Assembly (NCBI GenBank): GCA_937871785.1
Contig: CALMON010000102.1
Coordinates: 1-35,789, forward strand
Origin: an uncultured Granulicella sp.
Lineage (GTDB): Bacteria; Acidobacteriota; Terriglobia; Terriglobales; Acidobacteriaceae
Reading direction: 5' to 3'
DNA: 35,789 nt
The notes beneath the pieces are model-generated. The model ran no database searches. It saw only the letters and a program-made list of their open reading frames with translations, and was not told the DNA's origin. The position numbers were made by a program, and so were the translations under genes. Positions 1 through 35,789 of the stretch are shown in pieces (within the stretch, counting starts at the first letter, position 1; each line of letters begins with the position of its first letter).

Positions 1-45
1 CGAGAACGGCTGCCAACGGGCAGCCGTTGCCATCGACCCTTTACC

Positions 46-552
46 TTACCGGTGTCCGCTCCCGCCACCGTGAAATCCTCCGCCACCGCCACCGCCGTGG
101 AAGCCACCACCGCCGCCACTGCTGAAGGAGCGTCCGCCACCGGTGTATCCACCACCGCGGTACCCACCGCCAACCGAGCCGCCACGGTAGGGTTCGCCGT
201 GGCCGTAACCGCCGCCGTACCCTCCACGGTATCCGCCGCCGTAGCCGTAGCCACCACGATAGCCGTATCCGCCGTATCCGCCACGATAGCCATAAGCACC
301 ACGATAGCCGCCGTAGCCATACCCACCACGAAACCACGGCCCGGCACCAATGAAAAGGCCCCCGGAATACCAGCTAGGGCCATAGTACCCATAGGGCGCG
401 CAGGCGTACGGGGCGTATCCGTAGTAGCCGTAGGCGCACGCCGGCGGTCCCCCAATGCCGATGCCGACACCAATCTGCGCTTCGGCCGGCTTCGCAGCAG
501 CTGCAAACAAGCCAAACGCTGCCAGCAACATGAGATAGCGTAATGTCTTCAT
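46..552 (-). CDS. Gly/Tyr-rich secreted protein
   Basis: The 168-residue product begins with a clear signal peptide (basic start, hydrophobic core ending near AKPAEA at about residue 25). The mature part is almost entirely glycine, tyrosine and arginine, built from degenerate GGYGYRGG-like units at residues 75-120. It ends in a GGGGGFHGGG-type tail with several histidines. A purine-rich Shine-Dalgarno (AGAAGG) lies a few bases before the ATG. Low-complexity Gly/Tyr-rich exported proteins of this sort are usually uncharacterised; a surface or matrix role would be a guess. The repetitive GC-rich codons keep other frames open here, and those overlapping ORFs are not believed. The signal peptide and length are secure; the function is unknown. 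Confidence 0.72.
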   Translation of the reverse strand: MKTLRYLMLLAAFGLFAAAAKPAEAQIGVGIGIGGPPACAYGYYGYAPYACAPYGYYGPSWYSGGLFIGAGPWFRGGYGYGGYRGAYGYRGGYGGYGYRGGYGYGGGYRGGYGGGYGHGEPYRGGSVGGGYRGGGYTGGGRSFSSGGGGGFHGGGGGGGFHGGGSGHR

Positions 553-736
553 AAAGCCTTCTTTCCGTTCTCAACAACCTCCCCTGAAGAAGCGGGGCAT
601 GCTGCCATGGCACCCTTGCCTGTAGCGCACGGTAGTAAGAACGCTATGGTCGACAATTAGTTGTTCTCCTCCTGTTCGCTGCCTCTCACCCTGCTTCTAC
701 CCGTCCGATCCAACGGACTGCCTCGCGATCGCGGTT
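553..736. other. Intergenic region, leader of the Gly-rich gene
   Basis: This 184-base stretch separates two minus-strand genes and has no convincing ORF. It contains a short hairpin-forming element (CCCC...GGGG arms around 580-600). It presumably holds the promoter of the Gly-rich gene, but no good -35/-10 pair is seen. Confidence 0.4.
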
Positions 737-1567
737 TTACTCGATGCCATATTTTGCCAGTAGAAACTCACGCACCGGCAGCGGCATCACAACCCCGATC
801 TCCTGCCAGGTGACGAGCGCCATGCGGCTGCGAAAATCGTGGCGATGCACGGCGGACAGCACGCGGAACCAGGTTTCCACCAGGTCCGAACGGCGACTGT
901 CCGCGAGCAGTACGAAGCGGCCTTCCCCGGTAAGAGCCGCCAGAACACCGCGAATTAGCTGATATCCGGCGATCTTCGTTCCACTTCGCGGCAGCGCTTC
1001 CACGTCGAATACCGTTTCTACGCCGGCGTAGCGGAGCAGCCGGTCCGTGGTTGCGTACTGGAAGTTCGTCTCCGTCAGCTTCGCCTCAAACAGAAGCGGC
1101 CCCTTATCGGACGGGTCTGCAATCCGCATATCGATTTCCGTGCGGTCGACCTCGTCGTTTCTCATCGGAAGGCGCACGCGAACGCCGAACTCCGGACGAA
1201 GACCGGCGCAGATACCAAAAAGCGCCAGCAGCCCGGGCTTGCGCATCGCCCCCGGGTAACAAAACAGGTTCATCAGCAGCGCGTCGGAGCTGGTAGCGCA
1301 CTCCAGTTCTGCCCTGCGCCGGTCGCCCGATCGAGGCACGCGCGCACTCGCCGTATACGCCTTGATCAGCCGTTCGCTCCAGGCTTTATCGGCGCGAATG
1401 CGGCGATACGACGCCGGGAGGAAGTTGCCGTGCGTGCCGCGGTCGTCTGCGTAGATCACGCTGCTGTCGCGGCCATAAGTGGCTTCATGCAGCAGAGTTT
1501 CGGCTCGCACGCGGTTGCGGGCATTCACTTCGCGGCGCAGAGACCCGGCGGTGTGAAAGGCTGGCAT
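737..1567 (-). CDS. Putative PD-(D/E)XK-like nuclease, orphan
   Basis: The 276-residue soluble protein has a D-x(14)-E-x-K arrangement: TEIDMRI (Asp about 146) followed by LLFEAKLTE (Glu about 161, Lys about 163). It lies after a beta-rich stretch, as in PD-(D/E)XK endonuclease folds. The overall look recalls the PGN_0703-type putative restriction endonucleases, but that is family recall and not a search result. I chose the ATG at 1567 over the TTG directly before it; neither has a good Shine-Dalgarno. No methyltransferase or specificity subunit is adjacent, so a classical restriction-modification role is not supported. DNA repair or anti-phage degradation are alternatives. The fold is moderately supported and the function is not known. 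Confidence 0.65.
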   Translation of the reverse strand: MPAFHTAGSLRREVNARNRVRAETLLHEATYGRDSSVIYADDRGTHGNFLPASYRRIRADKAWSERLIKAYTASARVPRSGDRRRAELECATSSDALLMNLFCYPGAMRKPGLLALFGICAGLRPEFGVRVRLPMRNDEVDRTEIDMRIADPSDKGPLLFEAKLTETNFQYATTDRLLRYAGVETVFDVEALPRSGTKIAGYQLIRGVLAALTGEGRFVLLADSRRSDLVETWFRVLSAVHRHDFRSRMALVTWQEIGVVMPLPVREFLLAKYGIE

Positions 1568-1608
1568 CAATCGATTGTAAGCGAAGATACGGCGAAGCTG
1601 TCCGAAAC

Positions 1609-2442
1609 TTATGCGAGGCCAAGAACGTGCCGCATGGCCGCCGCGATTTGCGGCCAGGCCTTGCTTTGCGGGTCGACGACGTCGAAATGGTCGGCCCCGG
1701 GGATGATGGTTACTGAAACGGGGTCACCCTGACGCCGGGCATTCTCAGCCCAGCGCTCCGGCAGGCGCGGCGGAATCTGGTCGTCGTCACTTCCCTGCAG
1801 CAACATCTGCGGCAGGTTCAGCGGCAACAGATCGCCCGGGTTGCCGGCGCGATAACGGTCGGGAACGTCGGCGGGTTTGCCGCCCATAAGCTCGACGACA
1901 GAGGGTTTTCCGCTGGTAAATTGCAGAAAACCGCCAAGGTCGATGATCAGCCGTAGATCAACGGCTCCCGCCAGGGCGACCACGCCGGTCAGCGCGACCT
2001 GGGGTTGCGGCGTGTGCAGCACGCTCCCCGGCGGCACATGGTGCCGTCCGGCGAGCCAGAACGCCAGGTGCCCTCCGGCCGAGTGTCCAGCCGCGGCGAC
2101 ACGCCGCAGGTCCAGCGGGTAGGCGTGAGCCAGTGTGGGAAGAAAGTCGAACCCGGCGGCGACGTCCTGAAAGGTGCCGGGCCAGCCGCCGCCGGCGTCG
2201 CCGACGCGCCGGTATTCCAGCGACCAGACCGCAATGCCCATCGCCTTGAGCGAGCGGCAAAGGAAACCCGCGTAGTCCAGCGGATACGTTGCCTGCCACC
2301 AGCCTCCATGAATAAAAACGACCACCGGCGCCTTCGCGCCTCGGCTCAGCGAAGGCAGCCAAAGGTCGCCGAACTGCAGCGGACCGTTGCCGTACGGCAA
2401 ACGGTGGTCGGCAGCGGGTGGAGTTTGGCTCAGAATATCCAT
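1609..2442 (-). CDS. Alpha/beta hydrolase (esterase/lipase-like)
   Basis: The 277-residue product shows the features of a cytoplasmic alpha/beta hydrolase. There is an oxyanion-hole motif HGGWW (residues 45-49) and a nucleophile elbow GHSAGGH with Ser about 121. A likely acid lies in GSDDDQIP (about 218-224), and the catalytic His is in GADHFDVVD (about 252). The HGGWW plus GHSAGGH pair is typical of the HSL/kynurenine-formamidase-like branch that hydrolyses small esters or amides; the substrate cannot be read from sequence. No kynurenine pathway genes are nearby. It ends 41 bases before the start of the nuclease gene, so the two may be co-transcribed. Confidence 0.85.
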   Translation of the reverse strand: MDILSQTPPAADHRLPYGNGPLQFGDLWLPSLSRGAKAPVVVFIHGGWWQATYPLDYAGFLCRSLKAMGIAVWSLEYRRVGDAGGGWPGTFQDVAAGFDFLPTLAHAYPLDLRRVAAAGHSAGGHLAFWLAGRHHVPPGSVLHTPQPQVALTGVVALAGAVDLRLIIDLGGFLQFTSGKPSVVELMGGKPADVPDRYRAGNPGDLLPLNLPQMLLQGSDDDQIPPRLPERWAENARRQGDPVSVTIIPGADHFDVVDPQSKAWPQIAAAMRHVLGLA

Positions 2443-2494
2443 GATGCACCGTAGGTCGAGAAACTCTTCTGCGTCGCCGCAGCAATGGCGGCCG

Positions 2495-2890
2495 CTACCG
2501 TTTTGTCGCGTCGGGAACCGCAGCCGTCGATGGCTTTTCGTTCGGCAACGTGTAGATCACCTCACCCGCGCGGGTGTAGTGGAGCTCTTCCCGCGCCTGG
2601 TGCTCAATGGCGCTGGGGTCGTTCTGGAGCCGGGTGACGTGGTCGCGCAAACGGTCGTTTTCAATCTGCAGGTCGTGCATCTGCTTCTGGAGAGCGTCCG
2701 CGTCGTGGCGCTTGTGCTCGTAGGCTGTCAGGCCGTTTTGCCCGAAAACGACGTGATATCCCATGCTGACCGCAAGCGCTCCGGCAGCCACGGTGGCGGC
2801 TTTGCGGCGATTTCTCATGGCCTGGTCGCGAAGGCTCACAAGCCGGGTTTTCCAGCGCGAAGGCGTCTTGTAGGCAGGAAGCGTTGTCAT
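2495..2890 (-). CDS. FtsB/DivIC-like septum formation protein
   Basis: The 131-residue product has a basic cytoplasmic start, one membrane segment (about residues 31-50) and a coiled coil (about 55-91, with a heptad-like run of Leu, Ile and His). A short conserved-looking tail follows, containing REELHYTRAGEVIY. This is the architecture of FtsB/DivIC, bitopic divisome proteins that pair with FtsL. The 'A/REEL...PGE' region after the coil is typical of the family. The frame stays open upstream to a GTG at 2995, but that extension has no membrane or family features, so I chose the ATG at 2890. No other division genes are adjacent. Confidence 0.78.
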   Translation of the reverse strand: MTTLPAYKTPSRWKTRLVSLRDQAMRNRRKAATVAAGALAVSMGYHVVFGQNGLTAYEHKRHDADALQKQMHDLQIENDRLRDHVTRLQNDPSAIEHQAREELHYTRAGEVIYTLPNEKPSTAAVPDATKR

Positions 2891-3072
2891 AGGAAGATCG
2901 TGATCGGGAGGCGTTCCGTAAGGAAGTTGAGCAAGGATAACGCACCAGTGCCGGACCACGCACCGATCGCCTCCACAAGGCACCAAGCTAGACACTCACC
3001 ACTTTGTTGCAGTCCGCTGGACACATGCCGTCCCTTTCCCGGAGGCGCTTTGTTATTCTTAGCAGGCGTTGC

Positions 3073-3288
3073 ATGCGTATTTTGTTCGCCATCTCGATCG
3101 TTTCGCTGCTGGCGCTGCTTTGGGCCGCGTTCGCGATGGCGCGGTACATTCGCCGGATTCGCCGGGCCAAACGTCAGACCGCAGCCGCTATGTCCACCGC
3201 GCGCTCTCAAAAGGTATACGTTCCCAGAGAGGCGCAAAACCCGATAGGCACCGCGGCTTCGCCAAAACGGAAGCGAACCGGAACCTGA
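3073..3288 (+). CDS. Small single-pass membrane protein, hypothetical
   Basis: This is a 71-residue ORF starting at an ATG, with one hydrophobic segment (about residues 3-22). It is followed by a strongly basic stretch rich in Arg and Lys (RYIRRIRRAKRQ), which predicts a cytoplasmic C-terminus. The frame is open further upstream to 3004, but the chosen ATG places the membrane segment at the N-terminus. It is divergent from the FtsB-like gene and lies upstream of bioY. I do not recognise a family, and it could be a chance ORF. Confidence 0.4.
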   Translation: MRILFAISIVSLLALLWAAFAMARYIRRIRRAKRQTAAAMSTARSQKVYVPREAQNPIGTAASPKRKRTGT

Positions 3289-3405
3289 AGCTTCGCCTCG
3301 GCGCGATCGCAACGCAATGAATCTCCACGAGCTTCCGAAATCCTCCAATATCTATACGCATCCAAATTCCCGGCGCGCCGCACGTCTTCCCAAGGATTCA
3401 TCACC

Positions 3406-3993
3406 ATGTCGAACTCGCAAACTGCAACCCTGCCTTTCTCTGGAACGTGGACTCGCACGCTTCCTGTGCGTATCCTCCTGATCCTCACCGCCACCTTTGT
3501 CGTGGCCGCGGCCGCGCGAGTCTCGGTGCCGCTCTGGTTTACCCCCGTGCCGCTGACGCTGCAGCCCCTGGCGGTGCTGGCTGTCGGCCTGGCTCTCGGT
3601 CCGGTCGACAGCGGACTCGCCTTGCTGACCTATATTGCGGAAGGCGCTATCGGGCTTCCGGTGTTCAGCCCAGTGGTCGGTCTCACCGGCATGGCGCACC
3701 TGCTCGGGCCTACGGGAGGCTACCTGATGGCCTACCCGTTCGTCGCGGCCACTGCTGGTACGGCGCGGCGGCTTGCCGCTCGACTGCCGAAATTCTTGGC
3801 CGGCGCGCTCGCCTGCACAGCCGGAAGCCTGGTGATGTTCGCCGTGGGCGCAGCCTGGTTTTCGGAGGTGACTCACCTGTCCGCGCGGCTGACTTGGGCT
3901 GAAGCGGTTGTCCCCTTTCTGGCTGGGGCGGCCATCAACATCTGCGTCGCCGCTGGGGCATTTGCCAGCATCGCACGCTCCGAACAGCGCTAG
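3406..3993 (+). CDS. bioY: BioY, biotin transporter substrate-binding component
   Basis: This 195-residue integral membrane protein carries the BioY hallmarks. These are VPLTLQP after the first helices (about residues 50-56), a GLPVFSP segment (about 84-90) and LLGPTGGYLMAYP (about 99-111). About six hydrophobic segments are present, as expected for the S-component of an ECF biotin importer. Family proteins bind biotin in the membrane and work alone or with an EcfA/EcfT module. No ecfA or ecfT gene is present here, so it either acts solo or uses a shared module encoded elsewhere. An AAGGA Shine-Dalgarno precedes the ATG. It is followed after 40 bases by mqnD on the same strand. Confidence 0.92.
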   Translation: MSNSQTATLPFSGTWTRTLPVRILLILTATFVVAAAARVSVPLWFTPVPLTLQPLAVLAVGLALGPVDSGLALLTYIAEGAIGLPVFSPVVGLTGMAHLLGPTGGYLMAYPFVAATAGTARRLAARLPKFLAGALACTAGSLVMFAVGAAWFSEVTHLSARLTWAEAVVPFLAGAAINICVAAGAFASIARSEQR

Positions 3994-4033
3994 ATTCATT
4001 TCCCGCATACGAACCACAGCCGCAAAGGACACG

Positions 4034-4888
4034 ATGAGCACTGCAACAAACGGCAACCGCCTTATTGAAATCGCGCACAGCCCGGACTCGGACGATGCGT
4101 TTATGTTTTACGGTCTCGCGACCAACAAAATTCGCGTGCCCGGCTACACCTTCCACCACAATCTTGCCGACATTGAGTCGCTCAACCACAAGGCGATGAA
4201 CGAGCAGGTTTATGACGTGACGGCGATCAGCTTCCACGCCTACCCTTATCTGCAGGACCACTACGCCATCATGGCCTGCGGCGGCTCGGTAGGCGAAGGC
4301 TATGGCCCCATGATCGTGGCTCCGCGGAAATACACGCTGGACGAGGTCAAGAAGCTGCGCATCGCCGTTCCGGGAACGCTGACGACCGCGTACCTTACGC
4401 TGCGGCTCTTTCATCCCGACATCGAAACGGTGGTGGTTCCGTTCGACAAAATCATCCCGGCCGTGGTCGCGGGGGAGTACGATGCCGGTCTGCTGATCCA
4501 CGAAGGGCAATTGACGTACGGCAACGACGGGCTCGCCAAGGTGCTCGACCTGGGCCAGTGGTGGCGTGAGCACACGGGCCTTCCCCTGCCGCTGGGCGGC
4601 AACGCGATCCGCCGCGCCCTGCCGGAGGACGTGCAACTGATCACCACGCACGCCGTTCGCGACAGCATTCAGCATGCGCTCGATCACCGCGAAGCGGCTC
4701 TTGAATATTCCATGCAGTTCGCTCGCGACCTCGATGCCGGCCATGCCAACCGCTACATTGGCATGTACGTTAACGAGCGCACCATCAATTACGGCGACGA
4801 CGGCCGTGAAGCGATTCGTAAAATTCTTGCTCTGGGCTATGAGCGCGGCATCATCCCGCACAAAGCCCAGGTGGATTTTGTCGGGTAA
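4034..4888 (+). CDS. mqnD: MqnD, 1,4-dihydroxy-6-naphthoate synthase
   Basis: The 284-residue product matches MqnD of the futalosine menaquinone route, which converts cyclic de-hypoxanthinyl futalosine to 1,4-dihydroxy-6-naphthoate. It opens with HSPDSDDAFMFYGL (residues 15-28) and has GLLIHEGQLTY (152-162), where the family's conserved His sits (about 156). The fold is that of a periplasmic-binding protein without a signal peptide, so it is cytoplasmic. The ATG at 4034 has an AAAGGA Shine-Dalgarno; upstream in-frame codons are not needed. Its presence indicates menaquinone synthesis by the futalosine route, which fits the complex I locus later in the window. The other mqn genes are not in view. 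Confidence 0.93.
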   Translation: MSTATNGNRLIEIAHSPDSDDAFMFYGLATNKIRVPGYTFHHNLADIESLNHKAMNEQVYDVTAISFHAYPYLQDHYAIMACGGSVGEGYGPMIVAPRKYTLDEVKKLRIAVPGTLTTAYLTLRLFHPDIETVVVPFDKIIPAVVAGEYDAGLLIHEGQLTYGNDGLAKVLDLGQWWREHTGLPLPLGGNAIRRALPEDVQLITTHAVRDSIQHALDHREAALEYSMQFARDLDAGHANRYIGMYVNERTINYGDDGREAIRKILALGYERGIIPHKAQVDFVG

Positions 4889-4937
4889 TCGCAACAAAAG
4901 TGGCAGGTAGCCTGAGAAGGGCAAGATTCTTCGTACG

Positions 4938-4946
4938 TGCTATACT
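4938..4946 (+). promoter_or_regulatory. Possible extended -10 promoter before tRNA-Lys
   Basis: TG-N-TATACT is present (TG at 4938-4939, hexamer 4941-4946), a good extended -10 element, but no clear -35 is seen. It lies about 95 bases before tRNA-Lys, so transcripts would carry a leader that includes the foldable region at 4978-5026. Confidence 0.4.
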
Positions 4947-4977
4947 CATGTTCGTGCGCAAGGGTCTTTCTGGTGCA

Positions 4978-5026
4978 CGAGGCGAAAGGCTACCCGTTCT
5001 TTCGCCGCTGCCCTCGACCGGGTAGC
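4978..5026 (+). other. Possible H-type pseudoknot in the tRNA-Lys leader
   Basis: An 8-bp perfect stem can form between 4981-4988 (GGCGAAAG) and 4999-5006 (CTTTCGCC). Its loop begins with GCTACCC (4989-4995), which is perfectly complementary to GGGTAGC at 5020-5026. The two helices interlock as an H-type pseudoknot that ends 13 bases before the mature tRNA 5' end. Either helix alone is also a possible fold. The base pairing is seen directly; that it forms or matters is inference. Confidence 0.4.
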
Positions 5027-5039
5027 AAGCAATCAACCT

Positions 5040-5115
5040 GGACGCGTAGCTCAGCTGGTAGAGCATTCGACTCTTAATCGACTGGTCGTAGGTTCGATCC
5101 CTACCGCGTCCACCA
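5040..5115 (+). tRNA. tRNA-Lys (CTT)
   Basis: This is a complete 76-base cloverleaf with encoded CCA. The acceptor stem GGACGCG pairs with CGCGTCC, and the discriminator is A. The D arm, the anticodon loop CTCTTAA (anticodon CTT, Lys AAG) and the T arm with TTCGATC are all present. The outermost anticodon-stem pair (27-43) is a T/C mismatch; the other stem pairs are intact. It is the first of three tRNA genes in about 440 bases. Confidence 0.97.
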
Positions 5116-5212
5116 TTCTCTCCTTCATGCATGCTGCAATGGCGGGCAAAGGCAGAGCCTGTAGCATCCGTTTTGAACCGATCGCAGGGTGTACTGGCCT
5201 GTGATCTGTTGT

Positions 5213-5300
5213 GGAGAGATGGCCGAGTGGCTGAAGGCGCACGCTTGGAAAGCGTGTATACCGCAAGGTATCCAGGGTTCGAATCCCTGTCTCTCCGCCA
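5213..5300 (+). tRNA. tRNA-Ser (GGA)
   Basis: This is an 88-base class II tRNA with encoded CCA. The acceptor GGAGAGA pairs with TCTCTCC, and the discriminator is G. The anticodon loop TTGGAAA gives anticodon GGA, reading Ser UCC/UCU. A long variable arm (about 5259-5275) is the serine identity feature. The T arm contains TTCGAAT. Confidence 0.97.
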
Positions 5301-5335
5301 CCACCGTTTCCCCGAAGAATGCCTGGGTGCTTGTT

Positions 5336-5364
5336 TTGACCCGTCCGGTGTCCTTTGATATAAA
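5336..5364 (+). promoter_or_regulatory. Sigma-70-type promoter for tRNA-Asn
   Basis: A -35 TTGACC (5336-5341) and a -10 TATAAA (5359-5364) are separated by exactly 17 bases. This is the best promoter in the window. Transcription would start near 5371, about 32 bases before tRNA-Asn. It suggests that tRNA-Asn has its own promoter and is not only co-transcribed with the two upstream tRNAs. Confidence 0.7.
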
Positions 5365-5402
5365 TGAAGAGGCGCAGCCGCCCGGCTGGAAGTCGCCTTT
5401 GT

Positions 5403-5477
<75 letters not shown>

Positions 5478-5575
5478 TCTCCTTTCCCCATTCGCTTCCC
5501 TTTGTCCCTGCGGCGATGTACCCTCAGCATGCCGGTGCCGTTGTGCGCCGCACAGTTCTTTTGAGGAGATCGCCC

Positions 5576-5983
5576 ATGGTCGTCATGGAAATGGAATACG
5601 AAGGAAACCTGCACTGCAAGGCGGTCCACGGACCTTCCCGCACGGAACTCGGCACGGACGCCCCTAAAGACAACCAGGGCCTCGGCGAAAGCTTCTCCCC
5701 TACCGACCTCGTCGCGACCGCGCTGGGCACCTGCATTCTGACCACGATGGGCATCATGGCGAGAACGCTGGACGTCGACATGGCGGGCGCGAAAGCCACG
5801 GTTGAAAAAGAGATGAGCGCTGAACCGCCCCGCCGGATCAGCAGGCTCGCCGTGCGCATCCAGATGCCGCACGACCTCGGCCCGGAGACCAGGCTCAAGC
5901 TGGAGCGGGCCGCGCGCACCTGCCCCGTTCACAAAAGCCTGCACCCGGACGTGGACGCTCCTGTTGAGTTCACCTGGGGCTGA
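5576..5983 (+). CDS. OsmC/Ohr-family protein
   Basis: The 135-residue product has the OsmC-family layout. There is a first Cys in SPTDLVATALGTC (about residue 53) and a second in ARTCPVHKSL (about 116). These are the two redox-active cysteines that reduce organic hydroperoxides in OsmC/Ohr proteins. The spacing and the TCPVHK motif suit the OsmC/YhfA side better than classical Ohr. The start is the ATG at 5576 with a GAGGAG Shine-Dalgarno about 8 bases upstream. The frame runs open back through the tRNA genes, but that extension is not coding. Its natural substrate is not determined by sequence. Confidence 0.88.
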   Translation: MVVMEMEYEGNLHCKAVHGPSRTELGTDAPKDNQGLGESFSPTDLVATALGTCILTTMGIMARTLDVDMAGAKATVEKEMSAEPPRRISRLAVRIQMPHDLGPETRLKLERAARTCPVHKSLHPDVDAPVEFTWG

Positions 5984-6044
5984 CCGGGGCCGCAGTTTGC
6001 AAGGGCTTTGTTACACTCAGGATACTTTCCTCGTCCGGAGTTCT

Positions 6045-7208
6045 ATGCGCGTCGTTCAGGCAGTGTTCGGGGTTTTCCACCACTTCGAACTTGCCCGGGA
6101 GCTGCAGCGTCGCGGACACCTCGAACGCATTTATTCCACCTGGCCATGGGCGCGGCTCAAGCGCGAAGGCCTCCCCACTGCCCTGGTCGAGACCTTTCCG
6201 TGGATCCATACGCCGGACTACGCGTTGACGCGAGCGGGACTCGACCTCCCCTGGCTTTCCGACCACCTCGGCTACGCCAACGCCCTTGCGTTTGACCGCT
6301 GGACCGAGCGGCGCATCGCCGCGTGTGACGCATTCATTGCGATCTCCGGGGCCGGCCTTCGGACCGGGAAAAAAGTTCAAGAGCGCGGTGGGGTGTTCAT
6401 CTGCGATCGCGGATCGACGCATCAGCGGTACCAGGAGCAGATCGTGTCGGACGAGTTCCGCCGCTGGGGCGTGACGCGGCAGGTGTCCGACCCGCGCGAC
6501 ACGCTGCGTGAAGAACAGATCTACGAGCAGGCCGACGCCATCACCGTGCCTTCCACCGCGGCGGCGCGCAGCTTTGAGGCAATGGGAGTTCCGGCTGCCA
6601 AGCTCGAGGTCATCCCCTACGGTGTGCGGCTTGACAGCTTTTATCCCACGGGGCAGCCCGAGGCAGGCCGCTTCGACGTCCTGTTCGCCGGCTCCGTCGG
6701 CCTGCGCAAAGGAGTGCCGTACCTGCTGCAGGCCTTTGCGAAGCTGAACCACCCGGGCAAACGGCTGCGCTTCGCCGGCCAGGTGCAGCCGGAGATGCGC
6801 GACGTTCTCCCAAGCCTGCCGCAGGAGCAGGTGGAGTTCCTTGGGCCTGTGCCGGCGGAGCGGCTGCGCGACCTGATGAGCAGCAGCGCCGTCCTGGTGC
6901 TGCCGAGTATCGAGGAGGGTTTGGCGCTTGTCCAGGCGCAAGCGCTAGCCTGCGGGTGCCCAGTGCTGTGCAGTACCGCCACCGGGGGCGAAGACCTGTT
7001 TACCGACGGCGTCGAAGGTTTTGTGGTGCCGATGCGCGATCCAGACGCTCTCGCCGCGCGTTTGCAGCAGCTCGCGGACGACCCCGCACTGCGCCAGACC
7101 ATGAGCGAAGCCGCGCTTCGTCGGGTGAAGAGCCTCGGCGGATGGACGGAGTATGGCTCGCGATGGGAATCGCTGCTGAAGCGGATGGCCGGTCAGCCGC
7201 GAGGATAA
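6045..7208 (+). CDS. GT4-type glycosyltransferase
   Basis: The 387-residue cytoplasmic enzyme has a GT-B fold of the glycosyltransferase 4 type. The C-terminal nucleotide-sugar domain shows VLFAGSVGLRKG (about 212-223) and PSIEEGLALVQAQALACGCPV (about 287-307). The usual EX7E motif reads E-x7-Q here (Glu 291, Gln 299), a variation of a retaining-GT signature. The N-terminal half includes a conserved-looking DRGSTH segment (about 121-126). The ATG at 6045 has CCGGAG upstream. No other polysaccharide or LPS genes are adjacent, so donor and acceptor are unknown. Confidence 0.85.
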   Translation: MRVVQAVFGVFHHFELARELQRRGHLERIYSTWPWARLKREGLPTALVETFPWIHTPDYALTRAGLDLPWLSDHLGYANALAFDRWTERRIAACDAFIAISGAGLRTGKKVQERGGVFICDRGSTHQRYQEQIVSDEFRRWGVTRQVSDPRDTLREEQIYEQADAITVPSTAAARSFEAMGVPAAKLEVIPYGVRLDSFYPTGQPEAGRFDVLFAGSVGLRKGVPYLLQAFAKLNHPGKRLRFAGQVQPEMRDVLPSLPQEQVEFLGPVPAERLRDLMSSSAVLVLPSIEEGLALVQAQALACGCPVLCSTATGGEDLFTDGVEGFVVPMRDPDALAARLQQLADDPALRQTMSEAALRRVKSLGGWTEYGSRWESLLKRMAGQPRG

Positions 7209-7498
7209 ACAGAGTCTCTCAGTTGTGCTAGACGGAACCGCTGTCGTGTAAGCGGAAGGCCTACCTATACATCCTCGGATGACCTCTCGTACAGGCCTGG
7301 GGGCCTCTCCCAGACCCTCCTGAGATGGCCTTTGTTTTAGGGTGAAGGCCCGTTTGTATCAGCCCAGGGCGAAGCCAAGATACTCGGCAAAAAAGAATCC
7401 AGAGCGTTGAAGGCGCGAGACATGAGTCTCAGCGGAGAGCACCGCGTCCCACGAGACGTGCTCCGACACCGACTCGGGGCGGCCTGATGCGGCCTCGT
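7209..7498. other. Non-coding region with a repeat arm and hairpins
   Basis: No believable gene lies in these 290 bases. They contain one arm of a dispersed inverted repeat (7362-7376 and onward left) and a perfect 5-bp hairpin GAGAC-ATGA-GTCTC at 7417-7430. A larger bulged hairpin lies at 7437-7463 (GAGCA...TGCTC outer, CGTC...GACG inner). The hairpins lie downstream of thiS on the minus strand but lack a T-run, so they are not called terminators. Confidence 0.5.
7345..7376 (-). repeat. Dispersed repeat, arm 1 flanking thiS
   Basis: Read on the minus strand, this begins GGCTTCGCCCTGGGC (7362-7376) and continues with TGATACAAACGGGCC. The same 15 bases occur in the opposite orientation at 7844-7858, followed by a similar but diverged continuation. 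The core looks like the short dispersed repeats seen in intergenic regions of Acidobacteriaceae; that comparison is from memory. Confidence 0.6.
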
Positions 7499-7735
7499 TC
7501 AGGACGACACGAAGCTGCCTCCACCCACAAAGTGAACCACTTCCAGCCGGTCTCCGTCCGTTACCGTCAGGTCGTTCCATCCGCTGCGCCGGGCGATGTC
7601 GCCATTCAATTCCACGGCAATCCGGTCGGCTTTCAAGCCGAGCGCCGCTACAAGCTCCGTGAGGGTGACGCCAGCAGAAACATCCGCAAGCTCCCGTTGT
7701 TCTCCGTTCAGCATAATGCAAAGCGATGCGTTCAT
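7499..7735 (-). CDS. thiS: ThiS-like sulfur-carrier protein with C-terminal tail
   Basis: The 78-residue product has the beta-grasp ThiS pattern: MLNGEQREL, then GVTLTELVAALGL, then RIAVELNGDIARRSGWNDLTV and GDRLEVVHFVGGG. In the family the protein ends at Gly-Gly, which ThiF adenylates and thiocarboxylates for thiazole synthesis by ThiG. Here five more residues, SFVSS, follow before the TGA. No thiG, thiF, thiH or thiE is next to it; thiD lies 2.5 kb away on the same strand beyond an unrelated gene. Neither possible ATG (7735 or 7714) has a clear Shine-Dalgarno. It may be a precursor needing proteolysis or an inactive copy. Confidence 0.75.
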   Translation of the reverse strand: MNASLCIMLNGEQRELADVSAGVTLTELVAALGLKADRIAVELNGDIARRSGWNDLTVTDGDRLEVVHFVGGGSFVSS

Positions 7736-8039
7736 CAGATTCAGCGTAGCAGCTTGGGCGCTTTTCCTTCAGGTGTAACGATCTCTGCTCCCTTTTACGT
7801 CGCGCCTTCAGCGCTCTTCCCGTTGTGCGTACCGAGTGCCTACGGCTTCGCCCTGGGCCGGTACAGGACGGACCTCCAGCCCCAAGCAAGACCACGACAC
7901 CTCAAAGGCCCTGCTCCGATAGCAGTCCTCAGCTTCCGTGCCCGCCAGCGCGCCGAAAAGATTTTCCGTACGGGGCGAGACAGCGCCAGCGGTCGCGTGT
8001 TGAAGTTATGGTGTCTAGTCTGCCGACAAGGAGCCGCGC
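7736..8039. other. Intergenic region upstream of thiS and the DUF1800 gene
   Basis: These 304 bases separate divergent genes. The visible features are the repeat arm at 7844-7874 and the AAGGAG Shine-Dalgarno of the DUF1800 gene near 8029. I looked for a TPP riboswitch on the thiS side (CTGAGA and the ACCTGATCTGG-like core) and did not find one. No gene is supported. Confidence 0.5.
7844..7874 (+). repeat. Dispersed repeat, arm 2 flanking thiS
   Basis: This begins GGCTTCGCCCTGGGC (7844-7858), an exact inverted match to 7362-7376. It continues CGGTACAGGACGGACC, which aligns with the continuation of the other arm with a few substitutions and one indel. The two copies face each other across thiS. 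Confidence 0.6.
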
Positions 8040-10103
8040 ATGAATGCTGTCATGTTGTTTCGTCGTTTGCCTGTAAGGACGGTGATCGCCTTGAGCCTCG
8101 TCGCGCAGCTCACCTTTCCCGCGTCTCTGCTAGCGCAGCAGGCTGGCGCTGCCGTAGAACAGAGCGCGGCTGCGACCAGAGCGAGCCAGCCGACAGTGCC
8201 CCCGGCTGGCACGGAAGCGGCTCCGCTGCGAGGCGACTCGATCCTTCTGCAGGTGCTCAATCGCTTTACTTACGGCCCGCGTCCCGGAGACCTTGAGCAC
8301 CTCCGCACCATCGGCCTGAGCGCCTGGTTTCAGGCCCAGCTCAATCCCGAGTCGATCGACGACAGCGCGCTCGACAAACGGCTGGCCGACTACCCGGCGA
8401 TGAACATGCCCCTGTATAAGCTCATGGAACTCTACCCGTCCAATGGCACGATCCGCGCCAGCCTTGCCGGCCGTGCGTCTTCGCCCGGCGGCGACGCGGC
8501 CAAGGCGATCTATGCCGACCAGTCGGAACGCTACAAGGACAAAAAGAAAGGCAAAACCGATGCCGCCGCGGTCGAAGAGGACGCGACCCTGCCCCAGGAC
8601 GCGGCCACGATTGCCGCGCTTCCTCCCGCGCAGCGCTTCAAGGCTCTCTGCCATTTGAACCTCGCGCAACTCAAGCAGCTACGCCGGTCGCTTTCCGCTG
8701 AGGAGCGCGATCATCTGACCGACGGCATGACCCCGGCGCAAACCGAAGCGCTCGCCGCTTTCAACGGTCCCCGCGGCGTGGTCGAAGCCGAAGACATCCA
8801 GGTCAAGCTGCTGCGCGACGTGTACAGCGAGCGTCAGCTCAAGGAGCTGATGGTCGACTTCTGGCTCAACCACTTCAACGTTTACATGAAGAAGTCGCAG
8901 CAGGCGCCTTACTACATCGCGGCGTATGAGCGCGACGCCATTCGCCCCTACGCTCTCGGCCATTTTGAACATCTTCTGGTCGCGACGGCAACGAGCCCCG
9001 CGATGCTCAACTATCTTGACAATGCGAGCTCCATCGGGCCCCGATCGGACTATGCTCTCGGCCGCAACTCCGACGGCAGTCTGCGCCGGTCGGCTCCCAA
9101 GAGCAAAGACGTTGGCTTGAACGAGAACTACGGCCGCGAGCTGATGGAGCTGCACACGCTGGGCGTCGGCGGTGGCTACACGCAGCACGACGTCACGGAA
9201 GTGGCCAAGGTGTTTACCGGTTGGACGGTGGGCAAACAACGCGGGCAGGACGTCACGGCACAGGCGGAGTTCGACGCCGACAAGCACGAGCCCGGCGACA
9301 AGACCGTGCTCGGCCAGAAGATCAAGTATGGCGGGCAGTCCGAAGGGCAGCAGGTGCTGCACCTGCTGGCGAACAACCCGGCTACCGCCCGCTTCATTTC
9401 CACCAAGCTGGCCCTGTACTTCGTGAGCGACACGCCGCCGTCGGCCATGGTCGACCGCATGGCCGCGAAGTTTCTGGAGAGCCGCGGCGACATCCGCCAG
9501 GTGCTGCTCACCATGATTCATTCGCCGGAGTTCTTCACGGAAAGCACGTATCGCTCCAAGGTGAAAACGCCGCAGCAGTACGTAGTCTCGGCGGTGCGCG
9601 CGGCGGGGTCGGACGTGAAGAACACCGGGGGCATGGCGGAGGCCGTTGCCGCGCTCGGCATGCCGCTGTACGGGATGCAGACGCCGAACGGCTATTCGAT
9701 GAAGTCGGATGCCTGGAACAACACGGCCGCGCTGGTGTCGCGGATGAATTTTGCTTTGGCGCTGGCGACCAACAAGGTATCGGGAGTATCGACCGACTTC
9801 GACAGGCTGCTCGGCGGCGATGGCGCGCCGCTTTCGGCGGCAGACAAGGACGCCAAACTTGAGCAGGCGATCCTGCATGTGCCTGTGAGCGACCGCACCC
9901 GAACGCTGATCCTGCAGCAGACCGCGCAGGACCCTCGCCAGCAGGCCTCGGACCTGCGGCAGGTAGCGGCAGTGAAGGGTAAGCGCGATCCGTTGTCCGT
10001 CCGCTCCGCGCAAGACCGCCCGGCGGACCCCGCGACTCTGGACACGCAGGCCGCCCTCGCGTCCGGCCTGGTGTTCGGCTCGCCGGAGTTTCAGCGCCGC
10101 TAG
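8040..10103 (+). CDS. Secreted DUF1800 protein
   Basis: The 687-residue product has a signal peptide (about residues 1-32, ending SLLAQQ). The DUF1800 domain starts at NRFTYGPRPGDLEHLRTIGLSAWFQAQL (about 73-100). It continues through MVDFWLNHFNVY (about 270-281), ENYGRELMELHTLGV (about 362-376) and VAKVFTGWT (about 387-395), all typical DUF1800 blocks. The family is abundant in acidobacteria and planctomycetes; its biochemical role is unknown. A charged insertion (KKKGKTD region, about 168-180) interrupts the domain. It is usually paired with a DUF1501 gene, which is absent here: a repeat element and thiD follow. The start has a strong AAGGAG Shine-Dalgarno. Confidence 0.9.
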   Translation: MNAVMLFRRLPVRTVIALSLVAQLTFPASLLAQQAGAAVEQSAAATRASQPTVPPAGTEAAPLRGDSILLQVLNRFTYGPRPGDLEHLRTIGLSAWFQAQLNPESIDDSALDKRLADYPAMNMPLYKLMELYPSNGTIRASLAGRASSPGGDAAKAIYADQSERYKDKKKGKTDAAAVEEDATLPQDAATIAALPPAQRFKALCHLNLAQLKQLRRSLSAEERDHLTDGMTPAQTEALAAFNGPRGVVEAEDIQVKLLRDVYSERQLKELMVDFWLNHFNVYMKKSQQAPYYIAAYERDAIRPYALGHFEHLLVATATSPAMLNYLDNASSIGPRSDYALGRNSDGSLRRSAPKSKDVGLNENYGRELMELHTLGVGGGYTQHDVTEVAKVFTGWTVGKQRGQDVTAQAEFDADKHEPGDKTVLGQKIKYGGQSEGQQVLHLLANNPATARFISTKLALYFVSDTPPSAMVDRMAAKFLESRGDIRQVLLTMIHSPEFFTESTYRSKVKTPQQYVVSAVRAAGSDVKNTGGMAEAVAALGMPLYGMQTPNGYSMKSDAWNNTAALVSRMNFALALATNKVSGVSTDFDRLLGGDGAPLSAADKDAKLEQAILHVPVSDRTRTLILQQTAQDPRQQASDLRQVAAVKGKRDPLSVRSAQDRPADPATLDTQAALASGLVFGSPEFQRR

Positions 10104-10140
10104 ATCGGCTTCCTGAGGTATAGCTTTACTCTCTAACATT

Positions 10141-10231
10141 GTCATCCTGAACCGGGTGAAGAATCTGCTTTCCTCTCGGCATCCACACCGGATCAGGAAA
10201 GCAGATCCTTCGCGTTGCTCAGAAGGACAAC
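10141..10231. repeat. REP-like imperfect inverted repeat
   Basis: The left arm 10141-10173 (starting GTCATCCTGA, ending ATCTGCTTTCC) and the right arm 10196-10231 are inverted copies around a 22-base loop. The inner GAAGGATCTGCTTTCC core matches in 15 of 16 positions. The arms lie between the convergent ends of the DUF1800 gene and thiD, a typical place for REP/BIME elements that stabilise or terminate transcripts. A related single copy lies at 30681-30699. Confidence 0.75.
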
Positions 10232-10269
10232 CTCCAAGGATGATAGTCGCGGGTAAACGTTCTGGAATG

Positions 10270-11127
10270 CTACTCCTGCGCGCCTTTTCGCGGCCACAGC
10301 AAGCCAAGCGGCCCCCGGCCCGTGCCGACACCGGGCGCCTGCCGCAAGGCTTCCGTCACATAGGCCTTGGCGGCAGCGACGGCTTCTGCAGGAGCGTCGC
10401 CCAGCACTAACCGGCAAAGCAGCGCGGAAGAAAACGCGCATCCGGTGCCGTGGGTCGAGGTCGTATCCACATGGATGCCCGGAAATCGATGCGATCCTCC
10501 GGATGGGGTGAGCAGCAGATCGTCCGGCGGCGTTTGCTCGCCCCCCGTCGCGACGATGTGCAAATGCGGAGCGAGGCGATGCATCCGCTCGAATGCGGCG
10601 GCCGTGCCTTCGTGCGGCGCGGCCCCGGCCAGCACCTGCAGCTCGTCGAGGTTGGGCGTGATCCAGTCCACCAGGGGCAGCAGGTCGTCACGCAGACTCT
10701 GCACAGCGTCTGGCGCGAGCAGCGGCGCTCCAGAACTCGACAGCAGAACGGGGTCGAGCACCACGGCGACGGGAGCGTTTGCCGGCCTCGCTTCCCGCCA
10801 GCGCCGCAGATAGTCGCACGTGGCTCGTACCGCCAGGGCGTCGCCCAGCATGCCGATTTTGACGCCGACGGGAGGCACATCGGCCTGCAGTTCAGCCAAT
10901 GTTTGGTCGATAAAGCTGGAGACCGAATACGTCGCTTGAACGCCGCGCGTCGACTGCGCGGTAAGGCTCGTAATGCACGCTGTCCCGAACAAGCCGAATG
11001 CCGCAAACACCTGAAGATCGGCTGTGATACCCGCACCACTGGAAGGATCAAAGCCGGCGATCGTTAGCACGACAGGAGGCGGTTCTGCTAAAGGAGGTTC
11101 ATGGCGCTCGTGGAGTGCGTCGGTCAT
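10270..11127 (-). CDS. thiD: ThiD, hydroxymethylpyrimidine (phosphate) kinase
   Basis: The 285-residue product has the ribokinase-like ThiD motifs. These are IAGFDPSSGAGITADLQ (residues 23-39), GVKIGMLGD (88-96), VLDPVLLSSSG (123-133), TPNLDE (157-162) and the anion-hole/catalytic THGTGCAFSSA (225-235). ThiD phosphorylates 4-amino-5-hydroxymethyl-2-methylpyrimidine twice in thiamine synthesis. I chose the ATG at 11127, which has AGAAGG upstream; the frame is open to 11211 but the extra residues are not family-like. No thiE follows. No TPP riboswitch is visible in the short leader. Confidence 0.93.
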   Translation of the reverse strand: MTDALHERHEPPLAEPPPVVLTIAGFDPSSGAGITADLQVFAAFGLFGTACITSLTAQSTRGVQATYSVSSFIDQTLAELQADVPPVGVKIGMLGDALAVRATCDYLRRWREARPANAPVAVVLDPVLLSSSGAPLLAPDAVQSLRDDLLPLVDWITPNLDELQVLAGAAPHEGTAAAFERMHRLAPHLHIVATGGEQTPPDDLLLTPSGGSHRFPGIHVDTTSTHGTGCAFSSALLCRLVLGDAPAEAVAAAKAYVTEALRQAPGVGTGRGPLGLLWPRKGAQE

Positions 11128-11262
11128 GAGGCCTTCTTCCGGAGCACAAGCCACACGTCCGGGAGCTACCGGGCTGGCGGCGAATAGGTTGAACTTACAT
11201 TTATGTACCATATCGCAGGATTATTTTCAATCAAATGACAGCGTAAAAACGTCGATTTTTGT

Positions 11263-11291
11263 TTGACTTAGCCCTCAGCGACTTAGACAAT
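11263..11291 (+). promoter_or_regulatory. Putative promoter of the RlpA-like gene
   Basis: TTGACT (11263-11268), a 17-base spacer and GACAAT (11286-11291) form a reasonable -35/-10 pair in the divergent thiD/rlpA intergenic region. The predicted start falls at about 11297-11298, on the ATG itself, so the mRNA could be nearly leaderless. The -10 is only a partial match. Confidence 0.35.
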
Positions 11292-11297
11292 GGAGTT

Positions 11298-11876
11298 ATG
11301 AATTTGTTACGGATTCATCCGCTGGACCGGTCGGGTCGCCAACGCCTTCTTCCCTTCCGCATTTCTCCTCTCCTGGGCGCATCGCTGGCGCTCGCGTTGC
11401 TTGCGACGGGCGTCCTCACTTCAGCGCGCGCCGTGCAGCCGGCGACGTCGAAACACAGGCCGACGTGGCTGCAGCTTGGCCGGGCGACCTGGTATGGCAA
11501 GCAGTTTCATGGGCGCCGGACGGCGTCGGGCGAAAAGTTCGACATGCACGCGTTCACCGCCGCACATCGTAGCCTTCCGCTCGGTAGCTGGATTCGCGTG
11601 ACCAACACCGCGAACCTGAAATCGGTTCTGGTACGGGTGAACGACCGGGGGCCTATGTCGCAAAAGTACGTTGTCGACCTTTCTTACCAGGCGGCGCAAG
11701 CGATCGGCATCAGCGGTTTCGCTGACGTGCGCATCGACGAGTTGCGCAAGGACGATCCTGAGGTACTGCTCGCGATGAACGCCGGTTTGCCTCGCCTAAG
11801 TGCTCCGCTGATCGAAGACACCGGGGCCAATGCAGAAGGCATGCCCGTGCTCGACCCCAGGATTGCCCTGCGTTGA
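11298..11876 (+). CDS. rlpA: RlpA-like septal ring protein (double-psi beta-barrel)
   Basis: The 192-residue product has an N-terminal signal anchor (about residues 25-45) and one double-psi beta-barrel domain. Its motifs are GRATWYGKQFHGRRTASGE (61-79), FTAAHRSLPLGSWIRVTN (86-103), VRVNDRGPM (112-120) and VVDLSYQAAQAIGI (125-138). These match RlpA, an envelope lytic transglycosylase acting on denuded glycan strands at the septum. There is no SPOR domain, unlike the longer proteobacterial RlpA. No lipobox Cys is seen, so it is probably secreted or membrane-anchored. The start is an ATG with TGGAGT just upstream; a longer frame from 11259 is less likely. Confidence 0.88.
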   Translation: MNLLRIHPLDRSGRQRLLPFRISPLLGASLALALLATGVLTSARAVQPATSKHRPTWLQLGRATWYGKQFHGRRTASGEKFDMHAFTAAHRSLPLGSWIRVTNTANLKSVLVRVNDRGPMSQKYVVDLSYQAAQAIGISGFADVRIDELRKDDPEVLLAMNAGLPRLSAPLIEDTGANAEGMPVLDPRIALR

Positions 11877-11912
11877 AGGCGGAACCAGCAAGCCTCTGTA
11901 CTACGAAGACTT

Positions 11913-11958
11913 CCGACACGACAAAGCCTGCCATAGCGGCAGGCTTTTGTCGTGTTGG
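11913..11958. terminator. Bidirectional hairpin terminator
   Basis: Arms at about 11913-11932 and 11938-11958 form a stem of about 17 bp. Its core CACGACAAAGCCTGCC pairs with GGCAGGCTTTTGTCGTG with one bulged base, and the loop is short. T-rich and A-rich runs lie inside the stem rather than after it. It sits between the convergent rlpA and zinc-ribbon genes and can serve both. Confidence 0.8.
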
Positions 11959-11971
11959 GAGTAGTGGAGCG

Positions 11972-12151
11972 TTAGAGCTTCTCGAAGAAGTCGCACGCAG
12001 AGCACGAAATGTAGACGCCGCCCGGGACATTGCGCTCGCGATCCTTCACGCGCTTGACGATCCGAGTTGCGCTCGAGCATTTGGGGCAGGCGGTGCTTTT
12101 CTGGGTATCCATGACCTTCTTACGGTCACCGGTCTTGGCAATCTTCGCCAT
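11972..12151 (-). CDS. Small zinc-ribbon protein
   Basis: The 59-residue product contains two CxxC knuckles: CPKC (22-25) and CSAC (50-53). They are joined by a basic stretch with KRVKDRER. This is a zinc-ribbon or rubredoxin-like metal site, a fold common in ribosome-associated and transcription proteins; the role here is not known. I chose the ATG at 12151, which has a perfect AAGGAG Shine-Dalgarno. The frame continues upstream to 12229 without support. It is the last gene of the minus-strand block and stops just before the terminator. Confidence 0.78.
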   Translation of the reverse strand: MAKIAKTGDRKKVMDTQKSTACPKCSSATRIVKRVKDRERNVPGGVYISCSACDFFEKL

Positions 12152-12310
12152 GTGTGGAACTCCTTGACAAAAGTGTGGCCGTCCCGCGGCATCTGCACGA
12201 CAGGGTCTGCAGGTTGTTCGAAGCGACACGCGTGGAAAACCAGGCGAGCAGAAAAACGAACGGCGAGCGTAGCGCTTCCGTTAGTCTACACGACTTTTTG
12301 GGTGCGCCGG

Positions 12311-13483
12311 CTAGGCCGATGGCAGCCCGTGTGCGGTGCCGACAAGCTTTGGCGCCGTGGTGGCGGGGGCGTTCGGCGGCGCTGGCGCGTTCGACGGCGC
12401 GCTTGCAGGAGTTGCTGCGCTGTGCCCTTCGCCGGGTTTCAGCAGCGTCGGCGCGGTCGTCTGGTGACGGCCGTCCTCATCCGGTTGCGAGTCGCCGGAA
12501 GCGATCGTCCTCGTCTGCAGCGGGATCGTATCGCCGCCAATCTCATTTTTGTCGTGAATCTCAATCGGCTTGCCCACCTCCGCGATCTCCAGCCGAACTA
12601 CCCGGTCTCCGCGAAAGCGGACGAACTTGGTGGCCTGTGGGGGCTGACCGTAGATCCACTCCTCAAAATGCGGACTGTTCGGGTTCTTGGGATCAGTATG
12701 CTCGCGCTCCTTGTCATGCGGCGCACCGAGCGCAGCCAGCACCATGCGTTTGGTCATGCCTACCAGAACATCATGCGAAGCGACCGCTTCTCTCACCTTG
12801 GGCGGGAGCGTATCCGCATAGGCTTCTTCGCTGGTTTTCGCTTTGAAGTCTACAATCGGGTCGAGCAGCGCCTTTACTTCCGCGGCGCTGATCTCCGGGA
12901 TGCCGCCTTCAAAGACCAGGGTGATGCGACAGCCCGTAGCTGTGGGGCCCTGCGGTGCGATCTGCTGATCGTTCAGCGAGAGATGCGACAGAAAACGGTG
13001 CTTCGCGTACGGGCCGCCGTTGAAGTCGAGCACGATGCGGTCGCCTTTAAAGTCGATCGACGTGATAGCAACGCGTTCGCCGGCCTGCGCGGAGATGCCA
13101 CGCTCGTAGAGCATCTTGCGGTAGTCTTCGTCGCGCGGCGTCATGTTCCCATTGGCCTGCAGTGTCAAACCCGCGCCGAGGGGCAGTTGCCGATGCGCAA
13201 ACCCCTGCTCGGCCACGAGATTCTGCAGCAGACTGCGGCGGCCTCGCTCGGTCAACCCCTCATCCGGAATGGGCAGGTGGGTCGGGGTGAACTCGGTAAC
13301 GGCGTCGTCGGTGGCGGTCTTCATGCCGACGACAAACACCTGCGCCCCAGCCGCGCCTAAGCAGGAGGCGATCAGACAAAAAACAGCTAGAAGATGATGC
13401 TTGCGTGGACCCAAGGGTGACTCCGGCAACGTGCTAGCCAAAGTCTGCACCTTTCGCCGAACTTTCGCAAATCCGCTATGCAC
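12311..13483 (-). CDS. Secreted protein with BamE/SmpA-like C-terminal domain
   Basis: The 390-residue product has a signal peptide (hydrophobic core about 30-47, ending GAAGAQ). The middle domain (about 60-230) is one I do not recognise. Residues 241-302 resemble the BamE/SmpA/OmlA fold: VGMTKRMVLAALGAPH, then EEWIYG, then VRFRGDRVVRLEI. The tail (about 335-390) is rich in Pro, Ala and Thr and probably disordered. The GTG at 13483 has no Shine-Dalgarno and lies only 17 bases from the end of the CPBP gene, so translation may be coupled or the start may lie slightly further in. An envelope assembly role is suggested only by the fold. Confidence 0.65.
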   Translation of the reverse strand: MHSGFAKVRRKVQTLASTLPESPLGPRKHHLLAVFCLIASCLGAAGAQVFVVGMKTATDDAVTEFTPTHLPIPDEGLTERGRRSLLQNLVAEQGFAHRQLPLGAGLTLQANGNMTPRDEDYRKMLYERGISAQAGERVAITSIDFKGDRIVLDFNGGPYAKHRFLSHLSLNDQQIAPQGPTATGCRITLVFEGGIPEISAAEVKALLDPIVDFKAKTSEEAYADTLPPKVREAVASHDVLVGMTKRMVLAALGAPHDKEREHTDPKNPNSPHFEEWIYGQPPQATKFVRFRGDRVVRLEIAEVGKPIEIHDKNEIGGDTIPLQTRTIASGDSQPDEDGRHQTTAPTLLKPGEGHSAATPASAPSNAPAPPNAPATTAPKLVGTAHGLPSA

Positions 13484-13500
13484 TGGCGCAGCATCAACGG

Positions 13501-14586
13501 CTACTCGGAGGGGTGCTCCGCGCCTTCGCTCAGATGCTTTTCAATCACCGGAAGCGTGGAAGCCGCGCTCGACGTGACGGCGGCGATCTGCACCAGCGGC
13601 GCTGGGCGCGCGGCAGCGGCAGCTTCCATCGCCGTATGCTCCGCCGGGGGCGTGACGTCCATCGCATAGCCTGCCGCGACGATGGGACGGTAGGTGTATT
13701 GCCAGGCGAAGTCACGAGTAAGGCTATACAGGAGCGGGAACGCCGCAAGCACGACGGCGACCGTAAGCACAGCGCCTTCCGGGCCGTACAGCCCTCCGGT
13801 CAGCCAGTTTGCGCCCTGGATGTTCGTGTCCACCATCGCGGAAAACGCGTCGGAGCCCCCCACCGGCAGGCCGAATACAACGCCCATCGTGGCCATCCAG
13901 GCAAAATGCAAGCCCCAGCCCAGCCAAAGCGCCTGCGTCCTCTGGTACGCCACCGCCAGCAGCAGCCCCAGCAGGAACGCCACCACCAAGCTGGTGCGGC
14001 TGCTTTGCGCGTGAAACGCGGCAGCCGAAGCATACAGGCACGCCATGAAAAACGTCGCTGCTGAAACTCCGACCGCGCGCGTAAGCCGGATATACAGGTA
14101 TCCACGGAAAGCGACTTCGAGAGCCAGGCTCAACAGGGCGAGGGTCAACAGCGAAAGCAACGTCAGTCCCCAGCCGCGCGGCTGAAACCAGAACGTCGGC
14201 AGCAGGTCACCGGCCAGAAACATCGGCAGCACAGCCGCGACCAGCATCGCCCAGCCGAGAGCCGCGCCCAGGCTCCACTCCCGCCCCCGGGTCGCCCGCG
14301 TAGGCAGCGCATTCACATGGCGCAGGGACGCGCGCCGTGTCGCCACCCAATGGATGGCGGTGAACCCGGTAAGAAGCAGAAACAGGAGAAACGCCGCTTC
14401 CAGCAAGGGCTGGAAGATTTCCAGCCGAAACCGCAGGGCGAGCCCAGCAGCGGAATGGTTGGCAGCCGTCTTCGCGGCCAGCCCCCAGAGGCCTCCCGTC
14501 ACAAAGAGCGCGAACTCCATGGACCGGGGGATAACAGGCGCGTTGGGCTGCGCGGTCGGAACAACGCTGGGACTTGGATCAGGCAG
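13501..14586 (-). CDS. CPBP-family membrane protein with degenerate active site
   Basis: This polytopic protein (361 residues from a CTG start, 339 from the ATG at 14520) has about eight membrane segments and the Rce1/CPBP layout. Numbering from the ATG, motif 1 reads LEVAFRGYL (134-142) where EExxFRG is usual, so the first catalytic Glu is Leu. Motif 2 keeps His 170 but lacks the usual Phe four residues before it. Motif 3 is GLHFAWM (203-209), keeping His 205 but with Met where Asn is usual. The CTG at 14586 is preferred because AAGGAG (14594-14599) lies 7 bases upstream, the frame is open, and the ATG has no Shine-Dalgarno. It follows accA and precedes the BamE-like gene. Confidence 0.75.
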   Translation of the reverse strand: MPDPSPSVVPTAQPNAPVIPRSMEFALFVTGGLWGLAAKTAANHSAAGLALRFRLEIFQPLLEAAFLLFLLLTGFTAIHWVATRRASLRHVNALPTRATRGREWSLGAALGWAMLVAAVLPMFLAGDLLPTFWFQPRGWGLTLLSLLTLALLSLALEVAFRGYLYIRLTRAVGVSAATFFMACLYASAAAFHAQSSRTSLVVAFLLGLLLAVAYQRTQALWLGWGLHFAWMATMGVVFGLPVGGSDAFSAMVDTNIQGANWLTGGLYGPEGAVLTVAVVLAAFPLLYSLTRDFAWQYTYRPIVAAGYAMDVTPPAEHTAMEAAAAARPAPLVQIAAVTSSAASTLPVIEKHLSEGAEHPSE

Positions 14587-14607
14587 GGAGCAACTCCTTA
14601 ACGTCGG

Positions 14608-15450
14608 TCACGCCTGGCTGTAAAACTGAGCGATGTTGCGGAATTTGCGGTACCGCTCTTCAAGCAGGGTATCTATGGGGAGACCACGAAGCCTCGTGAA
14701 GTGCTCCACAAGTCGGGCGTCGAGCAGCTTCATGGCTTCCGCAGGGTCAGCCTGCGTGCCGCCGGCGGGTTCTGGAATGACGTCGTCCACACAGCCGAAA
14801 GCCTTCACGTCGACCGCGGTATAGCGCAAGGCCACGGCCGCCTGTTGCTTCTTGCCGGCGTCTTTCCACATGATGCTGGCGCAGCCTTCGGGCGAAATTA
14901 CCGAATAAATCGCGTTTTCGAGCATCAACACGCGATCCGTCACCGCCAGCGCCAAGGCCCCGCCGGAACCGCCTTCGCCCGTGATCGTCGCGATGGTGGG
15001 CACACGCAGCCGCGACATTTCAAGCAGGTTGCGGGCGATTGCTTCACCCTGACCGCGCTCTTCCGCACCCAGGCCGGGGTTGGCTCCGGCCAGGTCGATG
15101 AAGGTAAATATCGGACGGCCGAATTTTTCCGCGATCCGCATGGCGCGCAGAGCTTTGCGGTAGCCTTCAGGGTCTGGAGAGCCGAATTTCCGCGCGACAC
15201 GCTCTTTCAGCGTGCGGCCTTTCAGGTTGCCGACCACGAGCACCGGTTCGCCGTGAAAGCACGCCATACCCGCGGCCATGGCGGCATCGTCGCCAAACTG
15301 CCGGTCGCCGTGAATCTCGCTGAAGTCGGTGAACAGGGCTTCGATATAGTCCATGGGATAAGGACGTTGTGGATGCCGCGCCATTTCGGTTTTTACCCAC
15401 GCTTCGGGTACGGGAGCGTCTTGCGGCTTCTGCTGAGGAGTTTCTGCCAT
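14608..15450 (-). CDS. accA: AccA, acetyl-CoA carboxylase carboxyltransferase alpha
   Basis: The 280-residue product contains the AccA blocks. These are ARHPQRPYPMDYI (24-36), EIHGDRQFGDD (45-55), PEGYRKALRAM (94-104), FIDLAGANPGLGAEERGQGEAIARN (116-140) and GEGGSGGALALAVTDRVLMLENAIYSVISPEGCASIMWKD (163-202). It transfers carboxylate from carboxybiotin to acetyl-CoA with AccD in the first step of fatty-acid synthesis. At 280 residues it is shorter than the usual 315-320 because the N-terminal helical segment is reduced. AccB, AccC and AccD are not in view. BioY elsewhere in the window supplies the same cofactor, but this is not evidence of linkage. Confidence 0.95.
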   Translation of the reverse strand: MAETPQQKPQDAPVPEAWVKTEMARHPQRPYPMDYIEALFTDFSEIHGDRQFGDDAAMAAGMACFHGEPVLVVGNLKGRTLKERVARKFGSPDPEGYRKALRAMRIAEKFGRPIFTFIDLAGANPGLGAEERGQGEAIARNLLEMSRLRVPTIATITGEGGSGGALALAVTDRVLMLENAIYSVISPEGCASIMWKDAGKKQQAAVALRYTAVDVKAFGCVDDVIPEPAGGTQADPAEAMKLLDARLVEHFTRLRGLPIDTLLEERYRKFRNIAQFYSQA

Positions 15451-15489
15451 CGGTTCTTCCAGCTACGATTGTATGCGAAGACGAGGGGC

Positions 15490-15924
15490 TTATCGGCGCA
15501 GCAACGCCGGCCAGGAAAGATCGTACGACTGCCGCCCAAAGACGAGCACGGCCAGCACCAGGCCATAAACCATCTGCTGCCCGGCGGCATTCCAGTCCTG
15601 CTTCATGGTCACGCCGAACATGAGCACAAACATCAGCAGAAACGCTGCGAGAAGCGCCCATCGTGTGGCGAGGCCGAGCAGAAGCAGCGCTCCGGCGCAG
15701 ACCTCGACCCAGGGGATCACATAGCCTGTGCCCAGCGTCAGCGACGCCGGCAGCGGCGATCCGGCCATCGACTTGACCATGCCCTGCGCGAAGCCGGGAA
15801 GGTGCGTCCCGGTAAAAATGCGCGCAAAGCCGTGGCCGAAAAAGTCGAAGCCAGTCAGGACCCGGAGCAAGAGGTACGCATGACGCCGTTCGGCGGATAC
15901 GGGAGGCAGAGGCGACATGTCCAT
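15490..15924 (-). CDS. DoxX-family membrane protein
   Basis: The 144-residue product has four hydrophobic segments and DoxX-type features: LLLRVLTGFDFFGHGFARI near the N-terminus (about 17-35), then VIPWVEVCAGALLLLGLATRWA (about 70-91). A final segment ends in a short basic tail. DoxX proteins are small inner-membrane proteins; some are linked to quinone-dependent oxidation or thiol stress, but this member's role is unknown. I chose the ATG at 15924. An in-frame GTG at 16062 would add a hydrophilic stretch with no family likeness and no Shine-Dalgarno. It lies between dnaE and accA. Confidence 0.8.
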   Translation of the reverse strand: MDMSPLPPVSAERRHAYLLLRVLTGFDFFGHGFARIFTGTHLPGFAQGMVKSMAGSPLPASLTLGTGYVIPWVEVCAGALLLLGLATRWALLAAFLLMFVLMFGVTMKQDWNAAGQQMVYGLVLAVLVFGRQSYDLSWPALLRR

Positions 15925-16068
15925 GCTGCGGTTACGAGCCGGAAGAGACAAGAGTCTCAGATGGTGCAAAGCCGATTCCACTTCAGCGACGTCTAGCCGA
16001 TGCCGCGCGATGTGCCAGAGGTTCTCAGCGTCCCACCCAACTCCACTGCAGCACTCGCTCACCGGGGG

Positions 16069-19000
16069 CTAGTTCACCACCTGGACTGCCCCGGCTCCGA
16101 CCAGCCCTTCTACCTGTTCGATGAACGCCACATCGGCGGCGACCGCGAAGCCTTGCGGCTCGAGCACCGCGCAGAATGCGCCCGGCTCTTCCAGGTTCAG
16201 CATGATCCTCCCCGCCCCGGGGGACGCCAGAAAGAGAGCATGCAGCTTGTCGAGCAGCTTGGCGTCCGGCGAATGGAGCGGCACCTTGATCCGAAGTGCT
16301 TCCGGCAGCTTGATCCTGATGTCCTCGAGCGCCTGGATGCTGGACACCGCCAGCTTCGGTGCCGAGTCCTCTTCCCCACGCAACGACCCGCGGATCACGA
16401 CCGGAACGTCGATTTTCAGCTTTTCCGCCAGCTTTTCGTAGCTCTGCGGGAACGCGATCAGTTCAATCTTGCCCAGCGTGTCTTCCAGACACGCCTGCGC
16501 ATACATTTCTCCCGAGCGCTTGGACTTCGCCACCTTGAGCCCGGTGATCACGCCGGCGATCGAGATTTCGTTCTGCGGCTCGGCGCGCCCGCGGCTGAAA
16601 ACCACCGGCTCCGGCTTCATCTCGCACGCCGTCACGGTGTCCAGGACCTTCAGGTTGCGCAGCTTTTCGCGGTACTTGTCCAAAGGGTGGCCGGAAACGA
16701 AGAAGCCCAGCACGTCCTTTTCGTTCTGCAGCCGCGTATGCTCGTCCCAGTCGGGCGCGGCCGGCAGGGCCTGCGGCTTCGCGCCGGCTGCGGGGACATC
16801 GTCGAAAATGCCGAACAGCCCGTGCTGCCCTGCAGCCGCGTCGCGCTGCGCTTTTTGCGACTGCTCAATCGCTTTATCGAGCGCGGCAAAAACCTGCGAG
16901 CGCTTGCCGAAGCTGTCGAGCGCGCCTGACTTGCAGAGCGACTCCAGCACGCGCTTGTTCAGCAGGCGCAGATCGACTTTTTCGCAGAACTCCCACAGCG
17001 ACACGAACCCGGACTTTCCCGCCGCCTGCAATTCGTTGCGGGCCGTGACGACCGACTCGATCGCGTTGTGACCGACGTTTTTGATCGCGCCCATGCCGAA
17101 GCGAATCGTGTCTCCCACCGGAGTAAACGTCGCGGCCGACACTTGCACGTCCGGCGGCACGACGCCTATTCCGAGTTCGCGGCACTCGCTGATGTACTTG
17201 ACCACATTTTCGGGCTTCGAGGTTTCGGACGTCAGCAGCGCCGCCATGAACTCTACCGGGTAATGCGTCTTCAGCCAGGCCGTGTGGTACGCCAGCAGCG
17301 AGTATGCCGCCGAGTGCGATTTGTTGAAGCCGTAGCCGGCGAATTTTGCCATCTGGTCGAAGATCTCGCCAGCCGCGGCCTTCGGAAACTTCCGCTCCGC
17401 CGCGCCCTTCAGAAAAATTTCGCGCTGCTTTTCCATCTCGGCCGCGTCTTTTTTGCCCATCGCCCGGCGCAGCAGATCGGCGCCGCCCAGCGAGTAGCCG
17501 CCGATGACATTCGAAATCTGCATCACCTGCTCCTGGTACACCATGACGCCCAGCGTTTCGCGCAGCAGCGGCTCAAGCTCCGGCAGGGTGTATTCGACCG
17601 GGCTGCGGCCCCATTTGCGCTCGATGAAGTCGTCGATCATGCCCATCGGCCCGGGACGGTAGAGCGCGTTCAACGCGGTCAGATGCTCGATGGAGTTCGG
17701 CTTGTAGCGGCGCAGAACGTCGCGCATACCGCCGGACTCGAACTGAAACACGCCACTGGTCAGCGCGCGGTGGAACACCTTCTCAAACACGTTCTGGTCG
17801 TCGAGCGGGATCGTCGCCATATCGACCTTTGCGCCGCGATTGGACTCGATCAGTTTCAGGCAGTCGTCGATCACGGTCAGGGTCGTCAGACCGAGGAAGT
17901 CCATCTTCAGCAGACCCATCTTTTCGACGGCCTTCATGTCGTAGCTGGTGACAATGGCCTCATCCTTGGTGCGCGTCACCGGGACGAGTTCAGTGAGCGG
18001 CTGCGGCGCGATCACCACACCGGCGGCATGGACGCCTGCGCCGCGCACCAGGCCTTCGAGCCGCAGGGCCGTGTCGATCAGCTCGCGAATTTTCGGGTCC
18101 TCATAGGCAGCGGCAAGCGGCGGAGAATCCTTCAGCGCCTGCTCGATGGTGATGCCGATGGTCGGCGGGATCAGCTTGGCGATGCGGTCGACCTCGCCGT
18201 ACGGCATGTCCAAGGCACGACCGACATCCTTGATCGCGGCTTTGGCAGCCATGGTGTTGAACGTGATGATCTGCGCGACCTGGTCCGTGCCGTACTTGCG
18301 GCGGACATACTCGATCACCTCGCCGCGCCGATTCATGCAAAAGTCGATATCGATATCCGGCATCGAAATGCGCTCCGGATTCAGGAAGCGCTCGAACAGC
18401 AGCTCGTTCTGGAGCGGATCGATGTCCGTGATGCCGAGCACGAACGCCACCAGCGACCCAGCCGCCGACCCACGCCCCGGGCCCACCGGAATGTTCTGCT
18501 CGCGGGCGTAGCGGATGAAGTCCCACACGATCATGAAGTAGCCGGGGAACTTCATTTCGACGATGGTCTTGATCTCGCGGGTCAGCCGGGCCTCGTAGTC
18601 GGCCAGCGACTTCTTCATGATGCCGCTGCTCTCGAGGTGGCGAACGGTCGTCTGGAGCCGCCACTGCCAGCCCTCGCGGCACACCTGTTCGAAATACGTG
18701 TCGAGCGTCTGGCCTGCCGGCACCTCGAAATCCGGAAACGGGTTCGCTACCTTCTTCATCTCAAGGTTGCAGCGCTCGGGAAACTGCATGGTTCCACTGA
18801 CCACATGCGGAGCGTGCGCAAACAGCCGGGCCATCTCGTCCGCGCTCTTGATGTAGAACTCGTTGGTGTCGAACTTGAAGCGCTTGGGGTCGTTCATGCT
18901 GCCGGCCGTCTGCACGCACAACAAAATTTCGTGCGCGCGGGAGTCGTCGCCACCAATGTAATGTGAATCGTTGGTCGCGATCAGCGGGATGTTCAGGTCC

Positions 19001-19584
19001 TGTTCGAGCCGGAACATCGCCTCCGTCACCTTTTTGTCGGGCTCCAGCCCGTGGTCCTGAATTTCCAGGAAGTAGTTTCCCCGCCCGAACATTTCCTCAT
19101 AAAACCCGGCCGACTTCTTGGCAGCCTCATAGTCGTCTTTCATGAGGTGCTGCGAGACTTCCCCGGCCAGGCAGCCCGAAAAGCCGATCAGCCCGGTGGT
19201 GTGTTTCGCGAGGAAGCTCTTGGACACCCTGGGCTTCTTGTAGAAGCCGTGCAGCGCCGCTTCGCTGGTCAGGCGAACGAGGTTCCGGTACCCTTCTTCG
19301 TTCTCCGCAAGCACCAGCATATGGTTGTATTTGTCGCCTTCGCCGGGAGCGCGATGGTCTTCGTTTTGACATACATACAGCTCGCAACCGAGAATCGGCT
19401 TGAGGTCTTTCTTCTTCAGGGCGTCGAAGAAATGCACCGCGCCGTAGATATTGCCGTGGTCGGTCATCGCCGCCGACGTTTGACCGAGCTTCTGGAGGTG
19501 CTTGGCTAACTTGTCGACGTCGCAGGCGCCGTCCAGAAGCGAATAGTCGGTGTGCAAATGAAGGTGGGTGAACTCTGCGGCCAT
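16069..19584 (-). CDS. dnaE: DnaE, DNA polymerase III alpha subunit
   Basis: The 1,171-residue replicative polymerase begins with the PHP domain (THLHLHTDYSLLDGA, 6-20; AMTDHGNIYGA, about 39-49). The Pol III palm carries GPGRGSAAGSLVAF (about 367-380) and PDIDIDFCMNRR (about 407-418), which holds the first catalytic aspartates. A helix-hairpin-helix region and an OB-fold segment follow (ISIAGVITGLKV, about 1005). The C-terminus is short. The length matches DnaE1-type enzymes. The start is the ATG just before FTHLHLHTDYS. It is transcribed after the PP2C gene with a 74-base gap. No frameshift is seen. Confidence 0.97.
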   Translation of the reverse strand: MAAEFTHLHLHTDYSLLDGACDVDKLAKHLQKLGQTSAAMTDHGNIYGAVHFFDALKKKDLKPILGCELYVCQNEDHRAPGEGDKYNHMLVLAENEEGYRNLVRLTSEAALHGFYKKPRVSKSFLAKHTTGLIGFSGCLAGEVSQHLMKDDYEAAKKSAGFYEEMFGRGNYFLEIQDHGLEPDKKVTEAMFRLEQDLNIPLIATNDSHYIGGDDSRAHEILLCVQTAGSMNDPKRFKFDTNEFYIKSADEMARLFAHAPHVVSGTMQFPERCNLEMKKVANPFPDFEVPAGQTLDTYFEQVCREGWQWRLQTTVRHLESSGIMKKSLADYEARLTREIKTIVEMKFPGYFMIVWDFIRYAREQNIPVGPGRGSAAGSLVAFVLGITDIDPLQNELLFERFLNPERISMPDIDIDFCMNRRGEVIEYVRRKYGTDQVAQIITFNTMAAKAAIKDVGRALDMPYGEVDRIAKLIPPTIGITIEQALKDSPPLAAAYEDPKIRELIDTALRLEGLVRGAGVHAAGVVIAPQPLTELVPVTRTKDEAIVTSYDMKAVEKMGLLKMDFLGLTTLTVIDDCLKLIESNRGAKVDMATIPLDDQNVFEKVFHRALTSGVFQFESGGMRDVLRRYKPNSIEHLTALNALYRPGPMGMIDDFIERKWGRSPVEYTLPELEPLLRETLGVMVYQEQVMQISNVIGGYSLGGADLLRRAMGKKDAAEMEKQREIFLKGAAERKFPKAAAGEIFDQMAKFAGYGFNKSHSAAYSLLAYHTAWLKTHYPVEFMAALLTSETSKPENVVKYISECRELGIGVVPPDVQVSAATFTPVGDTIRFGMGAIKNVGHNAIESVVTARNELQAAGKSGFVSLWEFCEKVDLRLLNKRVLESLCKSGALDSFGKRSQVFAALDKAIEQSQKAQRDAAAGQHGLFGIFDDVPAAGAKPQALPAAPDWDEHTRLQNEKDVLGFFVSGHPLDKYREKLRNLKVLDTVTACEMKPEPVVFSRGRAEPQNEISIAGVITGLKVAKSKRSGEMYAQACLEDTLGKIELIAFPQSYEKLAEKLKIDVPVVIRGSLRGEEDSAPKLAVSSIQALEDIRIKLPEALRIKVPLHSPDAKLLDKLHALFLASPGAGRIMLNLEEPGAFCAVLEPQGFAVAADVAFIEQVEGLVGAGAVQVVN

Positions 19585-19658
19585 CCGTCTAGTTTACGTC
19601 TCGGGGCCAGACAGCCGGTGTGAGGAAAACCGGTCACAGAACCTGCGGGAGCCTGGCC

Positions 19659-20441
19659 CTACTGCACAGCGATTTGCAGCAGCACGCAGGTCACGTTGTC
19701 GAGACCCCCGCGGTCGAGCGCAAGGTTCACCAGCCAGTCGCAGTGCTCCTGCAATTTCTCCGTTTCGCACTTGGCGCAGTCGGGCATCAGCGCCGCGATC
19801 TCCTCATCGGTGACGTGCCGCATCAAGCCGTCGGAAGCCAGCAGCGCGAAATCACCGTCTTCGAGATCCACCCCGTACAGGTCGGCGTCCACGGCGTCGT
19901 CGATGCCGATCGCCCGCGTGATCACCGAGTGCAACTGCGACGCGTCGGCCTGCGCCCGCGTCAGAACCCCGGCGCGCACCTGCTCGTCCAGAAACGAGTG
20001 GTCCGTCGTCAACTGCGAGCAGACGCCATCGCGCAACAAATACGCGCGGCTGTCGCCAACGTTGACCAGCAGCAGCCGGCGTCCGCCCACCGCCGCTGCG
20101 ACCAGAGTCGTCCCCATGCCCTGCAGCTCGGGCGCTTCGAGCGAACGGGCGCGCACGCGCTGGTTGGCGGCCATGGCGGCGTGAAAAAGGGCGTCTTTGG
20201 CCTGTTCGGCGGCTCCCGTGCAGGCGCTAACGTGCGATGTATCGATCACCCGCGCCGCCCGATAGGACTCGACAAAGGCCTCCGCCGCGAGCTCCGCCGC
20301 GACCTCGCCACCGGCGGCCCCGCCCATGCCGTCGCATACCAGAAAAAGCCGAAGATCGCTTTCGACGCGATAGGTGTCCTGGTTTTTGCGGCGAACGCGC
20401 CCGATATCGGTCTGCGCCGCCACCGTTACACCCAAAGCCAA
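19659..20441 (-). CDS. PP2C-type serine/threonine phosphatase
   Basis: The 260-residue product has all PP2C metal-binding motifs: RRKNQD (17-22), VCDGMGGAAGGEVAA (about 35-49), MGTTLVAA (about 108-115), NVGDSRAYLL, SDGLMRHVTDEEI and GGLDNVT near the end. Manganese-dependent phosphatases of this size usually reverse Hanks-type Ser/Thr kinase signalling; no kinase gene is adjacent. Translation starts at a TTG (20441), supported by GAAGGAGAG about 5-12 bases upstream. A run with Cys (DCAKCETEK, about 223-231) is unusual but of unknown meaning. It appears to be the first gene of the long minus-strand block. Confidence 0.93.
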   Translation of the reverse strand: MALGVTVAAQTDIGRVRRKNQDTYRVESDLRLFLVCDGMGGAAGGEVAAELAAEAFVESYRAARVIDTSHVSACTGAAEQAKDALFHAAMAANQRVRARSLEAPELQGMGTTLVAAAVGGRRLLLVNVGDSRAYLLRDGVCSQLTTDHSFLDEQVRAGVLTRAQADASQLHSVITRAIGIDDAVDADLYGVDLEDGDFALLASDGLMRHVTDEEIAALMPDCAKCETEKLQEHCDWLVNLALDRGGLDNVTCVLLQIAVQ

Positions 20442-20594
20442 GCGACTCTCCTTCTCGATAGGCCTGCCCGAGACGAAGCTCAGGGCACGCGGTCACGGCG
20501 TCCTGTGGACAAGTATAGCGAGCGACGCCTCGAAACGCCTAGAAACACCTCCGGTGCAAACTGCGGTTTCGGCGAGCGGTCCTATACTTAGGAG

Positions 20595-21542
20595 ATGCCG
20601 CCGCTGCTTGCCTTCGAGCTTCCCGCGTTTCTCCTCGGGCTGCTGTTCGGCAGCTTCCTGAACGTCTGCATCTCGCGCCTGCCGTGGCACCAGAGCATCA
20701 GTACACCGCGCTCGCACTGCCCGCGCTGCCAGCATCCCATTCGGTGGTACGACAACATTCCTTTGTTGAGCTGGGTTGTACTGCGGGCGAAGTGCCGGGA
20801 CTGTGGGGCTACAATCCCGTGGCGGTACCCGCTGGTGGAGCTTGGAACCGCTCTGTGGTTTATGAACACGCTAGGCGTGTTCTGGGTGCGAGCACTGATT
20901 GAGCATAACGGTCAAGTGGGACTTTGGATGGAACAACGTATCCAGGCGCAATACTTTGCGGGCGGCGCGGCCCTCATCCTCGGCTTCCTCCTGATCGGTC
21001 TCCTTGTCATGGACTGGCAAACCCACACCCTGCCCGACGCCTTCACCCTCACCGGCATCGTCCTCGGCTTCCTGCTCGTCTGTACGCAGGCCATTTTCCT
21101 GCCCACGGGCGCCGAAGACATCCACCTGAACCCGACCACCCGCATGCGTATGCGCAGCCCGGGCAGCTTTATCGAACTCGGCAATGTCGCCGTTACCGGT
21201 CCTGAACACCTCGTCTTTGGCCGCGTGTTCGCGATCCTGGGCGCGGCGGCGATCCTTTGGAGCATCCGAGCAGGCTATAAAGCCGTTCGGCACCGCGAAG
21301 GCCTCGGTCTCGGTGACGTCAAGCTCCTCGCCATGATCGCGGCCTTCCTCGGCTTCTGGCCCGCCGTTCTGGCGCTGTTTGCCGGCTGCCTGCTGATTCT
21401 GCCCTGGGCCGCCTACCTGCTCGCCACGAAAAAAGCCGACCAGGCCACGCAGCTTCCTTTCGGCAGCTTTCTTTGCGCGGGTGGCCTGATCGCCGCGATC
21501 GCCGGCGAGCCGATCATCGCGTGGTACAGCCACCTATTGTGA
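20595..21542 (+). CDS. pilD: Prepilin peptidase (type IV leader peptidase, PilD/PulO)
   Basis: This 315-residue polytopic aspartic protease processes type IV pilin or type II secretion pseudopilin leaders and N-methylates them. It has GSFLNVCISRLP (19-30) and the cytoplasmic zinc-type CxxC pairs (42/45 and 67/70). The catalytic aspartates are in VMDWQTHTLPD (Asp 140) and GLGLGDVK (Asp 241). A 40-residue loop between the two Asp helices (about 170-205) is longer than usual. A GGAG run touches the ATG with no spacer, and a TATACT lies six bases before the start (20583-20588), so the mRNA may be leaderless. No pilus genes are adjacent. Confidence 0.93.
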   Translation: MPPLLAFELPAFLLGLLFGSFLNVCISRLPWHQSISTPRSHCPRCQHPIRWYDNIPLLSWVVLRAKCRDCGATIPWRYPLVELGTALWFMNTLGVFWVRALIEHNGQVGLWMEQRIQAQYFAGGAALILGFLLIGLLVMDWQTHTLPDAFTLTGIVLGFLLVCTQAIFLPTGAEDIHLNPTTRMRMRSPGSFIELGNVAVTGPEHLVFGRVFAILGAAAILWSIRAGYKAVRHREGLGLGDVKLLAMIAAFLGFWPAVLALFAGCLLILPWAAYLLATKKADQATQLPFGSFLCAGGLIAAIAGEPIIAWYSHLL

Positions 21543-21574
21543 GCGTCGGACTTCCGCGCCATCAACACCGCGTC

Positions 21575-21603
21575 TTGACTCTTGACCGCGACCCTCCTAC
21601 CCT
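21575..21603 (+). promoter_or_regulatory. Possible promoter of the nuo locus
   Basis: TTGACT (21575-21580), a 17-base spacer and TACCCT (21598-21603) precede nuoA. The -35 is good and the -10 is weak (3 of 6). The predicted start would leave a leader of about five bases. Read-through from the prepilin peptidase gene is the alternative. Confidence 0.25.
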
Positions 21604-21614
21604 CAAGACTGGCC

Positions 21615-22022
21615 ATGCAGACATACCCCTACATTTACCAGTACCTCCCTCTCGTCCTGCAGATCCTGGTCGCCATCGGCATGGCGAGCGGCATGGTGGC
21701 AGCGTCTTATTTTCTGGGCAAGCACAAGCGCTCGCGCACCAAGCTGAGCGCGTATGAATGCGGCATGGACCCAGTCGGCGACGCTCGCGGACGTTTCAGC
21801 GTCCGTTTCTATATGGTCGCCATGTTGTTCATTCTTTTCGATGTAGAAGCTGTCTTCATGCTTCCCTGGGCGGTCATTTACCGCCAGCTTCCCAGCATCA
21901 CCGGCTCACGCATGTTCGGTTTTTGGGAAATGTTCGTCTATATAGGGTTCGTGGGGGTAGGCCTGTTTTATGTCTGGAAGAAGGGCATCCTCAACTGGAC
22001 CAACGACCGGGCCGACCTGTAG
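21615..22022 (+). CDS. nuoA: NuoA, NADH-quinone oxidoreductase subunit A
   Basis: The 135-residue membrane subunit of complex I has three hydrophobic segments and the signature KLSAYECGMDPVGDARGRFSVRFYMVAMLFILFDVEAVFMLPW (about 43-85). That includes the YECG loop and the acidic FDVEAVF helix. NuoA packs next to NuoH and closes the quinone chamber. I chose the ATG at 21615; the frame is open to 21582. It opens the locus. The next gene is nuoC, 17 bases downstream, where nuoB would normally lie. Confidence 0.95.
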   Translation: MQTYPYIYQYLPLVLQILVAIGMASGMVAASYFLGKHKRSRTKLSAYECGMDPVGDARGRFSVRFYMVAMLFILFDVEAVFMLPWAVIYRQLPSITGSRMFGFWEMFVYIGFVGVGLFYVWKKGILNWTNDRADL

Positions 22023-22039
22023 CGCCCAGGAGATTCCGA

Positions 22040-22567
22040 ATGCCCGAAGACACGCAGAATACCCGCCCCATCAACGACACCGTGGCCACGCCGAAAGCGA
22101 TCTTCGGTAAAGACGCCGTGATGGAAGCCATGGCCGACCACATCGCCATCATGGGTCTCGGCCCGCTGATCGTCGACGCCAAGTGGGATCGTAAGGAACT
22201 TACCCTGACAGTAGCGGCGGGCACGGTCGTCAACGCGGCCAAGGCCGCCAAGGCTGCCGGCTACAATTTTCTTGAAGACGTGACCGCCGTCGACTGGTAC
22301 CCCACCGAGCCGCGTTTCCAGATCAGCTATTCCATGCTGAGTCACAGCTTTCGGCAGCGTTTGCGTGTGATTACGCGCCTGAACGAAGGCGAGCAGGTCG
22401 CTTCGATTACGGGCGTCTGGCCTTAGGCGAACTTTTACGAACGCGAAGTTTTCGACCTATTCGGCATCGCGTTCACCGGTCACCCGCGCCTCACCCGCAT
22501 CATGATGCCTGACAACTGGAAGGGCCACCCGCTACGCAAGGACTATCCCGTGGAGGGATACCGCTAA
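22040..22567 (+). pseudogene. nuoC: NuoC interrupted by an in-frame TAG
   Basis: The frame 22040-22567 would encode a 175-residue NuoC (30-kDa, NAD7/30-kDa-subunit partner in the peripheral arm). The first 128 codons fit: FLEDVTAVDWYPTEPRF and QRLRVITRLNEGEQVASITGVWP. A TAG at 22424-22426 follows directly. In the same frame it is followed by [20 protein letters not shown] and then [20 protein letters not shown], the family signature, ending at TAA 22565-22567. Without readthrough the product loses the signature. The reading frame on either side is otherwise intact, so a single substitution or sequencing error explains it. AGGAG precedes the ATG. nuoD starts on the next base after the TAA. Confidence 0.85.
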
Positions 22568-23998
22568 ATGCCAACCACTCTCGACGATCCCAAAGTAGCT
22601 CAGGAAGTCCACAATCCCGACACCGACATTGAGCGTAACAAGGCTCCGCATGCCCGCGACGTCACCGGAGCCACGCTGCACGAGTTTCGCACCGCCGAAA
22701 GCCTGCTGACGGCGAACGCGCCTGCTCCGCTTCCCGGCACGGTCATCGCCGAGGACATGATCGTTCCCGGGGTTGAAGATGTTGTGCTGTCGCACGAGAT
22801 CGGCCATAAGCCGCACGGCTCGGATCCCGTGTCCGACCAGACCATGATCCTCAACATGGGCCCGCAGCACCCGTCGACCCACGGCGTGCTTCGGTTGGTC
22901 ATCGAGCTGGACGGCGAAACGATTGTGTCCATGTCGCCCGATATCGGCTACCTGCACACCGGCATCGAGAAAACCTGCGAGGCCAAGTTTTACGCGCAGG
23001 TCATCCCGCTGACCGACCGCATCGACTACCTGGCGCCGATGACCAACAACACCGCGTATTGCCTGGCGGTCGAAAAGCTGCTCGAGCTTGAGGTCCCGGA
23101 GCGCGCCCAATACCTGCGCGTTCTGTTCAACGAGCTGACACGTCTGCAGTCGCACCTCGTCTGGCTCGGCACCCATGCGCTCGACATCGGCGCGCTCACC
23201 GTCTTCCTCTACTGCTTCCGCGAGCGCGAGGAACTGATGCGCATCTTTGAAGCCGTCAGCGGCCAGCGCATGATGACCAGCTACATCCGCGTCGGCGGTG
23301 TGTCGCTCGAGCCGCCCGCCGGGCTTTATGACACCATTCGCAAGTTTCTTAAGAAGTTCCCTTCCCGCATCGACGAGTATGAGGGGCTGCTGAACAATAA
23401 TCCTATCTGGAAGTCGCGCCTGCAGGGCGTCGGCTATCTTTCGGGCGAAGACGCGGTCGCTTTAGGCGTGACCGGACCGCCGCTGCGCGCTTCCGGCGTC
23501 GACTTTGACGTCCGTCGCGATATGCCGTACTCCGGCTATGAAAAATTTCAGTTCAACGTGCCCACGTCGAAGGATGGTGACGTCTGGGCGCGCTACGTGG
23601 TCCGCATGATTGAAATGCGCGAGTCGATCAAGATCTGCCTGCAGGCGCTCGACGGCATGCCGGAAGGCCGGATCGTCGCAATCGCCCCGAAAATCATCCT
23701 GCCCGACCGCGAGCAGATGAAAACCGGCATGGAATCGCTCATCCATCACTTCAAGATTGTGACTGAAGGCTACGCGGTCCCGGCCGGCGAGGTGACAAGC
23801 TCGGTGGAGTCGCCACATGGCATGATGAACTACTACGTCGTCTCGGACGGCACCACCAAGCCGCTCCGTGTCCACATGCGTAATGCCGACTTCGCCACGC
23901 TGCAGGCGCTCGAAACCATGTGCAAGGGCAAGCTGGTGGCGGATGTGGTGGCGATCATTGGGAGCATCGACATTGTGCTCGGGGCCATCGACCGCTAG
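22568..23998 (+). CDS. nuoD: NuoD, NADH-quinone oxidoreductase subunit D (49-kDa)
   Basis: The 476-residue product is the quinone-site 49-kDa subunit. The family core begins at LNMGPQHPSTHGVLRL (about 94-109). It runs through DIGYLHTGIEK (about 125-135), MTNNTAYCLAVEKL and ESPHGMMNYYVVSDG to DIVLGAIDR at the C-terminus. GYLHTGIEK has Thr where Arg is common. About 90 residues precede the core, against roughly 5-20 in typical NuoD. The extension is hydrophilic and is not a NuoC fusion, because a TAA separates the genes and the ATG has its own GGAGGG Shine-Dalgarno. NuoD needs NuoB for cluster N2; nuoB is not in this window. Confidence 0.95.
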   Translation: MPTTLDDPKVAQEVHNPDTDIERNKAPHARDVTGATLHEFRTAESLLTANAPAPLPGTVIAEDMIVPGVEDVVLSHEIGHKPHGSDPVSDQTMILNMGPQHPSTHGVLRLVIELDGETIVSMSPDIGYLHTGIEKTCEAKFYAQVIPLTDRIDYLAPMTNNTAYCLAVEKLLELEVPERAQYLRVLFNELTRLQSHLVWLGTHALDIGALTVFLYCFREREELMRIFEAVSGQRMMTSYIRVGGVSLEPPAGLYDTIRKFLKKFPSRIDEYEGLLNNNPIWKSRLQGVGYLSGEDAVALGVTGPPLRASGVDFDVRRDMPYSGYEKFQFNVPTSKDGDVWARYVVRMIEMRESIKICLQALDGMPEGRIVAIAPKIILPDREQMKTGMESLIHHFKIVTEGYAVPAGEVTSSVESPHGMMNYYVVSDGTTKPLRVHMRNADFATLQALETMCKGKLVADVVAIIGSIDIVLGAIDR

Positions 23999-24029
23999 CT
24001 ACAGGCGGGGCGTATCGGAAAGGTCAGTT

Positions 24030-24362
24030 ATCGATCCCTTACTGCAGACCGAGCTCTGGACGTCGTGGGCTTCGATGCTGCGGAGCTACTCCGCCGTACA
24101 CGGCATGAGCGCTACCGTGCATGCCGTGGTGGAGGTCAGCGCGGACGAAATACTCTTGCGCGCCGGCCCGCACTGGACACGCTTCAAACATGCTGAAGTC
24201 ACCAGTGACACAGCGCCGCCTTCCATCTTCGTCATAAACGAGGATGGTTCTGTGCGGGTTGGTGATGTCGTGGAAGAGATGGACATGGCGGCTGAGCGCA
24301 TTGCGCGAGAAATGTTGCACAATAGAAGGAGCATGCTGGAACAAGGGAGCTTGCGCACATGA
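24030..24362 (+). CDS. Small hypothetical protein between nuoD and nuoE
   Basis: A frame ending at TGA 24360-24362 encodes a hydrophilic product with SAVHGMSATVHAVVEVSADEILLRAGPHWTRF and an acidic/basic tail (VVEEMDMAAERIAREMLHNRR). The first ATG is at 24075 (95 residues) without a Shine-Dalgarno. A GGAAAGG (24017-24023) instead lies 6 bases before an ATC codon at 24030, and residues from there (DPLLQTELWTSWASM) look coding. So either a rare ATC start is used or a start codon has been lost. The following ORF overlaps its stop by ATGA. I recognise no family. It is probably a real gene of unknown function. Confidence 0.55.
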   Translation: MDPLLQTELWTSWASMLRSYSAVHGMSATVHAVVEVSADEILLRAGPHWTRFKHAEVTSDTAPPSIFVINEDGSVRVGDVVEEMDMAAERIAREMLHNRRSMLEQGSLRT

Positions 24363-24595
24363 ACACGACGCAACTCTACCTGAGCACCGGAATGTTTACG
24401 GTAACTGTGTTTCTGGCCTGGATGTTGACCCGAGCCGATATGCAACAGCAACGGGATTGCCTTCAGGAAAGAAGCTCATGGTGATCTCTGATGCGGCACG
24501 AACGCATGGTAAAAGTTGGAGTTAGGCAAGAGCTCGAATCGCAGCGTCTGTTGAGCGCCGTTTGGGCGCGTTTGAAGGAACAGGAAACACTCTGA
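24359..24595 (+). pseudogene. Small membrane-anchored ORF with in-frame TGA
   Basis: The ATG at 24359 overlaps the previous stop (ATGA). It opens a 41-residue ORF with one hydrophobic segment (MFTVTVFLAWML, about 12-23) followed by ADMQQQRDCLQERSSW, ending at TGA 24482-24484. The same frame then stays open for 36 more codons, with a charged, helical-looking stretch (RQELESQRLL and ARLKEQETL). It ends at TGA 24593-24595, directly before nuoE. The layout suggests one 78-residue anchored coiled-coil protein broken by a stop. Alternatively the short ORF alone is the gene. No family is recognised. Confidence 0.4.
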
Positions 24596-25105
24596 ATGTC
24601 TACCATCGCATCCTCCATCTTCACACCCGACACCGCCGCCCGCTTCGACAAGCTGGCCACCATCTATCCCCTCAAGCGTTCCGCGCTCATTCCCATGCTG
24701 CTCTACGCGCAGGATGAAATCGGTTTCGTCTCCGACGCGGCCGTCGCCGAAATCTCGCAGCGGCTCGACCTGCTCGAGCTTGACGTGCGCAACGTCCTCA
24801 GCTATTACTCCATGCTCCGCACCGTGCCTGCCGGCAAGTACAACGTGCAGGTGTGCACCAATATTTCCTGCATGTTGCGTGGCGGCTATGAACTGCTGGA
24901 CCACTGCAAAAACAAGCTGGGCATCGGCCACAAAGGCGTCACGCCGGATGGCCTGTTCTCCCTGGAAGAAGTGGAGTGCATCGGTGCCTGCTGCTGGGCC
25001 CCGGCCGTCCAGGTCAATTATGACTTCCACGACGACCTCACCCCCGCCAAGATGGACGCCGTGCTCGCCGACTACGCCGCCGGCCGCGGAAAGGACGTAA
25101 AGTAA
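24596..25105 (+). CDS. nuoE: NuoE, NADH-quinone oxidoreductase subunit E (24-kDa)
   Basis: The 169-residue NADH-module subunit binds the 2Fe-2S cluster N1a. The ligands are visible as VCTNISC (Cys 87, 92) and ECIGAC (Cys 128, 132), in the usual C-x4-C...C-x3-C spacing. The helical N-terminus contains IPMLLYAQDEIGFVSDAAV, typical of the family. Length is normal. It starts immediately after the preceding stop and ends in TAATG, overlapping nuoF by one base, so translation is likely coupled. Confidence 0.96.
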   Translation: MSTIASSIFTPDTAARFDKLATIYPLKRSALIPMLLYAQDEIGFVSDAAVAEISQRLDLLELDVRNVLSYYSMLRTVPAGKYNVQVCTNISCMLRGGYELLDHCKNKLGIGHKGVTPDGLFSLEEVECIGACCWAPAVQVNYDFHDDLTPAKMDAVLADYAAGRGKDVK

Positions 25106-26442
25106 TGCCGCAACTCGTTTCACATCCCGATGAAGTCAAGGTCGTTTCCCGCCGCTTTGGCCAGGGCGCGGCGGAAATCGATAAGTACATTGAGCTCGAC
25201 GGCTACAAGGCCGTGCAGATGGGCATCGAGCAGGGTCCGGAGTGGATCGTCAACACCATGAAGGCGTCCGGTCTGCGTGGCCGTGGCGGCGCCGGCTTCC
25301 CCACCGGCATGAAGTGGAGCTTCGTCCCGAAAACAAGCGACAAGCCGAAGTATGTACTGGTGAATGGCGATGAGTCCGAGCCCGGCACCTGCAAGGACCA
25401 CGTCATTTTTCTGCACGACCCGCACGCTGTCATTGAAGGCACCATGATTGCCGGGCTGGCCATCGGGGCAAAAATGGGCTTCATCTATCTGCGCGGCGAG
25501 TACCGCTATCTGCTGAAGATCGTCGAAAAGGCCGTGGCCGACGCCTACGCAAAAGGCTTTCTGGGCAAGAACATTTTCGGCAAGCAGGGCGTCGATTTCG
25601 ACATCATTACACAAACCGGCGCGGGGGCCTACGAGGTCGGCGAAGAGTCGGCGCTCATGGAATCCCTTGAAGGCAAGCGCGGCGTGCCCCGCATTAAGCC
25701 GCCGTTCCCCGCGGTCGTCGGCCTGTACGGCGGCCCGACGGTCATCAATAATGCAGAAACGATCGCCAACGCCCCGCACATTCTGCTGATGGGTGGCGAG
25801 GCCTACGCCAAGCTCGGGTCGGAACGCAACGGCGGAACCAGGCTCTTCGGCATTTCCGGCCATGTCGAGCGGCCCGGCGTGTATGAACTGCCGATGGGCT
25901 ACTCGCTGCGCAAAGCCATCTACGAAGTCGCCGGCGGCATCAAGGATGGCAAAAAACTAAAGGCCGTGGTTCCCGGCGGTTCGTCCTGCCCGGTGCTCAA
26001 AGCCGATGAAATCGATTGCGGCCTCGACTTCGACCAGATGGCGAAAGCCGGCACGATGCTCGGTTCGGGAGGCATTGTGGTGCTCGACGAGTCCGTGTCC
26101 ATGGTCGAGTTCGCCCTGCGCACCATCGCGTTTTACCAGCATGAGTCCTGCGGCTGGTGCATTCCCTGTCGCGAAGGTACGGACTGGCTGAAAAAGACCC
26201 TGACCCGTTTCCACGCGGGCGGCGGGAACAAGAAGGACATCGACAACATTCAGTACCTGGCTGAAAACATGATGGGCCGGACGTTCTGCCCGCTCGGCGA
26301 CGCCGCGGCCATGCCGACGCTCGGGTTCATCAAGAAGTTCCGCTCGGAGTTCGAAGAATATCTTGAAGGTGTCAGGGTGGAGCATCCCCTGATCCACATC
26401 AAGCCTGTTGGCGAGCTGGCTATGGCCGGAGCCGGGCATTGA
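25105..26442 (+). CDS. nuoF: NuoF, NADH-quinone oxidoreductase subunit F (51-kDa)
   Basis: The 445-residue flavoprotein subunit binds NADH, FMN and the 4Fe-4S cluster N3. Motifs are GLRGRGGAGFPTGMKW (about 56-71), VNGDESEPGTCKD (about 89-101), TGAGAYEVGEESALMESLEG (about 172-191) and the N3 ligands in ESCGWCIPCREG (about 348-359) with a distal Cys in RTFCPLGD (about 396). All expected ligands are present, so electron input looks functional. Length matches the family. The stop overlaps the TTG start of the lipoprotein gene. Confidence 0.97.
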   Translation: MPQLVSHPDEVKVVSRRFGQGAAEIDKYIELDGYKAVQMGIEQGPEWIVNTMKASGLRGRGGAGFPTGMKWSFVPKTSDKPKYVLVNGDESEPGTCKDHVIFLHDPHAVIEGTMIAGLAIGAKMGFIYLRGEYRYLLKIVEKAVADAYAKGFLGKNIFGKQGVDFDIITQTGAGAYEVGEESALMESLEGKRGVPRIKPPFPAVVGLYGGPTVINNAETIANAPHILLMGGEAYAKLGSERNGGTRLFGISGHVERPGVYELPMGYSLRKAIYEVAGGIKDGKKLKAVVPGGSSCPVLKADEIDCGLDFDQMAKAGTMLGSGGIVVLDESVSMVEFALRTIAFYQHESCGWCIPCREGTDWLKKTLTRFHAGGGNKKDIDNIQYLAENMMGRTFCPLGDAAAMPTLGFIKKFRSEFEEYLEGVRVEHPLIHIKPVGELAMAGAGH

Positions 26443-26909
26443 TCCTCCGTGGCGGCACCGTCGGGCCCATGCTCGCAGTGTGTTTGCTCGCCGTTGGCTG
26501 CAAGGCCAAGGAACTTGGCGCGCATGTGTCTCCGACGCAGGCCACGCAGGTTGATCCGACCTGGATCACAGCCACGCGCAACTGCTGGCCCGATCTGTCG
26601 AAGGCGCATAAGGACAAGTTCATCGCCAATTCCCTGGCCGACCCGATCGCCTTCCGCGGTGCGTTCGCCGGCTTCGCCAGCTACTCCGACGCGCAGGTTG
26701 AATCCATTGCCGCGCACAATGTCGGCGACTCCCCCGACCCTGACACCTCCAGCTTGCGCAACGCGAATGCCCCGCTGCTCACCCGCACACAGGCCCTTGC
26801 GCCGCCCGCCACGCGTACCGCCAACGCGCCCGATACGCACGACGCCGCGCAGATTCCCCCCGACACCCTTTGTGCCATACACCCCGGAACCCCGGTAGGA
26901 TTCAGGTAG
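26439..26909 (+). CDS. Small lipoprotein inserted between nuoF and nuoG
   Basis: The 156-residue product has a short signal with a lipobox-like LLAVGC (Cys 21), preceded by one Arg and a hydrophobic core. The mature part has LSKAHKDKFIANSLADPIAFRGAFAGFASYSDAQV and a Pro/Ala/Thr-rich second half. Starting at the TTG (26439), which overlaps the nuoF stop by four bases (TTGA), gives a 20-residue signal; the ATG at 26469 would leave only ten residues. Family unknown. The other long frames here are less plausible because they lack a signal or composition bias. It is co-oriented and tightly packed with nuoF and nuoG. Confidence 0.6.
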   Translation: MILRGGTVGPMLAVCLLAVGCKAKELGAHVSPTQATQVDPTWITATRNCWPDLSKAHKDKFIANSLADPIAFRGAFAGFASYSDAQVESIAAHNVGDSPDPDTSSLRNANAPLLTRTQALAPPATRTANAPDTHDAAQIPPDTLCAIHPGTPVGFR

Positions 26910-26915
26910 ATCCCT

Positions 26916-29264
26916 ATGCCAGACGTAACACTCACCGTTGACGGCCGCAAGATTACGGCCCCCGCAGGCACCCTGCTTATCGAGGCCTGCAAGTCCGCAG
27001 GTCTCGAGATCCCCGCATTTTGCTATTACCCCGGCCTGTCGTTGCAGGCCGCCTGCCGCATGTGCGTGGTGCGGATAGAAAAAGTGCCCAAGCTTGCGAC
27101 CGCCTGCACCACGACGGTGTCTGAAGGTATGGTGGTGCAGACCGAAACGCCTGAAATTCAGCAGGCTCGCAAGGCGACGCTTCAGCTGCTGCTCGGCAAC
27201 CACCCGCTCGACTGCCCCGTGTGCGATGCCGGCGGCGAGTGCGAGCTGCAGGATATGACCTTCAAGTATGGCGCGGCTGACAGCTTTTATGCCGAGCCCA
27301 AGAATCACCGCGAAGAGCAAAAATGGTCGCCGGTGGTCTACTTCGATCGGCCGCGCTGCATCCTTTGTTATCGCTGCGTGCGCATGTGCGGAGAGGGTAT
27401 GGACGTGTTCGCGCTTGGCATCCAGAACCGCGGCTCTTCTTCCGTCATCGCGCCCAATGTACCGTCGCAGCTTGCGGGCCTGCTTAACTCCGGCGAAGAC
27501 CAGGCGCAGCTTGACTGCGAACAATGCGGCATGTGCATCGACGCCTGCCCGGTCGGCGCGCTGACTTCCGGCACGTACCGTTACAAGACGCGCCCGTGGG
27601 AAATGAATCACGTCGCTACCGTCTGCACGCATTGCGGCGATGGCTGCAAGACGACTCTCGGCGTCCGCTCCGTTACGGACGGCTCAGAGATTATGCGCGC
27701 CGACAATCGCGACAAGTCCGGCATGAACGGCGACTTCCTATGCAACAAGGGTCGGTATGCGTTCGATTTCGCCAACTCCACTGATCGCCTGACCGCTCCG
27801 CTGGTTCGAAAGGACGGCAAGCTGACGCCCGTCTCGTGGGAAGAAGCCCTGAACTTCGCCGGCAAGCGGCTTCGCGAACTCCGAGACCAGCGTGGACCAG
27901 AAAGCATCGGCGTCATCGGCTCCAATCGCACCACCAACGAAGAAAACTACCTGCTACAGAAGTTCGCGCGCACGGCGATCGGCACGAACAACATCGACCA
28001 CCACCGCACGGCCGATTACGTCGGCTTTGCCGCCGCTCTCGCCGGCCGCGTCGACGCGACCGCCTCGCAGCGCGACGTGCTTTCCGCTCCCGCCATTCTG
28101 CTCGTCGGGGGCGACCCCACGCAACAGGCGCCGCTGACGGCGTGGAACATCCGCAGCGCCGTTCGCCTGAACCGCACACGCCTGTACGTGGCCAATCACC
28201 AGGACATCAAGCTCAAGCGGCAAGCCAAGGCCTTCGCGCAGGTCGCTGAATTCGGCTACGGCGCATTTATCGATTCGCTGGCCGGCTCCGAGGCGTTCGC
28301 CACGGCCGTACGCGCTGAAGAAAAGCTGGTCGTGCTGATCGGCAACGAGCTTCGCGGCGCTGACCTCGCAAAACTGATCGCGGTGTTTCCCGCCGCCAAG
28401 GTTGCCCTGCTAGCCGACTACGCGAACTCCCGCGGCGCTGCCGATATGGGCTTGCTGCCCGACGCCCTTCCCGGCTATCAGGCGCTCGGCTCGTCTGCTG
28501 TCGCCGCCGAGTACGATGCCCCTGCCGCTCCGGGCAAGAACCTCGTCGAAATGTTCGACGCTGCGGCCGCCGGTCAGCTTGCCGCCCTCTACGTAGTCGG
28601 GTCGAACCCGGTCACGCGCTACAATGTCGATCCCGCGACTCTCAAAGCCACATTCCTGATCGTGCAGGACATGTTCCTGACCGAGACAGCCATCCTCGCC
28701 GATGTTGTTTTTCCGTCCTCGAACCTGTATGAGAAGGCAGGTTCGGTCACGAACCACTACGGTGATTTGCAGCTTGTGTCTAAAGCCGGCGACCGCGCCG
28801 GTGTGCGCTCCGATTTCGAGCTGATCGTCCGGCTCGCCGACAAATTTGGTCATGACGTCAAGCAGCTTGTGCCGTTCGGCAAGCGCCAGGCCGGTATACG
28901 CGCCGACATGGGCCAGACCCGCGGCGCGCAAGCGGGAGAAGCCGATCGCCATGCCGTTTGGCTCACCGCGAACAGCATGGAGCCGAAGCTTTCGCCCTTT
29001 GACCCCTTCGCGATTCTTGACGAGATCCAGCGCCTCGTTCCCGGCTACGACAAGCTGCTGCGGCTGCAGCTTCTAAGCGGCAACGACCAGCATCTCGCTC
29101 CTGCCGCGGGTTCTCTCGTACAGATAGCCAACCGCAACGACCTTGTGTTGCCGTCAAACGACACGCTCTTCACCTCTGGCTCGCTCACGGCGTACTCGCC
29201 GATGCTGCAGGACGTGCAGCGGCACGAGTCACGCGAAGTCGCCGATCGTCTTGCGGCCGACTGA
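26916..29264 (+). CDS. nuoG: NuoG, NADH-quinone oxidoreductase subunit G (75-kDa)
   Basis: This is the 782-residue Fe-S and molybdopterin-oxidoreductase-like subunit. N-terminal ligands: 2Fe-2S N1b (Cys 36, 47, 50, 64); N5 with His 96 and Cys 100, 103, 109; N4 region Cys 148, 151, 154, 158 and Cys 201, 204, 207, 211 (CEQCGMCIDACP). An additional CTHCGDGC set (237-244) with a later FLCNKG Cys matches the extra cluster N7 of some bacteria. The C-terminal catalytic-like domain has no molybdenum ligands expected. Length is typical of the shorter bacterial NuoG. No frameshift is seen. Confidence 0.96.
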   Translation: MPDVTLTVDGRKITAPAGTLLIEACKSAGLEIPAFCYYPGLSLQAACRMCVVRIEKVPKLATACTTTVSEGMVVQTETPEIQQARKATLQLLLGNHPLDCPVCDAGGECELQDMTFKYGAADSFYAEPKNHREEQKWSPVVYFDRPRCILCYRCVRMCGEGMDVFALGIQNRGSSSVIAPNVPSQLAGLLNSGEDQAQLDCEQCGMCIDACPVGALTSGTYRYKTRPWEMNHVATVCTHCGDGCKTTLGVRSVTDGSEIMRADNRDKSGMNGDFLCNKGRYAFDFANSTDRLTAPLVRKDGKLTPVSWEEALNFAGKRLRELRDQRGPESIGVIGSNRTTNEENYLLQKFARTAIGTNNIDHHRTADYVGFAAALAGRVDATASQRDVLSAPAILLVGGDPTQQAPLTAWNIRSAVRLNRTRLYVANHQDIKLKRQAKAFAQVAEFGYGAFIDSLAGSEAFATAVRAEEKLVVLIGNELRGADLAKLIAVFPAAKVALLADYANSRGAADMGLLPDALPGYQALGSSAVAAEYDAPAAPGKNLVEMFDAAAAGQLAALYVVGSNPVTRYNVDPATLKATFLIVQDMFLTETAILADVVFPSSNLYEKAGSVTNHYGDLQLVSKAGDRAGVRSDFELIVRLADKFGHDVKQLVPFGKRQAGIRADMGQTRGAQAGEADRHAVWLTANSMEPKLSPFDPFAILDEIQRLVPGYDKLLRLQLLSGNDQHLAPAAGSLVQIANRNDLVLPSNDTLFTSGSLTAYSPMLQDVQRHESREVADRLAAD

Positions 29265-29294
29265 ACTCCGGTTGTACCCCACGAAGGGCGGAAT

Positions 29295-29534
29295 ATGGAA
29301 CTCGGTAAACGCGGGCGTTTGATTCTCCACTGCCTCACTCTTTGCGGCATGATCGTGTGCTTGTTCTTCATATTTCGTCATTCGCCGTATCGTTCCACTT
29401 GCACCTACACGTTCTACGGTCTTCTTCTCGTAAACGCGAGGCTTAGCTATAAGAATGCCTTAAGGCGCCGTACACCGAGCCCGTTGGTCGGCTTGTCTTT
29501 AGAGTCTCCTGCAACCGCTAAGGAAAGACCTTAA
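29295..29534 (+). CDS. Small membrane protein between nuoG and nuoH, hypothetical
   Basis: This is a 79-residue ORF with one or two hydrophobic segments (LILHCLTLCGMIVCLFFIF, about 9-27; TYTFYGLLLVN, about 38-48) and basic tails. A weak purine-rich GGGCGG precedes the ATG. It has cysteines but not the CxxCxxCxxxCP repeats of NuoI, so it is not a nuoI remnant. No family is recognised. It fills a 273-base gap and could be chance. Confidence 0.35.
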   Translation: MELGKRGRLILHCLTLCGMIVCLFFIFRHSPYRSTCTYTFYGLLLVNARLSYKNALRRRTPSPLVGLSLESPATAKERP

Positions 29535-29537
29535 TTC

Positions 29538-30632
29538 GTGACCCACTTTTCCCCATTCCTGATCTTCCTCCTCATCACGATCGTCAAGATCGCGGTCGTG
29601 CTCGTCATTACACTCACGGCGGTCGCCTATACGGTGCTGCTCGAGCGCAAGGTCCTCGGCCGCATGCAGAACCGCTGGGGGCCATCGCGCGTCGGTCCGT
29701 TTGGCTTGCTGCAGCCGCTCGCCGACGGGATCAAGCTCTTTCTCAAAGAAGACCTGATGCCCCTGGCCGTAGAGCGCCCGCTCTTTGTGCTTGCTCCGGT
29801 GATTGCGCTGGCGTGCGCGCTTACCTCGATCGCGGTCGTTCCTTTTGGCGCGCCAGCCTACTATAAGGGCGTCAATCTCACGCAGATTTCCGACATCAAC
29901 ATCGGTCTTCTGGTCGTTCTGGGTGTCACGAGTATCGGCGTTTACGGCATCGCGCTCGCCGGCTGGAGTTCGAACAACAAGTATTCGCTATTCGGTAGCC
30001 TGCGTGCCACCGCGCAGGTCATCAGCTACGAGCTCGCGCTTGGGCTATCGCTGGTGGGGGTTGTCATGCGGGCGGGCTCGCTACGCCTGCGCGACATCGT
30101 CGACTCGCAGGCAGCGCACGGTATGCGGTCCTGGAACATCTTCGGCGGCCTGCAAATTCTGGCTTTCTTCATCTACCTTATGGCTGCGTACGCCGAAACC
30201 AATCGCTCGCCCTTCGATCTGCCGGAAGCCGAATCCGAGCTCGTGGCGGGTTACCACACAGAATATTCCTCGATGAAGTTTGCCATGTACTTCATGGCCG
30301 AATACGCCAACATGATCACCGTTGCCTGCGTCGCGACGCTCATGTTCTTCGGCGGCGCGTCTTCCCCGTTCGGCCATCTTTTCGACCGCGTTTTCAGTTT
30401 CAACATGCATTCCTTGAGCGGCATCCTGCTTTCGACCCTGATCTCCATCTTCTGGTTCGTGTTCAAGGTGTTTTCGTTCATCATGCTTTACATCTGGGTG
30501 CGCGCTACGGTGCCGCGCTTCCGCTATGACCAGCTCATGGGCTTCGGCTGGAAATTCCTTCTTCCCGTCGCTATGGCCAACATCCTGTTTACCGCGCTGG
30601 CGCTCACGTTCTTCGGGCACTCCAACACCTAG
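29538..30632 (+). CDS. nuoH: NuoH, NADH-quinone oxidoreductase subunit H
   Basis: The 364-residue membrane subunit forms the quinone-access part of the membrane arm. Motifs are ERKVLGRMQNRWGPSRVGP (about 36-54), LLQPLADGIKLFLKE (about 56-70) and AETNRSPFDLPEAESELVAGYHTEYSSM (about 218-245), the latter being the acidic third cytoplasmic loop near the quinone site. Eight hydrophobic segments are present. Translation starts at GTG 29538; GGAAAG lies about 10 bases upstream. nuoI, normally next, is absent; nuoJ starts 129 bases further. Confidence 0.96.
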   Translation: MTHFSPFLIFLLITIVKIAVVLVITLTAVAYTVLLERKVLGRMQNRWGPSRVGPFGLLQPLADGIKLFLKEDLMPLAVERPLFVLAPVIALACALTSIAVVPFGAPAYYKGVNLTQISDINIGLLVVLGVTSIGVYGIALAGWSSNNKYSLFGSLRATAQVISYELALGLSLVGVVMRAGSLRLRDIVDSQAAHGMRSWNIFGGLQILAFFIYLMAAYAETNRSPFDLPEAESELVAGYHTEYSSMKFAMYFMAEYANMITVACVATLMFFGGASSPFGHLFDRVFSFNMHSLSGILLSTLISIFWFVFKVFSFIMLYIWVRATVPRFRYDQLMGFGWKFLLPVAMANILFTALALTFFGHSNT

Positions 30633-30680
30633 ACCCTCGCGAGTTCGACCGACCGAGATGGACCTGTCTGCGGGAGCACG

Positions 30681-30699
30681 GCGAAGGATCTGCTTTTCC
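30681..30699 (+). repeat. REP-like repeat copy in the nuoH-nuoJ gap
   Basis: GCGAAGGATCTGCTTTTCC closely matches the inner core of the inverted repeat at 10141-10231 (17 of 18 bases plus one extra T). It lies in the 129-base nuoH-nuoJ gap, where nuoI would be expected. The gap has no ORF of note. Confidence 0.55.
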
Positions 30700-30761
30700 A
30701 ATCTTCCGAAGAAGGTACAATCGCAGTACACGAAAAGCCTTAAAGGACCACTGCCGCTCTC

Positions 30762-31268
30762 ATGCAACTTGCCCTGTTTATCATCTTTGGTTTGCTGGCC
30801 GTCGCCGGAGCGCTTAACCTGCTCTTCCAGCGCCATCCCATCAACAGTGCCCTGTCCCTGGTCGTGGTGATGATGTCGCTTGCCGTTCTGTACTGGTCGC
30901 TGGGCGCGGAGTTCCTGGCCGCCGCCCAGGTGATTGTGTATGCGGGCGCGGTGATGGTGCTGTTCGTCTTCGTTGTCATGCTGTTGAATGCCGGGGAAGA
31001 AGAGCGCACCCACGGCTCGCGGGTGGCGTATATTGCCGGCATTCCCGGAGCCGTCGCAATTTTCGGCCTGCTCACCTATGTGTTTCTGCGCAGCAAGGGA
31101 GGCCTCGGCACGACGCAAATTGGCGGCGACTTGTCGAACGTCAGCTCCAACATCCGCGACATTTCACACATGCTGTTCACCTCCTTGCTGCTGCCGTTTG
31201 AGGTCACCAGTATTCTGATCCTGATCGCGATCCTCGGCGCGGTCGTGCTTGCGCGAAAGGAGGTGTAG
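30762..31268 (+). CDS. nuoJ: NuoJ, NADH-quinone oxidoreductase subunit J
   Basis: The 168-residue membrane subunit has the typical five hydrophobic segments. Motifs are HPINSALSLVVVMMSLAVLYWSLGAEFLAAAQVIVYAGAVMVLFVFVVMLLN (about 25-76), the pi-bulge helix of the family. A short hydrophilic loop precedes the last two segments. The start ATG is at 30762 with AAAGGA a little far upstream. nuoK begins 6 bases after its stop. Confidence 0.95.
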   Translation: MQLALFIIFGLLAVAGALNLLFQRHPINSALSLVVVMMSLAVLYWSLGAEFLAAAQVIVYAGAVMVLFVFVVMLLNAGEEERTHGSRVAYIAGIPGAVAIFGLLTYVFLRSKGGLGTTQIGGDLSNVSSNIRDISHMLFTSLLLPFEVTSILILIAILGAVVLARKEV

Positions 31269-31274
31269 GCCGCC

Positions 31275-31577
31275 ATGGTTCCCATCGCCTACTATCTCAT
31301 TCTCGCCGCCATCCTTTTCTGCATCGGCATCGCCGCTTTTTTGATCAAGCGCAACGTCATCACCATTTTTATGTCCATCGAGCTGATGCTGAACGCCGTC
31401 AACCTGACGTTTGTCGCCTTTGCTCACATGTGGCATCAGGTTTCGGGCCAGATCTTCGTCTTCTTCGTTATGGTCGTCGCCGCCGCCGAAGCCGCGGTTG
31501 GCCTCGCGATCATCATCGCGCTTTTCCGTGCGCGTCAGACCCTCAACGTCGACTCCGTCAACCTCATGAAGAACTAG
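31275..31577 (+). CDS. nuoK: NuoK, NADH-quinone oxidoreductase subunit K
   Basis: The 100-residue membrane subunit has three hydrophobic segments and the two membrane glutamates of the E-channel: [11 protein letters not shown] (Glu about 36) and [12 protein letters not shown] (Glu about 72). Length is standard. A strong AAGGAGGTG lies at about 31257-31265 within the end of nuoJ, so translation is likely coupled. nuoL follows after a 44-base gap. Confidence 0.97.
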
Positions 31578-31621
31578 CCTGCTTGCTCGTCATTCCCGAA
31601 GGGAATCTGCATTTCGAACCA

Positions 31622-33649
31622 ATGAACCCTAATCTGCTCTGGCTCATCCCGCTGCTGCCCTTCGCCGGCTTCCTTCTCAATGGAACGCTCGGCCGCAGGC
31701 TCCCGCGTGCCGCCGTTACGTCCATCGCGCTGCTGTTTACGCTGCTTCCGGCGCTGATCGTCTGCGACTTGTGGCTTTACTTCAAGGCTGCCGCGGCCCC
31801 GCTCTCGCTTGCCGTACAAAGCCACCCGTGGATCGCGATCACCGGCTTCCAGGTCAATTTTGCGTTTACGGTCGACCATCTCACCCTCGTCATGCTCAGT
31901 GTCGTTACGGGCGTCGGCTTCCTGATTCACATCTATTCCGCCGGCTACATGGCGCATGAGGACGGTTACTGGCGCTTCTTCGCCTACCTGAATCTCTTTA
32001 TGTTCTTCATGCTCGTGTTGGTGCTGTCGTCGAGCTTCCTGCTTCTGTTTGTCGGCTGGGAAGGCGTCGGCCTCGCCTCCTACCTGCTGATCGGCTTCTA
32101 CTTCGGACGCGACTCCGCCGCCAACGCCGGTAAGAAAGCCTTTGTCGTCAACCGCATCGGCGACTTCGGCTTTCTGCTCGCCATGTTCCTGCTCATCGCG
32201 CACTTTGGCACGCTTAGCTTCGACCAGGTTTTCTCCGCCCTCGCCGCGCAGCCCGCGCTGCATGGGGGGTTCCTGACCGCTATCTGTCTGCTGCTTGTCG
32301 TCGGTGCCGCTGGCAAATCCGCGCAGATTCCCCTGTACATCTGGTTGCCTGACGCCATGGAAGGCCCCACGCCGGTGTCCGCTCTCATTCACGCCGCCAC
32401 CATGGTCACCGCAGGCATCTATATGGTCGCGCGCTGCCACTCGCTGTTTGATCGCTCGCCGTTCGCCCTGGCCGTCGTTGCCTGCATCGGCGCGGCGACG
32501 GCGCTGATGTCCGCCACCATCGGTCTCGTGCAGCACGACATCAAGCGCGTCCTCGCCTATTCCACCGTTTCTCAGCTCGGATACATGTTCCTGGCCTGCG
32601 GTGTCGGCGCGTATTCCGCCGGCATTTTCCATTTGATGACGCACGCCTTCTTCAAGGCGCTCCTGTTTCTTTCGGCCGGCAGTGTAATTCACGCCCTGTC
32701 AGGAGAACAGGACATGCGCGTCATGGGCGGCCTGCGCAAACGCATCCCGGTCACCTTCTGGTGCATGACCGCTGGCGTCTTCGCCATCGCCGGTATGCCT
32801 TTCTTTTCGGGTTTCTTCTCGAAAGATGAAATTCTCTATCAGGTGTTTACGTCACACGCACCTGGCGCCAAACTCCTTTGGCTGATCGGTGTCACGACTG
32901 CGCTGCTGACCAGCTTCTACATGTTCCGCCTCTGGTTTAAAACCTTTTTCGGCGCGCCCCGCTTCGACGAGCGCTCGCTGGCGGCGGGCCACGGCGCGCA
33001 TGACGACCATAACAAGGCCGCCGAAGCCGAGCATGACTCCGGTCAGGCCGCACACGCTCACGGCGTTCATGAGTCCCCTGCCGTGATGACCGTTCCGCTG
33101 ACGGTTTTGGCGCTTCTATCGGTCATCGGCGGCTTTGTCGGCGTGCCCATCGCGTTCGGCGGTCATAACGAGTTTGAGCACTTTCTCGATCCGGTTTTCA
33201 CCGCATACGGCGCCGGCCAGTCTCTTGCCGAGCCCTCCGCACCGGCTTCCACCGCACTCACTCTTACGGCGATCGCCGTCACCTGTTTCCTGCTCGGCCT
33301 GCTTGCCGCGTACATGCTGTACGTCCGCAATCCGGGGCGCGCCGGCCATTTAGCACAGCAGTTCCAGCCGGTGTACACGGTGCTTGATCGCAAGTACTGG
33401 GTCGATCAAGTGTATGACGCCCTCATCGTCACACCCCTGCTCGTACTCAGCCGCGGTCTGCTTGGCGGTCTTATCGACACAGGTGTCATCCAGGGTACGG
33501 GCGGCGCGGCCGGGGGCCTGACTTGCGGCCTTGGTGGGCTTGCCCGCCGCATTCAGTCGGGAAACCTTCGTTCCTACGCCGGCTGGATTGCTGCCGGCGC
33601 AGCCGTGCTGATTGCCGTCGTCCTGTTTGGCCTGCACCCCCACTTCTAA
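31622..33649 (+). CDS. nuoL: NuoL, NADH-quinone oxidoreductase subunit L
   Basis: The 675-residue antiporter-like proton-pumping subunit has the expected motifs. These are VGWEGVGLASYLLIGFYF (about 143-160), KSAQIPLYIWLPDAMEGPTPVSALIHAATMV (about 232-262), LAYSTVSQLGYM and MTHAFFKALLFLSAGSVIH, plus the long C-terminal region. A hydrophilic loop at about residues 456-486 contains seven His among acidic residues. I chose the ATG at 31622; an open upstream frame to 31430 is in the nuoK region and not coding. The C-terminal lateral helix region appears complete. Confidence 0.96.
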   Translation: MNPNLLWLIPLLPFAGFLLNGTLGRRLPRAAVTSIALLFTLLPALIVCDLWLYFKAAAAPLSLAVQSHPWIAITGFQVNFAFTVDHLTLVMLSVVTGVGFLIHIYSAGYMAHEDGYWRFFAYLNLFMFFMLVLVLSSSFLLLFVGWEGVGLASYLLIGFYFGRDSAANAGKKAFVVNRIGDFGFLLAMFLLIAHFGTLSFDQVFSALAAQPALHGGFLTAICLLLVVGAAGKSAQIPLYIWLPDAMEGPTPVSALIHAATMVTAGIYMVARCHSLFDRSPFALAVVACIGAATALMSATIGLVQHDIKRVLAYSTVSQLGYMFLACGVGAYSAGIFHLMTHAFFKALLFLSAGSVIHALSGEQDMRVMGGLRKRIPVTFWCMTAGVFAIAGMPFFSGFFSKDEILYQVFTSHAPGAKLLWLIGVTTALLTSFYMFRLWFKTFFGAPRFDERSLAAGHGAHDDHNKAAEAEHDSGQAAHAHGVHESPAVMTVPLTVLALLSVIGGFVGVPIAFGGHNEFEHFLDPVFTAYGAGQSLAEPSAPASTALTLTAIAVTCFLLGLLAAYMLYVRNPGRAGHLAQQFQPVYTVLDRKYWVDQVYDALIVTPLLVLSRGLLGGLIDTGVIQGTGGAAGGLTCGLGGLARRIQSGNLRSYAGWIAAGAAVLIAVVLFGLHPHF

Positions 33650-33684
33650 GTATTTGCCGTACGCGCAGAGAACCCAGCAAACCG

Positions 33685-35334
33685 ATGAACCTAGACCACG
33701 CCATCCTGACGATCATCCTCTGCACCCCGCTGCTGGGCGCGGGTGTGCTCGCGTTGCTGCCTGAGCGCGACGGCGCAAAGACCCACCACATTGCCGCGCT
33801 GGCTGTGACGCTGCTCACCTTTCTGTTTACGCTGCACCTGCCATCCCACTTCAGCGCGGCTACCAACGCAGGTTTTCAATTCGACCAGAATCTGCCTTGG
33901 ATTCCGTCTCCCTCGATTCGCTACCATGTCGGCGTCGACGGGCTTTCCATGTGGCTCGTTGTGCTCACTGGCCTGCTCGCTCCGCTCGGCGTTCTGGCCA
34001 GTTGGCACTCGATCAGAGCTCGCGCCAAAACCTTTTTCGTCCTGTTTCTACTGCAGCAGGTCGCGATGATCGGCATCTTCATCGCGCTTGACCTGTTCCT
34101 CTATTACGGCTTTTGGGAGCTCTCGCTGGTACCCATGGCGCTGCTGATCGCCACCTTCGGCCGCACGGAAAACCGTCGCCGCGCCGCCATCAAGTTTTTC
34201 CTGTACGCCTTTATTCCTTCGGCCATCCTGCTGGTCGCGATCGTGTGGCTCTATGCCCGTACCGGCACGTTCGACATGCCGACTTTGCAGGCTCTCGCCG
34301 CAGCGCACCATATCTCTCCGAACAACCATGCCCTCTGGCTCTGCTCGCTGGCGTTCCTGGTCGCGTTTGCCGTCAAGGTGCCGATTTTTCCTTTGCATGG
34401 CTGGCTTTCGGACGCCATACAGGAAGCGCCCACTGCCGCCGTCATGGTGCTCGCCGGCAAACTTGGCCTTTACTCAATCCTGCGGTTCAGCTTTGGCATT
34501 TTCCCGGAGCAATCCCGCCACATCGCTCCTCTGCTCATCGCTCTCGGAGCCATCGGAATCGTATATGGCGCGCTGATCGCGCTTGTGCAGAACGACCTTA
34601 AAAAGCTCGCTGCCTTTTCAACGCTTTCGCACGTGAGCTTCATCGCGCTGGGTATTTTCACCTTTACGGTAGCGGGTGTCGATGGTGGAGTCTTCCAACT
34701 CCTCAATGAATCCCTGATCGGCGCTGCTCTCTTCATTCTGCTCGGCCTTCTTTATGAGCGCTACGGCACCTACGATATGCGCGACTATGGCGGTCTTGCC
34801 GCGCGCCATCCGTGGATGATCACGTTCTACGTCATCACGTCGCTTGCTGCCGTTGGCCTTCCGATGATGAACGGCTTCGTCGGCGAGTTCCTCATCTTGT
34901 CTGGCGCGATGCAAAGCTTTGCGCGTCATCATATCGCCTGGGCCGTTCTCGGTACCAGCGGTGTGATCTTCTCCGCAGCCTATATGCTCACGCTCATTCA
35001 GCGGGTCTTCTATGGCAAAACCGGCTACCGGCCGGATGAAGTGCAGGGCTGGGATCTCACCGGCCGCGAGCACCTGGAGCTTTGGCCCTTGGCTGCCCTT
35101 TTTCTCGTCATGGGTCTTGCCTCACCCTACTGGACTCGTGCCATCGACACCTTTGGAACCGCCGTTGCCGACCGGCCGCAATCGTTTGAGCCCGTTCATC
35201 TGAAGCACATGGAAACCGAAACTTATCCCTCGCCCCGCGCTTCCGCACAGCATGGCGCCTTTGTCGACCCCACACTCGCCGCCGCCGCGCAGGGCCAACC
35301 AGCCCCGACCACTGACAAGGGGGCGAAATACTGA
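33685..35334 (+). CDS. nuoM: NuoM, NADH-quinone oxidoreductase subunit M
   Basis: The 549-residue antiporter-like subunit has WELSLVPMALLIATFG (about 147-162, the channel Glu), AVKVPIFPLHGWLSDAIQEAPTAAVMVLAGKLGLYSILR (about 230-268, two channel Lys) and GFVGEFLIL (the distal Glu, about 397). In the segment usually reading N/A-H-G before the ALF motif, it has LNESLIGAALFILLG, with Glu near residue 341 where His is common. The C-terminus carries an Ala/Pro-rich tail (about 520-549). The ATG at 33685 is chosen within a longer open frame. The stop overlaps nuoN (TGATG). Confidence 0.95.
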   Translation: MNLDHAILTIILCTPLLGAGVLALLPERDGAKTHHIAALAVTLLTFLFTLHLPSHFSAATNAGFQFDQNLPWIPSPSIRYHVGVDGLSMWLVVLTGLLAPLGVLASWHSIRARAKTFFVLFLLQQVAMIGIFIALDLFLYYGFWELSLVPMALLIATFGRTENRRRAAIKFFLYAFIPSAILLVAIVWLYARTGTFDMPTLQALAAAHHISPNNHALWLCSLAFLVAFAVKVPIFPLHGWLSDAIQEAPTAAVMVLAGKLGLYSILRFSFGIFPEQSRHIAPLLIALGAIGIVYGALIALVQNDLKKLAAFSTLSHVSFIALGIFTFTVAGVDGGVFQLLNESLIGAALFILLGLLYERYGTYDMRDYGGLAARHPWMITFYVITSLAAVGLPMMNGFVGEFLILSGAMQSFARHHIAWAVLGTSGVIFSAAYMLTLIQRVFYGKTGYRPDEVQGWDLTGREHLELWPLAALFLVMGLASPYWTRAIDTFGTAVADRPQSFEPVHLKHMETETYPSPRASAQHGAFVDPTLAAAAQGQPAPTTDKGAKY

Positions 35335-35789
35335 TGTCACCGAACCTTCTCACCATCCTTCCGGAAATTATCCTTACCGTTACCGGCATCATCGTGATGA
35401 TGGCCGAACCGATGATCGTTACGGGCCGCACACGCAAGCCTCTCGGTTGGCTGGCGATTCTCGGCACCGCGCTTGCAGGCGCCGCCACGTGGTATCAGTG
35501 GCAGCAGATCAAGGCTGTTGGCGCGCCTGTCACCGGCTTCTACGGATCAGTCCAGGCGGACGGGTTTTCCGTGTTTTTCCACCTGCTTATTGCGTCCATC
35601 GTGGCAGTCACGCTGCTTGGCTCTCTTGACTACTTTGAAACCGCAGGGGCCGGTGTCTCGCATGCCGGTGAATACTTTGCACTGGTTTGCTTTGGCGCGA
35701 CCGGCATGATGTTCATGACCAGTTCAGTAGAACTGCTGATGGTTTTTGTGGGCCTGGAAATCTCATCGATTTCAACTTACATTCTCGCC
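35334..35789 (+). CDS. nuoN: NuoN, NADH-quinone oxidoreductase subunit N (partial)
   Basis: This is the first 152 codons of NuoN, running off the right edge. The ATG at 35334 overlaps the nuoM stop by one base. The product begins MSPNLLTILPEIILTVTGIIVM and continues with FYGSVQADGFSVFFHLLIAS, EYFALVCFGATGMMFM and LLMVFVGLEISSISTYILA. The last contains the conserved membrane Glu of antiporter-like subunits. The frame is open to the last base. It completes the A-N gene order apart from B and I. Confidence 0.94.
   Translation, partial: MSPNLLTILPEIILTVTGIIVMMAEPMIVTGRTRKPLGWLAILGTALAGAATWYQWQQIKAVGAPVTGFYGSVQADGFSVFFHLLIASIVAVTLLGSLDYFETAGAGVSHAGEYFALVCFGATGMMFMTSSVELLMVFVGLEISSISTYILA

Follow-up and report, generated by a model that had tools for sequence, protein, structure and literature searches.

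NuoC, the 30-kDa subunit of complex I, belongs to the families PF00329 and TIGR01961. In the genus studied here, nuoA, nuoC and nuoD are adjacent in the relatives G158 and G174, and the same order is found in the locus that we describe; whereas none of the other 49 PF00329 rows of the genus has an internal stop, here an in-frame TAG replaces one residue. In-frame stops occur in draft genomes and in young pseudogenes, and our case resembles them: one base is substituted in a frame that is conserved, and the same draft has a few more stops of this kind. It differs in that this nuoC shows neither a second lesion nor an indel, and nothing points to decay. An in-frame TAG in conserved genes is also what amber suppression and stop reassignment have in common with this locus, but the draft genome differs from such systems in that no UAG-reading tRNA was found, RF1 is kept, and TAG is the most frequent terminator. 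According to the introduction of PMC8629427, all known bacterial cases of stop reassignment affect UGA. A literature search of partial coverage returned nothing on this nuoC.

The window, the whole stretch of 35,789 nucleotides that we analyzed, is contig C102 of a 3.95-Mb Granulicella-like draft genome with a GC content of 62%; the draft consists of 269 contigs and is 82.94% complete and 3.26% contaminated. Most of the 27 named relatives in a NuoD search are Granulicella, Edaphobacter or other Acidobacteria. The nuoC frame occupies positions 22040-22567 of the forward strand and ends in its regular terminator, TAA (22565-22567); codon 129 (22424-22426), directly after the residues SITGVWP, is TAG. 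The two pieces on either side match PF00329 separately: codons 1-128 (22040-22423) cover positions 2-77 of 124 (E 1.5e-10), and the last 46 codons (22427-22564), which bear the family signature, cover positions 79-123 (E 1.7e-22). Against TIGR01961, the first piece spans positions 8-77 of 122 and the second 79-121. Because the profile positions of the two pieces join with just one missing, a single codon has become a stop without a frameshift. The 46 codons after the stop also match, on their own, NuoC chains of solved complex I structures in the PDB with E-values down to 9.5e-19; judging by these matches, their likeness to NuoC is not due to chance. As expected of a NuoC, then, the frame covers the family profile and lies between nuoA and nuoD, and it is interrupted by the TAG at 22424. 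Our profile matches and frame reading agree with the sequence-only reading, which had reported a TAG at codon 129 with a continuous NuoC frame on both sides and a normal TAA at 22565. It had also held that the signature is lost without readthrough, and this too is so: beyond the stop, the frame has ATG, GTG or TTG only at 22502 (an ATG, 22502-22504), 22505 and 22550, all past the signature, so that re-initiation cannot restore it.

The neighbors of nuoC on the same strand, nuoA (21615-22022; PF00507) and nuoD (22568-23998; PF00346, TIGR01962), are both intact and both end in TAG, which also terminates nuoH, nuoJ and nuoK. Frames for nuoE, nuoF, nuoG, nuoH, nuoJ, nuoK, nuoL and nuoM are likewise intact with the expected families, and a nuoN-like frame runs off the window edge. 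The earlier statement that the rest of the locus looks intact thus holds for nuoA, nuoD-H and nuoJ-M but not for nuoB or nuoI. We found nuoB outside the window operon, on a separate contig of the same draft (C136; L122:7866-8516, forward strand); the operon itself (21615-31577) reads nuoA-C-D without nuoB and has no space for nuoI between nuoH and nuoJ, an arrangement that is the same in G174. In nuoD, about 90 residues precede the NuoD domain (22568-22840), with TIGR01962 beginning at residue 92.

PF00329 matches are present in 26 of the 28 genomes of the genus, the draft included, and come to 50 rows, 49 of which are open (24 of the same high-scoring type and 25 weaker); the exception is the nuoC of the window. 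The comparison with close relatives that the sequence-only reading had proposed therefore shows a same-type nuoC open in 24 other genomes of the genus. A second, different type of NuoC is present in 19 of the 28 genomes, but no second match was found in the draft assembly (83% complete). The two genomes with no NuoC match are G302 (67% complete) and G285 (94% complete). In a sample of 300 genomes of the family, 292 have a PF00329 match; among the matches listed from this sample there is one other stop, a TGA in a nuoC row of G204 (G204:C10:87683-88207). The best other DNA segments for nuoA-nuoE in the 28 genomes of the genus are about 73-87% identical and so do not give a same-species comparison.

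At the column of the TAG, 36 distinct relatives of at least 60% identity, rows under this value having been left out, carry Ser (25) or Ala (11); in 10 of the 36 the codon is one for serine from which a single substitution gives the stop. In the same alignment, none of the 31 otherwise invariant columns after the stop is altered, and one of 28 is altered before it. The frame, the profiles and the alignment reveal no second lesion, indel or frameshift in nuoC, and residues unique to this genome in nuoA (one), nuoD (two), nuoE (one) and nuoF (none) are within the range of the relatives. Because the invariant columns after the stop are unchanged and the unique residues of these nuo genes stay within that range, constraint appears to have held until very recently. 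We see neither the further lesions nor the relaxed constraint of a pseudogene; decay of nuoC seems poorly supported, and the stop event, if real, is on this evidence recent.

We consider it probable that the TAG is either an error of one base in the draft consensus or an allele of a minority. The nuoC in which this single-base substitution sits would be normal in all other respects and would have worked until very recently, the substitution having entered the fragmentary draft either as an error of the consensus or as a minority allele that was picked up; the codon in the living population would encode a small residue, Ser or Ala as in the relatives, and full-length NuoC would be made for complex I. 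We infer that most cells of the organism do not carry the substitution. An error is favored because the stop lies in the only NuoC found in a fragmentary draft and because the draft has further in-frame stops, although the excess of these rests on unequal tests. Since the draft has a single NuoC match, the only complex I seen would be affected if the truncation were fixed. The sequence-only reading had offered three options: a live gene has changed by one base, the stop is suppressed, or the sequencing is at fault. A single substitution in a gene still under selection is supported, while suppression is weakened by the 41 tRNA genes, none with a CUA anticodon, by the presence of RF1 and by TAG being the commonest terminator.

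Because serine coincides at the TAG columns of nuoC and of an ABC ATPase gene, we searched for further in-frame stops in a sample of 1,058,414 bases of the draft, which includes the window and amounts to 27% of the genome. Scanning it for coding potential yielded 71 candidates without a start within 8 codons, 18 of which were picked by hand and tested by Pfam. Six stops lie in frame inside a protein: the one in nuoC and, beyond it, five in four genes (four TAG and one TAA). The ABC ATPase gene (L183:8022-8723, reverse strand, contig C200), identified by Pfam and by an alignment within the genus, is the one row with an in-frame TAG out of 40 in the draft; the TAG column holds Ser in 16 and Thr in 3 of the 19 relatives drawn from the best 20 of 28 rows, an alignment that left out two second copies with a stop. 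These copies, from G201 and G236 (54-56% identity), are the 2 of 27 other rows that carry a stop, and the best rows of 25 other genomes of the genus are open. Five residues of the draft's ABC ATPase differ at otherwise invariant columns, two before the stop and three after it (relatives at most one and two), which would be expected of a noisy or decaying copy; nuoC has no such pattern. A YkuD (L,D-transpeptidase-like) frame (L120:11118-13346, forward strand, contig C226) contains two TAGs, the first at a column with Asp in 20, Ser in 3 and Glu in 1 of 24 relatives and the second in a variable linker shortly after a run of 13 T. The best orthologue rows of this gene in the genus are open, and 1 of 30 other rows, a second copy in G214, has a stop. 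The remaining two stops lie in outer-membrane receptor genes on the reverse strand (L198:17215-19812 and L239:5573-7819): a TAA in the Plug domain of a TonB-dependent receptor, where the stretch matched only itself, and a TAG in a beta-barrel gene, where two paralogues were matched with Gln and Asn.

Other candidates fell away. Two ABC genes that appear to be frameshifted are split by short runs of N (L184:3915-4356 on C129 and L185:10594-11044 on C124). The TAG in a weak MFS row (C158), one that overlaps a full-length row, was left uncounted. The candidate at L115 13967 has no Pfam match on either side, that at L189 658 is the end of ribosomal S17 ahead of L14, and that at L183 11445 is an ordinary gene end. 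For ten more candidates in the draft, Pfam found no domain spanning the stop, and 12 ACR_tran rows contain no stop. Antisense frames and gene ends dominated the output of a codon-score scan and of an initial pass by homology, and later scans replaced both.

As a point of comparison, 1.2 Mb of the one-contig relative G174 gave 75 candidates, and among the 10 of these that were tested we found no in-frame stop inside a protein. Six stops versus none has p ~0.011, and four versus none, leaving aside nuoC and the ABC ATPase, p ~0.048, with tests that were unequal and partly pre-selected; counted as genes, three versus none has p ~0.10. Homopolymers of 10 or more number five in the draft and none in G174. 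When the draft was aligned to genes of G174 over 213,189 bases, seven stops appeared and only that in nuoC was kept by eye; the reverse alignment over 206,001 bases gave nine, none of them kept. Of the stops that were discarded, some lie where a frame ends or ahead of a start, and others in matches that are antisense-like or of low identity. Split alignments number seven in the draft, five of them at N runs, and six in G174. The apparent excess of substitution-type stops would fit consensus errors or mixed strains. Several observations speak against an error, however: the surrounding nuo genes show no general noise; we already knew of two of the six stops, and the candidates tested were picked by hand; three of the other stops fall in the two receptor genes and the variable linker, where real loss would be unsurprising; and better-quality genomes also have stops, in the second copies of the ABC gene (G201, G236) and of YkuD (G214) and as the TGA in nuoC of G204.

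After error or a minority allele, the order of likelihood is a real mutation and then readthrough. A real and recent nonsense mutation would leave a NuoC of 128 residues that lacks the last third of the family domain, with this complex I lost or strongly reduced. We regard this as possible but unlikely. It is in keeping with the position of the stop well inside a 35.8-kb contig, one substitution away from a serine codon that 10 of 36 relatives use there, and with the two genomes of the genus that have no NuoC match, for which nuoC may be dispensable or only missing from the assemblies. A back-up NuoC is also common in the genus, given the second type in 19 of 28 genomes, but none was found in this draft, and the lack of a second lesion or of any changed invariant column after the stop, together with the intact nuo genes elsewhere in the window, argues against such a mutation. 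Another possibility is that NuoC is naturally split, with a second polypeptide made by re-initiation past the stop. The stop divides the family domain neatly, with conservation on both sides of it; yet no ATG, GTG or TTG is in frame before 22502, which is beyond the signature, and none of the other 49 rows in the genus has an internal stop, so we give this idea almost no weight.

Partial amber suppression, in which an unseen suppressor tRNA or near-cognate decoding would insert an amino acid at the TAG, perhaps serine, and so yield some full-length NuoC, strikes us as improbable. Five of the six in-frame stops are TAG, two of the four aligned TAG columns are mostly Ser in relatives (those of nuoC and the ABC ATPase), and the YkuD gene has two TAGs in one otherwise continuous frame. 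Under a codon-usage null in which 55% of random nonsense mutations would produce TAG and 13.7% of the TAGs would derive from Ser codons, however, these counts have p-values of 0.16 and 0.09, so that neither the TAG bias nor the serine bias is significant. A serine suppressor, suggested by the two Ser columns, is weakened by the next aligned column, which is mainly Asp, and by the fourth, which is variable; one of the six stops, moreover, is TAA. The sequence-only reading had proposed looking for an amber suppressor tRNA, and none of the 41 tRNA genes found in the draft (83% complete) has a CUA anticodon. A further tRNA could be missing, since the set found in this incomplete genome lacks, by our count, five of the usual tRNAs (His, Ile, Ala-TGC, Leu-CAA and Pro-GGG). 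On the other side, RF1 (prfA) is intact (514 bits), and TAG is not avoided as a terminator: it ends 326 of 827 called genes, including five of the nuo genes, compared with 265 for TGA and 236 for TAA, and 78 of 205 long frames in the codon-score scan. Terminator use, the presence of RF1 and the tRNA set lead us to reject genome-wide recoding of TAG, and the restriction of the bacterial reassignments cited above to UGA likewise counts against suppression. There is no good sign that the cell reads through the TAG in nuoC, and the notion is poorly supported. Less probable still, and a long shot, is a lineage in which a tRNA encoded in the part of the genome that was not assembled suppresses amber codons weakly by inserting serine, with TAG tolerated at the serine sites of nuoC and the ABC ATPase while remaining the commonest terminator.

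If the TAG in nuoC is an error, as we think probable, it is a reminder to consult the reads before giving a biological meaning to a single internal stop of a draft. Were it real, the one complex I seen in this genome would have been lost naturally. The locus would tell us something about how bacteria come to decode stop codons only in the unlikely event of suppression, and a serine suppressor of the kind just described, if true, would show a GC-rich bacterium with a full-sized genome at an early point in the decoding of UAG, when the codon is still ambiguous.
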